A stretch of DNA of 64,000 bases from an uncultured Clostridium sp. GTDB lineage: Bacteria > Bacillota > Clostridia > TANB77 > CAG-508. The position numbers and the translations under genes are program-made. Location: NCBI GenBank assembly GCA_930980855.1, contig CAKNIZ010000002.1, forward strand, positions 1 through 64,000, given 5' to 3'. Below the pieces are notes generated by a model. The model saw nothing but the letters and a program-made list of their open reading frames with translations, did no database searches and was not told the DNA's origin. Numbering within the stretch: the first letter of the stretch is position 1; the number at the start of each line of letters is the position of its first letter. This document shows positions 1 through 64,000 of the stretch, piece after piece.

Positions 1-65
1 GTTCCTAATACATTAATTAGTTTATCTAAATACATTTCTCTTTTTATTAATTTCATATTTTTCAT
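1..65 (-). CDS. 5' end of a probable ATP-binding protein (DUF4143/AAA type), truncated by window edge
   Basis: Minus-strand reading MKNMKLIKREMYLDKLINVLG preceded by GAGGTG RBS; N-terminus resembles DUF4143-type ATPases. Start at 65 or 56. Confidence 0.5.
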   Translation of the reverse strand, partial: MKNMKLIKREMYLDKLINVLG

Positions 66-92
66 TTCACCTCATAATTAGTATATCATTAT

Positions 93-129
93 ATTCCGAA
101 AATGTAAATATTTTAAAAGTTTTCGGAAT
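93..129 (-). promoter_or_regulatory. Perfect 10-bp inverted repeat ATTCCGAAAA-N17-TTTTCGGAAT overlapping a TTTACA-N17-TATACT promoter
   Basis: Arms 93-102 and 120-129; minus-strand -35/-10-like boxes lie immediately upstream of the ORF ending at window base 1. Confidence 0.55.
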
Positions 130-214
130 AGACTTTTCTTTATTATATACAATATTTTATAAAGTATTCATTTAATTACCTAAAATTCAATATTTTATTA
201 TTTCTTAATACTAT

Positions 215-260
215 TTTTTGGTGTGTATTATTAAAGTTTCATGCAATGTAAAGTAGGAGT
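215..260. repeat. Imperfect direct repeat, copy A (partner 2576-2621)
   Basis: TTTTTGGTGTGTATTATTAAAGTTTCATGC... versus TTTTTGGTATGTATTATCAAAGTTTCATGC...; first 30 nt differ at 2 positions and both end AGGAGT. Confidence 0.6.
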
Positions 261-1041
261 AAAATAAAACCTTTCAAATATGGCCGTCTTTTGTAAGCCT
301 TGATACTAGCTTGTTTCAAGTTTTATTCTTTGATTATTATACTATTAATTCTTTTTAAAATCAATGATTTTGGCTGTATTATTTTGGTGTGATTTTTTTA
401 CATTATTGCAACCTGTTTAATTATAAAAATTTTATAAGATTTTTACTTTTATATTTTCTAAGTATTTATTTTTTCTTATAGAATATTTCTAAAATTTGTA
501 AAACCCTTATATTTCTCTTTGTTGCCTTATTTTGCGGTAATGAAACTATATTACTTAAAAATAAAAACTCCTTTAAATCGATTCTCGTGCGTCGTATTTT
601 TTGGCATTTTTGCATACTTAATAAAGTACCAGATTTTTAGGCACTTACACTAAACTATATTAAATATTCATACAGGATTCAATATATAATCATTTATAAC
701 TTCATTACTATTATAATAAAAATAAGTATTTCAAGTTAATTTAATTGTTCGATATTAAAATTTTCAATTTATAAAATTAATTTATTATTTTAATTTTATT
801 ATAATTTATTTTCGTTTTTTATTTATAATTTATTTCTGAAATTATTTTAATATATAACTTTTTACACTTTTTTGGTATAAATAAGTTATCACTTAAATAA
901 TATAATTATAAAAAGCTCTTCCCCTACTCCCTACTGCATTATAAAACCTCAAAAAAACTTAGTTTAAACAAAGAGTCATGTATAAGTAATAATATTCAAC
1001 TTAATATGTTTTTCCATTTGCTGCAATAGTTCTCTTTTTAT

Positions 1042-1881
1042 TTACAATATTTTTCCAATCTGCCTTAAACTTGAAATTAAATCCTCATATTTAATTTCTT
1101 TAGCATAAAAATTATTTTTTTGATATCTTTCCCATTGCTTTTTCATAATATCACTGCTGTTAAGTTGTTCAATAATTTTTGACCAATTCTTAATAATATC
1201 CGTGCTATTTCTGTGTTCAGCAGTTGAATAAATAGCATCTTTTAAAATATTAAAATTAATATTTTTAGTTTGAGTATTTAATAACATGTATATATCATAA
1301 AAATCCCTAATTCTTGTTCCTAAAATGCCTCGTTTTATAATCGATTCAAATTTTTCTGCAATAACTGTTTCGAGATTATACGACCAAATCTGAATCTTTC
1401 TATCTTCAAGCATTAAATCAAAACTGTACTTAATTTCTTTATATGTAATTTTATCTCCAGTAGTAACATCAATTTTCATAATAACAGGCATTGAATTCAT
1501 ATAGGTAGCTTTAAAAGTTATTCTATATCCGCCATAATCATCATCTTCCCTAATTAATTCTATTTTTTGAACTTCAAATTTAACTCCATCATCAATTTTT
1601 ATATTGCAAATTTCATTAATTATATTTGAAATATTTTCTTCCGTTAATTTGAACCCTTTAATTGTTGTATCTATATCCATAGTTGTTCTACTATCGATTC
1701 CAAGCATAGCAGAGATTAGCATTCCACCTTTTAGAATAAAATTATCTTTGTATTTTGAAATAGATATTCTTTCAAGTAATCTCTCAAGCATATATGTTTG
1801 TAATACAGATTGTGCTGAAACTTTATTTTCTTTTGCAATATTATTAATAATCGCTTTTAGGCTCATTGCATTTCTTTTCAT
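1042..1881 (-). CDS. abiEii: AbiEii/AbiGii-family nucleotidyltransferase toxin
   Basis: 279 aa; FILKGGMLISAMLGIDSRTTMDIDTT nucleotidyltransferase motif typical of AbiEii; 4-nt overlap with upstream antitoxin ORF. Confidence 0.85.
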   Translation of the reverse strand: MKRNAMSLKAIINNIAKENKVSAQSVLQTYMLERLLERISISKYKDNFILKGGMLISAMLGIDSRTTMDIDTTIKGFKLTEENISNIINEICNIKIDDGVKFEVQKIELIREDDDYGGYRITFKATYMNSMPVIMKIDVTTGDKITYKEIKYSFDLMLEDRKIQIWSYNLETVIAEKFESIIKRGILGTRIRDFYDIYMLLNTQTKNINFNILKDAIYSTAEHRNSTDIIKNWSKIIEQLNSSDIMKKQWERYQKNNFYAKEIKYEDLISSLRQIGKIL

Positions 1882-2453
1882 CCAAGTACCTCCATATATT
1901 TAGCTAATATTTTTTCTATTTTAAATTTTGTTGCATATTCTGATAATAAAATAAGGTTTTTATCTTTTCTTTTTATATATTCGTTTATTGCTGTATTAAA
2001 AATTTGTAAGTCAATTTTATTCCTATCTCTAATAATATCACAAATAGTTCTTTCAACATTATAAACTCTTATTACAAAATCATCCTCTAATTTTAATTCT
2101 GTTAAGCCAACATTATGGAGCTCTTTTTTTATATAATGAACATTTAATAAATCATTTTTTATTCTGTTATTGCTTGGGAAAGTCATATCTAGTTGTAAAG
2201 GTGTACGATCAGTCATTCCATAAAAATATAAAGCAGTATTGTGAGAGTATATGCCATTTTTATATTTTTCTCCCATTAACCAAAATTCATTTATATCTTT
2301 ATCTAATTTTGCATACATTCCATGAGCAATTCTTTTTAATAATTTTTTTTCAATCAATGAATTTAATATATGTCTGTTCATTTTATAATCTTCTAGTTTA
2401 TTAGCATATATAATTCCGTTATTTTTATCTATAATTTTTTCATAATCATCCAT
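1878..2453 (-). CDS. abiEi: AbiEi-family antitoxin/transcriptional regulator
   Basis: Wing-helix N-terminus MDDYEKIIDKNNGIIYANKLEDYKMNRHILNSLIEKKLLKRIAHGMYAK; start at 2453 preferred over 2543 because of GGAGGTGTAATATG. Confidence 0.8.
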   Translation of the reverse strand: MDDYEKIIDKNNGIIYANKLEDYKMNRHILNSLIEKKLLKRIAHGMYAKLDKDINEFWLMGEKYKNGIYSHNTALYFYGMTDRTPLQLDMTFPSNNRIKNDLLNVHYIKKELHNVGLTELKLEDDFVIRVYNVERTICDIIRDRNKIDLQIFNTAINEYIKRKDKNLILLSEYATKFKIEKILAKYMEVLG

Positions 2454-2464
2454 ATTACACCTCC

Positions 2465-2510
2465 GACATTTCATATACATATTATAGTCTAAATGTATAT
2501 GAAATGTCAA
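2465..2510 (-). promoter_or_regulatory. TTGACA-N18-TATAAT promoter embedded in a perfect 16-bp inverted repeat (probable AbiEi operator)
   Basis: GACATTTCATATACAT (2465-2480) and ATGTATATGAAATGTC (2493-2508) are exact reverse complements; TATAAT lies in the 12-nt spacer on the minus strand. Confidence 0.75.
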
Positions 2511-2544
2511 GGAGCTATTTAATGGATATGTATAAAAAGTCAAA

Positions 2545-2579
2545 AAAATTATACATGTTTTTTAAATATGTATAATTTT
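2545..2579 (-). terminator. Hairpin terminator downstream of ankyrin gene
   Basis: AAAATTATACAT/ATGTATAATTTT arms followed on the minus strand by a T-rich run. Confidence 0.5.
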
Positions 2580-2621
2580 TGGTATGTATTATCAAAGTTT
2601 CATGCCAATAGAGATAGGAGT
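2576..2621. repeat. Imperfect direct repeat, copy B (partner 215-260)
   Basis: See copy A. Confidence 0.6.
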
Positions 2622-2632
2622 TATCACATATA

Positions 2633-3451
2633 TTAAAGATTTAAATAATTGATTATTTTTACTATCTCGTCATAATCTGGTACTTTTTCTTTAACTTTAC
2701 TATAATCATTTTTAAAAGTTTTAAGCATTTCTCTACCTGATTCGTCAACTCCATATCCTACAGTTGTTCTTATATCTAAATCTGTGCCATAGTCTAATAA
2801 TAACTGTAATGTTTCTGCTGCCTTATCATTATCATAAAATCTTAAAGCAAGTAATCCGTTTTTATTCATGTCAGATTCTTGATAATTTGGATCAGCACCA
2901 TTTTCGAGCAATAATTTTGTTGCACCATAATATCCACATTCTGTTGTATAAGTAAGTGGAGTATTAACTCCTTGTGGTTTTTCATAAATTTGCACATCTG
3001 GATTTGCCCCATTTTTTAATAGCAATTCTAATATACTCCATTCATCTTTTTCTTTGTTTCCATCTGGATTATATTTTATTGCGTAATATATAGCTTTTGT
3101 TGTTTCGTTAGGATTCCAACCATTATTTAAGTATTGCTCTACTTTATTATAATCATAATCTTTTATAGCAATTAGTTCTTCTCCTTCCTCTTTTATTTGT
3201 TCTTGTCTTTGTATTTCATCATAATTTACAAACTTATTTATAATTTTATAGTCTATAAATGCAAGAATAATTGTTAGAATTAGTAATATAACAAATGTTT
3301 TTGTAAATTTCTTTTTTACTAGTCTTATTAATCCAAATACTATTGTTAATATTAGTAATGTAATAATCAATACATTAAATCCTATAAATAAGCCTCCTAA
3401 AGTTCCTATTAAAGGAATTACTGTTAAAACTGCCATAAACAATCCCCCCAC
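2633..3451 (-). CDS. Membrane-anchored ankyrin-repeat protein
   Basis: N-terminal hydrophobic segments then ankyrin repeats (WSILELLLKNGANPDVQ; GATKLLLENGADPNYQ). Confidence 0.8.
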   Translation of the reverse strand: MGGLFMAVLTVIPLIGTLGGLFIGFNVLIITLLILTIVFGLIRLVKKKFTKTFVILLILTIILAFIDYKIINKFVNYDEIQRQEQIKEEGEELIAIKDYDYNKVEQYLNNGWNPNETTKAIYYAIKYNPDGNKEKDEWSILELLLKNGANPDVQIYEKPQGVNTPLTYTTECGYYGATKLLLENGADPNYQESDMNKNGLLALRFYDNDKAAETLQLLLDYGTDLDIRTTVGYGVDESGREMLKTFKNDYSKVKEKVPDYDEIVKIINYLNL

Positions 3452-3525
3452 ATAAATTATTATTTAAATTCAATTTTTTATAATAATTCACTTTCTTCTT
3501 TATATTTAAGACTATTTTTTAAATT

Positions 3526-6147
3526 CTATAGCCACTCTCCTACTTTCTTTATGTAAATTTTTTTAACTATTTGTACTAAAATAACATATAGCATGCTGAG
3601 AATAATAACAATTAAATAATATTTAGGTGGTAATATCTCAAAATTAAATGCTGATATATTGTGCAATAATATAGGAGCTAATATTGTTCCTACTATTGTG
3701 ACAATTGTGAGAAAAACTAATTTTGAATTTGGTTTAGACTGTATAAACGGTATTTTCGCCGTACGTACAAAATATATTATTAAAGTTTCACTAATTAAAC
3801 ATTCTACGAACCATGCTGTCTGGAAATATGACTGCATATCAGCAGAATTATAACCTAATATAAACCAAAAAGCTAAAAATGCGAGTACATCTATTATTGA
3901 GCTTATAGGTCCCATAACATTCATAAATGTTCCTAATCCTTTTGTATCCCACTTTCTAGGCTTAGCAAGGAATTCATCATCTACATTATCATATGGAATT
4001 GCTATTTGAGAAAAATCATATAAAAAGTCTTGTATTAGCATTTGAATTGGTAATAATGGTAAAAATGGTAAGAAAATGCTTGCAATAAATATACTAAATA
4101 CATCACCAAAGTCTGAACTTAGTGCCATTTTCATATATTTAATAATATTTCCATATACCTTTCTTCCTTCTATAACTCCATCATATATTACATTCAAACT
4201 TTTTTCCAAAAGTATTATATCACTTGCTTCTTTAGCAATATCTGTAGCAGAATCAACACAAATTCCTACATCGGCATTATGTAATGAAGGTGCATCATTT
4301 ACACCATCTCCCATATACCCTACTACATGACCATTTTTCTTTAACATTGTAATTATTTTCTCTTTCTGCAATGGGTTCATTCTAGCAAAAACATTTACTT
4401 CTTCAACTTGTTTTAAAAGCTCTTCTTCAGACATTTTATCTATTTCACTGCCTAATAAAACCTTATCATTGGTTATTCCAACTAGATTACATATATTTTC
4501 TGTAGTATAAGCATTATCTCCTGTTAATATTTTGGTAGTAATTCCATAATTTTTTAGCTTTTTTATTGTTGCTTTAACCTCTTTTTTAGGTGGATCTAAA
4601 AATGCTACAAATCCTATAAACGCCATATTCTTTTCATCTGTAATAGCTTCATTCCCAAGTCTTGAGGCTAGAGCAATAACTTGCATTCCTTGTTTTTCTA
4701 ATTCCATAGCATTTTTATTTATATTTTCTATAAGTTCACTACTAAGTGGCTTATGCTCTCCATTTATTTTCACGTTATTGCAATCTTTTAATACTTCTTC
4801 AAGTGCTCCTTTTGTTATCATTCTATAATGTTCATTATGTTTTACCACTACACTCATTTTCTTTCTTGTATAATCAAAAGGTATTTCATCTATTTTTTCA
4901 TAATCTTCTATTTTAGATTTTATATCATGCTCATTACCAAAAGTTATAATAGCTCTATCTACTAAATTTTTCATTCCAGTACTATAATAGCTATTGATAT
5001 ATGCATATTCTAAAATTGATAAATCTTCTTTTCCTTCTACATTTATATACTTTTGCAATACTATTTTGTCCAATGTAAGTGTTCCTGTTTTATCGGTGCA
5101 TAGTACATCTATTGCCCCTAAATTTTGAATGGATTGTATATTTTTTACTAGTGTTTTTTTCTTAGCAAGAGATTTGGTACCTTTTGTTAAGTTAACATTT
5201 ACAATCATTGGTAGCATTGTTGGAGTAATTCCTACTGCAACAGATAATGCAAATAAAATCGCTTCTAACACATCTTTACGAATAAAAGCGTAAATTACAA
5301 ATACTGCTATGGAAACTATAACCATGTATCTAATAAGCAATTTGGTTATAGTATTCATCCCTTTTTCAAAGTTGGTTAATTTTCTTTTTGAATTTATCTG
5401 TTTTCCCATTCCTCCTAGATATGTTGAAAAACCAGTTTCTATTACAATTGCTGTTGCATTTCCACTTATAACACTTGTTCCCATCAAGCCTATATTAGAA
5501 ATGGAAAAAATTTCATTTGTATTATTACTCAATATGGTCTTTTCTACTGGAATGCTCTCGCCTGTAAATACTGATTGATTTAAAAATAAATCTTTATTTT
5601 CTATTATCATTACATCTGCAGGTATTATTGCCCCTGCATTTAGATATATAATGTCTCCTTTTACAACATTTTCTACTCTTATGGTCTTTTCTTTTCCATC
5701 TCTTAATACCATTGCAGTTGAAAACATTTTGTTTTTTAAAGATTGGTTAAATTTGTATGTAGAATAGTTTTGGGCAAATTTTATCATTGCACTTACAAAT
5801 CCTATAGCTAAAATTATTATTGTTCCAATTCCATCATCTGATACTAACTCATTTATAATTGCTAGTATTACTAAAATAAGTATGAATTTATCTTTAAAAG
5901 AATTTAGAAAGAAATATAGCCATGAATGCTTCTTTTCTTGTACTACTATATTTTCTCCATTTGTTTCTAATCTGTTTTTTACTTCTTTTGAAGTAAGACC
6001 TTTTTCTTCATTTGAACTTAATTTTTTTATTATATCTTGTTTCGAAAGATTTGATATTTCTTTATATTTATTTAAAATTTTATCATCATTTTCATTTATT
6101 AATTTTTTATTTTTTAATCTATTTTTAATATAAAATAATCTAATCAT
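3526..6147 (-). CDS. mgtA: Magnesium-translocating P-type ATPase
   Basis: 873 aa; DKTGTLT, TGES, GDGVNDAP motifs; MgtA-type C-terminus. Confidence 0.9.
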   Translation of the reverse strand: MIRLFYIKNRLKNKKLINENDDKILNKYKEISNLSKQDIIKKLSSNEEKGLTSKEVKNRLETNGENIVVQEKKHSWLYFFLNSFKDKFILILVILAIINELVSDDGIGTIIILAIGFVSAMIKFAQNYSTYKFNQSLKNKMFSTAMVLRDGKEKTIRVENVVKGDIIYLNAGAIIPADVMIIENKDLFLNQSVFTGESIPVEKTILSNNTNEIFSISNIGLMGTSVISGNATAIVIETGFSTYLGGMGKQINSKRKLTNFEKGMNTITKLLIRYMVIVSIAVFVIYAFIRKDVLEAILFALSVAVGITPTMLPMIVNVNLTKGTKSLAKKKTLVKNIQSIQNLGAIDVLCTDKTGTLTLDKIVLQKYINVEGKEDLSILEYAYINSYYSTGMKNLVDRAIITFGNEHDIKSKIEDYEKIDEIPFDYTRKKMSVVVKHNEHYRMITKGALEEVLKDCNNVKINGEHKPLSSELIENINKNAMELEKQGMQVIALASRLGNEAITDEKNMAFIGFVAFLDPPKKEVKATIKKLKNYGITTKILTGDNAYTTENICNLVGITNDKVLLGSEIDKMSEEELLKQVEEVNVFARMNPLQKEKIITMLKKNGHVVGYMGDGVNDAPSLHNADVGICVDSATDIAKEASDIILLEKSLNVIYDGVIEGRKVYGNIIKYMKMALSSDFGDVFSIFIASIFLPFLPLLPIQMLIQDFLYDFSQIAIPYDNVDDEFLAKPRKWDTKGLGTFMNVMGPISSIIDVLAFLAFWFILGYNSADMQSYFQTAWFVECLISETLIIYFVRTAKIPFIQSKPNSKLVFLTIVTIVGTILAPILLHNISAFNFEILPPKYYLIVIILSMLYVILVQIVKKIYIKKVGEWL

Positions 6148-6261
6148 CTTTCTTTTTCTCCTTGGTTTTTATCTTAGCACAAAAGTAGGAAGCTTTCAAG
6201 TAAGTTCCTGCTTTTATATTTATCTTATTTTGCATTATTATATTTTGAATTACTTAAAATA

Positions 6262-6295
6262 CAAAAAATGTGTGGCAGACAATCCCGCCACACAT
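6262..6295 (-). terminator. Rho-independent terminator
   Basis: ATGTGTGGC/GCCACACAT stem (6268-6295) then T-rich tract on minus strand. Confidence 0.7.
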
Positions 6296-6327
6296 CAAAG
6301 TATAATTTTTTTAGTGTTTTTCATTTT

Positions 6328-6666
6328 TTAAAACAAAAACAATCCTGACAAAAATCCCACTATATTTAATATTATATATATTGCGATATTAATATCTAAT
6401 TTTCTTTTTACATACATATTTATTGTAACTAAATATACCAAAATCAAAAATCCGATAATTATTGTTGATAGGATAAATAAATATGAGCTATCTAAAACAG
6501 ATATCATAGTCATTGCAAAACCTGTAACAGAGCCTAAAAAACTATTATACAAAAAGTCAACTACTAATAAAAAAATTGTTTTAGTTTTTTCATTTATCTG
6601 TAATTCTCCAATAATAATTAGTAGAGGAATACTAAGAATTTCCAAAAACATTATTAATGTTTGCAT
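6328..6666 (-). CDS. Small multi-TM membrane protein
   Basis: 112 aa hydrophobic ORF followed by terminator. Confidence 0.6.
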   Translation of the reverse strand: MQTLIMFLEILSIPLLIIIGELQINEKTKTIFLLVVDFLYNSFLGSVTGFAMTMISVLDSSYLFILSTIIIGFLILVYLVTINMYVKRKLDINIAIYIILNIVGFLSGLFLF

Positions 6667-6699
6667 ATAAGTTTTTAATTCTCCTTTCTGTAACTAATA

Positions 6700-7026
6700 C
6701 TATTCATTAACATCATCTATTTTCAACGTGTGCCCATATCGATTGCAGTTCAATTCTTCTTTTAATCTAAAACAGTCTTCTAAATCTATATTGTATGTAT
6801 TTGCTATCATTAAAACATAATATAAAACGTCTGATAATTCTTCTTCTACTGTTCCTTTAATATGATTGTCTATCATTCTCTGGTCTTTTCTTATAACTTC
6901 TGCTAATTCTCCTACTTCCTCTATCAATTTTAAGAAATACCTTTGTGTATTATTTATATCATCAGGCTTTGTCCTTTTATACTTTTCTTTTAAGTATTTT
7001 TGAAGTTTTCTTATTGGTAAACTCAT
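6700..7026 (-). CDS. MazG-like nucleotide pyrophosphohydrolase
   Basis: LKLIEEVGELAEVIRK...EEELSDVLYYVLMIAN MazG motif. Confidence 0.8.
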   Translation of the reverse strand: MSLPIRKLQKYLKEKYKRTKPDDINNTQRYFLKLIEEVGELAEVIRKDQRMIDNHIKGTVEEELSDVLYYVLMIANTYNIDLEDCFRLKEELNCNRYGHTLKIDDVNE

Positions 7027-7053
7027 AGAAATATTCCTCCCAACATGTATTTG

Positions 7054-7227
7054 TTATATGCTTGGACTTGCAGTATTTTCCTGTGTATTTGAATTAAGAC
7101 TGAAATCATAATTTCCAAAATATTCGTATATCAAATTCCTTTGTCTTAGATATAATGCTGTTATTATACAAAGCACAATAACTAAAATAATGATTACTCC
7201 AATAAGTATAGCAACTAATTTCTTCAT
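7054..7227 (-). CDS. Small single-TM protein
   Basis: Start at MKKLVAILIG after AAAGGAGGAAAG RBS; the upstream 39 residues in the ORF track are likely spurious. Confidence 0.55.
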   Translation of the reverse strand: MKKLVAILIGVIIILVIVLCIITALYLRQRNLIYEYFGNYDFSLNSNTQENTASPSI

Positions 7228-7282
7228 TTTCTTTCCTCCTTTAACATTTAATATTAAGTACGTTATATCATAATTGTTCATT

Positions 7283-7810
7283 TTATTCAACTGGTTCTGC
7301 TTTAAACTTTTTTCGAGTCCAGAAAATTCCAACAATTGCTCCAATCAGCATAACAGGTGCTATTCTAACAAATAGCCATTCGATTGAATGAAAAGCAACT
7401 CCTAAAACTGCTTTTTCAGGATTACTATAATCCCAATTTAAGTACGGACTATTTAATAAGAATAGAGATATGAAAGTTATTACTATGATTACGCATAATG
7501 AAATTAATAGCCAACGAATTATTTTTCTTCTCGCATTCTTCCTTTGTGATAGTTGTAAGTTTATTATTTCCAATTTCTCAGAAATTGCTTTCAAATCATC
7601 TACTTTGGCCTCAGCAATATTTTCTCCAAGTAAAGTACTTACTGGGGTTTCAAGGACCTCTGATATAGAGATTAACATTTCAGAATCAGGAACAGACAAT
7701 CCTTGCTCCCATTTAGAAATTGTTTGTCTTACCACATTTAGCTTGATAGCAAGTTCTTCTTGTGAAAGTCCTTTTGATTTTCTTATTGTTCTTATGTTTT
7801 CTTTTAACAT
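7283..7810 (-). CDS. XRE-family HTH transcriptional regulator with C-terminal TM segments
   Basis: IRTIRKSKGLSQEELAIKLNVVRQTISKWEQGLSVPDSEML helix-turn-helix. Confidence 0.85.
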   Translation of the reverse strand: MLKENIRTIRKSKGLSQEELAIKLNVVRQTISKWEQGLSVPDSEMLISISEVLETPVSTLLGENIAEAKVDDLKAISEKLEIINLQLSQRKNARRKIIRWLLISLCVIIVITFISLFLLNSPYLNWDYSNPEKAVLGVAFHSIEWLFVRIAPVMLIGAIVGIFWTRKKFKAEPVE

Positions 7811-7918
7811 TTTAGAATCACTCCTTTCTTTTATATAAACTATTATATATAGAATAGCTCGTTGCTACAAGCAATGCGTATTAACATTACAAATTATTTA
7901 ATTTTTTGTGCTTATCTT

Positions 7919-9151
7919 TTATGTTATAATTTTGTATGCATATTTACAAGCAAGAATTCTTTTAACTGCCATATTTATTATATCTTCAGATATTCTACCT
8001 TGCTTTACAGCCTTTAAAACTTCCTTCCTTTGAGTTTCAAAATCAGATGATATTATCATATCATTTCCGGCAAGTACAGCTTGTACTGCAGCTTCTCCAT
8101 TTTCTACGTATGATTTTACAGCATCCATAGCCAAATCATCTGTCATTATAAGCCCAGTAAAACCTAAATCATCTCTTAGAATATTATGGACTTTTTTTGA
8201 TAAAGATGCTGGCATATTTTCATCCATACAATTAACAATATTATGACTTACTAATATGGTTGGTGCTTCTGCCTCTATTCCACTTTTAAATGGTAAAAAA
8301 TCATTATTTTTAAATTCTTCTAGTGATCTATTATCTATAGCAATTCCTGTATGTGTATCTGTGTTGTCACCATATCCGGGAAAATGTTTCATTGCAGATA
8401 TCATATTATCTCTATTCATTGTCTTTATTAATTCAGATATATATGTTGCTGTTTCGCTTGCTCCTCTGCCAAAAGACCTTTTATACATGAATGATGATTC
8501 TTTGGTTGGAACATCAGCAACAGGAGTTAAATTCATATTTAGTCCAATGCTTTTCAATAATGAGGATTTCTCATTAGAATCTTTTAATATAGCGGACAAT
8601 CCTCCTTCTTCCCATAAATCCTGAGGTGATTTGAATTTTGAATCTCTAAATGCTTTATATGCACTTACTCTAACAACTGTTCCACCTTCTTCGTCTACTC
8701 CAAATATCATCTTTATTTTACTTGCATTTTGGCAATCATTTATTTCTTTTAATATTGATTGTTTTGTTTCATTTTTAAAATCTCTGCCAAATAAGATATA
8801 TCCTCCTGGTGAATATTTTTTTATCTCATCTATTACTCCTTTTTCTGGGTATCTCACTAAAAACATTTGGCCTATTTTTTCTTCTAAAGACATTATACTT
8901 AATAATTCTTCTGCTTCGTCATAATATTCTTTAAATAGTTCCACGATTTCTGTGTTGTTTTCTGATAATTCATTTTCTATATTTTCAGAATTGTTTTGTT
9001 CAATTTGCGTATTATTATAATCTGATTTAGAAGTTTCTACATTGTTTTTAAATAATATTTCTTTACCAAGATATATTCCAACAATTAAAATAATTAAGAT
9101 TAATAATACTAATAAAATTATTTTGTTTTTACCTATTTTTGTTTTTTTCAT
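7919..9151 (-). CDS. nagZ: Glycoside hydrolase family 3 beta-N-acetylhexosaminidase
   Basis: FGVDEEGGTVVR, MKHFPGYGDNTDTHTG, MTDDLAMDAV motifs. Confidence 0.85.
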   Translation of the reverse strand: MKKTKIGKNKIILLVLLILIILIVGIYLGKEILFKNNVETSKSDYNNTQIEQNNSENIENELSENNTEIVELFKEYYDEAEELLSIMSLEEKIGQMFLVRYPEKGVIDEIKKYSPGGYILFGRDFKNETKQSILKEINDCQNASKIKMIFGVDEEGGTVVRVSAYKAFRDSKFKSPQDLWEEGGLSAILKDSNEKSSLLKSIGLNMNLTPVADVPTKESSFMYKRSFGRGASETATYISELIKTMNRDNMISAMKHFPGYGDNTDTHTGIAIDNRSLEEFKNNDFLPFKSGIEAEAPTILVSHNIVNCMDENMPASLSKKVHNILRDDLGFTGLIMTDDLAMDAVKSYVENGEAAVQAVLAGNDMIISSDFETQRKEVLKAVKQGRISEDIINMAVKRILACKYAYKIIT

Positions 9152-9177
9152 AATATTGAACTCCTTTTGTTCATTTT

Positions 9178-10710
9178 CTAATAACTTAATTTAACAACTA
9201 CAACATCATTAATCTTTTTTATATACCCTTCATTAGGAAAAATAGGCATCTGATTGTATTCTTCGGTAGATGTTATTTCTGGTCTTTCTGAATAATCACA
9301 AATATTCCATCCAAGTCCAAGATTATCCTGTAAGAAAACTTGCCATGTCCAAATATTTACATCTGTTACATCAAAATTAGTTAATTCTAATAATTCATCG
9401 TTCTGAATTGAAAAGTTTAATTTTCCAGTAATGATTACAGGTGTATCTTTTTCAATTCCATCAATTTCTCTAATTTCTTCAATTATACTGTTTCCTACTG
9501 AATACATTTGCTTATTATATAAATCAGTTGCAACATATGTAGCATTGTTAGATAGTATATATGTCCAAATAGTTACAGAACAAATTAGGAAAGATAATAT
9601 GTTTAGTATATTATTAAATATACTTTCTTTTAATAATTCATTTTGTTTTAATAACAATATGATTGGTAAATATAATGCTGATGCCATCAGTAAATTAATG
9701 CTTCTTGATTGTGCGACAAGTTCTATAGAACATGTGAAAATAGGATAAGCTAAAATCATAAACACAATACTTATGATTTTGCTTGGTGATTTATATATTT
9801 TTCTTTCTATTATTATTACTATGATATTTACAATAATTAACGCTAATAATACTCCATTTAATATATTTCTAAACCATGATAGATTATTAAGAATATTATT
9901 TGTAAAATAAAAATTGTAAAATGTAATATAAGTATTTTTTATTGAGCTAAGCACATTAGTAAAAGTTTGCATACTTAATATGCTATTTCCATCACTATAA
10001 TTACTTATACTTAATCCTAATATACTTGTTATGGCTATTAAGCATGCATAATATAAAATCATTCCAACAACAATAATAAATATATTTGCCAGAAACTCTT
10101 TGAAATTTATCTTCTTGTCTTCTATTATTTTAAGAATAAAAGTTATTGCAAACAAAGCTGTTATGAGACTCATATATGCTTGATAAAATCCTAATGTAGC
10201 AATTATGCAAGCAATAGATAATACAATATTTTTCTTAGATTTTTTCTTATTCAAAAAATATACTGAAAGTACGGCAAATAAAAGTGCCAAACTATATCCA
10301 AATGCTGTATATGGATACATAAATGTTAAAGACATAGTTGGTGTAACAACTAATAAAATGCTTATTGCTATTTTTATATATGTTTTTTTGACTTTTAAAG
10401 TTTCAATTAAATATATTGCTGAAAAGCCTATTACAATTAAAGATAATACTGTAGTCAAAATTGAAACAACAATACTTCCTCTAAATATATCTGAGAATGG
10501 AATTAAAAACCTACCAAGTGATATTTCCCATCCTTTTGCTAGCATTGAGCCATAATGCCAATATCCATCATAGGCTAGTAATTCTTTTGAAATAAGTTCA
10601 AAATGAACTAAGAATCCAACAATGATAGTTACTATAAAAATTCTTTTTCTATTTCTAGTAAACCATTCACTAATTGATTTAAAAAAATTGTCAATTGATA
10701 CTTTTAACAT
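9178..10710 (-). CDS. Gtr-II-like glucosyltransferase-domain multi-TM membrane protein
   Basis: 510 aa; LLAYDGYWHYGSMLAKGWEISLGRFLIP N-terminus followed by many TM helices. Confidence 0.65.
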   Translation of the reverse strand: MLKVSIDNFFKSISEWFTRNRKRIFIVTIIVGFLVHFELISKELLAYDGYWHYGSMLAKGWEISLGRFLIPFSDIFRGSIVVSILTTVLSLIVIGFSAIYLIETLKVKKTYIKIAISILLVVTPTMSLTFMYPYTAFGYSLALLFAVLSVYFLNKKKSKKNIVLSIACIIATLGFYQAYMSLITALFAITFILKIIEDKKINFKEFLANIFIIVVGMILYYACLIAITSILGLSISNYSDGNSILSMQTFTNVLSSIKNTYITFYNFYFTNNILNNLSWFRNILNGVLLALIIVNIIVIIIERKIYKSPSKIISIVFMILAYPIFTCSIELVAQSRSINLLMASALYLPIILLLKQNELLKESIFNNILNILSFLICSVTIWTYILSNNATYVATDLYNKQMYSVGNSIIEEIREIDGIEKDTPVIITGKLNFSIQNDELLELTNFDVTDVNIWTWQVFLQDNLGLGWNICDYSERPEITSTEEYNQMPIFPNEGYIKKINDVVVVKLSY

Positions 10711-10825
10711 CTTATTATCCCCTTTTAATTATTCCTTATAATTATTTTATATGCTAAAATTGATTGAATGTCAATAAGTATTATGATATAATTTATGTAT
10801 ACTTTATATTAGGAGGCTGAATGCT

Positions 10826-11362
10826 ATGAAAGTACCTGCCAAGCTCGACAAGTGGATTATGCGCCATCCTAAAATCCGGGATGTCGTGTTTTGGAAAAGG
10901 ATGCAACGGCAAAAAGTTCTGACGGAAATCTATAAAAGCCAAAAAACAGGCGGTAATGCATATCTTTGCTTAAGCCTGGAACCAACGCGAGAAGAAGTGG
11001 AGAAAATGTATCAGTACTTGTGTAAACAAATAGATGCTGACATCGCAATAATCAGGAATACCTATCCGGCAGTGAAAGAAATTCCACAAAATATGATACA
11101 CAATTTTTCAAAAGTATGGGCAGTAAAAAGTATGGTGACTTATTATGACGAGATGTATCTTGTTTCTTTCCTTATCCTGCTCAGTAAGAATAATGATGGT
11201 ACTTGGATTCTTTCTGCTGGAGATATAGAAGATTCTAATCCTGTTGTATACCACAAATATCCAGAAGATATAACAGTTGCCTTTTGCGGAGGCTTCGGAG
11301 ATGTCGTGTACCTGAACGAGTCTAAATTTATGTATTCTTCCACAAGATTTTTGGCACTCTAA
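10826..11362 (+). CDS. Hypothetical protein with foreign composition
   Basis: 178 aa; AGGAGG RBS; visibly more GC-rich codons than neighbours; own terminator. Confidence 0.7.
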   Translation: MKVPAKLDKWIMRHPKIRDVVFWKRMQRQKVLTEIYKSQKTGGNAYLCLSLEPTREEVEKMYQYLCKQIDADIAIIRNTYPAVKEIPQNMIHNFSKVWAVKSMVTYYDEMYLVSFLILLSKNNDGTWILSAGDIEDSNPVVYHKYPEDITVAFCGGFGDVVYLNESKFMYSSTRFLAL

Positions 11363-11389
11363 TATTTCATATCAATAGCCAAAGTATTA

Positions 11390-11418
11390 GCGGGTCTTTT
11401 GACCCGCGATTTTATATT
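11390..11418 (+). terminator. Rho-independent terminator GCGGGTC-TTTT-GACCCGC
   Basis: Perfect 7-bp GC-rich stem followed by T-rich tract. Confidence 0.8.
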
Positions 11419-11486
11419 TTCTCTTTTCTTTTTCAAATTTTTAATATATAATAAAGAAAAACTTCAAACGAAAGAAGGAGCAAGTA

Positions 11487-12482
11487 ATGATAAATATTGA
11501 AAACAATCCAGAATATTTGAATTCTTTTCTACAATATTCTTTAACTTATAAAAAGAAATCGCCTGAATCAGTCAATCAATATAATTGTGATTTAACAATG
11601 TTTTTGAGATATATGAAATACTTATTTAAATTAACTGATGAAGAGAATTTTAATAAAATAACAATTAATGACTTTACTTTAGAACAATTATCTAAAATAA
11701 CTCAAGAAAATATACATTCTTTTATTACCTATCTTTCAATAAAACGTAATTGTGGACCTGCTACCTGTGCTAGAAAGATATCAACTATTAGAATTTTTTT
11801 TAAGTATTTGACTATAACAGCCAAATTGTTGAAGGATAATCCTGCTCAAAATCTAGAAACTCCTAAACTAAATAAAAGATTACCAAGATATTTAACTCTT
11901 GAAGATAGTGAGAAATTATTAAGCCTTACCTATTCAGATGACAGCAATGAAAATAAAGAAAGAGATTTTGCAATCATTACTTTATTTTTAAATTGTGGCT
12001 TACGTTTATCCGAACTTGTTGGAATTAATATTTCAGATATTAAATTTGATGACCAAAAGATGACTGTTATTGGTAAAGGAAATAAAGAGCGTTCTATTTA
12101 TCTTAATAAAGCTTGTATAGATGCTATTAATGCATATCTTGATGTTAGACCTAAAGAAGGAGTTAAAAAAGATAAGAAAGATTCTGACAAAGCGCTTTTC
12201 TTAAGTAGCTATAAGCAAAGAATTAGCAAAAGAACTGTTGAAAATATTGTTTCAAAGGAACTTGCAAGAGCTGGACTAGATACAACAAAGTATTCTACTC
12301 ACAAATTAAGACATACTGCTGCAACTTTAATGTACAAATATGGAGAAGTAGATATTAGAGCACTGCAAGAACTTTTAGGGCATCAAAGCATATCTACTAC
12401 TGAAATATACACACATGTAGATAATGATCAAGTTCGTACTGCTGTAGAAAGTAATCCCCTATCTCAATTTCAAGTTAAATAA
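11487..12482 (+). CDS. Tyrosine recombinase (XerC/XerD-like)
   Basis: HKLRHTAATLMYKYGEVDIRALQELLGHQSISTTEIYTHVD catalytic region; N-terminal SAM-like domain. Confidence 0.88.
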   Translation: MINIENNPEYLNSFLQYSLTYKKKSPESVNQYNCDLTMFLRYMKYLFKLTDEENFNKITINDFTLEQLSKITQENIHSFITYLSIKRNCGPATCARKISTIRIFFKYLTITAKLLKDNPAQNLETPKLNKRLPRYLTLEDSEKLLSLTYSDDSNENKERDFAIITLFLNCGLRLSELVGINISDIKFDDQKMTVIGKGNKERSIYLNKACIDAINAYLDVRPKEGVKKDKKDSDKALFLSSYKQRISKRTVENIVSKELARAGLDTTKYSTHKLRHTAATLMYKYGEVDIRALQELLGHQSISTTEIYTHVDNDQVRTAVESNPLSQFQVK

Positions 12483-12557
12483 TATATTAAGTGTAATATA
12501 AGTATTACACTTATTTTTATGTCAAATCATATTATATATTATAATGAAAGGAGGTAT

Positions 12558-13136
12558 ATGAAGTTTAAAGATTTAAAAATTGGTTTTGCGTTAACTGGTT
12601 CTTTTTGTACTTTTTCTAAGGTAATTCCTAAGATTAAAGAATTAGTTGATGAAGGAGCTGAAGTCTTACCTATTATGTCATTTAATGCTTACAATTTAGA
12701 TACAAAATTCGGAAAAGCGGAAGACTTTATAGCCCAAATTGAAGAGATAACTGGAAATGAAATTATCCATACTATACAAGGAGCTGAACCTATTGGTCCT
12801 AAAAAATTAACAGACATTATGATAATAGCTCCTGCAACAGGAAATACAATTGCTAAACTTGCTAATGGTATAACAGATACTCCTGTTACTATGGCTGCTA
12901 AATCACATTTAAGGAATGAAAATCCTTTGATTATAGCCATTTCTACAAATGATGCTTTAAGTGGTAGCGCTAAAAATATTGGTACATTATTAAATAAAAA
13001 GAATTTCTATTTTGTCCCTTTTAGTCAAGATAATCCAATTACCAAACCTAGATCAATAGTTTTTGATGAAAACTATATTGTAAAAACAATTGAATATGCA
13101 CTAAATGGAGAACAAATAGAACCTATTATTTTATGA
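12558..13136 (+). CDS. spoVFB: Dipicolinate synthase subunit B
   Basis: MKFKDLKIGFALTGSFCTFSKVIP... flavoprotein-like; GAAAGGAGG RBS before ATG at 12558. Confidence 0.85.
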   Translation: MKFKDLKIGFALTGSFCTFSKVIPKIKELVDEGAEVLPIMSFNAYNLDTKFGKAEDFIAQIEEITGNEIIHTIQGAEPIGPKKLTDIMIIAPATGNTIAKLANGITDTPVTMAAKSHLRNENPLIIAISTNDALSGSAKNIGTLLNKKNFYFVPFSQDNPITKPRSIVFDENYIVKTIEYALNGEQIEPIIL

Positions 13137-13173
13137 ATATAAAAAATAAATTGTAGTTTGATTTTATAAAAAA

Positions 13174-13309
13174 ATTGTATATTAGAAGTTTAGCAGTCAC
13201 GCGTAAGCGTTCAAACGAGCTAAAGGGACTTTAGCGAAGTGCGTTTGGAGCTGTAAAATTTAAAGAATTTTATCAGCGACGCAAGTGACAAGAAACTCTA
13301 ATATACAAT
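13174..13309. repeat. Palindromic intergenic element, copy 1 (long class, forward)
   Basis: ATTGTATATTAGA...TCTAATATACAAT termini; core CGTTCAAACGAGCTAAAGGGACTTTAGCGAAGTGCGTTTGGAGC; extended arms AAAAAATAAATTGTA 13141-13155 / 13330-13344. Confidence 0.85.
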
Positions 13310-13335
13310 TTTTAAATATACATTCTACTTACAAT

Positions 13336-13929
13336 TTATTTTTTTACATTCTTAATTTTCTTATCTATTTCTTTTTCAAGGTTCTCAAATTTTCCAACTC
13401 TTGAAATGATTGACACATCTTCAAAGATAGATATTAGTTCAACTATCATTAATATTGCTCCACACGCCATTGTAAGCACTGTTAATGATTCAAAAGGATT
13501 AAATAAAATTATTGAACCTAAAAGAGCATTGATTATTGACATTGCTAATAAAAATCCCCAATGACTATCATAAACATCTCTAATATTAAGAGCTATTTGA
13601 AGTTTGAATATGCTATCTATTACAATTCTAATTCCTAAAATAATTGGTAATAAATATCCTAATTTATCATAATTGCATAGTAGTATAAAACCTAAAACAA
13701 TGTAGATTATAGCTTGCACTAATTCTGAGCTAAAGAATCGATAATCACTCTTTATAGAAAAATAAGATACTAAATGTACTAAACCATCAATTACTAAAAA
13801 AGAGCCAAAGATTATCATAAGTATATTAATTGTGCTAATTGGTTTTATAAACATAAATAAACCAAATACTAATAATATAATAGACATTACAATAGAGTTT
13901 CTACCTAACTTTCTAATATATTTTTCCAT
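13336..13929 (-). CDS. DUF308/HdeD-like membrane protein
   Basis: 197 aa, six hydrophobic helices, DGLVHLVSYF / GIRIVIDSIFKLQIAL. Confidence 0.7.
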   Translation of the reverse strand: MEKYIRKLGRNSIVMSIILLVFGLFMFIKPISTINILMIIFGSFLVIDGLVHLVSYFSIKSDYRFFSSELVQAIIYIVLGFILLCNYDKLGYLLPIILGIRIVIDSIFKLQIALNIRDVYDSHWGFLLAMSIINALLGSIILFNPFESLTVLTMACGAILMIVELISIFEDVSIISRVGKFENLEKEIDKKIKNVKK

Positions 13930-13991
13930 TTCAAATCCTCCTTTGTATTATTTGCTATTATATTACCACAACGAAAAATTTTTGTGAATAC

Positions 13992-15104
13992 TTATTGATT
14001 ATTTTTTTTATTATATTTCAAATAAGCAAAAATAAAGCTATTTAAATTACCATCCATAACACTTTGTACATCTCCAACTTCAAAGTTGGTTCTATGGTCT
14101 TTTACAAGCGTGTATGGACAAAATACATATGAACGTATTTGACTTCCCCAAGCAATATCCATCTGAATACCTTTTAAATCTTCTATTTTTTCTTTATTAG
14201 CTTGTTCTTTTAATGTTAGTAGTTTAGATTTTAACATTTTCATTGCAGTATCTCTATTTTGGAATTGGCTTCTTTCTGTTTGACAAGCCACAATAATTCC
14301 TGTTGGAATATGAGTAAGTCTTACTGCTGATGATGTTTTATTTACATGTTGTCCTCCTGCACCCGAAGCTCTATAAACATCCATTTTTATATCATCTGGA
14401 TTTATGTATATATCTTCATCATCATTTATTTCTGGTAGAACTTCAACTGAAGCAAAAGATGTATGCCTTCTTCCACCACTATCAAATGGAGAAATTCTTA
14501 CTAGTCTATGTACTCCATGTTCACTTTTTAAATATCCATAAGCATATGAACCTGAAACTAAAAATGTAACACTTTTTAGACCAGCCTCTTCCCCATCTAA
14601 ATAATCTAATTCTTCTATTTTAAAATTATTATCATTAGCCCATCTCGTATACATTCTATACAACATTTCAGCCCAATCTTGTGCCTCTGTTCCTCCAGCT
14701 CCTGGATGAATTGTAACTATTGCATTATTTTCATCATATTTTTCAGATAACAATGTAGAAATTTCTAATTCTTCAACATCTTTTTCAACATTATTTAGAT
14801 TCTCTGAAATTTCTTTTTCTAAATCACTATCTTCCTCTTCTGCAACCAATTCTAGCATTTCAGAAAGAGTTTTTATTTCATTTTCTATGTTCTTATATGA
14901 AGTTATTTTCTTTTTCAAATTGTTTATTTTAGATAGGACTTTTGCCATATTTTCTGAGTCATTCCAAAATTCTTGAGTCAATGTTTCTTTCTCTAAAATT
15001 TTAAGTTCCTCTTCTAACTTGTCAATTGAAAGTGTTTCTTTGATTTCTGCAAGTTTATTTTTGATGTTTTCAATTTGTTTAGAAGTTTCTTCTATATCAA
15101 ACAT
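13992..15104 (-). CDS. prfB: Peptide chain release factor 2
   Basis: GAGGQHVNKTSSAVRLTHIPTGI motif; AAGGAGAATATAATG start at 15104; no in-frame stop/frameshift site. Confidence 0.93.
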   Translation of the reverse strand: MFDIEETSKQIENIKNKLAEIKETLSIDKLEEELKILEKETLTQEFWNDSENMAKVLSKINNLKKKITSYKNIENEIKTLSEMLELVAEEEDSDLEKEISENLNNVEKDVEELEISTLLSEKYDENNAIVTIHPGAGGTEAQDWAEMLYRMYTRWANDNNFKIEELDYLDGEEAGLKSVTFLVSGSYAYGYLKSEHGVHRLVRISPFDSGGRRHTSFASVEVLPEINDDEDIYINPDDIKMDVYRASGAGGQHVNKTSSAVRLTHIPTGIIVACQTERSQFQNRDTAMKMLKSKLLTLKEQANKEKIEDLKGIQMDIAWGSQIRSYVFCPYTLVKDHRTNFEVGDVQSVMDGNLNSFIFAYLKYNKKNNQ

Positions 15105-15184
15105 TATATTCTCCTTTTTTCGAATTCCTTCGTTCTTAATTTTTGCTTGTCTATTATATATCAAAATCTAATATTTGTCTATTA

Positions 15185-16762
15185 CTATACTCTTAATTTA
15201 AATGTTTTTGGCGCATATCTGTATGCTAAAATCAAAGAAATTAAGCAATATGCTATGCAGAAAACAATCATCGCTAATCCAAACGAGAATGTTGGTAATT
15301 GAATTTGTATCATATAATAACATACTAAATATGTTATTGCCTGTACTACTTTATATGTACTACTTTTTATTTCGGTATTTACATTGTATGGTTGTAATAA
15401 ATAATACATTACTAAATAATGAACCGAAAAGAATATACTCATTGCAATTATTGACACTACTAGTACTATATAATTTAATGAATTATCTGTTCCTCCAGAT
15501 AGATATAGCAATAAAGCTAAACCAAGTCCAATTATTGTTGCAGGCAATAAGTTGATTACTATTAACGTTTTTAGTCTTTCTTTAAATAGACCTAATATAA
15601 CCTTTGGAGTTCTATAGATTCTATATGTTAGCATACTGTGGTCACAGTTCATAAACATTGCTTGCGTAACAGAAGAACTTCTATTTATGCAGTACATTAT
15701 AAATACAAAGTATGGTAAATATTGCAATAACACTCCATTAATTACATCTTTAAATTCAGCATTAATTTGAAATACTACAATTATTCCAATTATGATAAAT
15801 AGTATTATAATAGATTGTTTTTTTACCGCTTTTGTTAAAATCTTTTTATGCCTTTTTACAAATAAGTCGTGAAAATATGCAAATCCTGATTTATTACTTG
15901 TATAATCTTTGTCTAATTCTATTTGATTTAGACTTGTATTTTTCATTGCTTGTGTTCCTGTATTGTTTTCTGCCATGTATACATTTGATTCTGTTAAAAT
16001 TTGCTTATACATTTTTCTATAATCTTTGAAATTATGTATTTTTATTAAACTATAAATTCCAAGGATTAAAGATAATGCAAAAATAGGGGCAAATATATTA
16101 GTATTGAATGTTATATTTATTGCTGGTAACCCATATCCTAAAACCAAGCATATTCCTACAATGCTCCAAACAAATTTAGTTGGTAAGTTTTCATTCTTCG
16201 CTTTTTTAGTTCGTTTAAAGTCATAAATACTGTAATTCATTATCATTAATTTAATAGCTGTAACAAAGAATGGTAATGCAATTTGAACCCATATAGGCAT
16301 TCCAACAAGCATACCAAATAATATTGTAAAAGGTAAAAATCCAACAATAAGTTTTATTAATTGATAATAATAATTTGACAGACCATATTTTCTAGCATCC
16401 ATATTCATCAGAACAATTGCGTAGTATTTGTCTTTGGTAGGATTAAGCATATATGTATTTAATACTCCTCCACATAAAGTCAAGAATATAAAAATATGTA
16501 AAAAAGTATCTGCTTGATTTGTATTGTAAAATTTTAACGCTAGAAAAATCATAAATGCAATATATATTAGTTTCCCTATAAAAACGCTAAATATTTCAAA
16601 TAAAATACTGATTATATTAGCAAATATTTTCAATCCCCTGTTTTTATATAAACTGTCTGGAAGAATTTTTCTTATTAATGGTAACTGTTTTATAGAATAG
16701 ATAATACTATTAGCTCTGTAAGTATTTTTAAGTTTAAAGGAATTTATAAAAGTGTCTATCAT
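15185..16762 (-). CDS. ABC-2-type exporter membrane protein
   Basis: 525 aa multi-TM, immediately downstream of ATPase gene. Confidence 0.65.
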   Translation of the reverse strand: MIDTFINSFKLKNTYRANSIIYSIKQLPLIRKILPDSLYKNRGLKIFANIISILFEIFSVFIGKLIYIAFMIFLALKFYNTNQADTFLHIFIFLTLCGGVLNTYMLNPTKDKYYAIVLMNMDARKYGLSNYYYQLIKLIVGFLPFTILFGMLVGMPIWVQIALPFFVTAIKLMIMNYSIYDFKRTKKAKNENLPTKFVWSIVGICLVLGYGLPAINITFNTNIFAPIFALSLILGIYSLIKIHNFKDYRKMYKQILTESNVYMAENNTGTQAMKNTSLNQIELDKDYTSNKSGFAYFHDLFVKRHKKILTKAVKKQSIIILFIIIGIIVVFQINAEFKDVINGVLLQYLPYFVFIMYCINRSSSVTQAMFMNCDHSMLTYRIYRTPKVILGLFKERLKTLIVINLLPATIIGLGLALLLYLSGGTDNSLNYIVLVVSIIAMSIFFSVHYLVMYYLLQPYNVNTEIKSSTYKVVQAITYLVCYYMIQIQLPTFSFGLAMIVFCIAYCLISLILAYRYAPKTFKLRV

Positions 16763-16764
16763 TT

Positions 16765-17466
16765 TTATTGTTCCTCCTTTAAAGCTTCTATTATTTTATT
16801 TTTTAGATATTCGTTATCTAGATTATTCTTATCAATTTCTTCAAGTATTCCTTTATTTAGTATAATAATTTCATCGCATAAATCTAACGCAAGTTCCATA
16901 ATATGTGTTGAAAATATTATGATATGATTTTTCTTTATTTCTTTTAGCATTTGTTTCATCTCTTCTGCAACTACTACATCAAAAGAAGTTAATGGTTCGT
17001 CCAGTAATAGAACACTTGGATTTGCAATTATATTTACGAGCATTTGCATTTTGTTTTTCATACCATGTGAGTAGTCTTTTAATAGTTTGTCTCTATCTTC
17101 TTTTTCTATTTTCATAAAATCAAAATACTCATCTATTGTTTTAATTGCACTAATTCTTTCCTTGTTAATATCAATAAAAAACTTTAAAAATTCTCTTCCT
17201 GTTAAGAATTCTGGCACATTTGGTGTTGATAAAACATATCCTATATCTTCAGCTTCTATTTTTCTTTTATTGTTTTCATCTTCTATATAAAATTCTCCAT
17301 CTTCGATTTCGATATCTTCATTTAAACAGTTGAAAAATGTAGTTTTTCCTACTCCATTTCTTCCTAATAGTCCGTATATCTTGCCTTTTTCAAACTCAAA
17401 ATTAATGTCCTTCAACACTTCTTTTTTCCCAAAATTTTTCTTTAAATTTTTAACTACTAATTTCAT
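16765..17466 (-). CDS. ABC transporter ATP-binding protein
   Basis: GLLGRNGVGKTTFFNCL Walker A, LLLDEPLTSFD Walker B. Confidence 0.9.
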   Translation of the reverse strand: MKLVVKNLKKNFGKKEVLKDINFEFEKGKIYGLLGRNGVGKTTFFNCLNEDIEIEDGEFYIEDENNKRKIEAEDIGYVLSTPNVPEFLTGREFLKFFIDINKERISAIKTIDEYFDFMKIEKEDRDKLLKDYSHGMKNKMQMLVNIIANPSVLLLDEPLTSFDVVVAEEMKQMLKEIKKNHIIIFSTHIMELALDLCDEIIILNKGILEEIDKNNLDNEYLKNKIIEALKEEQ

Positions 17467-17564
17467 AAATTGCTCCTTAATATAATTTTTTTATACTCAT
17501 AGTATATCATATTTTTTTCAGAACATTAAAGATATTTTATAAGAAAAATAAACACCCTTAAAGT

Positions 17565-18224
17565 TCATTTTTCTTTTTTAAACCATTTAGAAAAATATTT
17601 ACTAAATAAATTATCCTTCTTTCTTTTAATGTAGATATACCCTACAACACAAGCAATAACTGCTCCTAGTGCATTTACTATTAAATCTTCCATGGTATCT
17701 ACTAATCCATCTTCGCCCGGCATTCTAAATTTTTGCATATTATATCCTAATAGTCTATCTGTGCCGAATTCAAAGAATTCCCAGAATACTCCCAGTGTCA
17801 TTGCTAGACAAAATGCAAAGATTATTACAAATACAGGGCTTAAATTTACGTTTTTACTGCCTCTTTCATTTAAGAGATAAACAAATAGAAATCCGACTAG
17901 TCCTAATACAACGCCAGAAATTGTATGGAGCATAGTATCCCACCAAGGAATCTTTTCATAAAAATCTCCTATTTCTCCTAATATTTGAGATGCAAATATG
18001 AATGAAGTGATTAGGATTTGTAGTCTTTTGGGAAGATATACTCCAAACTTCTTTTCTAATATACTAGGATAATAAGTCAAAATAAATGTTATTATAATTA
18101 GAATGTCTTGACTATGGTCTCCAATTATCCATCCTCTTATAAAAATTAATATTAATAATACTCTTATTAAATTAGAAATGAATATATTTACTATTTTTTT
18201 GGTGCTATCTGCTTTTTCTTTCAT
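17565..18224 (-). CDS. Multi-TM membrane protein (YjdF/DUF2238-like)
   Basis: PWWDTMLHTISGVVLGLVGF ... GVFWEFFEFGTDRLLG. Confidence 0.55.
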   Translation of the reverse strand: MKEKADSTKKIVNIFISNLIRVLLILIFIRGWIIGDHSQDILIIITFILTYYPSILEKKFGVYLPKRLQILITSFIFASQILGEIGDFYEKIPWWDTMLHTISGVVLGLVGFLFVYLLNERGSKNVNLSPVFVIIFAFCLAMTLGVFWEFFEFGTDRLLGYNMQKFRMPGEDGLVDTMEDLIVNALGAVIACVVGYIYIKRKKDNLFSKYFSKWFKKEK

Positions 18225-18262
18225 AATATGTTAGCATAACCAAAAAATCGAAAAATAATTCT

Positions 18263-18577
18263 TTACAATTCCATATTTATAATATCACAAACATTTATAC
18301 TTTCATTTCCATTTATCTGAATTTTCTTTTTTATATAATTTATATTTGTTATTTCACATCTAATTTCATTGTACTTTCCATTTTTGTAATACTTTATTCT
18401 AACTTTACTACCTATTTCAATTTTATTAAAACAATCATTTAATTCTGTTAATGTTTCTTCGGTTAGCTCTTTTTTATCTTCGTATTCTACTTCTTTTTCT
18501 TTTAATGCTTCTTTAAAACCTTTTAAAGCATCAAAAGGAAGAAATTGTTTTGCTCTGTTTATTCTACTAGCCTCCAT
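18263..18577 (-). CDS. YolD-like protein
   Basis: RAKQFLPFDALKGFKEALKEKE motif; overlaps Y-family polymerase gene. Confidence 0.8.
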   Translation of the reverse strand: MEASRINRAKQFLPFDALKGFKEALKEKEVEYEDKKELTEETLTELNDCFNKIEIGSKVRIKYYKNGKYNEIRCEITNINYIKKKIQINGNESINVCDIINMEL

Positions 18578-19823
18578 TATGTCCTCCTATTAATTTATTT
18601 CTCATAATTGTTGTTGCACCTTCTTCTAAATCCATACCTCTTATAATTGCATTTTTACCCATTTCATTTTTTATGCTTGCTAATGTTAATTCAAGTCTTC
18701 TTTCTTTATCTATTTTTTCTTGGTCTCTGAACAAACTTAATTGTACATTTTTGGTTTCTATTGCATTTGCAAAGTTTATTCCTATTCTTCTAATAGCAGC
18801 ATTTTTATTTGTAGTTTTGTCATATATCTCTAAAAATGCTTCTAACAACTCTGAATATACATTAGTACAATTTGTTAACTTTTTAGTCCCTCCTGTAGCT
18901 TTTACGATATCTTTTGAATATCCTATATATAGTTGTACTGTATCACTGACTAAATTACTTTCTATTAACCTTAAACTTCCTAGCTCCACCATTTCTTTTA
19001 AAATTAGCCTTGCCTTTGTAAAAGAATAATCTTCAAATAAAACTTGACTATTTGAAACAGAAGTTGTTTTTGGTTTATATGCTTTGATATCTGCAATTGT
19101 GCAGCTCTCCCTTCCCCATGAATGGTCTATTAAATATTCCGCATTTACTCCGAATTCTTTATATAATTTTCTTTGGTCACTATGTGCAATATCATACATA
19201 TCAAAAATTCTCATTTTATTTAGTCTTCGTTCAATACCTTTTCCTATTTGCCAGAAATCTGTAAGTGGTTTATGATGCCATAACTCTCTTTTATATTTTT
19301 CTTCATCTAAAATACCTATATTACTAGGACTGTGTTTTGCTGTTATATCTAATGCTATTTTTGCTAAATACATATTTGTTCCAATACCTGCAGCTGCAGT
19401 TATTCCATATGTAGAATATATATCTTTAATTATTTTTCTAGCTAGCTCATTCGGTGTTAATTTATACATATTAAGGTACTTGCTAACGTCCATAAATGCT
19501 TCATCTATTGAATATATATGAATATCTTCTTTTGAAAAGTATTTAAGATAAATAGCATAAATGTTTGCAGAATATTCTATATATTTCTTCATTCTTGGCA
19601 TTGCAATAATGTATTTTATTGATTCGGGAATTTCAAATATTCTACATCTATTTTTCACTCCTAACATTTTCATTTTAGGAGATACTGCTAGACAAATTGT
19701 TCCTTTACCTCGACCCTCATCTGCTACAACTAGATTTGTATTGAATGGGTCTAATCCTCTTTCTACACATTCAACAGATGCATAAAATGTTTTTAGGTCT
19801 ATACACATATATATTTTTTGCAC
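18567..19823 (-). CDS. Y-family DNA polymerase (UmuC/UvrX-like)
   Basis: CIDLKTFYASVECVERGLDPF, YSIDEAFMDVSKY; GTG start at 19823 after GGGAG RBS favoured over 19889. Confidence 0.85.
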   Translation of the reverse strand: MQKIYMCIDLKTFYASVECVERGLDPFNTNLVVADEGRGKGTICLAVSPKMKMLGVKNRCRIFEIPESIKYIIAMPRMKKYIEYSANIYAIYLKYFSKEDIHIYSIDEAFMDVSKYLNMYKLTPNELARKIIKDIYSTYGITAAAGIGTNMYLAKIALDITAKHSPSNIGILDEEKYKRELWHHKPLTDFWQIGKGIERRLNKMRIFDMYDIAHSDQRKLYKEFGVNAEYLIDHSWGRESCTIADIKAYKPKTTSVSNSQVLFEDYSFTKARLILKEMVELGSLRLIESNLVSDTVQLYIGYSKDIVKATGGTKKLTNCTNVYSELLEAFLEIYDKTTNKNAAIRRIGINFANAIETKNVQLSLFRDQEKIDKERRLELTLASIKNEMGKNAIIRGMDLEEGATTIMRNKLIGGHNGG

Positions 19824-19882
19824 AATTCTCACTCCCAACTTTATAAGCACTAGAATTATTATAACATCTGCCGGAGTTTTTG

Positions 19883-19896
19883 TAAACATATGTTCG
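19883..19896 (-). promoter_or_regulatory. LexA/DinR-like SOS box overlapping promoter of Y-family polymerase
   Basis: CGAACATATGTTTA on minus strand (13/14 to CGAACRNRYGTTYG); TTTACA-N17-TATAAT overlaps. Confidence 0.75.
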
Positions 19897-19967
19897 CATA
19901 TCTTCTTTATGTAATTTTTCCCATGTGCAAATGCTTTTATTGTATAGGATTTCTATGCAATAGAAAA

Positions 19968-20022
19968 AGTGCAAGCTTTTTTTACTCTACTTTTTTGAGT
20001 ATAGTTTAGCTTTGCACCTTTT
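19968..20022. terminator. Hairpin terminator downstream of ferritin-like gene
   Basis: AAGTGCAAGCT...AGCTTTGCACCTTT arms with T-rich flanks. Confidence 0.6.
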
Positions 20023-20025
20023 TAA

Positions 20026-20547
20026 CTATATTTTTGAACTTTCTTCTATTATTCTCGTAAATATTTCAATATGTGATTTTTCATCCAGTATTATTCTATT
20101 TAGCAATTTCTGTATACTAATATTTCTTGTGTTCGCAATGCCTCTTTTATATTCTTTTATAGCTTCTTTTTCTGTGAATATATTATATTCCATTGTTTCT
20201 CTCAAATTGCCTGTATCATATCTTACAAAATTACTGTTCCATGGGTTTAATTTTGCACTAACATAATGTGGAGGTAATCCTAATTCTTGTATTAAGTTTC
20301 CTATTTTATTAAAATGTTTCATTTCATCCACTGCAACTAATAACATTATTTTATTAACTTCTTGCCCTAGTTTTTTATCTATATGCTCAAATATATACTG
20401 TGTAATTGCTGATAATTCTCCCATTTCTCCTGCAAAAGAGTCGTATAGATATTTCGCATATATTGGATTTTTATTTATTCCTCGCAATTCTGGATAAGGT
20501 ATTTTGTCTCTTTCTCTTAGCATCTGTTTTATGTCTTCATATATCAT
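20026..20547 (-). CDS. Ferritin-like domain protein
   Basis: DSFAGEMGELSAITQYIFEH ... VDEMKHFNKIGNLI ... ILDEKSHIEIF di-iron-type E/H motifs. Confidence 0.7.
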   Translation of the reverse strand: MIYEDIKQMLRERDKIPYPELRGINKNPIYAKYLYDSFAGEMGELSAITQYIFEHIDKKLGQEVNKIMLLVAVDEMKHFNKIGNLIQELGLPPHYVSAKLNPWNSNFVRYDTGNLRETMEYNIFTEKEAIKEYKRGIANTRNISIQKLLNRIILDEKSHIEIFTRIIEESSKI

Positions 20548-20740
20548 AAATCGTCACTCCTTAATAGATTATATAATATATATCTATTAAAGATTAACGA
20601 TTTATGTTACAGTGTTTTATGCAATTTGAGCGTCTTTTCATTAAAATCAAAAGAGTATGGTAATAATTGAAAAATCTTCGTTTACAAATCTATATTAAGT
20701 TCGGATTTTCTATTCTTTTTTTCTTAGTTTTATAGTATAA

Positions 20741-21709
20741 TTGTTACAATTTTTCTTTGCCCATAAAAACAGTTTAGAAAATTCTAAAATTGCATCTCAG
20801 TTTTTTAGTAATGTTACAATTGAAAAAATAATTGATGAAAAAGGAAAAACTAGGTTAGCACCAGTATTTTCTGCTAATCAAATCTCTAATTTAGATTCAT
20901 TTTTTGAAAATAGATTTTTAAATTATAGAGATTTATATCATAATCCTTATTGTTCAAGTTATGACTATATATTTAAAAGTTTTGCGAATAGATTAATAAA
21001 TAGTGATGAACAATCACCTCTAAAGGATTTTCTAATTCATAATATCGGCAAAAAACCTGAGGAAATAGATTTAGATGAGTATGTTTTATTTGATGATGTG
21101 GAATATTTGAAAGATATAATTGATATATCTAAGAATACCAAAGATCCAATATTGAAAAAATTAGCACTTATGTCTCTCCCTCCTCAAGAATCAGCACTTG
21201 GATTTTATTATGGATTAATGGTTTCTGAAGAACAAGTTGATGAAAATGGTAATAGAATGTATACTAATAAATCTGATGAAGAGTTTATAGAAGATTTGTG
21301 TAGTTTGCCAGATTCTAAAAAAGAATATAAAGAGAATTGCATAACCTTAAACCATCCTGCTTCTAAAGAAGTTGAGGAAATAATATCTAAATTAAAAGAT
21401 TTATTAAAAATAGAAACTGAAGATTTAGAAAGTTTAGGAATTATATCTTGGAAAAATAGAGACATTTCTTATAAGGCTATTCCAGGAAGAGAAGTTTACA
21501 TTAAAGACAAAACTGGAAAGATATTTGAATATAGTAAACATCCTGAAAGAAGAAAACCAATATTTGATGAAACTACTTATGGATTTTGTTTACTTACACC
21601 TTTACTTGAAGCAAATGGATATTCCGAAAAGCAAATAAATTTAGCTAAATCAATTGTTCAGTCATATAATAGAACAATTGATGAATCCCAGAAAGAATTA
21701 GCTATATAA
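20741..21709 (+). CDS. Hypothetical protein lacking a conventional start (possibly 5'-truncated)
   Basis: 322-aa ORF begins at TTG directly after an in-frame TAA, no RBS; no ATG for about 140 codons. Confidence 0.45.
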   Translation: MLQFFFAHKNSLENSKIASQFFSNVTIEKIIDEKGKTRLAPVFSANQISNLDSFFENRFLNYRDLYHNPYCSSYDYIFKSFANRLINSDEQSPLKDFLIHNIGKKPEEIDLDEYVLFDDVEYLKDIIDISKNTKDPILKKLALMSLPPQESALGFYYGLMVSEEQVDENGNRMYTNKSDEEFIEDLCSLPDSKKEYKENCITLNHPASKEVEEIISKLKDLLKIETEDLESLGIISWKNRDISYKAIPGREVYIKDKTGKIFEYSKHPERRKPIFDETTYGFCLLTPLLEANGYSEKQINLAKSIVQSYNRTIDESQKELAI

Positions 21710-21714
21710 ATAAT

Positions 21715-21750
21715 AAGATGCCAACAACTAATGTAGGCATCTTATTTATT
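21715..21750 (+). terminator. Rho-independent terminator
   Basis: AAGATGCC/GGCATCTT stem then TTTATTTTT. Confidence 0.75.
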
Positions 21751-21800
21751 TTTGGAATCATTCAGGACTGGCAAAAGTCAGTCCCGAAGTTTAGAAAGAA

Positions 21801-21899
21801 TCACTCTGTTTTTCTTTGTTCAACCCATCTACCAACAACTTTCTGTTGTTCGTCATCCCACTCGTAAAGAAACAATCTGCTAGCATCATAGCAATATTT
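21801..21899 (-). pseudogene. C-terminal remnant of a foreign-composition gene
   Basis: Protein-like reading KYCYDASRLFLYEWDDEQQKVVGRWVEQRKTE* with no start, followed by GGACTG...CAGTCC inverted repeat. Confidence 0.45.
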
Positions 21900-22899
21900 T
21901 CAGTTCCTTAAATTTAAAAGTAAATTTCCGCAAAAATTCATAGCTTATTAACTGAACTTTATTAGAAATAAAGTCTTTGTTATCATTATTAATGTCTTTG
22001 AATAAATCAGTAGATAAATATTTCTTATTATCATCTGCAAATACTGTAACTACATTATCTTCTATCTCGTCTGCAAGCAATATACTTCCAATCAAGTTTG
22101 CTCCTGATGAAATTCCTACTCCTAATCCTAATTGCTTTGACAATCTTCTGGACATATTAATTGCATCATCGTCATTTATCTGCATTATTTTATCTATTTT
22201 ACTTTTACTTACTAATTTTGGAATGAAATCATCTCCAATTCCTTCTATCTTATGTTGACCGGTTACTTTTCCTCCAGACAATATAGGCATTTTATCTGGT
22301 TCAATTGCAGTTATAATTATATCATTATATTTTTCTTTCAGCCTATCTCCTACTCCCATTAAGGTGCCACCAGTTCCAACACCAGATACAAAACCTCCTA
22401 TTTTATCTGAAATTTGATTTATTATTTCTTTACCAGTTGTTTCATAATGTGCTAAATAATTGTCATTATTTTCAAATTGATTAGCTAAAAAACCATTTAT
22501 TTCTTTTGCTAACTTCTTTGACTCATTTACACATTTTATAAAGCCCCCATCTTCTCTCGAAATCAAAATTACTTTAGCACCATATCCTTGCATTAAATTA
22601 ATTCTTTCTTTACTTACCCAATCTGGCATAAATATATAAACTGGATGATTATAATAAGCTCCTAATGCTGACAGTGCAATCCCTGTATTTCCACTAGTTG
22701 CTTCTACTATTGGCATTTTTTCTTTTAAAAGTCCTCTTTTCTTTGCATTATTAATTATATAAAAAACTACTCTATCTTTAATACTTCCTGTAATATTAAA
22801 ATATTCTAGTTTCGCAAATACATTTTTCACTTTACCATTATATTTATAATTAATTTTTATCATTGGCGTATTACCTATTATTTCTTGGTTTTCATACAT
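21886..22899 (-). CDS. cysK: Cysteine synthase (PLP-dependent)
   Basis: KLEYFNITGSIKDRV, EATSGNTGIALS, GVGTGGTLMGVG motifs. Confidence 0.85.
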   Translation of the reverse strand: MYENQEIIGNTPMIKINYKYNGKVKNVFAKLEYFNITGSIKDRVVFYIINNAKKRGLLKEKMPIVEATSGNTGIALSALGAYYNHPVYIFMPDWVSKERINLMQGYGAKVILISREDGGFIKCVNESKKLAKEINGFLANQFENNDNYLAHYETTGKEIINQISDKIGGFVSGVGTGGTLMGVGDRLKEKYNDIIITAIEPDKMPILSGGKVTGQHKIEGIGDDFIPKLVSKSKIDKIMQINDDDAINMSRRLSKQLGLGVGISSGANLIGSILLADEIEDNVVTVFADDNKKYLSTDLFKDINNDNKDFISNKVQLISYEFLRKFTFKFKELKILL

Positions 22900-22940
22900 T
22901 TTTTTACCTCCTTGATTTTATAAATCTTTTATATACAACA

Positions 22941-23087
22941 AAAAAACTATGTGTAATATAGAATGCCCACATAGTTTTATAATTTATTCATAAAATATAA
23001 TCCCTTTGTAGGCATGAACTTTAATACCCATGTCTACTACAGACAGAGTATTATTTCCCACCACAACAACAATTAGAGATTATATTT
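22941..23087 (-). ncRNA. Putative structured leader with terminator upstream of cysK
   Basis: P1-like stem 23076-23087/22993-23004, nested stem AATACTC/GGGTATT, then AAACTATGTG...CACATAGTTT terminator with T7 tract. Confidence 0.55.
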
Positions 23088-23192
23088 ATTATTATCATTT
23101 TTATCTTTCCTTCCTTTATTTACTTTTTATATTATATGTTTTAAAATTTAAATTGTCAACACAATTTTTAAATGCTAGTTTATACAGTATAT

Positions 23193-24200
23193 CTATTTTT
23201 TACCGTTCTTCTCTATTTCACTACTAATTTGTTTCAAAGATTTTAAATATTCCTCTTCAACAGGGCTTATAGTTTTAACTTGATATTTTTTATATTCCAA
23301 TTTTGCCTTTTCTATCGCTTGATTATGACTAACACTACCTGCACCAATTAACACTTTTCCACCCGCAGAAGAAAGTATCATGTCTAATTGTTTAATATAA
23401 TCTTCCATATACATTGGGTTATGCCTTATTGCTTGTATTTCTGCAAAATCGAAATATCCTGATACTAAGTTATTTAAAACTTTTAGTTCCTCTTCGTTTA
23501 AATAGTTTTTAGCAATTACAACATCTTGTAATACTGGAATATCTCCTTTAAATGTTGTTAATCCCATAAAAGGCTTTTCGGCATCAGCTCTTTCATATAT
23601 TACTTCTGAAGCAGTATGTCCATGAGTAGCATAATGCAATTTATTCTGTACAATTTTAAAAAATTCAATTGATTTACTATCCTTTGGATCATAGTCTATT
23701 GCAGTTGCATATAAATCAAGAACTTGCCTATATAAAACCTTTTCCGATGACCTTATATCTTTTATTCTAGCAAGTAATTCTTTCCAATAGTTACCACCAC
23801 CATATCCTTTAAGCCTTTCGTCATCCATAGTGAAGCCCTTAATCATATACTCTTTTAATTTTTCAGTTGCCCATCTTCTAAAATTAGTAGCAATTTTAGA
23901 TTTTATTCTATATCCTAAAGAAATTATCATATCTAAATTATAAAAAGGAATTTCTCTCGTAACATTTCTATTTCCTTCTTTTCGAACCTGTCGGAAATTC
24001 TGACAAGTTGATTCCTTATCTAATTCTTCTTCTGCATAAATATTATTTATATGTTCTATGATATTTGTTCTTGAAGTGCCAAATAATTCTGCCATTTGTT
24101 GTTGTGATAGCCATACTGTTTCATTGTTGATTTTAACATCTATTTTTGTCAATCCGTCATCTGTTTGATATATTATAATATCTCCATTTGTATCATTCAT
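23193..24200 (-). CDS. RhuM-family protein
   Basis: VWLSQQQMAELFGTSRTNIIEHINNIYAEEELDKESTCQNFRQVRKEGNRNVTREIPFYNLDMIISLGYRIKS. Confidence 0.85.
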   Translation of the reverse strand: MNDTNGDIIIYQTDDGLTKIDVKINNETVWLSQQQMAELFGTSRTNIIEHINNIYAEEELDKESTCQNFRQVRKEGNRNVTREIPFYNLDMIISLGYRIKSKIATNFRRWATEKLKEYMIKGFTMDDERLKGYGGGNYWKELLARIKDIRSSEKVLYRQVLDLYATAIDYDPKDSKSIEFFKIVQNKLHYATHGHTASEVIYERADAEKPFMGLTTFKGDIPVLQDVVIAKNYLNEEELKVLNNLVSGYFDFAEIQAIRHNPMYMEDYIKQLDMILSSAGGKVLIGAGSVSHNQAIEKAKLEYKKYQVKTISPVEEEYLKSLKQISSEIEKNGKK

Positions 24201-24336
24201 TTGTAAGACCTCCCTCCTGTATTTACGAACATTTGTATTGTATCATATAAGTCCTAATTATTCAATCTTTTTTGTAAATTCTTCTAAATTGATGACTATA
24301 TTTTTAAATATTAAAATAAATTTTGTTTTTTCTCAA

Positions 24337-24372
24337 AAAAGAAGTGCCACCAATTATAGGTTACACTTCTTT
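24337..24372 (-). terminator. Terminator downstream of secA
   Basis: AAGAAGTG...CACTTCTT stem then TTTTTTG on minus strand. Confidence 0.7.
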
Positions 24373-24468
24373 AATTTTAAGCTTTATAAATTTTTTATTT
24401 AGGTTTGGGGGACAACCTAATTTTGTCACCCAATTTTCAATTTTTGTAAAATGCTTTAAACACAGGTG

Positions 24469-27216
24469 CTATGCGTTCTTTCCACAGCAATTTTTATATT
24501 TCTTTCCCGAACCACATGGACATGGGTCATTTCTTCCTACCTTTGGAGATTCATTAACTATTGTTTTATTAATACCTCCTTCTTTTGGAGAAAGTTTACC
24601 ATCAACAAGTTCTATTGCTGCTTTTTCTTGTAATTTTGCATCAGTAATTTGAGCTGCTTCTTTTCTCGAAGCTCCTTCATCTCTCTTAGTTGCATGCATT
24701 AATAGTTTTACTACATCAAACTTGATATCATCAACCATTTGATCAAACATATCAAATCCTTCCATTCTGTATACTACAACTGGATCTTTTTGTCCATATG
24801 CACGAAGTCCTATACCATTTTTCAATTCGTCCATATTATCTATATGTTCCATCCATTTTTGGTCAACGATTTTTAGCATTACAACTCTTTCAAGTTCTCT
24901 AAATGTTTCGCCAAATTTCTCTGATTTTTCTTCATATATACCATGAGCTTTTTCTTTTACTTCTTTTATTACTTCTTCAGCAGATATTTTTTCTTTATCT
25001 AAAGATTCTAATTTTTCTATTCCAAATTCTGTTCCTATTTCTTGCATTGCACCTTCAGCATCTTGGCTAGTTTCATTAATATACATAGGTACAATTGTAC
25101 TTGCAACAGAATCTATCATTGTTTGTACATTGTCTTTTAAATTGTCGCCATCAAGTACTTCTCTTCTTTGTTTATATATGATTTCTCTTTGTTTATTCAT
25201 AACGTCATCATATTGAAGAACATTCTTTCTGATGCTAAAGTTTCTACTTTCAACTTTCTTTTGAGCATTTTCAACTGCTTTTGATATTATTTTGGCTTCA
25301 ATTGGTAAATCTTCTGATGCACCCAAAGTATTATATACTTTTGTTATCATATTTCCACCGAAGATTTTCATTAAATCATCATCTAAGGCTATATAGAATC
25401 TTGATTCACCTGGGTCACCTTGACGTCCAGAACGTCCACGAAGCTGATTATCTATACGTCTTGATTCATGTCTTTCTGTACCAATTATCTTTAATCCACC
25501 GGCATCAATAACTTTTTGCTTTTCATCTTCAATGCCTTTATCATATTTTTTAACTAAGTCTCTATATAATTTTCTTCTTTCAAGAATTTCTTTATCATCA
25601 GTTTCATTGAAAGCTGCTGCTTCTTCAATTTCTTCTGATGAGTATTTTTTTCTCATTTCTTGTTTTGCTAGATATTCGCTATTTCCTCCAAGCATAATAT
25701 CTGTACCACGTCCTGCCATGTTTGTAGCAATTGTTACAGCTTTATATTTACCAGCTTGAGCAATTATTTCTGCTTCTTTTTCATGGTATTTAGCATTTAA
25801 TACTTGATGTGGTATTTTTTCTTTGTCTAGCATTCTGCTTAATTTTTCTGATTTTTCAATTGAAACAGTACCAATCAAAACTGGTTGACCTTTTTCAAAG
25901 CTTGATTTTACATCTCTTATAACAGCTCTAAATTTAGCATCTTCATTTTTGTATATAATATCTGAATGATCTTTTCTAATCATTGGCTTATTTGTTGGTA
26001 TTTCTATAACATCTAATTTATATATTTGTTCAAATTCTTCTTGTTCTGTCATAGCTGTACCAGTCATACCAGATAATTTATCATACATTCTGAAGTAGTT
26101 TTGGAATGTGATATTTGCTAATGTCTTAGATTCATCAGCTACTTTTACATGTTCTTTAGCTTCAATTGCTTGATGTAATCCGTTATTGTATCTTCTTCCA
26201 TACATAATACGTCCAGTAAATTCATCAACAATAAGTACCTGACCATCTTTTACGATGTAATCAACATCTTTCTTCATGATTCCATGAGCTCTTAATGCTT
26301 GGTTTACTGCATGTACTAATTCAGAGTTTGCTATATCATTATAATTTTCTAATCCAAATTCTTTTTCAGCTTTAGATATACCTTTTTGTGTAAGTGAAGC
26401 AGATTTTGCTTTTAAGTCTACTATATAATCATATTTTTCGTTATCTATTGCTTGTTCTTCATTTTTTACATCTTCTTCAACTATTGTTTTTGCTTCTAGT
26501 TTTGAAACAAATCTATCTGCTTTTTTGTATATATCTGATGCTTGGTTTGCTCTACCAGAAATAATAAGTGGTGTTCTTGCTTCATCAATTAAAATACTAT
26601 CAATTTCGTCTACGATTGCATAGTTTAATTTTCTTTGTACTAATTGATTTGCATATACAACCATGTTATCTCTTAAGTAATCGAATCCAAACTCATTATT
26701 TGTTCCATATGTAATATCACAATTATATGCTTCTTGTTTTTCGTTTGGTTTCATTCCACTTATAACTAATCCAACAGTTAGTCCTAAGAAGTTATATAAT
26801 TTTCCCATCCATTCACTATCTCTTTTTGCTAAGTAATCATTTACTGTAATGATGTGAACTCCATTTCCTTCTAAGGCATTTAGATATGCAGGAAGTGTTG
26901 CAACTAATGTTTTTCCTTCACCAGTTTTCATTTCCGCAATTCTACCTTGATGTAAAATTATACCACCAATTAACTGAACGTCGAAATGTCTCATTCCTAA
27001 GACTCTTTTAGATGCTTCTCTTACTACTGCAAATGCTTCTGGTAATATATCATCTAATGTTTTGCCTTCTTTTAGCAAGTCTTTAAAATAAGGTGTTTTT
27101 GCTTTTAATTCTTCATCTGAAAGTTTTTCCATTTCATTTTCTAAACTATTTATTTTAGTTACTAATGGCATTACTCTTTTGACTTCTTTTTCACTATAAG
27201 ATTTGAATAATTTCAT
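24469..27216 (-). CDS. secA: Preprotein translocase ATPase SecA
   Basis: 915 aa; [35 protein letters not shown]-terminal [14 protein letters not shown]. Confidence 0.97.
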
Positions 27217-27362
27217 AATTTTCCTCTTTTCTCGTATGTAATCATTTTTATACTAGTATAATATATCACTTTCTTTGCTTTTTGGCAATATTTAATAGGA
27301 AAAAATTAAACATTCTTGGAGAATAAAAGTTATAATTCACAGCCTCTTATTAAATTCATATA

Positions 27363-27449
27363 ATTGTATATTCAAGATTTTGCAGTTTCGCGCAGTTTGG
27401 AGGACTTTATGTCCGACAGCAAGAAACAAAAAATCTTTGAATATACAAT
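27363..27449. repeat. Palindromic intergenic element, copy 2 (short class, forward)
   Basis: ATTGTATATTCAA...TTGAATATACAAT; outer arms GTTATAATTCACAGC 27329-27343 / GCTGTGAATTGTAAC 27469-27483. Confidence 0.85.
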
Positions 27450-27542
27450 TTTAAAGCATTTCATACTCGCTGTGAATTGTAACGAATAAAAGACAAGCAA
27501 TTCTTCATACACTTTATAAAGATATTTTTTAAGGAGTTTATT

Positions 27543-28052
27543 ATGTTTATATTAAATTTTAAAGTAAATGGTAAAAAAATTTGGAAGATTATTGTGGCTT
27601 TTCTAATAATACTGATAATTGCCTTATTAGCTTTTGTGATTTTTAGAATCTATAATTCAGCTAAAACTAATTCTATTTCAAATAATCCAGACGTAATAGA
27701 GATTTCTTCTGAGGAATATACTAATTTTTTAAAGAAGTCCCATGAAGATCTTGAGAGCTATAATGGAAAGACGATTAAAATAGTTGGATATGTATACAGA
27801 CTACCAGATTTTTCTACTAATGAGTTTGTAATTGCCAGAACTATGGTCATTAACAATCCTCGTTCTTCTGTAGTCGTGGGATTACTTTCTGAATATAAAG
27901 ATGCTACAAAATTTGAAACTGGCTCTTGGATAGAAGCAACTGGAACAATAAAAATAGGAAACTATAATGGGTCAATTCCCGTTTTAGAAATTTCGGATAT
28001 TAAAGCCACAACAGCTCCTAAAGATGAATTTGTATATTTGCCAGCAGATTAG
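27543..28052 (+). CDS. Single-TM protein with DUF1980/TIGR03943-like domain
   Basis: GKTIKIVGYVYRLPDFSTNEFVIARTMVINNP...WIEATGTIKIGNYNGSIPVLEISDI. Confidence 0.5.
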   Translation: MFILNFKVNGKKIWKIIVAFLIILIIALLAFVIFRIYNSAKTNSISNNPDVIEISSEEYTNFLKKSHEDLESYNGKTIKIVGYVYRLPDFSTNEFVIARTMVINNPRSSVVVGLLSEYKDATKFETGSWIEATGTIKIGNYNGSIPVLEISDIKATTAPKDEFVYLPAD

Positions 28053-28093
28053 ATAGATAGTTGAAATTTAAAAATTAATTATTATATCACTAG

Positions 28094-28175
28094 ATTGTAT
28101 ATTTAAAACTTTTTGGTTCCTTACTGTCGCATTCGCTCCAAACTGCGCGGAACTGCAAAAGTTTAAATATACAAT
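28094..28175. repeat. Palindromic intergenic element, copy 3 (short class, reverse)
   Basis: ATTGTATATTTAAA...TTTAAATATACAAT; outer perfect 21-bp arms 28052-28072 / 28195-28215. Confidence 0.85.
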
Positions 28176-28206
28176 TGATAAAAATAATTATGCCTTTAAA
28201 TTTCAA

Positions 28207-29298
28207 CTATCTATCAAATATAGCTTTCATAACACCTTTATCTAACATACCTGCAAATATATTTTTTAATATAATTAACAATATTGGACCTATAATCAAT
28301 CCAGTAACATTCCATAATTTATATCCTGTATACATTGCGATTAAAGTAAATGCTGGATGTATTCCTATATGTTTTCCTATTAATTTTGGTTCTAAGAATT
28401 GTCTTACTATACTCATAATTGCCCAAAGTCCTATTATAGCAACGCCTAAAATAATATCCCCATTTAGAGCACTTAATATTGACCAAGGAACCATTACAGT
28501 TCCTGAACCAAGTATTGGAAGAGCATCTACAAAAGCTATTCCTAAAGCTGCAAGCAATGGAAATGGTATATTAAGCCCTATCATGCTATATATTGTGAGT
28601 CCAATTAATGATATTACAAATGAAATGAATATTAAAGTAGCTTCCGCCCTTAAATATTCTCCTAAGGCTTTTATTATTCCTTTTAAATGTTTTGTCAGCT
28701 TTTTCATCCATGTTTCTGGCAGATGATGCTCTAACTGGTCTATCATATATATTTTATCTGTGCATAAAAAATATAGTGACATGATTGAGAAAAAAACTGC
28801 CAAAATTATATTTGGAACTTCCATAATCCAATTTGTTATACCTGTTAGTACTCCTGTAATCCAATCAGTTATGCTAGTAACCACATTGTTTTCAACATTT
28901 TGAATGCTAGTCCTTAGTTCTTCTGGAATTCTATCCATTATATTTATATTTTGTGTAGCATTGTTTATAAATTCTTTTGCCTTATTATAATACATTTCAG
29001 AACTGTCTAATAAATTATTAGCCTCCGAAAAGAGTGTTACTACTCCCCAAACTAAGATCCCTACAATTATTAGAATTGCAATTATCATTACAAAAATAGC
29101 GCTAAAGCGCCTTGTCCATTTAAATTTCTTCATAAAAAATCTAATAATTGGTTCTAATAATAAAGCCAAAACAAAGGATACTAAAAATGGCATGTAAAAC
29201 ACTGATAATTTGAAACAAATGAGTATTAATCCAATCGTCAAAGCTAAGATAAAAATTCGCTTTACAACTTTACTCCAATAATTCACATCAGAAACCAT
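28207..29298 (-). CDS. AI-2E/YtvI-family transporter-like membrane protein
   Basis: 363 aa; DALPILGSGTVMVPWSI; PKLIGKHIGIHPAFTLIAMYTGYK. Confidence 0.8.
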   Translation of the reverse strand: MVSDVNYWSKVVKRIFILALTIGLILICFKLSVFYMPFLVSFVLALLLEPIIRFFMKKFKWTRRFSAIFVMIIAILIIVGILVWGVVTLFSEANNLLDSSEMYYNKAKEFINNATQNINIMDRIPEELRTSIQNVENNVVTSITDWITGVLTGITNWIMEVPNIILAVFFSIMSLYFLCTDKIYMIDQLEHHLPETWMKKLTKHLKGIIKALGEYLRAEATLIFISFVISLIGLTIYSMIGLNIPFPLLAALGIAFVDALPILGSGTVMVPWSILSALNGDIILGVAIIGLWAIMSIVRQFLEPKLIGKHIGIHPAFTLIAMYTGYKLWNVTGLIIGPILLIILKNIFAGMLDKGVMKAIFDR

Positions 29299-29386
29299 TT
29301 TTTCATTCTCCTCTGTTTTAGCTAATCTTATTATATGCGAATTATCGAATTTTATTCATTAATTGTTTCATTATTAACATATATAA

Positions 29387-29510
29387 ATTGTTTGAAAAAT
29401 CGAATAATATAGATTCTAAAGTTCCGCGTAAGCGTCCAAACGAGCTGGAAGGATTTCCAGCGATATGCGTTTGGAGCTTGCGACTGCAAGGTGCTGATAA
29501 ATCATACAAT
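29387..29510. repeat. Palindromic intergenic element, copy 4 (long class, diverged ends)
   Basis: Core GTTCCGCGTAAGCGTCCAAACGAGCTGGAAGGATTTCCAGCGATATGCGTTTGGAGC; ends ATTGTTTGAAAAATC / GATAAATCATACAAT. Confidence 0.75.
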
Positions 29511-29519
29511 TACATATAC

Positions 29520-30236
29520 TTAGCTTATATAATATTCATCTTCCGGATATGGAGTAGAAAAATAGCTCATTGTAGGATATGACATTCTTGGCATCGGTGG
29601 TGGTGGCATTGTGGGTCTCATGTCTGGTCTTTCTGGTGGTCTAGGCGGTCTATTTTCTCCTCCCGGTCTATTACCCCATCTCCAATTATCAAGAAGTCTA
29701 TTAATAATTAAAATTTTAATTAAATCTCTTAATGTTGGATTTCCAGGTCTTCTAGCTGCTGTTCTAGTCAAAATTGTAGTTGTCACTTGTGCTGTTTGAT
29801 TTGCCACTTTATTTTTATTGTCTGAAGCTACAGGATTTGTAGAAACTTGTTTTGGACTCGTATTCATGTCTTCTTCTACTGCATCATAAATTTTATTAGT
29901 CATGGCTTCTAAGACCTCTTCTGTTATCTCTTTTCCGTTATTTTCACTGATAGTTTTTTCTATCATAGGTTTTAGTATTACATATATATCTGGATACATT
30001 TTTCTTATCCTTGCTACATCATTATTTACATTAATTGTATTTGCTGGTACGACTTCTGGCTTCATCATAACTTGCATTTGATTTGTATTATTGTCCGCAA
30101 AATTTTCAAATGGCTGTGTATATGTAGGAACATAGTAATTGTATGGATATATTTGTTTTGGGCTATTTACATATTGTGTTTGATTATTATTTCCTAGAAC
30201 ACTTTTCATATAGTCTTCATAATTTTGATAATACAT
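29520..30236 (-). CDS. Hypothetical Pro/Asn-rich protein (possibly spore-associated)
   Basis: MYYQNYEDYMKSVLG start after RBS; NRPGGENRPPRPPERPDMRPTMPPPPMPRMSYP tail. Confidence 0.55.
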   Translation of the reverse strand: MYYQNYEDYMKSVLGNNNQTQYVNSPKQIYPYNYYVPTYTQPFENFADNNTNQMQVMMKPEVVPANTINVNNDVARIRKMYPDIYVILKPMIEKTISENNGKEITEEVLEAMTNKIYDAVEEDMNTSPKQVSTNPVASDNKNKVANQTAQVTTTILTRTAARRPGNPTLRDLIKILIINRLLDNWRWGNRPGGENRPPRPPERPDMRPTMPPPPMPRMSYPTMSYFSTPYPEDEYYIS

Positions 30237-30279
30237 AAAAATACCTCCTAGCATATAATATGCTAGAAAGTATTTTGGG

Positions 30280-31686
30280 TTACAAGTTATTTACTAATTC
30301 TTTAAATTTGTTTCCACGTTCTTCGAAGTTTTTAAACATATCAAAACTTGCACTTGCTGGTGAAAATAATACTATTTCTCCTTCACTTGAAACTTCCTTT
30401 GCTTTTTCAACTGTTTGCTCTAAAGTTTCACATTTATATATAGGAATATTTACTCCTACTTTTTCTGACTCTTCCATAACAGCTTTTTCTATTTTCTCTG
30501 ATGTTTGACCTACTAAAATCAATTTGCTTACATGCTGAATTATAGGTTTTGCAATAGGTGTATAATCTAAATGTTTATCATAACCTCCTGCAATTAGTAC
30601 TATTTTTTCGTCAAATGAATTAAGCCCTGCTATTGTTCTTGTTGGACTACTTCCTATTGAATCATTGTACCATTTTACATCATCAATTGTTCTAATATAT
30701 TCTAATCTATGCTCTACTCCTGGAAAATTCTCGATTGTTTTTCTTGTTATATCTTCTTTAGAGAGATTTAGGGTTGCACAAATTGCTGCACAAGCATTTT
30801 CGCAATTATGTATTCCTCTTAATTTCATATTTTTTTGTTTTACTAAGTGCTTTCTTGTTCCATCTTCACATACTTTTATTATATTGTCTTCTCTATCAAA
30901 GATAACACCATTGTCTAGTTTTTGTTTACTGCTAAAATATCTTACCTTTCCTTTCGCATATTTATAAAAGTCTTTTGTTATATCATTATCTGCATTTATA
31001 ACTAGAATGCCATTTTCGTTTTGATGCAAGAATATATTCATTTTGCTTTCTATATATTCTTGATAATCTTTATGAACATTTAAATGGTTTGGAGATATAT
31101 TTGTTACTACCGCTATATCAGGGCTTAGCTCCATATTCATAAGTTGGAAACTGCTTAATTCTAGTACCACAATGTCTTCAGGTTGCATCTCAGAAATTTT
31201 GGTAAATAGCGGTGTTCCTATATTTCCTCCTAAAAAGCATTTATAATTGTTTGCAACTAATATTTTATATATTAATGTTGTAGTTGTGGTTTTTCCATCA
31301 CTGCCAGTTACTCCAATTACTGTACTAGGAGTTAATTCTAACACTTTTTCAATTTCTGATGTTAATATAGCACCATTTTCTATTTCTTTTAATATTTCTG
31401 GTGTATCTGGTCTACAACTTGGAGAACGAAATATATAGTCAAATCCTACTAGATGGTCTAAACTCTTTTCACCCAAATAATAAACCATTTTATAATCATC
31501 TAACTTTTCTATAACGCTAGCATCTACTTTATCTCTAGGTCTATTATCAAAAGCTGTTACATTAGCATTATGGGCATAAAAATAGTCTAATAATGGTATA
31601 TTACTCACGCCTAATCCTATAAGTGCTATTCTTTTATTCTTTAGTTCATTATTAAATTCTTCTAGTTCTTTATTTATGTATTTCAT
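30280..31686 (-). CDS. murD: UDP-N-acetylmuramoylalanine-D-glutamate ligase
   Basis: GVTGSDGKTTTTTLIYKIL, NISPNHLNVH, HRLEYIRTIDDVKWYNDSIGSSPTRTIAGL. Confidence 0.93.
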   Translation of the reverse strand: MKYINKELEEFNNELKNKRIALIGLGVSNIPLLDYFYAHNANVTAFDNRPRDKVDASVIEKLDDYKMVYYLGEKSLDHLVGFDYIFRSPSCRPDTPEILKEIENGAILTSEIEKVLELTPSTVIGVTGSDGKTTTTTLIYKILVANNYKCFLGGNIGTPLFTKISEMQPEDIVVLELSSFQLMNMELSPDIAVVTNISPNHLNVHKDYQEYIESKMNIFLHQNENGILVINADNDITKDFYKYAKGKVRYFSSKQKLDNGVIFDREDNIIKVCEDGTRKHLVKQKNMKLRGIHNCENACAAICATLNLSKEDITRKTIENFPGVEHRLEYIRTIDDVKWYNDSIGSSPTRTIAGLNSFDEKIVLIAGGYDKHLDYTPIAKPIIQHVSKLILVGQTSEKIEKAVMEESEKVGVNIPIYKCETLEQTVEKAKEVSSEGEIVLFSPASASFDMFKNFEERGNKFKELVNNL

Positions 31687-32377
31687 TTATGAATCCTCCT
31701 ATATTGTTTATAACCTTTTTAGCTGATTCTTCTGCATTCTTACAATCGCTGACATCTACTTTTATACTTTTTTCATATAGTTTATTAAATCCAGCCATCT
31801 CATGCAATTTATCTCTTTTTAAAATCATTTCCCTTATATCTTCTATTGCATATTTTTGGTTATATTGGTTATACCTTCTTTTAATTCTTTCTTCTAAGCT
31901 TGCAGTTATATATACATGAACTGTCATGTCTGGATATATAGTTACCAAATCTCTTGCTGATAATATAATATTAAATTTAGTTCGATATGTGTCTATAATC
32001 TTCTTCGCAAATTTATATAAATTTTTACTATTTGCTTTAGTACTTAGGGCTATTTCAGAAACGCCCATTGAATTTTCTATTTTTTCAATTTTATTACTAG
32101 AGGTCTTTTTGCCTCCTATATAGATTTGAGTGATTTTATCTTCTATTTTAAATTCTACTTTTAGCTTTTTCATTAGCTCCATTGGGTCTATATTTGAATG
32201 TTCTTTAATATTATTTAAATCTATATTATTCTCTCTGATTGCTTCTACTATGCCTCTGTATATTTCTCCGGCATCTATAAATATACTATTTGGTATCATT
32301 TTAATTAGTTCTTTGCAAATTGATGTTTTGCCAGATGCAACCATTCCTTCTATTCCTATTACAATATTTTTCTCCAT
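31670..32377 (-). CDS. Cytidylate kinase-like P-loop kinase
   Basis: IGIEGMVASGKTSICKEL, FIDAGEIYRGI, LSARDLVTIYPDM. Confidence 0.7.
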   Translation of the reverse strand: MEKNIVIGIEGMVASGKTSICKELIKMIPNSIFIDAGEIYRGIVEAIRENNIDLNNIKEHSNIDPMELMKKLKVEFKIEDKITQIYIGGKKTSSNKIEKIENSMGVSEIALSTKANSKNLYKFAKKIIDTYRTKFNIILSARDLVTIYPDMTVHVYITASLEERIKRRYNQYNQKYAIEDIREMILKRDKLHEMAGFNKLYEKSIKVDVSDCKNAEESAKKVINNIGGFINEIHK

Positions 32378-32485
32378 TTGATTCTCCTTAGTTTTTTCAT
32401 TATACCATTTATGAAATTAGAAGTAAAGAATTTCGTGATTTTTTAGATTGTGTTACAATTCGCAACTTGTCATTAATTTAATAAA

Positions 32486-32601
32486 ATTGTATATTTGAAA
32501 CTTTGAAGTTCCGCGTAAGCGTTCAAACGAGCTAAAGGGACTTTAGCGAAGTGCGTTTGGAGTGTAGCGACTGCAAGGAACAAAAAGTTCAAATATACAA
32601 T
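32486..32601. repeat. Palindromic intergenic element, copy 5 (long class, forward)
   Basis: ATTGTATATTTGAA...TTCAAATATACAAT; core with AGCTAAAGGGACTTTAGCG; extended arms containing GTGTTACAATTCG / TGAATCGTAACAC. Confidence 0.88.
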
Positions 32602-32684
32602 TATAAAAAATAATAATAGCTATGAATCGTAACACATTTTTAAAAATCCCGAAATTTAAAGAAAATGTACTCTTGCACATTTTC

Positions 32685-35507
32685 TTATTCTAAATATTTT
32701 TTTAAGAATTGTCCTGTATAACTTCTTTCATTTTGGCATATTTTTTCAGGTGTTCCAACAGCTATAATTTCTCCACCTTTGTCTCCACCTTCTGGTCCTA
32801 AATCAATTATATAGTCACATGTTTTTATTAAATCTAAATTATGCTCTATTACTAATACCGAATTTCCAGCGTCTACTAGCCTTTGAAGTATATCAACTAG
32901 TCTATGAACATCGTCAATATGAAGTCCTGTTGTTGGTTCATCCAATATATATAAAGTTTTACCAGTAGAACGTTTTGAAAGTTCAGTTGCTAGTTTTATT
33001 CTTTGAGCTTCTCCTCCTGAAAGTGTTGTAGAAGGTTGTCCTAATTTAATATATCCAAGTCCTACATCATTAAGAGTTTGTATTTTTTGTTTTATTCTAG
33101 GTATATTTTCAAAAAATTCTAATGCTTCCTCTACTGTCATATCTAATACATCTGATATGCTTTTTCCTTTATATTTAACTTCCAATGTTTCTTTATTATA
33201 TCTCTTTCCTTTGCAGACTTCACAAGGTACATAAACATCTGATAAAAAGTTCATTTCTATTTTTATTATTCCATCACCATTACAAGCTTCACATCTTCCT
33301 CCAGGTACATTAAAGCTAAACCTTCCTTTATCATACCCTCTCATTTTTGCTTCATTTGTAGTTGCAAAAATGTCTCTTATTATATCAAATACTCCTGTAT
33401 ATGTTGCTGGATTTGAACGAGGTGTTCTTCCTATTGGAGATTGGTCTATATTAATGATTTTATCAATATTATGCAATCCTTTTATGCTTTTACACTCTCC
33501 AACTTTTTCGTTTGATTTATTAAGTTCTTTATTTATATTTTTATAAAGTACTTCATTTACAAGTGTACTTTTCCCTGAACCAGATACTCCAGTTATACAT
33601 ACAAATTGACCAAGAGGAAATTTTACACTAATGTTTTTTAGGTTATGCTCTTTAGCGCCAACTATTTCAATAGATTTTCCATTAGATTTTCTTCTTTTTT
33701 TAGGTACTGTTATTTGCTTTCTTCCAGACAAATATTGTCCTGTAATTGAATCTGGAACTTTGGCTATTTCTTCTGCTGTTCCTTGAGCCATAACTTTCCC
33801 ACCATGCACTCCTGCATATGGTCCTATATCTATTACCTCATCTGCAGCATACATAGTATCTGTATCATGTTCTACTACTATTACAGAATTGCCTAAATCT
33901 CTTAATTTTTTTAAAGTTGCTATTAGTTTATCATTATCTCTTTGATGCAGTCCTATACTTGGTTCATCAAGTATATACATAACTCCTGTTAAACCAGAAC
34001 CAATTTGTGTTGCTAGTCTTATTCTTTGTGATTCACCGCCAGATAATGTCGCAGCACTTCTTGAAAGAGTTAAGTAGTCTAATCCTACATCTATTAAAAA
34101 TTGTAGCCTTGTATTTAACTCTTTCAAAATTTGATCTGCTATCATAGCATCTTTTTCACTTAAAGTTAAATTATTTATATATTCTTTGATATGCACTATT
34201 GACATATCTGTTAATTCGTTTATGTTTTTATCGCCTACTCTTACTGCCAAACTTTCTTTTTTTAGCCTTGCTCCATGACATTCTGGACATTCCATATTAC
34301 TCATATACATTTCGTAAAATTGTAACATTCCTTGTGATTTAGTTTCTCTATGTCTTCTTTCAAGAGTAGGTATTACACCTTCAAATGGTACTTTGTTTCT
34401 TCTAACGCCAAATGCAGTTTCATACTCAAATTCTATTTCTTCATCGCCAGTACCATATAGAATTTTATCAAGGAAAGATTTTGGCAAGTCCTTTATAGGC
34501 TTAGATATATCTACTTTATAGTGTTTTCCAATTGCTTCAAAATACATTTTAGCAATTGTATCACCTTTTTTCATGGTACTAGCACCAAAAGCCTTAACTC
34601 CATTATATAATGTTAAATTCTTGTCAGGTATTATTAAATCTTCATCCATTTTCATAAGATATCCAATACCTGTACATGTTGGACATGCACCCATTGGGTT
34701 ATTAAATGAAAACATTCTTGGAGATAGTTCTTCAAAACTAATACCACAATCAGGACATGCATAGTTTCCGCTATATAATAGTTCTTTTCCTCCTACTACA
34801 TCTACCACTACTAGATTGTTGGCATTTTTCATTGCTGTTTCTATTGATTCTGTAAGCCTTGCTCTAATGTCTTGTTTTATTACTAATCTATCTATTACGA
34901 TATCAATATTATGTTTTTTCTTTCTATCTATATCAATATCATCATTTAAATCAATAATTGTTCCATCTACTCTCGCTCTTACAAATCCTTCTTTTTGGAA
35001 GTCTTCTAATAGTTTTTTATATTCACCCTTTCTCCCTCTAATAACAGGTGCTAGAATTTGTATTCTTGTACTTTCTGGCAATTCTAAAACACTATCAACA
35101 ATTTGGTCAATAGTTTGTTTCTCTATTTTTTTACCACAGTTAGGACAATATGGCACACCTATTCTTGCATATAGAAGACGAATGTAGTCATATATTTCTG
35201 TAACTGTTCCTACTGTTGAACGTGGGTTTTTAGAAGTGGTTTTTTGGTCAATAGATATTGCTGGTGACAATCCTTCTATCGATTCTACATTTGGTTTATC
35301 CATTATTCCTAAAAACTGCCTAGCATATGATGATAGACTTTCTACATACCTTCTTTGACCTTCTGCATAAAGTGTATCAAATGCTAGAGATGATTTACCT
35401 GAACCAGATAATCCTGTAATAACTACTAATTTATCTTTTGGTATTTCTATATCAATATTCTTTAGATTATGCTCTTTGGCTCCTTTTATTATTATTTTAT
35501 CACTCAT
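32685..35507 (-). CDS. uvrA: Excinuclease ABC subunit A
   Basis: [36 protein letters not shown]; zinc-finger CxxC motifs; two ABC signatures. Confidence 0.97.
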
Positions 35508-35637
35508 TTTTTACACCTACTTATTTTTTTGCTTTCATTATTATAAAACATTTGTTTTGTAATGTCAATATATTCTTTACTTTTATTTTCAATTTTGTTA
35601 TAATTAAATTACAATTTGCAAAGTAATACTATTTGCA

Positions 35638-35733
35638 ATTGTATATTCTAAAATTTTTCTGCTCCTTGCGGTCGCTACGCTCCAAACGCACTTCGCTGGA
35701 AATCCTTCCAGCTCGTTTGAATAAATATACAAT
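35638..35733. repeat. Palindromic intergenic element, copy 6 (long class, reverse, partly deleted)
   Basis: ATTGTATATTCTAAAATTT...AATATACAAT termini; core CTCCAAACGCACTTCGCTGGAAATCCTTCCAGCTCGTTTGAA. Confidence 0.88.
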
Positions 35734-35790
35734 TTTCCTAAAATAGTAGTAATTGCAAATGTAATCATAACTTAATTGGAGGAAAATAAT

Positions 35791-36822
35791 ATGAATGAAC
35801 AATTCCAAGAGAGATTAGCTGATATTCAAGATTTAGAAAGAATGCTTGATGATGTAACTAATCAAAAGAAAGATGAAATAGTCAAAGGCAAGCAAGAAGT
35901 AACAGACATCATAAAGCATGAAGGTTTGACATTCAATATACGTCAAAATGATCAAGATGTTGCCGTTACTAAAGACGTATATGAAGTATTAGTTCAAAAA
36001 GATGGTGAATTATATCATGAATTCTATGATGACCAAGGAAATATGCTTATGCCTGCTATATCTGATAAAGCTTTTAATGAAGGTAAAATTTTATCTGAAT
36101 TAGAAAGCGGTTCTTTTGATGAAAATTCTTTAATTTCTAATATATATAAAGACCAAGATTCTAAATCATTGGAAGAATTAGAAAAAGAGCAAACTAAGGA
36201 AGTTGCTGAAACTTTAGGTATGGATGAAAAAGATATAAAAGAATTGGATTTAGTACAGGTTGATACAAATAAGCCTGTTAAACCTAATGATATACAAGAA
36301 AAATTAAAATCTTATATGGCTCTTGGAATGATTATTGATACAAATGAACTTGCTACTTCTGATGATACAATAAAAGAGTTCTTAAATATAGATGCTAACC
36401 AGTTATTAGCAATTAGAATTAATAATGAGTGGAAGATTTTTAAAATCGATGACAAAGGTAATTTAGCTTTAGAAAATAATTTACAACTATCTTCAGCTAC
36501 TCAATCTTTCAATACTATTGGCGAAGATGGTAAAAGAGAAAATAGAATGCCTGAAGTAGAATTTTATAGAAAAGATAATCCTAATATGTCTTTGGCAATT
36601 GATAGTGATAATAGAGACAATAAAACTCAAGCTTTCTTAATTGCTGGAAATAGTAGGACTGCTACTGAAATAGAAAGCACATCTGCTAAATCTCCATATG
36701 CAGATGCCAAAAACAATGAGTTAGTTCAAAAAGCTCAGGAAAATCCAGATAAAACTCATTTACATGAAGAAGAACCTGATGTAGACCCTCATGAGCCTTC
36801 ATTAGAACCTAAGCCTTATTAA
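35791..36822 (+). CDS. Hypothetical protein between uvrA and uvrB
   Basis: ATG at 35791 after TTGGAGG RBS; 343 aa, acidic, DPHEPSLEPKPY C-terminus. Confidence 0.7.
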   Translation: MNEQFQERLADIQDLERMLDDVTNQKKDEIVKGKQEVTDIIKHEGLTFNIRQNDQDVAVTKDVYEVLVQKDGELYHEFYDDQGNMLMPAISDKAFNEGKILSELESGSFDENSLISNIYKDQDSKSLEELEKEQTKEVAETLGMDEKDIKELDLVQVDTNKPVKPNDIQEKLKSYMALGMIIDTNELATSDDTIKEFLNIDANQLLAIRINNEWKIFKIDDKGNLALENNLQLSSATQSFNTIGEDGKRENRMPEVEFYRKDNPNMSLAIDSDNRDNKTQAFLIAGNSRTATEIESTSAKSPYADAKNNELVQKAQENPDKTHLHEEEPDVDPHEPSLEPKPY

Positions 36823-36873
36823 TTTTATATGTAGAAAGTTAAATTATATGTATAAGGATAAATTAAAAAAGAG

Positions 36874-36993
36874 ATTGTATATTTAAAATTTTGAGGCTTC
36901 GCGTGAGCGTTCAAACGAGCTGGAAGGATTTCCAGCGAAGTGCGTTTGGAGCTTCGCTCCCGCAAGAAGCAGAAAAATTTTCAAATATACAAT
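36874..36993. repeat. Palindromic intergenic element, copy 7 (long class, forward)
   Basis: ATTGTATATTTAAAATTTT...AAAATTTTCAAATATACAAT; outer perfect 18-bp arms 36828-36845 / 37016-37033. Confidence 0.9.
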
Positions 36994-37018
36994 TCTTTTG
37001 AATTTTATTATAAAAAAT

Positions 37019-38980
37019 TTAACTTTCTACATAGTTTTCAAGTTCTTTTATTTTATCTCTTATTTCAGCTGCTTTCTCAAATTCTAAGTTTTGAGCATAT
37101 TTTAACATCTCGTCTGTCAATCTATTTATTGCATCTTTTATATCTTCGTCTTTCTTAATTACTTCATCTTTTGTAGTATCTATTTGATATGTTGCCTTAA
37201 TTGTTTCTCTTACAGCCTTTTTTATTGTTGTTGGAGTTATATTGTTATCTTTATTATATTTCTCTTGTATTGCTCTTCTTCTATTTGTTTCTGATATTGC
37301 TTTTTCCATTGAAGGAGTTAATTCATCTGCATACATTATAACTTTACCGTCTGTATTTCTAGCAGCACGTCCAATTGTTTGTATTAACGACCTTTCTGAA
37401 CGTAAAAATCCCTCTTTGTCCGCATCTAATATTGCTACTAACGATACTTCTGGTATATCTAGTCCTTCTCTTAAAAGGTTAATACCAACTAGAACGTCAA
37501 ATTTACCCATACGTAAATCTCTAATTATTTCCATTCTTTCTAGTGCTTTGATATCTGAATGCATATATCTTACTTTTATATCTAATCCCTCTAAATATGA
37601 AGTTAAATCTTCTGCCATCTTTTTAGTAAGAGTAGTAACCAATACCCTTTCGTTTTTCTCTGTTCTTTCTCTAATTTGTTCAATTAAATCGTCTACTTGG
37701 TTTTCTACAGGTTTTACGTCTATTTTAGGGTCCAACAATCCAGTAGGTCTTATAATTTGTTCTACAACTCTTTCTTTTGAATGTTCTTTTTCATAGTCTC
37801 CTGGTGTTGCACTTACAAATACTACTTGGTTTATTCTTTCTTCAAATTCTTCAAATTTAAGTGGTCTATTATCAAAAGCTGATGGAAGTCTAAATCCATA
37901 ATTAACTAGGGTTTCTTTTCTTGCTCTATCTCCATTATACATTGCTCTTACTTGTGGGATAGTTGCATGTGATTCATCTATAAGTAGCAAAAAGTCTTTT
38001 GGGAAATAATCAAAAAGAGTAAATGGTGGACTTCCCGCTTCTCTTCCGCTTATATGTCTTGAATAATTTTCTATTCCTTGGCAGAATCCTGTTTCTTTCA
38101 TCATTTCTATATCAAAATTTGTTCTTTCTTCTATTCTTTGAGCCTCTAATAATTTTCCATTGTCTTTAAAATATTTTATTCTTTCCTGAAGCTCTTCTTG
38201 AATAGTTCTAATTGCTCTTTCCATTTTATCTGCAGTTGTTACATAGTGTGAATTTGGGAATATCATAACATGATTTCTTGTTCCTTCAACTTTACCTGTA
38301 AGTGGATTGATTACATCTATTTTTTCAACTTCGTCGCCCCAAAAACTAACTCTTACAGCAGTCTCTCCCTCATCAGATGGATATATTTCTACTACATCTC
38401 CCTTAGCTCTAAAAGTTCCTCTTTTAAAATCTAGTTCATTTCTTGTATATTGCATATTGATTAGCTTTTTTAAAACTGTATTTCTTTCAACTTGCATACC
38501 TGGTCTTAATGAAATTATCATATGCTCGTAATCTATAGGGTCTCCTAATCCATATATACAAGACACTGATGCCACTACAATTACATCTCTTGTCTCGAAA
38601 AGTGATGCTGTTGCAGAGTGTCTTAATTTGTCTATTTCATCATTTATTGATGCATCTTTTTCTATATATGTATCTGATGATGGTACATATGCTTCTGGTT
38701 GATAATAATCGTAATAGCTTACAAAATACTCCACGTTGTTCTCTGGGAAGAATTCTTTGAACTCTGAATACAATTGCCCTGCAAGTGTTTTATTATGTGC
38801 TAAAACCAGTGTTGGTTTCTGCACTTTTTGTATTATGTTTGCCATAGTAAAAGTTTTTCCAGAACCTGTAACACCAAGTAAGGTTTGAAATTTCTTTCCT
38901 TCTTCTATTCCATTTGATAAATATTCTATAGCCTGTGGTTGGTCACCTGTTGGCTTATATTCTGATACTAATTTAAACAT
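37019..38980 (-). CDS. uvrB: Excinuclease ABC subunit B
   Basis: [28 protein letters not shown]-terminal UVR domain. Confidence 0.97.
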
Positions 38981-39086
38981 ATTCCCTCCTTGTGACCGCT
39001 TAAATATCCTCTATGTTTTATAGTTTACCATTTTTGCGCCAAAAATACAAGATATATGTATTATACCTTGTATTTTATTATTGATA

Positions 39087-39812
39087 TTAATATGTGTATC
39101 TTGCAATTTCAACATCATTAAATTCACTTGAGTGTGATTTTAAATATATTGCGTGACTTTCAAATCCGGTATCTTCAACTATAACATCATAATAATCTTT
39201 TGGAAAATTTGTATTTACAACAACTTTTAAATATTCCTTTGGTACGTTACTCGATGTACCTAGCTCTGTTTTAGATATATCTATTCTAGTTCCGTCTGTT
39301 GCTAATACATATCCCGTATTCTCATCAAATCCCACATCATAAATTATAGGATCCCCCTCAATATTATATATCACAATTATAATTTCATCCGATATTCTAT
39401 TTGTTGCATCTAATTTAGTATTTTCTATAAATGTTTTTAGTCTTTCTTCATTATAAACTTTTTCTTCAACACCATCGAATACAAAAAAGTTTCTTTTAAT
39501 GGCTTCTTCTACTGTAAGCTCTTTAGGTATTTCTTGTAGATTATTCTTGTAATGCTCTATTGCTATTTCTTCATTAGAGATGTTTGAATTAACTTTATTT
39601 AATACATTTTCTTCTTCATGTTTTTTCTCATATGATGTTCTAATAGCCAAACAAATACTCAAGACTATAACAATTATAAATATTATTATACCAATTATAC
39701 TTAGTTTTTTGCTTTTTTTAACTCCTCCCAATACTAGAAAGACAATTCCAATAACAATCAATAAAAATATTAAATATACTAGAATCATATTTACCTCCCC
39801 TAAAATTTCCAT
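39087..39812 (-). CDS. Membrane protein, hypothetical
   Basis: 241 aa with two N-terminal hydrophobic helices. Confidence 0.55.
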   Translation of the reverse strand: MEILGEVNMILVYLIFLLIVIGIVFLVLGGVKKSKKLSIIGIIIFIIVIVLSICLAIRTSYEKKHEEENVLNKVNSNISNEEIAIEHYKNNLQEIPKELTVEEAIKRNFFVFDGVEEKVYNEERLKTFIENTKLDATNRISDEIIIVIYNIEGDPIIYDVGFDENTGYVLATDGTRIDISKTELGTSSNVPKEYLKVVVNTNFPKDYYDVIVEDTGFESHAIYLKSHSSEFNDVEIARYTY

Positions 39813-39918
39813 TTATTATTACAACTAAATTATATCACAATAGGAATAATTTAACAACAATTTGATTATTCAATTGACACATAAAATACACTATTTTTTT
39901 ATAAAATAATTAGAAATT

Positions 39919-40587
39919 CTAAAGTTCTTGTTCATTATCTCTTCTATTTATAAAATCTCTTTTATTACACTGTTTATAGGCTTTTAATTGAACATCTCCC
40001 ATTGCTTTTATTGAATCTATTTTTAAATCATCATAGTAATCTGAAACATATGCAAATGCATATAAATCCCCCATATTCCTATCTTCCAGATTTAATGTCT
40101 CGAGCCTTACATCTCGTATATCTCTAACTTCTCTATCTGTATCAATAAGAACCCATGAATATTTTCCTCTAAGGTCTTTTAAATATGAAGCAACAAAAAA
40201 GTGACCTTCTGTTCCCTGACTTATTCCCTTATCTACTTTTTCGCCCCATTTTTTACTTAAAGTTATAATTTGCATAGTGGGTATGCCAATACTTCTAGCT
40301 AATGCCGTAAATAATGTGGAACTATCACAGCATCCTGTTCTTTCTTTAGATTTTAAAATTTCTGTTGCATTTCTTTTAAATTTTCTTAAATCTCTACCAT
40401 TATGTATTCTTGCAGTATTTCTATTCATCCAAACTAGTATGTTTCTCACACTTCTTCCATCAGTATCTCCTTTAAGTTTCCATGATATTCTTTTTATTAA
40501 ATTTGATATTTCAGTTCTACTTCCACCTTGCAAATATTTATTTATATCTTCGAAATTTGGTTCTACTAATAATCCTTCTCTATTCAT
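39919..40587 (-). CDS. Transglutaminase-like protein
   Basis: RTGCCDSSTLFTALARSIGIPTMQI ... EGHFFVASYLKDLRGKYSWVLIDTD Cys-His-Asp arrangement. Confidence 0.65.
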   Translation of the reverse strand: MNREGLLVEPNFEDINKYLQGGSRTEISNLIKRISWKLKGDTDGRSVRNILVWMNRNTARIHNGRDLRKFKRNATEILKSKERTGCCDSSTLFTALARSIGIPTMQIITLSKKWGEKVDKGISQGTEGHFFVASYLKDLRGKYSWVLIDTDREVRDIRDVRLETLNLEDRNMGDLYAFAYVSDYYDDLKIDSIKAMGDVQLKAYKQCNKRDFINRRDNEQEL

Positions 40588-40588
40588 A

Positions 40589-41092
40589 TTAACCTTCCTG
40601 TTCTGTTACTTTTTCATACATCATATTTACAATTTCATCTTTTTCTAGTTCTTGTCCTAGTAATGTTTCTGGAATACATTGTAATAGGTCTTTTTCATGC
40701 CACCACTCACGCATTTCTGCTTCTCCAAACTCATGTGCATTAGGCTTTTGCTTATGGCGCTCCAAAGTTTCCTCAAATGGGATGTCAAAGTAATATGCAA
40801 ATATATTATTTTCAAACTCTTTTAGTAATCTTTCAAATAGATTATTATACCATTTAGAGTTTAAAATTCCTTCTAAAATTACAACATCACAATTATTCTT
40901 TCCATACATAGCAAGTTGAAATAGTAATTCTTCTACCTTCGGTTTTTCTCCATCTTTTACATATAGCATCTCTCTTCTTACAACATCTTGAGAGATGAGC
41001 ATTTTTCCATGTCCTAATTTCTTTTGCAATCCTTTTGCTACAGTTGTTTTTCCGCTTCCTGAATTACCTCTTATTATAACTAATTTAGACAT
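40589..41092 (-). CDS. AAA_33-type P-loop kinase
   Basis: VIIRGNSGSGKTTVAKGLQ Walker A. Confidence 0.75.
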   Translation of the reverse strand: MSKLVIIRGNSGSGKTTVAKGLQKKLGHGKMLISQDVVRREMLYVKDGEKPKVEELLFQLAMYGKNNCDVVILEGILNSKWYNNLFERLLKEFENNIFAYYFDIPFEETLERHKQKPNAHEFGEAEMREWWHEKDLLQCIPETLLGQELEKDEIVNMMYEKVTEQEG

Positions 41093-41119
41093 TTTGCCTC
41101 CTTGAGTGTCACTATTAAT

Positions 41120-41408
41120 TTATATTCCAAACTCTTCTGCATATTTAACAGTCCCTTCTATTTTTTCATCCGTGTAATTTAATTCTATGGCCATAAAATT
41201 TTCGTCAGCCACTTCAAACGGAGCTTTTATACCATATCCTAATGCTGGAACATATCCAAATTTCGGATAATACTTTTCACTACCTAAAAAGAGCTTCAAC
41301 TAAATCCTGCTCATTTCCGTCACTATGTTCAGCTGTTTCAAACGCTTTTTTAACTACATTATATACTTCTACATAATCATTCTTATTTTCTTGTCTTATT
41401 TCTAACAT
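41120..41408 (-). pseudogene. GNAT N-acetyltransferase with internal deletion/frameshift
   Basis: MLEIRQENKNDYVEVYNVVKKAFETAEHSDGNEQDLVEALFR* then out of frame GSEKYYPKFGYVPALGYGIKAPFEVADENFMAIELN...EEFGI*. Confidence 0.8.
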
Positions 41409-41428
41409 ATTTGTTTTACCTTTCTATA

Positions 41429-41635
41429 TTATTCATCAATTAAATCATATCTTTTAAATATTGTGATTATCATACTATAAACTAATTTTTTTCCTAACAG
41501 TTCTCTGAATTTTGTAGTTTTTGACTTTCCTTCATTTCTTAGTACCTCTAGTTCTTTTCCTAATTTATCATACTCGTTTAAAATATCTTGCAGTGCTTTT
41601 TCAAATCTTTCTAATCTATCCATCTTTCTCTCCAT
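41429..41635 (-). CDS. DUF4298-like small protein
   Basis: 68 aa; MDRLERFEKALQDILNEYDKL. Confidence 0.55.
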   Translation of the reverse strand: MERKMDRLERFEKALQDILNEYDKLGKELEVLRNEGKSKTTKFRELLGKKLVYSMIITIFKRYDLIDE

Positions 41636-41700
41636 TCATTCTATTTTTTTAATATTATCATAAATTATTGTAATAATAAATATCTTTTGCAAAATAAAAA

Positions 41701-41736
41701 ATGAAAGAAACTAATTTAAGTTCCTTTCATTCTTTT
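41701..41736 (-). terminator. Terminator of aldo/keto reductase gene
   Basis: AATGAAAG...CTTTCATT stem then T-rich on minus strand. Confidence 0.65.
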
Positions 41737-41738
41737 TA

Positions 41739-42584
41739 TTAAACATCTGCTTCTGGGTTTAGTTCCATTTTTGCATAGCTTGCTGTTACGGCTGGGTCTG
41801 GAATATAATATCTTTTATTTTTATTAATTTTTGCAATTTCTTCCATCTCTTCGTTTGTTAAAGAGAAATCAAATATATTTCCATTATCCTTTATATGTTC
41901 TGGATTTTTACTTCCTGGAATAACTATATTTTCTGATTGTACATGCCATCTTAATATTATTTGAGCATTTGTTTTTCCGTATTTTTTTGCTAAATCAGTA
42001 AATACTTTTTCTTCGATTAAAGATTTATCTCCATGTCCTAATGGATACCATGCTTGAATATGCATATCATAATCTTTTAATTGTTCTTTTAATTCATTTT
42101 GTGGATAATATGGATGTGCTTCAACCTGTATTACAGTAGGTTTTATTTCACAGATTTCTAGAATTTCTTCAAGAGGCTTTCCTTCAAAATTAGATAATCC
42201 AATAGCTCTTACTTTTCCTTCTTTAACTGCTTTTTCCATTGCTTTATAACCTGCTATATAATCTCCAGCTGGTTGGTGGATAAGTAACAAATCTACATAA
42301 TCTACATCTAATCTTTCAAGCATTTCGTCTACTGCTGTTTCTTTTGTGTATACTGTTGGCCATAGTTTTGATTCTAGGAAAATTTCTTCTCTTGGAATTC
42401 CACTCTTTTTTATTCCTCTTCCTACTGCTCTTTCATTCATATACGCATTTGCTGTATCAATAAGTCTATATCCACTCATTAGTGCATTGTATACAGCATC
42501 TTCAGCTTCTTGTGGCTTCATTAAGAAAGTTCCTAATCCTAATACTGGCATTTCTATACCATTGTTTAATTTTACTGTTTCCAT
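41739..42584 (-). CDS. Aldo/keto reductase
   Basis: METVKLNNGIEMPVLGLGTF start; VDYVDLLLIHQP; IGLSNFEG. Confidence 0.9.
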   Translation of the reverse strand: METVKLNNGIEMPVLGLGTFLMKPQEAEDAVYNALMSGYRLIDTANAYMNERAVGRGIKKSGIPREEIFLESKLWPTVYTKETAVDEMLERLDVDYVDLLLIHQPAGDYIAGYKAMEKAVKEGKVRAIGLSNFEGKPLEEILEICEIKPTVIQVEAHPYYPQNELKEQLKDYDMHIQAWYPLGHGDKSLIEEKVFTDLAKKYGKTNAQIILRWHVQSENIVIPGSKNPEHIKDNGNIFDFSLTNEEMEEIAKINKNKRYYIPDPAVTASYAKMELNPEADV

Positions 42585-42701
42585 AATATATCTCTCCTTT
42601 TCAATTATATTTAACATTTTATTTCTTTTATATTATACTACTAAATTATCTATTAATGAAGTTTAAAAAAGTTTTAGCGTATAAACCAATTGTTAATGCT
42701 A

Positions 42702-42731
42702 CAAAAGAACTTTAAGATTACTTAAAGTTCT
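42702..42731 (-). terminator. Terminator overlapping stop of next gene
   Basis: AAGAACTTTAAG/CTTAAAGTTCTT stem followed by TTTTG on minus strand. Confidence 0.65.
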
Positions 42732-44256
42732 TCTTTTTATTATATATTTTCATTATTTTCTCTTTTATTTCTAGGTTATTAATATATATACTAGCTACTG
42801 GAATTAGTACCAATATGTATGGAATTATATATCTCGACTTTGCTTCCCAAAGTACATGAAATGCGAATCCACCTATGAAAATCGTAATTAAAAATAACAC
42901 ATCTAATGAAAGATTTTTTCTATTTTGTATCATAACAATTAAACTACATAAACAGGTTATTATTAATAGCATCTTTTGATAAAATGTTAATGATCCTGTT
43001 ATGCTTTCTATCGGTATGTCTGTACCATCTTGATTACTTCTTACTGCTGAATAAGTATTTTCTGTCCACATAGAAGCTATTTTCATCACATAAAAATTAA
43101 ATGTATATCCTGGGTTACTTACAAAATATGATAATTTTTCTTTTATTCTATTTCCATATTCATTTTTAGCCATGTCTGGATCTTTCAAAGCAGGTTCTGC
43201 TATGTCTTCATTATACCATCCATTTCCTCTTCTACTTTCTTCCATTCCCATAAAAAAATAACTTATGCTTGGATATCTTTCATCTTTGTCCAAATTATAT
43301 TTACCTAAATAATAATTTTGTACTAATGTAGCTGGCACCATTGAAAAGGCTAAGTATACTATTATTACTTCTACATTTATTAGTTTTTCTTTCAATTCTT
43401 TTTTCATAAATCCATTTATTAAATTTAATAATAAATAAATTACAGTTGCTATAATAAATATTAAACTATTCATTCTCATCATATATGCTATCATGGTAAA
43501 AATCGATGCACCAACAGCAAATCTAATTTTCTTAGTTTCTGTATATCTCATCATGAAATAAACTGCAAATAAGCATAATGCTATGCTTGGTATATCTCCA
43601 TATATAAATGTTGAAAGCATTGGTAGAGATATGAATGTTAATATTAATGTTAAAAGTAAGACTTTGTTTGTTTTATATTTTTTAGCTAATTGATTTCCTA
43701 TTTTATATAAAGCTATTACTATTAGCAAATTTCCTATAACATTTAGTACTCTTAGTGTTTCCAACACGTCAAACTGTATTAATCTAAAAAATAGACTGTA
43801 TATAAATGCTAATGAAATTTGTTGTGGATAAGCCTGTATGTATTCTGATAGTGGAATACCTATATATGTTAAATTAGGTAAAAATTCTTCTGGATTCCCT
43901 CTATACATCGTCTGTGCCAAATTTGATACATGTATTGAATCTGCCACTACTGGTGGATTGACAAAAATTGTCCAAACTACATTAAAGGCAATATATATCA
44001 CTAATGCTGTTATAAACAGGCTTTTTCTAATAATCTTGAGCTTTTTTGATTGTTCATCTTTATATAACTTATCATTTATAAATTTAGTAGCCGCAACCAT
44101 TAATATTCCGGCAGCTATAAGTCCTATTATGTAAGAAGCGGAATTAAAACTAATAATTGTTTCTTCTGCTGGATCTAAATATGTTGTAAATATTAAATTT
44201 AAAATTATAATTATTGCTAAAAATATTACTCCAAAAATATATATAATTTTTTTCAA
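42718..44256 (-). CDS. Multi-TM glycosyltransferase (GT39/PMT-like)
   Basis: 512 aa; multiple TM helices, LWEAKSRYIIPYILVLIPVASI. Confidence 0.65.
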   Translation of the reverse strand: MKKIIYIFGVIFLAIIIILNLIFTTYLDPAEETIISFNSASYIIGLIAAGILMVAATKFINDKLYKDEQSKKLKIIRKSLFITALVIYIAFNVVWTIFVNPPVVADSIHVSNLAQTMYRGNPEEFLPNLTYIGIPLSEYIQAYPQQISLAFIYSLFFRLIQFDVLETLRVLNVIGNLLIVIALYKIGNQLAKKYKTNKVLLLTLILTFISLPMLSTFIYGDIPSIALCLFAVYFMMRYTETKKIRFAVGASIFTMIAYMMRMNSLIFIIATVIYLLLNLINGFMKKELKEKLINVEVIIVYLAFSMVPATLVQNYYLGKYNLDKDERYPSISYFFMGMEESRRGNGWYNEDIAEPALKDPDMAKNEYGNRIKEKLSYFVSNPGYTFNFYVMKIASMWTENTYSAVRSNQDGTDIPIESITGSLTFYQKMLLIITCLCSLIVMIQNRKNLSLDVLFLITIFIGGFAFHVLWEAKSRYIIPYILVLIPVASIYINNLEIKEKIMKIYNKKKNFK

Positions 44257-44330
44257 CTTGTTTTCCCCCCTAGTATTTTTATATGTGCATTATATCAAAC
44301 TGATTTGCTTTTAACAAGTATATAAAGAAA

Positions 44331-44354
44331 ATCGCTCGGGAAGCCCCGGGCGAT
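44331..44354 (-). terminator. GC-rich terminator of RelA/SpoT-domain gene
   Basis: ATCGCCCGGG-GCTT-CCCGAGCGAT then TTTTC on minus strand. Confidence 0.8.
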
Positions 44355-44373
44355 AAAATAAAATCTTATTGAA

Positions 44374-45282
44374 TTACTCCAAATCCAAGAATTTTGAACG
44401 GAGAAAACCAACGTCGTCTTCCAAAATGGCATCGCGAGGGTCAATTCCTTTTTCTGCATTTTCTCTAAATTTAACCCCCTTTATGTGAAGCTTTTCCGGC
44501 TCAAGATAAATCTCTTCGCCCAGATATCTCCGACTTTTATATCCTTTATGATTTGCGTCGTCGGCAGCTTCGTCCATTTCTTTTGTACGAATTTGAATTT
44601 CAAAAGGTAGCCCTTTTGTCGTACGCATAACCACATGCAGACTCCTGTAACCAGTTAAGGATTTTTGAAAACTATAACCAGTTAATGCCTTTGGAAACCT
44701 GATGTAGTCTTTGACATTTGGGATGAAGCGTTCATCCAATCCACTTTCCCGTTGAGCCTCCATGATGCCTACGTCAACATTAGGTTCGGCTTGGGTTGGG
44801 ATACAACCCTCACTGATGAAATATACTATAACTTTGTTCATTAAATCATAGCATAAATCCTCATCATCAGAATGTATAATCACCCGGAAGCCGATTAAAT
44901 CAAGGATTCGGTCCAAAGATTTACCTTTTCGAATGTATAACCGAATCTTTTCGTTGATGCCAATGAAGTCCTTGATTCTCATTAAAAATGTGACTTCAAC
45001 GTTGTTTTCCTTTGCCCATTTCTTGACAAAGTTTTTGAACTTTTTCCCAGCCTTTTTCAGCTGTTCAATGTTTTCCTCTCCGCTAACTATGGAGAAAAAT
45101 TCCTCAAGTTTATTAGCGTAAAGATACCAAACCAGTTTCCTGGCTTGAAACTCTTCTTGGCTTTCTCCTTGCGCTCTTTTGATGCGTCTTAGAACTTTGG
45201 GATATTTTTCCCATAGCTCATCACAGCCTGTCGACCTTTCAGCCATAGCCTTCAAGTCTGGATATGCTATCCGACCTTCCAC
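44374..45282 (-). CDS. RelA/SpoT nucleotidyltransferase-domain protein, foreign composition
   Basis: DRILDLIGFRVIIHSDDEDLCYDLM ... GYRSLHVVMRTTKGLPFEIQIRTKEMDEAADDANHKGYK; GC-rich codons. Confidence 0.75.
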   Translation of the reverse strand: MEGRIAYPDLKAMAERSTGCDELWEKYPKVLRRIKRAQGESQEEFQARKLVWYLYANKLEEFFSIVSGEENIEQLKKAGKKFKNFVKKWAKENNVEVTFLMRIKDFIGINEKIRLYIRKGKSLDRILDLIGFRVIIHSDDEDLCYDLMNKVIVYFISEGCIPTQAEPNVDVGIMEAQRESGLDERFIPNVKDYIRFPKALTGYSFQKSLTGYRSLHVVMRTTKGLPFEIQIRTKEMDEAADDANHKGYKSRRYLGEEIYLEPEKLHIKGVKFRENAEKGIDPRDAILEDDVGFLRSKFLDLE

Positions 45283-45414
45283 TGTTTTTCACTCCATTCA
45301 TATTTTATTTTTTTGTACAACTCGTACTATATATTATATCACATATGTTAGTATTTTAGAAGTGTTTTGCACTAACTTTCCATCGCTTTTTTTGACATTT
45401 TTCTACACAAAAAA

Positions 45415-45440
45415 AATAAAGACCTTATTTGGTCTTTATT
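45415..45440 (-). terminator. Terminator overlapping stop of glycosyltransferase-like gene
   Basis: AATAAAGACC-AAATAA-GGTCTTTATT then T8 on minus strand. Confidence 0.75.
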
Positions 45441-46674
45441 CATCTTTTAATGATTTTAATTTATTCCATATTTCATTTACTTTATTATAGTTTGAATAAT
45501 CTTTTTTTACGTTATTATGATATAATTCCAATTCATCAAATAATGGTGTAAAATCTGTATCAGCAAATAATTGATTCATTCCTGAAACTGATTTTTGTAA
45601 GTTTTCTCTAGTTTTTTCTATTTCAGCAGTATAATTCTTTTGGTTTACTATATATAAATATAGAGGTCTATATTTAATCCATCCCCTTGCTGCTTTTTCA
45701 AATCTTCTACTTATTTCTTCGTTATTTCTACACATTTTGTCCAATGTTTTAGGATATTTTTTTCTTAGGATTCTTGTATACTTCAAAAATGGATCGTGAA
45801 AATGATATACTGGTACTCTTACTACCTTTGAATTTTTTAATAATGTTGAGAAAAAGGCATCTTCTCCTCTTGCTCCTTCTGGGTTATAAAATGCCGGTAT
45901 ATTTTCTAAATGTCTTAAATTTAAACATAGTGGAGAACCTGCTACCCATTTTCCTCCTCCAACTTCTTCAATTTCACATGCTCCTTTACCATTTATAATT
46001 TCTGGATCTGCATATGTTACACCATTGTTTTTCTTAAATTCATCTTTTAATTTATCGTAAGTAAGGAATTCGTTTCCTACTGCATCTACGAATGGTCTAA
46101 ATACTTTTTCATTTTCCGGATTTTCTAAGTCCATATAAGGTATTGGTGAATTGTACCCACATCTATATCCAAATGTTACATCAGCATTTTCCATATATTC
46201 GATATGTTTTATGATATTGTCTTGTCCTATCCATTCAAGAGTTCCATCTTCATTTTTTATACATGCTGCTGGATATTCATCATCATCCCAAAATAAAAAA
46301 TGGTCCATTTTATTTATTAATGCATTGTATAATAATGTATTTCTTGCTTTAGCATATCCATATCCAAAAAACATTTCAGCTTCTTGTCTTTTTAATATTC
46401 CACGTCCTATTAGGCTCTTTTTTTCTTCTTCTATATCTTCTGGCGTTATATATTTTATTTTTATGTTTTTATATACTTTAGGTATTAATCCATAAAAGTC
46501 GACTCTTGTTGTATATTGATAACTCAAATCGAATAAAATAAATATAGTTAACTCTATTTTTTTATCGAATTTGCCTGATTGTTCTACTAATTGCTCATAT
46601 GTCGTGTTTATTATTTTGCAGACATTTGGTCTTCCTGTTATAAAGCCTACTCCAAACTTTACTGTTTCATCCAT
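45436..46674 (-). CDS. Glycosyltransferase-like protein
   Basis: 412 aa; FLFWDDDEYPAACIKNEDG DxD-like motif. Confidence 0.55.
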   Translation of the reverse strand: MDETVKFGVGFITGRPNVCKIINTTYEQLVEQSGKFDKKIELTIFILFDLSYQYTTRVDFYGLIPKVYKNIKIKYITPEDIEEEKKSLIGRGILKRQEAEMFFGYGYAKARNTLLYNALINKMDHFLFWDDDEYPAACIKNEDGTLEWIGQDNIIKHIEYMENADVTFGYRCGYNSPIPYMDLENPENEKVFRPFVDAVGNEFLTYDKLKDEFKKNNGVTYADPEIINGKGACEIEEVGGGKWVAGSPLCLNLRHLENIPAFYNPEGARGEDAFFSTLLKNSKVVRVPVYHFHDPFLKYTRILRKKYPKTLDKMCRNNEEISRRFEKAARGWIKYRPLYLYIVNQKNYTAEIEKTRENLQKSVSGMNQLFADTDFTPLFDELELYHNNVKKDYSNYNKVNEIWNKLKSLKDE

Positions 46675-46865
46675 AATATTCTCCTTTTTTAGTTATCATA
46701 CTATATCAATATAAAAAAATTTTCCTCCTATTCTTTAGATAATTTATGGCCCCATTTTGTTTAAAAAACTTATTGGGCGCCTACAATTTTTATTATACTA
46801 CAAAAAATCATGTAAGTCAAAAAAAATATAAAATAAATAGTGTAAATGTTATTATATTCTTAAAA

Positions 46866-46982
46866 ATTGTATATTTGAAGCTTCGCAGTTCCGCGCAAGC
46901 GTCCAAACGAGCTGGAAGGATTTCCAGCGAAGTGCGTTTGGAGCGTAGCGACCGCAAGGAACCAGAAGTTCAAATATACAAT
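46866..46982. repeat. Palindromic intergenic element, copy 8 (long class, forward)
   Basis: ATTGTATATTTGAA...TTCAAATATACAAT; core GCGTCCAAACGAGCTGGAAGGATTTCCAGCGAAGTGCGTTTGGAGC. Confidence 0.9.
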
Positions 46983-47007
46983 TTTTAAAATCCATAACAA
47001 ATAATTT

Positions 47008-47688
47008 TTATTTTTTCTTTGCATTTGGATAAATTTCTTCTAACTTTTCATCAGGATAATGCACGTCCATAATAACATCTATAACTCCACTTGGAGCTAT
47101 ATTTTCTTGTCTTTCCAATTGTCTTTCCGTAGCTAAAGTTGTAAGTCCTATGTCAAATACCATAAATACAGTTAAGACCAAAGTTGTTACTCTAAAATAT
47201 TTATTTTTATAAAATTTATCTATTTTTTGTATATATGGATGTATTAGCTTCATAAATAACAATCCGCCAATTCCCCAGTATATACAGTGAAGTAAACTTG
47301 TCCTACCATTTAAATTAAACCATAGATTAGAATAATCCCATGAAACAGTACCAAAATAATGTTCTTGGAAGTATGAAAACATATACTCTACTATTCCACC
47401 TAATATCATACTTGTTATAAAAATTTGTGAGTTAGTTTTTGCATGTGGCACTATTAAATAATAAACTACAAGGCCAATTCCATATACCTGCGTAAAAGGC
47501 CCTATAACTAATCCTTGTCTGCTCTCAAAATGCCCATTTTGAACTAATGCTACAATCATCTCTACTATGTACCCTATTACACTTCCTATAAGAAAAATCC
47601 AAAAAATTTTATTTAATTCTTTAATAACATTTCCTGTACTTTTTGTTTCCGATTCTTTTACGATTAATTTTGTGTTTATTGCTTCCAT
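47008..47688 (-). CDS. CmpB-type putative ABC transporter permease (PF06541-like)
   Basis: FLIGSVIGYIVEMIVALVQNGHFESRQGLVIGPFTQVYGIG. Confidence 0.7.
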   Translation of the reverse strand: MEAINTKLIVKESETKSTGNVIKELNKIFWIFLIGSVIGYIVEMIVALVQNGHFESRQGLVIGPFTQVYGIGLVVYYLIVPHAKTNSQIFITSMILGGIVEYMFSYFQEHYFGTVSWDYSNLWFNLNGRTSLLHCIYWGIGGLLFMKLIHPYIQKIDKFYKNKYFRVTTLVLTVFMVFDIGLTTLATERQLERQENIAPSGVIDVIMDVHYPDEKLEEIYPNAKKK

Positions 47689-47699
47689 TATATTCCTCT

Positions 47700-49706
47700 T
47701 TATTTATCCCATTGTAAAATAGCCTTAAACAAATCGCCATCAATTTCAATTTTAAATTTAATATTTTGAAGACCAGCTAGACTCTCTGCAATAGAAAGTC
47801 CCAAACCGCTTCCTTCCGTGTATCTTGACTTATCTCCTCTTACAAATCTTTGCATCAATTCGTCAGCTGAAATGTTTAATCTTTCCTTCGAAACATTTTT
47901 AATTTCCAACTTTATCGCATCTCTAGTATTTATTAAATCAATGTATACACGTGTGTTTTCCATAGAATATTTAGATATATTGCTAAACAAGTTTTCAATT
48001 ATTCTATACATATATCTATTATCTGCAAATATTTTTACATTTTCACCTGGTAAATTCAAATCAATACTAAGATTCTTTTCTTCAAACTTATCTTCAAATT
48101 CACCTATGACTTGTTTTAATAGTTCATCTAAGTTCATTTCTTCTATGTTTAGTTTTACATTTCCTGATGAAGCCTTAGACGCTTCTACTAAGTCATCTAT
48201 TAGTTTTTTTAGTCTTTGAGATTTTTGGTCTAATACTTTTACATACTCATTTATTTTCTCATCTTGAATATTTTCCCTTTTAATTAAGTCTACATAGTTG
48301 ATTATCGATGTAAGAGGTGTTTTTATATCATGAGACACATTTGTTATAAGTTCGGTCCTTAATCTCTCAGATTTTAAACTTTCTTGTACTGCATTTGAAA
48401 ATCCATTTGATACATCATTAACATATGTTGCTAATTCTTTTAAAGTTCCTCTTAGAGTTTCAGTATTTAAATATACATTGTTATTTCCATTATAAATTTC
48501 TTTTAATGCTGACTTTATTTGATTTAACTTTTTGTTATATTCCAACAATTTATATAATACAAAAATCCATAAAGCAATTAGTAATATACAACTAATACCT
48601 GTAAAAAATGTAAATCCTAAAATGCTACTTACAAAAATAAATGCTACATATCCTATTATTATCTTTTTTTGTGAATCACTTTTGTCTAATACTTTATTGG
48701 CCCTTTTTGTTATTGTATTTTTTATTTTTTTATATATCTCATATACTAAGAATGAGCGCCAAAATTGTTTTGCTTTTAATCTTTTTATTGTTGATACAAC
48801 TATAATTGCTAAACAAATATATGCTCCTATATATGATAAGAACAATGTTGAAAGCAGCAAGTTTACTGAAATGCTAGCATACATCATCATTACATCTGCA
48901 ATTATTACACATATGCTAAATAATATAATTCCAAATATGGTTACTAAAATTTCATAAGGAATTCTATCTATTGAATTTAATGTAATCCCTTCTTTTCCTT
49001 TACTATGTCCAATTGCCCATAACAAATATGATATTATTATAACTAGTAATACTACAGATACAGGAATTAATACCTCTGCTAGATTTGGGTTTCTATCAAA
49101 TGCCCCAAATAATGCTAATTGTATTGCATAAGTACTTGAATATTGGAAAGCATTTAAGTCTAAATATGTATATACATTAAATCCAGATATTGTTTCTAAA
49201 CCTTTAATTGGTAAATTCATATATTTTATATTATCTTGATTTACTTTAGTTATATTAGTTTGTATAGTTCCATTTTCATAATTCCAATAAAATTCTTTTT
49301 CTGTAAAATGTTTTATTTCTTCTTCAAAATTATTTGACTGTATATTTGTATAAATTACATTTGCCCCATTATCTACTATTATATATTTTATAAAAGACTC
49401 TATGTCATTGTAATAATTATATGCCCTGTCATAATAGATGCTTTCGTCTATTTTATCATATATTCCATTATCTTCTAAGCTTACATAGCCTAGTTTGATA
49501 CGGTTAATATTGTATATGATACTTGAAACATATTGGTCAGCAAAGACTTCTGATTGTACATATTTTTCTTTTTGTGTTCCAATATCTCCTTCATAGTTTT
49601 CTCTTAAATCAAGATAAAATATGCTTAAAATAAATGTTGCAACTAATATTGGAATTAATGCATATGACAAAATTTTTAACAGTGCAGAATTTCTAACTTT
49701 CTCCAT
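47700..49706 (-). CDS. Sensor histidine kinase
   Basis: ITNVSHDIKTPLTSIINYVDLIK; HATPase region GSGLGLSIAESLAGLQ. Confidence 0.9.
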   Translation of the reverse strand: MEKVRNSALLKILSYALIPILVATFILSIFYLDLRENYEGDIGTQKEKYVQSEVFADQYVSSIIYNINRIKLGYVSLEDNGIYDKIDESIYYDRAYNYYNDIESFIKYIIVDNGANVIYTNIQSNNFEEEIKHFTEKEFYWNYENGTIQTNITKVNQDNIKYMNLPIKGLETISGFNVYTYLDLNAFQYSSTYAIQLALFGAFDRNPNLAEVLIPVSVVLLVIIISYLLWAIGHSKGKEGITLNSIDRIPYEILVTIFGIILFSICVIIADVMMMYASISVNLLLSTLFLSYIGAYICLAIIVVSTIKRLKAKQFWRSFLVYEIYKKIKNTITKRANKVLDKSDSQKKIIIGYVAFIFVSSILGFTFFTGISCILLIALWIFVLYKLLEYNKKLNQIKSALKEIYNGNNNVYLNTETLRGTLKELATYVNDVSNGFSNAVQESLKSERLRTELITNVSHDIKTPLTSIINYVDLIKRENIQDEKINEYVKVLDQKSQRLKKLIDDLVEASKASSGNVKLNIEEMNLDELLKQVIGEFEDKFEEKNLSIDLNLPGENVKIFADNRYMYRIIENLFSNISKYSMENTRVYIDLINTRDAIKLEIKNVSKERLNISADELMQRFVRGDKSRYTEGSGLGLSIAESLAGLQNIKFKIEIDGDLFKAILQWDK

Positions 49707-49720
49707 ATTTATATGCTCCT

Positions 49721-50428
49721 TTATTTGATATTTTCAATTTTATATCCTATGCCCCATATTACTTTTAAATATTTTGGTTCTTTTGGATTTATTTCTATTT
49801 TTTCTCTAATATGTCTTATGTGTACTGCTATGATATTTTCTGCTGCTATACTATCTTCATTCCATACATTTTCATAAATTTCTGATATAGAATAAACCTT
49901 TCCTTTGTTTTTTAACAGGAATTTTAATATGTTGTATTCAGTAGCTGTTAATTTTATTTCTTTACCATCTACAGTAACTTTCTTAGTTTCATCATCAAGT
50001 ACTAATTCTCCGCTTCTGTAAATTTTATCACCAGTTTTTGTATCCATGCCTTTTAAACTTCCAAGGCTCACATATCTTCTAACATTTGAATTAACTCTTG
50101 CCACTAATTCTAATGGATTAAAAGGTTTTGTTATATAATCATCTGCTCCAAGGTCAAGGCCTGATATTTTATCATAATCTTCAGATTTCGCAGATAATAG
50201 AATTACTGGTATTGCTTTTGTTTCTCTAATTTTTTCCAAAGTTTCCAGTCCATCTTGATTTGGCATCATTATATCTAATATTATAAGATGTATTTCATTT
50301 TCTTTTAGCTTGTTTATTGCTTCTATTCCATCATATGCTTTTTCAACATTATATCCTTCTCTTTTTAAGTAAATTTCAATAGCTTTTACTATTTCTCTAT
50401 CATCATCTACAACTAAAATATTATACAT
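49721..50428 (-). CDS. OmpR-family response regulator
   Basis: NILVVDDDREIVKAIEIYLKREGY; winged-helix C-terminus. Confidence 0.92.
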   Translation of the reverse strand: MYNILVVDDDREIVKAIEIYLKREGYNVEKAYDGIEAINKLKENEIHLIILDIMMPNQDGLETLEKIRETKAIPVILLSAKSEDYDKISGLDLGADDYITKPFNPLELVARVNSNVRRYVSLGSLKGMDTKTGDKIYRSGELVLDDETKKVTVDGKEIKLTATEYNILKFLLKNKGKVYSISEIYENVWNEDSIAAENIIAVHIRHIREKIEINPKEPKYLKVIWGIGYKIENIK

Positions 50429-50581
50429 AACTTCTCCTTTTCTTTTTATATATTAACATAGGTTTATTAATCTTTTTTATATAATTTATTAAAATTTTAT
50501 TAATTCCTTATTTCTTTCATTGCTTCTGGTATATTTTCAATTGTATCAGAGGCCTTCATTGATATATCTGTATATCATTCC

Positions 50582-52768
50582 TTACAGTCCTCTTTTTTTA
50601 ACTCCATCTTGATTCTCCTTTACATATTTTTTAAATTCTAGTTTATTTAATGGTTTTGAATAATAATAGCCTTGTACAATATTACATCCTATATTTTTTA
50701 AATATTGTATTTGATTTTCTGTTTCTACACCTTCTGCTACTGTTTTTATATTTAAATCTTTTGCCATATTTATAATATATTTTATAATGTCTATCTTTTC
50801 ATTTCCTATTTTGTCTATAAATGATTTATCTATTTTTAAAACATCAATTGGCATATCTTGTAGCATATTTAACGACGAATAACCTGTTCCAAAATCATCA
50901 AGTGATATGCTAAATCCTTTTTTTCTGATTTCTTTCATAATATTGGCTAAATCCACATCCATTGAAGCACTTTCTGTTATTTCTAATTCTATTTGTTTTC
51001 GATTTATTTGATATTTATTTGCAATTTCTTCGTATTGTTTTAAAAAATCCAATGTATCAAAATGCTCCTTCGAAATATTAATTGAAAAACTTAAATCTTC
51101 CTCGTTCCATTCTTTTATGTCTTTACATACTTTTTCAAAAATATATAAGTCCAGTTTTAGAATAAATCTATTTTTTTCAAATAGAGGTATAAATTGTCCT
51201 GGTGAAATCATTTTTCCATTTCTATTCCATCTGACTAAAGCCTCAGCTGATACCATTTTCTCTTGCAGAATATCTATTTTTGGTTGATAGTAAACTTCAA
51301 ATTCTTCATTTTCCAATGCCTCATACATTACTTCCTCTATTTGATGTTCTTCTAATATTTTACTTTCCATGCTCTCATCAAATATGCAATATTTTTTATT
51401 GTAGTCTCCAACTACCATATCATGGGCTATACTTGCTTTATCTATTGCTTCTAATATTTGTTCATTGTTTCTACATTTATATATACCCAATACTGGATAT
51501 AGAGAATATTGCTCATTTTTTATTTTGATTTTAGATAGACTATCAAAAATAGTTTTTGCTATTTTCTCTATATAGTTAGTTTTAATTAGCACTCCAAATA
51601 TATCATTTGATAATCTACAAATCATTTTTTCGTTTTTAATAATTGTATTTAGTTTGTTTCCCATTTCTATTAATAAACTGTTTCCTACACTATGTCCATA
51701 ATGCTTGTTAAATGACCTAAATTTCTCTACGTCTAATATTATAACATATTTATTCGCATTTGAAGCGGAATCTAGTATTTTTTGTCCTTGTTCACAAAAA
51801 TAATTATAATTTCCAAGTTTGGTTATTGGGTCAATATATGCTAGATTATATATTTTTATATTTGAAACAATTATATATGCTGATATGATGATTACTGCAA
51901 AAATAATGACTATTGCAATTGTTAAACTTATTTTTAATACTTTTTGTAGCTCTTCTGCTATTACATTCTCTGGTGTAATTATTAATAGATTCCAGTCATT
52001 AATATCCAATCCTGCATATGAAAAATAATAATTATGATTATATATTTTTAGAATCTTTTGCCCATTTGTTTTATTATTTATGTCTGTTTGCATTTCTTCT
52101 ATTTTACCTTGATTCATCTTTACATCTATATCTTTTTTTAGACTAGCATATATATTTTTTGTATTTTCCTGATTTGCTGAATTTGCTATCATTTCTCCTT
52201 TCGCTGTTATTATATACTCGTACCCATTACCACTATATATTGAATTAACAAATAATCTTTCATAAGCTTCTGTCTCTAAAATAAGCATTATTACTACTGT
52301 TTCACCATTTAATTCAATACACTTAGAATATATATTGATTTCTTGATTGTCTATTTTACTTTTTTTACTTCTGGAAACTTGAATGTCTTTACTTCCAAAA
52401 AAATATTTTATATCTTCTGATAAATCTACTATCTCTCCATCACTTGTAATTGTTTCTCCATTTTCGTACATTATACCCATTCTTGTAAAATTACTTTTTG
52501 AACTATTTCTATCATATATATTAAATATTTCTGCTTCGGTTTTTATATTGTTATTTAGTATTTCATCACAAATATTGTTTAATGTTTTAATATCTTCTTC
52601 GATTTTATTCTCTATTTTAATAGCATCTTGCTTTGTTAATTCTGCCAAATTTTTTGTCGTATTTTCTGTTATGAGTTTTTGTATATATATTAGATAAAAA
52701 GCAGATGATAATATAATAAGAAATAGTATTATGATAATACATAAAATTAATAATATTCTTTTTTTCAT
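50582..52768 (-). CDS. Membrane GGDEF-EAL protein, degenerate GGDEF, intact EAL
   Basis: RLSNDIFGVLI in place of GGDEF; AEALVRW, DDFGTGYSSL, AEGVET, QGYYYSKP intact. Confidence 0.88.
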   Translation of the reverse strand: MKKRILLILCIIIILFLIILSSAFYLIYIQKLITENTTKNLAELTKQDAIKIENKIEEDIKTLNNICDEILNNNIKTEAEIFNIYDRNSSKSNFTRMGIMYENGETITSDGEIVDLSEDIKYFFGSKDIQVSRSKKSKIDNQEINIYSKCIELNGETVVIMLILETEAYERLFVNSIYSGNGYEYIITAKGEMIANSANQENTKNIYASLKKDIDVKMNQGKIEEMQTDINNKTNGQKILKIYNHNYYFSYAGLDINDWNLLIITPENVIAEELQKVLKISLTIAIVIIFAVIIISAYIIVSNIKIYNLAYIDPITKLGNYNYFCEQGQKILDSASNANKYVIILDVEKFRSFNKHYGHSVGNSLLIEMGNKLNTIIKNEKMICRLSNDIFGVLIKTNYIEKIAKTIFDSLSKIKIKNEQYSLYPVLGIYKCRNNEQILEAIDKASIAHDMVVGDYNKKYCIFDESMESKILEEHQIEEVMYEALENEEFEVYYQPKIDILQEKMVSAEALVRWNRNGKMISPGQFIPLFEKNRFILKLDLYIFEKVCKDIKEWNEEDLSFSINISKEHFDTLDFLKQYEEIANKYQINRKQIELEITESASMDVDLANIMKEIRKKGFSISLDDFGTGYSSLNMLQDMPIDVLKIDKSFIDKIGNEKIDIIKYIINMAKDLNIKTVAEGVETENQIQYLKNIGCNIVQGYYYSKPLNKLEFKKYVKENQDGVKKRGL

Positions 52769-52822
52769 ATTCTCCTCTTTTATATATATTTTAGTTACTA
52801 TTAATAGCTAAATATTTTTTCA

Positions 52823-52902
52823 ATTGTATATTAAAGATTTTGAAGACACGCGCAGTTTGGAACGAAGTGACAGTAAGTGGCGAAAAATCTTTAATATACA
52901 AT
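52823..52902. repeat. Palindromic intergenic element, copy 9 (short class, forward)
   Basis: ATTGTATATTAAAGATTTT...AAAATCTTTAATATACAAT. Confidence 0.85.
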
Positions 52903-53035
52903 TGGTTCAAACTAATACCAACTAAGAATAGTAATAAATTTTAATTACAATTTCATGTCATTTTTCAAAAAAACTAGACATTTTTATTTTAATATATTAT
53001 TATATATGTATTATTTGTTTTAGGAGGATTTTATT

Positions 53036-53422
53036 ATGTCAAAAATAAAAACAATTATAGTGACAATATTAGTAATTTTAAGTTGTGCAAGTTTTGTTAG
53101 TGCTTCAAGTGTTAATATGAATTTAGCAGGTGGAAATACCACGGCTACAAATACTAATACAGAGACACAATCTAATGTAGCTTCAAATGAACTTTCAAAT
53201 GAAGTTAACGGACAAAATACAGTTTCTGGTAATACAATTACAAATACGAACTCTATTGCAGCCAATTCTAACATGTCAACTAATATTGAGAGTGTAAGCA
53301 GTATAAATGATGTCGAAAGTTCTTCTATGGATATAAGTCAAATTTTAAATATTTTTCTAATCGCTGTTGGTGTTATTTTAATACTATTAGCAATTGCTAT
53401 ACTTATAAGAATGAAAAAATAA
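53036..53422 (+). CDS. Secreted Asn/Ser/Thr-rich protein with C-terminal TM
   Basis: Signal peptide plus low-complexity stalk plus C-terminal helix ending RMKK. Confidence 0.6.
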   Translation: MSKIKTIIVTILVILSCASFVSASSVNMNLAGGNTTATNTNTETQSNVASNELSNEVNGQNTVSGNTITNTNSIAANSNMSTNIESVSSINDVESSSMDISQILNIFLIAVGVILILLAIAILIRMKK

Positions 53423-53433
53423 TAAGTTATATG

Positions 53434-53466
53434 AAAAAGTGTCCTATTAAATGTAGGACACTTTTT
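53434..53466. terminator. Bidirectional terminator between convergent genes
   Basis: AAAAAGTGTCCTA/TAGGACACTTTTT. Confidence 0.8.
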
Positions 53467-53476
53467 ATAGTTCATA

Positions 53477-53947
53477 TTATTTTAGTTTTTCTTTCATATA
53501 TCTTTCCATATTTCTCTCTGCATCTTTTTTCTTTATATCTTCTCTTTTATCATATAATTTTTTACCTTTTCCTATTCCTAATTCTACTTTTACAAAGTTT
53601 CCACTAAAGTATATTTTTGTTGGTACTAAAGTATATCCTTTCATAGTTGTTTGACCTATGAGTTTATGTATCTCAGATTTTTTCAGCAATAGTTTTTTGG
53701 GGCGAAGCGGATCTTTGTTATATATATTTCCATGTTCATATGGACTAATGTTCATTGAATAAACATATACTTCTCCATTTTTTTCTATTACTGCGTAACT
53801 ATCTTTTAAATTAACTTTTCCTGCTCTAACAGATTTTATTTCTGTTCCAAATAAAACTATTCCTACTTCTATTTTATCTATTATTTCGTAATTATGATAT
53901 GCATTAGGATTTTTAGCAATTAATTTCTCATCTTTTTTTGTATTCAT
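53477..53947 (-). CDS. smpB: SsrA-binding protein
   Basis: [39 protein letters not shown]. Confidence 0.95.
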
Positions 53948-53961
53948 ACATTACCTCAAAA

Positions 53962-54711
53962 TTAAACATTATTTCCTTCCATATTCTCTTCCGTGTTTTC
54001 TGTTTCTTCAAAATATGATTTGATTCCATTGTAGATTCCTTCTACAATTTTATCTTGGTACTCATCATTCGCTAGTTTTTGTCTCTCTTTTGTACTTGAC
54101 AGGAATCCTGTTTCAACTAAGCATGAAGGCATTTCTGTTTTTTGTGTTACTATTAGTCCTTTACTTTCTTTTATACCTAAATCATTTGCATTTGTTGTTT
54201 TTATTATATTTTCTTGTATATTTTGTGCTAAAATTTTGCTTTCTGTATCTTTTACAGGATTATACCATGTTTCAATACCACTAGTTACATCATCATCTTC
54301 TAAGGCGTTTTGATGTATGCTTATGAATAAATCCGCATTTTCCCTATTTGCGATTCTTGCTCTTTCATTTAAATATACATTTACATCTTCAGTTCTTGTC
54401 ATTATAACTCTTGAATATTCTTTTTCTAATTTTGCTTGCAATTTTTTAGCTATTTCTAAGTCTAGCTCTTTTTCATATACATTTCCAAAAACACATCCTG
54501 GTTCTTCTTCACCACCGTGTCCTGGATCTATTACTATTGTTTTTTCTATTTTCTTAGCTTGTCCATAGTTAACTGTCTCGGTTGCTTGATACTGTGGTTT
54601 CATATTATTATATACACAATATATAATGATTATTATAGCAATTAATAATATTCCTATCTTTTTTCTATTTAACTCTTTCTTTTTTGCTCTTTTATATTTT
54701 CTTTTACTCAT
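53962..54711 (-). CDS. cwlD: N-acetylmuramoyl-L-alanine amidase (CwlD-like)
   Basis: IVIDPGHGGEEEPGCVFGNVYEKELDLEIAKKLQ; VETGFLSSTKERQKL. Confidence 0.75.
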   Translation of the reverse strand: MSKRKYKRAKKKELNRKKIGILLIAIIIIIYCVYNNMKPQYQATETVNYGQAKKIEKTIVIDPGHGGEEEPGCVFGNVYEKELDLEIAKKLQAKLEKEYSRVIMTRTEDVNVYLNERARIANRENADLFISIHQNALEDDDVTSGIETWYNPVKDTESKILAQNIQENIIKTTNANDLGIKESKGLIVTQKTEMPSCLVETGFLSSTKERQKLANDEYQDKIVEGIYNGIKSYFEETENTEENMEGNNV

Positions 54712-54819
54712 TAAAAGCAGTTTCCCTTCATTTTCAAGAATTTTCTTTTGCTTTATTTTTTCCAGTTTTACCTTTTTTATACTTTATCACTTGAAAATTG
54801 ATATGTCAAGCAAATTTTG

Positions 54820-56274
54820 TTATTTGTATAGGATTGGCCTTGATGAAGTTCCGATATCTCCGGTTAGTCCAGATCGATAAGGACTTGAATTATTATCTAC
54901 TCCTCTCCATGCACTTCCGTCTTCAAAGCTCCATCCAGATATTCTATGGCTATTATCTGATTTGAGCATTTCTGTTGACCATTCTCCTGCATTTCCACCA
55001 AGGTCATATATATTGTTTGCGCAAAATCCTATTTCTCTGCTTACTGTATTATCTAATAATTTAGCACCAGTCGTTAATAGTATTCGTCCACTTGAACTTC
55101 CAGCATCTGTAATCATAAAACCAGATGTATAATTTTGAAAATAATTATACATATTATTGTAATGTATTTCTTGATATAAGCAATTTATTAAATAACAAGA
55201 TCCTTTTATAGAATACCTTTCATACCAGAATGTATCCTGATAATTTCCCTCAGTTCCTCCAATCCAATTAAATGTGGTTGTTCTCGCATAACTGTTAAGC
55301 ATTGCGCTTTGTACTTCTCCATTATACATACTTTCTATATTTTCTTTTGCAACGTCATAGTCGATGTTAGTCCATGGCATTACTTGTGCAACACATACAG
55401 GTACTCCTTTTATGTTTCTAGCGTCATTTGTAAAATCTAGTACTGGTTCATCTCCACTTTTTTGTCCTGGCATTCCCATCTCATATCTTCCCATATAGAA
55501 TCCAGCATTTTCTGCCACACTTTGTTTAAAATATGCTATACTTTTTTTATCACTTATACTTCCTTCTTCTTCATACCAATTGGCATATTCTTGTCCTGTT
55601 TCTTTAAGTGTCCTTGTTAACTCTGATATTCCTAAATTTATTTCATCTGACTTTGCTATTACAATTCCGGAACTATCTGTTGCTTGAATAGATACTTGGT
55701 ATATACCACTTTTTACTGGTATCCATACAAATTCGTTTCCTAAGCTAGTATCCTTTATAACATATCCTGTATCCACTGTTCCTTCTGTATGCGTAAATCC
55801 GCTTGGTACATATGGATTTTTGTTTTCTAATGTTATACCTGTAGTATATTCTTTGTTTTGGGTCTTTTCTTTAGATTCTCCGTTTATAAAGTATTCATAA
55901 GTTATATTGTCTCCTAAATCGTCCGAGTTCACTTTTATTGTTATTGAATCTGTTGTATAACTTGTTTCTACATTTAATGGTCTTGTAGCTGTTCCAGTTA
56001 TTTTTTGTCCTTTCACATAGGCTGTTTTTCCTGCTAATATATCCTCTGGAGTTGCTGTTGCATCTGATGTGTCTAGTTCTTCTAACTTTCCCGTTACTCC
56101 GGCTATTGTTACACCTTTCTTTATATCTTCTGGATTTATTGCCCCACCATTTGCGTTTCTGGAATTACTACCAAATATTCCTACATTCGTTACTCTCATT
56201 GCTATAAATGATATTATTAAAATTACTAGTACTATTATACTTATTATAACTATTATTTTTCTTTTCTTTTTCAT
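54820..56274 (-). CDS. Membrane-anchored protein with C-terminal SUMF1/FGE-sulfatase-like domain
   Basis: EFVWIPV...GFYMGRYEM...GGNAGEWSTEM...WRG motifs. Confidence 0.75.
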   Translation of the reverse strand: MKKKRKIIVIISIIVLVILIISFIAMRVTNVGIFGSNSRNANGGAINPEDIKKGVTIAGVTGKLEELDTSDATATPEDILAGKTAYVKGQKITGTATRPLNVETSYTTDSITIKVNSDDLGDNITYEYFINGESKEKTQNKEYTTGITLENKNPYVPSGFTHTEGTVDTGYVIKDTSLGNEFVWIPVKSGIYQVSIQATDSSGIVIAKSDEINLGISELTRTLKETGQEYANWYEEEGSISDKKSIAYFKQSVAENAGFYMGRYEMGMPGQKSGDEPVLDFTNDARNIKGVPVCVAQVMPWTNIDYDVAKENIESMYNGEVQSAMLNSYARTTTFNWIGGTEGNYQDTFWYERYSIKGSCYLINCLYQEIHYNNMYNYFQNYTSGFMITDAGSSSGRILLTTGAKLLDNTVSREIGFCANNIYDLGGNAGEWSTEMLKSDNSHRISGWSFEDGSAWRGVDNNSSPYRSGLTGDIGTSSRPILYK

Positions 56275-56311
56275 TTTATATTACCTCTTCATATTTTAAA
56301 TTTGACACAAA

Positions 56312-56353
56312 AAGAGCCACACCTTTTAGTTTCTACTAAAAGACATAGCTCTT
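56312..56353 (-). terminator. 19-bp hairpin attenuator/terminator, leader copy 1
   Basis: RNA arms AAGAGCUAUGUCUUUUAGU / ACUAAAAGGUGUGGCUCUU all paired with G-U wobbles, loop AGAA, then UUUUUG. Confidence 0.8.
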
Positions 56354-56378
56354 GCTATGTTTACATAAGTGTATTCTA

Positions 56379-56441
56379 TTAAACCCTACGATATATATAT
56401 ATATATATATATACAGCCCCAAGGCTTTCATCTGTTTTCAT
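56379..56441 (-). CDS. Leader short ORF copy 1 containing a TA microsatellite
   Basis: AAGGAGCATTAAATG start; MKTDESLGAVYIYIYIYRRV*; 23-nt AT tract 56391-56413. Confidence 0.5.
   Translation of the reverse strand: MKTDESLGAVYIYIYIYRRV
56391..56413. repeat. AT dinucleotide microsatellite (23 nt)
   Basis: Direct reading of 56391-56413. Confidence 0.95.
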
Positions 56442-56504
56442 TTAATGCTCCTTGTTTTAAAATTTATATGTATATATTAACATATAGTTTCAAATATTTC
56501 AATT

Positions 56505-56891
56505 CTATATTTGATTTTTAAGATTACTTCTCCAACTTTTGTTTAATTCTTTTTCCTCTTCTATATTTCTTCTTTCTTCCTCTACATATTCAAGATATAT
56601 TTTGTCTGTAAAGCCTCCCTTTTTATCTTTCTTTTCTTTTTTTATTGTACTTACTTCATCCCAATTAATGTTCTTTACTCTCATTATGTTTTCGATAACT
56701 TCCATAACATCTGCTAATTCTTCTGGTTTATTTGCTTCAATAAACTCATGAGATTCTTCTAATAATTTTTTATTTAATTCTTTTATATATTCTTCATCTT
56801 CTAGTATTTTATATTTTGCTTTTCTTCCATCTTGGTTATTAATCTGACTAGGGATATTATCTCTAACTAATTTATTATATACATATTTCAT
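56505..56891 (-). CDS. Nucleoside triphosphate/phosphoribosyl-ATP pyrophosphohydrolase-like (MazG fold)
   Basis: MKYVYNKLVRDNIPSQI...KLLEESHEFIEANKPEELADVMEVI. Confidence 0.85.
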   Translation of the reverse strand: MKYVYNKLVRDNIPSQINNQDGRKAKYKILEDEEYIKELNKKLLEESHEFIEANKPEELADVMEVIENIMRVKNINWDEVSTIKKEKKDKKGGFTDKIYLEYVEEERRNIEEEKELNKSWRSNLKNQI

Positions 56892-56980
56892 AATCTTCTC
56901 CTTTATTAGAATTTTGTATACATTTTAAAACAATTGTTCGTAGAAGTCAAGTAGATTTTTCCGTTTTTATGATATAAAAA

Positions 56981-57016
56981 ATTTGAACTTTAAGGAAAGT
57001 CCCTCAAAGTTCAAAA
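56981..57016 (-). terminator. Terminator of repeat-protein gene
   Basis: TTGAACTTTGAGG...CCTTAAAGTTCAA then T6 on minus strand. Confidence 0.7.
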
Positions 57017-57018
57017 TG

Positions 57019-57477
57019 TTAGTCTTTATCATTATGCTCTTTCATATATTTGCATATTAGTACAATTGCAATTATAACGATTGCTATTAGAATAATCCAC
57101 ATCCAAACATCTAAGCTCATACCTAAGAAAGTATAATTAGAAGCATTATTTACTGTTGAGTTAACAGTGTTTCCAGCTGTATTTACTGTATTTCTTACTC
57201 CATTTACAGTTGTTTCTGTGACATTTTCTACCACGTTTCCTGCACCTTGTGCAACATTCTTTGTAGCGTCCCATGTATTTTCGACTGCATTTCCTACAGT
57301 ATCCATTGCGTTTCCAACTCCACCAGCTACATTTCCTACTGCATTGCCTGTGTCTCTTGCGACATTTTCTACAGCATTACCAGTATCTCTTGCAACATTA
57401 GCTGCAGCAAATACTGTGCCCGTGCATAATCCTAATAGTATAAAAAGAATACTAATGATAGCAATTTTTTTATACAT
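57019..57477 (-). CDS. Secreted repeat protein with LEA/apolipoprotein-like short repeats and C-terminal TM
   Basis: VARDTGNAVENVARDTGNAVGNVAGGVGNAMDTVGNAVENTWDATKNVAQGAGNVVENV. Confidence 0.7.
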   Translation of the reverse strand: MYKKIAIISILFILLGLCTGTVFAAANVARDTGNAVENVARDTGNAVGNVAGGVGNAMDTVGNAVENTWDATKNVAQGAGNVVENVTETTVNGVRNTVNTAGNTVNSTVNNASNYTFLGMSLDVWMWIILIAIVIIAIVLICKYMKEHNDKD

Positions 57478-57575
57478 AAAATCCTCCTTATCAACTTTGT
57501 GAAATCAATATTTATTATTTGTGATTTTTTTATTATTATGCATAAAAAAATTTTTTGTCATTTTTTGTATTTTTT

Positions 57576-58505
57576 TTACATTTTATTGCTAGAGCCAAAT
57601 ACATCTCTTATTTTGTGTCTAACTGTTTCTTCTATGAAGTCTCTTCCTGGTCCTAGATATTTTCTTGGATCAAATTGTTCTGGTGTTTCTGCAAATACTT
57701 TTCTTATAGCAGCTGTCATTGCTAATCTTAAATCTGTATCAACATTTATTTTTGAAACTCCTCTCATACTTGCTTCATGAAGCATTTCATCTGGAACTCC
57801 TTTTGCCCCTGGCATATTTCCGCCATATTTATTACACATTTCTACATACTCTGGAATTACTGTTGAAGCTCCATGTAGTACTATTGGAACATTTGGCATT
57901 AAGCTTTTTACTTTTTCTAGAATATCAAAACGTAATTTTGCTTCTCCTTTGAATTTGTATGCACCATGGCTTGTTCCAATTGCTATTGCTAAAGAATCAC
58001 ATCCTGTTCTTTCTACAAATTCTAGTGCTTGATCTGGGTCTGTATATATTGCATCATTTGCAGCAACATTTACTTCATCTTCCACTCCTGCAAGTTTTCC
58101 AAGTTCTGCTTCTACAACAGCTCCTCTTTCATGTGCATATTCAACTACTTGTTTTGTAAGTTCTATGTTTTTTTCGAAATCGTATTTAGAACCATCAAAC
58201 ATAACTGATGTATAACCATTGTCTACGCACATTTTACATGTTTCAAAGTCTGGTCCATGATCTAAATGAAGTGCAACAGGAATATCATGTTCTTCTAATC
58301 CTGCTTCTATCATTTTTTTCAAGTATGGAACTCTTGCGTATTTTATTGCACTTGAAGAAGTTTGTAATATAACTGGAGATTTTTCAGCATATGCTGCATC
58401 CATAATTGCTTGAACAAACTCCATATTATTTATATTAAACGCTCCTATTGCAAATTTTTCATCAATTGATTTCTTAAACATTTCTTTTGTCGTAACTAGT
58501 GACAT
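57576..58505 (-). CDS. fba: Class II fructose-bisphosphate aldolase
   Basis: AFNINNMEFVQAIMDAA, HLDHGPDFE, VEAELGKLAGVED, LHGASTV. Confidence 0.93.
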   Translation of the reverse strand: MSLVTTKEMFKKSIDEKFAIGAFNINNMEFVQAIMDAAYAEKSPVILQTSSSAIKYARVPYLKKMIEAGLEEHDIPVALHLDHGPDFETCKMCVDNGYTSVMFDGSKYDFEKNIELTKQVVEYAHERGAVVEAELGKLAGVEDEVNVAANDAIYTDPDQALEFVERTGCDSLAIAIGTSHGAYKFKGEAKLRFDILEKVKSLMPNVPIVLHGASTVIPEYVEMCNKYGGNMPGAKGVPDEMLHEASMRGVSKINVDTDLRLAMTAAIRKVFAETPEQFDPRKYLGPGRDFIEETVRHKIRDVFGSSNKM

Positions 58506-58572
58506 ATTATATACCTCCTTTTTTGAGATATTTTATACTTAATTGGTCTTGGTGTCAATCACTAAAATAAAA

Positions 58573-58660
58573 ATTGTATATTCTAAAATTTCAAGTTCTT
58601 TTCTGTTGAAACTTACATATTTTCCAAATATTTAAAACTATGAAATATAGAATATACAAT
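58573..58660. repeat. Palindromic intergenic element, copy 10 (short, diverged core)
   Basis: ATTGTATATTCTA...TAGAATATACAAT termini with unrelated interior. Confidence 0.7.
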
Positions 58661-58665
58661 TTAAA

Positions 58666-60478
58666 CTATGCACCTAATTCAAATGGGATACTTGTTCCAT
58701 TTCCGCCTATTACTTTTGTTCCTGGTTTTAGCATGAAAACTGGACGCAAACCTGCTGAAAATTTAGAACTTCCTAGAGAATACCAAATGTATGTACATAA
58801 GTATTTATCCTCTTTTACTGCTCCTGCTTTTGCCACATATCGAACAGAAAAGAAGTGATCTGGTCCATCCCATGTATGATAACGTGATGTTAACCAATAT
58901 TTTTCTTCTATGCTATGAATTCCCAAAGCTTTCATTTGATTATAGTCTGTTTCATAATAGCTATCACCAGCTTTCAAGCGTCCACTATATTTATCCATAG
59001 AATCACTATTAACCATTCCAGCTCCGTCATAATCTGGGTTATTAGGAACAGATCCTACACATCTTGCTCTTGTAGAATATGCACTATTGTTATACTCATT
59101 TGCTTTACTATTTAGTGTACTTATCGCATTATTATAATCTCCCATTCCTTCAAGAGCTAATGTTTCAACACTCTGCATTGGTATTAATTGTACTCCATAG
59201 CCAGAGGAATTGTCATATAATACTATGCAAGTTCTTTTTGTTCCTTTTCCGTCTGTGTAATTAACATAATTTCCGGCTTTTAAAGTATCTTCAACAGTTG
59301 GATAACCTATCGCTGTTTTTACAGTTATAGTATTTTCACCTTTATTTCCTGCTTGGTCATATGCTTCTACTTTTATATTGTAGTTTGTCTCAGCAGTTAG
59401 TCCATTAAAAGTATATGTATTACTTTCAATTGTTGCTTTCTCTGTGCCATCTAAAAAATATTTATATGTTCCGCTTGCTGCTAGTCCACTTTCACCGTCT
59501 GTTGCTGTTACTGTTACTGTAATACTATTGTCCGTTACTGCTCCTGTTGCTATCTGACTTACTGTCGGTAATATTGTATCGGTTATGCTTGCACTTGCTG
59601 GTTCTGTTACATTTGTTCCATCTGTTAATATCGCATATACTGTTTGTCCATGTTTCAAACCTTCTATTTTACTTCCAGCACTTATATCAGTCCAAGTTCC
59701 TGAAAAACTATCAATTTGATATTGTAAGTTTAATACAGTTTCTTCTGTATTTATTGTTACACTAGCAGTTCCATTACTCCATATTGGGTCAGTAAAGGTT
59801 ATAGCGCCTACTGGTAACTCTCCTGTTAATACGTTTATAATTTTTTCTGTATTTCCACCTTTGGTTTCTACTTTAACTTTTATATTATATATTGTATTTG
59901 CTTCCAACTCATCGAATGTAAATGTATTTATACTTTCTTTTCCTACTTCATTCCAGTTTTCTTCTGCATCATCATTTTTTTTATATGAATATGTAAATGT
60001 GGCTCCATCTACCTCACTTGCTTCAACTAATATGCTAATACTACTTGTAGTTCTATTTGTTACATTGATTTTTATAATTCTCGGACCTTCTATTTTTCTA
60101 ATATATTTTCCTAACTTCGGAACACTTCTATCTAATTCAAATACAAATCCATTTAGTCCCACTTCATTTGTATCAAGATACACATTTGGTAATCTATCTT
60201 TTATAAAATTATTTAGAAATTCATTCTCATTATATTGTGAATTGGTTTGCTTGTCTATTGAAGCATCTGCTAGTACTATTTCAATTCGTTCTCTAGCTTC
60301 AGCTTTCTCTGTTTCAAATTTTGACTGTTGTGCTCGTGCTATAATACCATTTTCTCCCATTATCAAATTTATTGTTACTGCTGCCAAAATTAATAGAATT
60401 ATTATTGTTACGACTAGTGCTATAAGCGTTATTCCGTTTTTCTTGAGTTTTAATCATAAAAATTTTTTTCTTATTCAT
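58666..60478 (-). pseudogene. Pilin-like/Fn3-containing secreted protein with N-terminal frameshift
   Basis: ATG at 60478 with AAGGAG RBS gives MNKKKIFMIKTQEK; hydrophobic prepilin helix NGITLIALVVTIIILLILAAVTINLIMGENGIIARAQ is in a different frame, reached by loss of one A in A5 (60437-60441). Confidence 0.65.
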
Positions 60479-60539
60479 TTTTTCTCCTTTATCCGAAACT
60501 TACAAGTTTTATATCATAATTCAAGTAAGTTCACTATTT

Positions 60540-61019
60540 TTATTTTATCTCAGTTACTATAAAATCTTTTGCATCTACTACATTACCAGTTATATTTGCA
60601 TTAAGTTTGATGGTTTCTCCTGGTTCTATATCTCCTATTACTGGTTTTCCAGTTGTTATTACATTTCCATTTTTATCTAGTATATCTATTTTAACTATTT
60701 CCGCATTATGCTTTGTTGCTCCATTATTTTTTACATCTGCTAATAATACTGTCATTCCATCCTTTTCTGTATATTGAATATTAGTTATTTCTAAGTTTTT
60801 ATATTTCTTAGTGTTATTTAGTTCTTGGCTTGTATTTATTTTCGTTCCATCATCCAATTCTTTTATATATTCTTCTTCATTTGCTATTGGACTTTGTGAG
60901 TTTTGATTTTGTAGTGTTTCTTCCTCTTTATCCCCAAATATTAATGCTAATATTACTATTAATACAATAACTATTACTGCCCCTAATAATATCATCCATT
61001 TCTTTCCATTTCTATTCAT
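60540..61019 (-). CDS. Membrane-anchored FxLYD-like domain protein
   Basis: N-terminal TM; YKNLEITNIQYTEKDGMTVLLADVKNNGATKHNAEIVKIDILDKNG. Confidence 0.65.
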   Translation of the reverse strand: MNRNGKKWMILLGAVIVIVLIVILALIFGDKEEETLQNQNSQSPIANEEEYIKELDDGTKINTSQELNNTKKYKNLEITNIQYTEKDGMTVLLADVKNNGATKHNAEIVKIDILDKNGNVITTGKPVIGDIEPGETIKLNANITGNVVDAKDFIVTEIK

Positions 61020-61087
61020 TTAATTCCCTCCTTAAATTTTTTCTTAATTAAAGATTCTTTTCATATTAGTAGTTGCATATCATGCAA

Positions 61088-61129
61088 AGAAACTATGCCT
61101 TTTAGATTCTTCTAAAAAGCATAGTTTCT
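61088..61129 (-). terminator. 19-bp hairpin attenuator/terminator, leader copy 2
   Basis: RNA arms AGAAACUAUGCUUUUUAGA / UCUAAAAGGCAUAGUUUCU fully paired, loop AGAA. Confidence 0.8.
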
Positions 61130-61200
61130 CTATGTCTACATAAGTCTATTTTGTTAGATTTCACCATATATATAGTCTTAAGACTTTCAATTTTTTTCAT
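61102..61200 (-). CDS. Leader short ORF copy 2 whose stop lies inside the hairpin
   Basis: AGGAGATAAACTAATG; MKKIESLKTIYMVKSNKIDLCRHRETMLFRRI*. Confidence 0.5.
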   Translation of the reverse strand: MKKIESLKTIYMVKSNKIDLCRHRETMLFRRI

Positions 61201-61289
61201 TAGTTTATCTCCTATTTATCTTTAATGTTATTCCTATTTTATACATATATTTTATTATAGTCAAGGTATTTTTACTCGATAATTCTATT

Positions 61290-62237
61290 TTATATTTCCT
61301 TATCAATATCTTCTTTCATTTTGCTTAGAACCTCAAAGCTTGCATCAAATTTTGCTTGTTCTTCTTCGCTTAAGCTAACATTTAATATATCTTCTACACC
61401 TTTATTACTAATAATCGCTGGTACACCAATATATAATCCAGAATGTCCATAGTTATCATCTAAATAAGTAGAAACAGTCAATATTTCATGTTCATTATTA
61501 AGTATTGTTTTTACTAATTTAGCTAATCCTAAACCAATTCCATAATATGTTGCTTTCTTTCTATTAATAATTTCATATGCTGCTTGTTGAACTTCTGTAT
61601 ATATTTCATCAAGTATTTTTTCGCTCTTTCCTCTTTCTTTTAGAATTTGTATTAATGGTTTACAACCAACGTAGCTATGTGACCAAGCAACAAATGATGA
61701 ATCTCCATGTTCTCCCATTATATATGCATGTATATTTTTTGGAGATATTTTTAATCTTTCTCCTAATAAATATCTTAATCTTGATGTATCTAACACTGTC
61801 CCTGAACCAATAACCTTATGTTTTGGGAAGTTTGACACTTTTTCTACAACATATGTCATTAAATCAACTGGATTTGTTGCAACAACAAATATTCCTTTAA
61901 ATCCTGATGCAACAACTTTTTCTGTTATATCTTTCATAATTCCTGCATTAGTTTTTGCAAGCTCTAATCTTGTTTGTCCTGGCTTTTGAGCTAGTCCTGC
62001 TGTTATAACAACTATATCAGCATTAGCACATTCATCATAATCTCCTGCCTTTATTTCTATTCTACTTGGAGCACAAGAAAGGCCATGAGCTAAATCCATT
62101 GCTTCTCCTTCTGCTTTATCTTTTAAAACATCTATTAAAACAAGTTCATTCACTCCTCCTTGGTTTTCTAAAGCATAAGCCATGCTCATTCCTACAAATC
62201 CTGTACCTACTAAAACTACTTTTCTTTTTGAAACCAT
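61290..62237 (-). CDS. ldh: L-lactate dehydrogenase
   Basis: KVVLVGTGFVGMSMAYAL, GSGTVLDTSRLRYLLGE, GEHGDSSF; start at 62237 after TTAGGAGG. Confidence 0.93.
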   Translation of the reverse strand: MVSKRKVVLVGTGFVGMSMAYALENQGGVNELVLIDVLKDKAEGEAMDLAHGLSCAPSRIEIKAGDYDECANADIVVITAGLAQKPGQTRLELAKTNAGIMKDITEKVVASGFKGIFVVATNPVDLMTYVVEKVSNFPKHKVIGSGTVLDTSRLRYLLGERLKISPKNIHAYIMGEHGDSSFVAWSHSYVGCKPLIQILKERGKSEKILDEIYTEVQQAAYEIINRKKATYYGIGLGLAKLVKTILNNEHEILTVSTYLDDNYGHSGLYIGVPAIISNKGVEDILNVSLSEEEQAKFDASFEVLSKMKEDIDKEI

Positions 62238-62334
62238 AATATTACCTCCTAAAATTTTGAATCTTGCTATTTTTATTATTGACATAATTTTACTTTTTAA
62301 TACAGCGTAAATATTATATTACAAAGTGAAAAAA

Positions 62335-62364
62335 AAATCAATTCCATTTTACTGGAATTGATTT
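62335..62364 (-). terminator. Terminator of small membrane protein gene
   Basis: AAATCAATTCCA/TGGAATTGATTT then T-run on minus strand. Confidence 0.8.
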
Positions 62365-62395
62365 AAAAATTTTCGAAAATCTTTATGTATTTTCC

Positions 62396-62773
62396 TTATA
62401 TTTTCTTCCAAAGTACATCTAAGCCGTCGTTTTCAATTACTTTTTCTTCTTTTTTTGCGTTTTTAGATTTTTTTCCACCTTTTGTTGTTTTACTTGCTTC
62501 AACTTGAATTTTATCTAACCATAAGAACATTAAGAATGAAATAAATATAAATATTTCATCTACAGCTATTGATACGGCAAAAGCTGTCATATTCGCTGTA
62601 TCTTCTAATGCTGATAATTCTATTGTATGACCTACTAGTATTGTTAAAAATACTAATAATACAATACATGGTATAGTATTCTTCTTATATTGATTTGCTA
62701 AGAAAGCACATAATATAACTAATACAAGCGCTACAACAACATATATTGGATTTGTAAAATCGATAATTGGCAT
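62396..62773 (-). CDS. Small membrane protein, hypothetical
   Basis: 125 aa, hydrophobic with Lys-rich tail. Confidence 0.6.
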   Translation of the reverse strand: MPIIDFTNPIYVVVALVLVILCAFLANQYKKNTIPCIVLLVFLTILVGHTIELSALEDTANMTAFAVSIAVDEIFIFISFLMFLWLDKIQVEASKTTKGGKKSKNAKKEEKVIENDGLDVLWKKI

Positions 62774-62876
62774 AGCTATTTCCTCCTTTGTTTTAGTTTA
62801 TTCAATAATATACTATTTACTTTATTTTTGCAATATATTTTATATTAAGATTATGTTACATTTATATTACATAGTT

Positions 62877-62974
62877 TTCGAAGTATTAAGATTTATAATT
62901 CCAAACGTAAGAATACGTTGGCCGGTTCACTCCAAGCTTTCGCTCACCTTAATTATAAATCTTAATACTTCGAA
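62877..62974. repeat. Variant palindromic element with perfect 24-bp terminal inverted repeat
   Basis: TTCGAAGTATTAAGATTTATAATT (62877-62900) / AATTATAAATCTTAATACTTCGAA (62951-62974). Confidence 0.9.
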
Positions 62975-62985
62975 ATAATAATATA

Positions 62986-64000
62986 TTATTGTAACTTCTT
63001 ACTTATAAACTCAGCAAGTTCAGTAGCTTTTTTTGTAATGTATTCCTGATTGTCTCCTTCTATCATAACTCTTACTAAAGGTTCTGTACCAGAAGCTCTG
63101 ATTAAAACTCTGCCATTTCCAGCGAACTCATCTTCTAATTTCTTAATTTTTTCTTGTATTTCTGGTTCTTTATCAAAATTATATTTTTTGTCAGAGTTTA
63201 CTTTAGCATTTATTAAAACTTGAGGATATATTTTTATTATTTTTGCAAGTTCTGAAACTTTCTTTTTCTCACTTAAAATACATCTTATAAGCATTAATGA
63301 TGTTAATATTCCATCACCAGTTGGATTGTAATCTAATAGTATAATATGTCCCGATTGCTCTCCTCCTAAATTGTATCCGTTTTCTAACATATTTTCTAAA
63401 ACATATCTATCTCCAACTTTTGTTTGTTCTAAATGTATATTATTGTCTTTGCAATATTTGCTCATTCCTAGGTTGCTCATAACTGTTGCAACTAATGTAT
63501 CTTTAGCAAGTTTTCCCTCTTTTTTTAGTTTATTTGAAATAATTGCCATAATTATATCGCCATCTACTTCATTTCCATTTTCATCAACAGCTAGGCATCT
63601 ATCTCCATCTCCATCATATGCAATTCCTAAACTGCAGTGATTTGCTGTAACAAATTTCTTTAACATATCTAAATGTGTTGAACCACAATTTTCGTTTATA
63701 TTTGTTCCATTTGGTGTATTATTTATGATATAATGCTTTATTCCTAGTGCTGTGTAAACTTTATCTGCAATAACTGATGTGGCGCCATTTGCAGTATCTA
63801 TTGCAACAACAAAGTCATCATCGTCATAATTTTCAAATTCATCTTCAAAATTCTTTCTAAAGAAATATAAGTACTCATCTAATAAGTCTTCTCTTATCTC
63901 TGATGTTCCAATTTTATTGCTTTCTGCCTTTAATTCTTCTATTTTATCTGAATCAAGTACTTCTTCTATTTCTTCCTCTAAACTATCTGGAATTTTCATT
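62986..64000 (-). CDS. glmM: Phosphoglucosamine mutase, C-terminal part (truncated by window)
   Basis: GIAYDGDGDRCLAVDENGNEVDGD; GEQSGHIIL; RASGTEPLVRVMIEG. Confidence 0.9.
   Translation of the reverse strand, partial: MKIPDSLEEEIEEVLDSDKIEELKAESNKIGTSEIREDLLDEYLYFFRKNFEDEFENYDDDDFVVAIDTANGATSVIADKVYTALGIKHYIINNTPNGTNINENCGSTHLDMLKKFVTANHCSLGIAYDGDGDRCLAVDENGNEVDGDIIMAIISNKLKKEGKLAKDTLVATVMSNLGMSKYCKDNNIHLEQTKVGDRYVLENMLENGYNLGGEQSGHIILLDYNPTGDGILTSLMLIRCILSEKKKVSELAKIIKIYPQVLINAKVNSDKKYNFDKEPEIQEKIKKLEDEFAGNGRVLIRASGTEPLVRVMIEGDNQEYITKKATELAEFISKKLQ

Follow-up and report, generated by a model that had tools for sequence, protein, structure and literature searches.

A dispersed family of repeat-bearing leaders upstream of surface genes in one order of uncultured Clostridia, read as phase-variable transcription attenuators with one copy probably locked ON

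The leader at 61.1 kb of a 64,000-nucleotide stretch of DNA from an uncultured Clostridium sp. (hereafter the window) very probably belongs to a dispersed family of transcription attenuators that are phase-variable and controlled by translation, and it would be locked ON. The members of this family share a plan in which a ribosome-binding site serves a short ORF (MKxxESLGAV) and a tract of (TA)n or (CA)n is followed by three unequal frames. Two of these meet a stop about 2-20 nt past the tract, whereas the third is open and stops inside a predicted intrinsic terminator directly upstream of a gene for a membrane-anchored or pilin-like surface protein. In the mechanism that we propose, the ribosome would start at MKxxESLGAV and cross the dinucleotide repeat, where slipped-strand mispairing would set the frame of the leader. 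In two frames, the ribosome would stop a few bases past the tract and well before the hairpin, so that the terminator would form and the surface gene would be off; in the third, it would translate into the terminator and stop at the loop, the hairpin would be blocked, and the polymerase would continue. With four TA repeats and in the third frame, the 61.1-kb copy would be locked ON, and its FxLYD gene would stay expressed as long as translation proceeds. This is the best reading for the leader family, and such a mechanism has been shown genetically for Streptococcus gallolyticus pil1 (PMC3894217). The sequences show the family, its frames and stops, the covariation of the terminator, and the differences in tract length; slippage rate, termination, read-through, and ON state are what we infer.

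Two leaders of the family lie on the minus strand of the window (Table 1). The first-pass annotation had described a 32-aa ORF at 61.1 kb whose stop lies in the hairpin, had aligned it with a shifted frame of the leader at 56.4 kb, and had assigned stems and loops of the same size to the two copies. All of this stood: the stop codon falls in the 3' arm just past the loop, gain of one TA repeat or loss of two at 56.4 kb opens the frame YIVGFNRIHLCKHSKSYVF followed by a stop, and the two hairpins have the dimensions given (fold z-scores of -5 to -7). The homology of the two leaders is strongly supported by the conserved box, whose exact matches in the window are confined to them, and by their recovery with a covariance model at E values of 1e-17 and 6e-24. 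The U-tract of the 61.1-kb hairpin is interrupted, and the terminator scan did not call this hairpin. Promoter-like sites in the region occur in about the number expected by chance, and the one upstream of the 61.1-kb leader is therefore a weak candidate.

Table 1. Elements of the two leaders and their downstream genes, in window coordinates
Feature	Position	Strand	Basis
Promoter-like site TTGACT-17-TAAAAT upstream of the 61.1-kb leader	61236-61264	minus	consensus scan, 10/12
Shine-Dalgarno and ATG of the 61.1-kb leader ORF, AGGAGATAAACTAATG	61213-61198	minus	sequence
61.1-kb leader ORF, 32 aa, long (predicted ON) frame	61200-61102	minus	sequence; aligned with 13 paralogues in the genome
Shortened TA tract of the 61.1-kb leader, TATATATAT	61174-61166	minus	sequence
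Conserved box of the 61.1-kb leader, ACTTATGTAGACATAG	61145-61130	minus	motif search and paralogue alignment
Terminator-like hairpin of the 61.1-kb leader, 19 bp, loop AGAA	61129-61088	minus	fold z about -7; covariation in 55 homologues
Gene for FxLYD-domain protein, membrane-anchored, 159 aa, downstream of the 61.1-kb leader	60540-61019	minus	NCBIfam FxLYD_dom, 28.9 bits (cutoff 23)
Shine-Dalgarno and ATG of the 56.4-kb leader	56439-56453	minus	sequence
56.4-kb leader ORF, 20 aa, predicted OFF frame, MKTDESLGAVYIYIYIYRRV and stop	56379-56441	minus	sequence
TA tract of the 56.4-kb leader, 23 nt, putative slippage site	56413-56391	minus	sequence
Box of the 56.4-kb leader	56370-56355	minus	exact match
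Predicted intrinsic terminator of the 56.4-kb leader, 19 bp, loop AGAA, tail TTTGTG	56353-56312	minus	terminator scan, fold, covariation
Gene for TM-anchored surface protein of the IKKGVTIAGVTGK family, FGE-like motifs, 484 aa; putative target of the 56.4-kb leader	54820-56274	minus	ORF; similar genes after most leaders of the genome

The family extends well beyond the window. Nine exact matches to the 15-base core of the box occur in the window's own genome, and reading them revealed homologous leaders. A covariance-model search, which the first-pass annotation had proposed as a check, was run with a model built from 14 leaders of this genome and found 34 matches in its 1.55 Mb (two of them partial, at contig ends), both window copies included, and matches in 22 of 58 relatives, with a maximum of 42 in one genome. 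The leader thus has many homologues, and it gave no match in Rfam at the gathering threshold; a permissive Rfam scan returned weak hits far under their cutoffs, the top score being PyrG_leader with 20 bits against a cutoff of 65. Of 388 genomes sampled across the order, 83 carried the 5'-motif pattern, representing 20 of 48 genera (reversed control, 0); in a class-wide sample of 391 genomes, six carried it, all six inside the order, so that the family was not seen outside the order in that sample. A scan of viral contigs for the motif gave no match, and the named records that carry the leader are MAGs of uncultured Clostridia. In some congeners and in other genera, CA replaces TA in the tract, and a locus of the own genome (L244, G000:C1:32649-32788) carries a mixed TATACACACA repeat that forms a bridge between the two types. 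Several genomes of the same genus (G004, G005, G009, G010, and others) have zero model matches; either the system was gained or lost within the genus or it was missed in incomplete MAGs. Five loci with CA-type 5' motifs (L126, L148, L160, L171, and L115) are followed by genes without pilin-like N-termini, most of them lack a strong terminator, and they are possibly decayed or differently used copies. Two leaders of the own genome, L053 and L054 (G000:C3:6780-8973), lie about 2 kb apart with element and near flanks identical, which points to a recent tandem duplication of leader and gene.

As a guard against search bias, the hairpin was assessed in a held-out set of 92 leaders picked by the 5' motif alone, 89 of which have a terminator-like stem followed by T, with a median energy of -22.0 kcal/mol against -1.4 in shuffled sequences. 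The paired changes that had been noted between the two stems of the window also hold on an alignment of 55 hairpins, where 96.7% of cells are paired and eight pairs have double changes (27 double-change cells versus 6.2 in shuffles). It is unlikely that the hairpin is no terminator and that the leader acts at translation, passage of the ribosome through the hairpin remodelling the 5' UTR and freeing, or coupling to, the surface gene's ribosome-binding site. The hairpin does lie some tens of nucleotides upstream of the start codon, where a translating ribosome would unfold it under either reading, but the T-rich tails of the hairpins, found in nearly the whole held-out set, the terminator call for the 56.4-kb copy, and the position of the surface gene's own Shine-Dalgarno outside the stem all argue against this. 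The 3' half of the box can also base-pair with the terminator's 5' arm: ACATAG and CTATG (columns 14-18 with 27-31 of alignment A2) are pairable in 97.4% of cells, and no covariation is seen in this alignment, in which the pairing is nearly invariant. An antiterminator role for this kept but non-covarying pairing is unsupported; it may possibly be a pause hairpin.

The reading frames follow the same plan across the family. An SD-like site precedes the ORF in 116 of 126 TA-type copies with an ATG. In 89% of TA-type leaders (n = 141; shuffles, 26%) and in 67% of CA-type leaders (n = 67; shuffles, 18%), just one of the frames extends to the loop and ends there; of the 79 strong-terminator leaders of the held-out set, 77 have just one frame that enters the hairpin (shuffles, 0.435), and in 69 the entering frame stops inside it (shuffles, 0.387), counts that are descriptive and not independent, since the leaders share ancestry. 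The conserved open frame and the shared device put forward in the first-pass annotation are thereby strongly supported. The first of the off-frame stops is TAG in some copies and TAA in others (55 versus 52) and the second is an almost invariant TAA, whereas neighbouring bases drift. Most changes in spacer length, taken from the FN anchor to the stem, are multiples of three, and four copies with a spacer that departs from this have an insertion in the stem that compensates for it. No third-position excess of the kind expected from selection on a peptide is seen in the long frame; therefore, the openness of this frame rather than the peptide seems to be conserved. That transposition or gene duplication has spread the leaders as a MITE-like dispersed repeat without a function in regulation, frame and hairpin being kept by descent, is very improbable. 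Such an origin would fit the high copy number of some genomes, the near-identity of many cores, and the duplication of some leaders together with their genes (as for L053 and L054), but it would not account for terminator stems that differ by compensated changes, for spacer changes mostly in steps of three, for copies placed just upstream of surface genes, or for a one-open-frame plan that survives, in the CA version of other genera, both the swap of TA for CA and the replacement of most of the spacer. We give least credence to the short ORFs being functional small proteins with a phase-variable C terminus and an independent downstream gene, since, despite the recurrent N-terminal ESLxAV and C-terminal KHxKxTMLFRRI, synonymous-position change is not in excess, the C terminus overlaps the covarying stem, and in most copies the frame yields a peptide of only 15-20 aa.

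In agreement with slippage in the tract as the switch of the proposed attenuator, each listed TA run of at least 16 nt in the own genome lies within a leader and the five others fit the three remaining long-tract leaders, and all such runs appear to be within these leaders. Between species, two orthologous locus pairs differ in tract length, with 17 versus 21 and 15 versus 23 nt (short-read MAG consensus lengths, one genome per species), at 95.9% and 93.8% identity around the leader, the first pair being alignable over 5.5 kb. The predicted ON frame is found in 14 of 126 TA copies (about 11%), 13 of 62 CA copies, and 8 of 74 held-out copies, and in the own genome in three of about 26 scorable leaders (a tally in which one leader enters twice), namely the 61.1-kb leader, L045, and L057. 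It is thus rarer than one third, which needs selection or bias as an explanation. At 61.1 kb, the tract is 9 nt with four TA repeats, whereas the other copies mostly have 17, 21, or 23 nt, and its slipperiness has probably been lost. Taken by itself, this copy therefore does not have the slippery repeat of a pil1-type attenuator, and we read it as a locked derivative that is itself not phase-variable, probably locked ON with constitutive read-through predicted. The "constitutive version" of the first-pass annotation fits the four TA repeats, the long frame with its stop in the hairpin, the interrupted U-tract, and the FxLYD homologues of relatives, almost all of which have no leader in the examined flank; in the one exception (in G001), a leader is present with a 19-base tract and is also in the ON frame. 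A short tract alone, on the other hand, does not denote ON, because the short-tract copies L051 and L056 of the own genome (G000) are in OFF frames, suggesting that repeat loss freezes either state.

Most leaders of the own genome precede members of one paralogous membrane-anchored family with a IKKGITIGGITGT segment and FGE-like motifs, and in relatives, about half of the leaders of TA type, and three quarters of those of CA type, stand before genes with a type IV pilin-like N terminus (GITLIALVVTIIVLLILAG). Pfam searches with the downstream proteins were mostly empty, with FGE-sulfatase and N_methyl appearing below cutoffs only. An AlphaFold model of the 484-aa protein (15 sequences) had a mean pLDDT of 50.8, and a PDB search with this model returned nothing below an E value of 0.49. 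The product of the gene after FxLYD (58666-60420, minus strand) is an fn3 protein whose N terminus, GITLIALVVTI, resembles that of type IV pilins; at window positions 60380-60475, no ATG is in frame with this N terminus, the nearest one being in another frame, so that the gene is frameshifted or has an unusual start.

Control of this kind is known. Danne et al. (2014) described a phase-variable leader peptide with GCAGA repeats for pil1 and pil3 of S. gallolyticus (PMC3894217). For pil1, control of transcription attenuation by the leader frame was demonstrated experimentally and genetically, a short frame that stops well before the hairpin giving low expression and a long frame that stops in the hairpin giving high expression, and most cells are low-expressing (PMC3894217). 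As in pil1, the repeats of the family described here lie within a leader ORF that has its own ribosome-binding site and start codon, a premature stem-loop terminator (by sequence and fold) stands between this ORF and the surface or pilus genes, and one frame ends inside the terminator and the others well before it, here as read from the DNA. On the other hand, the repeat is a TA or CA dinucleotide rather than a pentanucleotide, there are tens of copies per genome (34 here) in one order of uncultured Clostridia rather than two pilus operons, and the targets are surface proteins that resemble type IV pilins or are membrane-anchored; the likeness claimed for the leaders is one of architecture and logic. 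In trp-type attenuation, formation of an intrinsic terminator depends on the position of the ribosome on the leader, and the same would hold here, although the position would be set by the frame after repeat slippage and not by starved codons, and the leaders have no regulatory codon run and no supported antiterminator. In the phase variation of Haemophilus and Neisseria by simple sequence repeats (e.g. Opa proteins), the repeat typically sits within the affected gene or its promoter; the traits shared with that system are numerous contingency loci, slipped-strand repeats, and surface proteins, whereas here the repeat is in a separate leader ORF and is proposed to act through a terminator. In the searched literature, repeat-driven attenuation is known only from one Streptococcus species together with a close relative, and phase variation was reviewed in 2025 with no mention of attenuation or leader peptides.

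The principle behind the device is therefore already described in S. gallolyticus (PMC3894217); as far as the searched literature shows, what is new is the type of repeat, the occurrence of homologous leaders as a multi-copy family, the host order, and the genes targeted. It seems likely that the family constitutes a genome-wide contingency system in this order of uncultured gut Clostridia, in which tens of surface or pilin-like genes per cell would be under one homologous family of repeat-driven attenuators, with few on at once and with leaders becoming frozen on or off as the repeat erodes. The same logic is met here in a family of dispersed leaders that number tens per genome and occur in 20 of the 48 sampled genera of one order. 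The leaders offer a sequence handle by which the surface state of uncultured gut bacteria would be readable from metagenomic repeat lengths, and with which the number of surface proteins expressed simultaneously may be tested.
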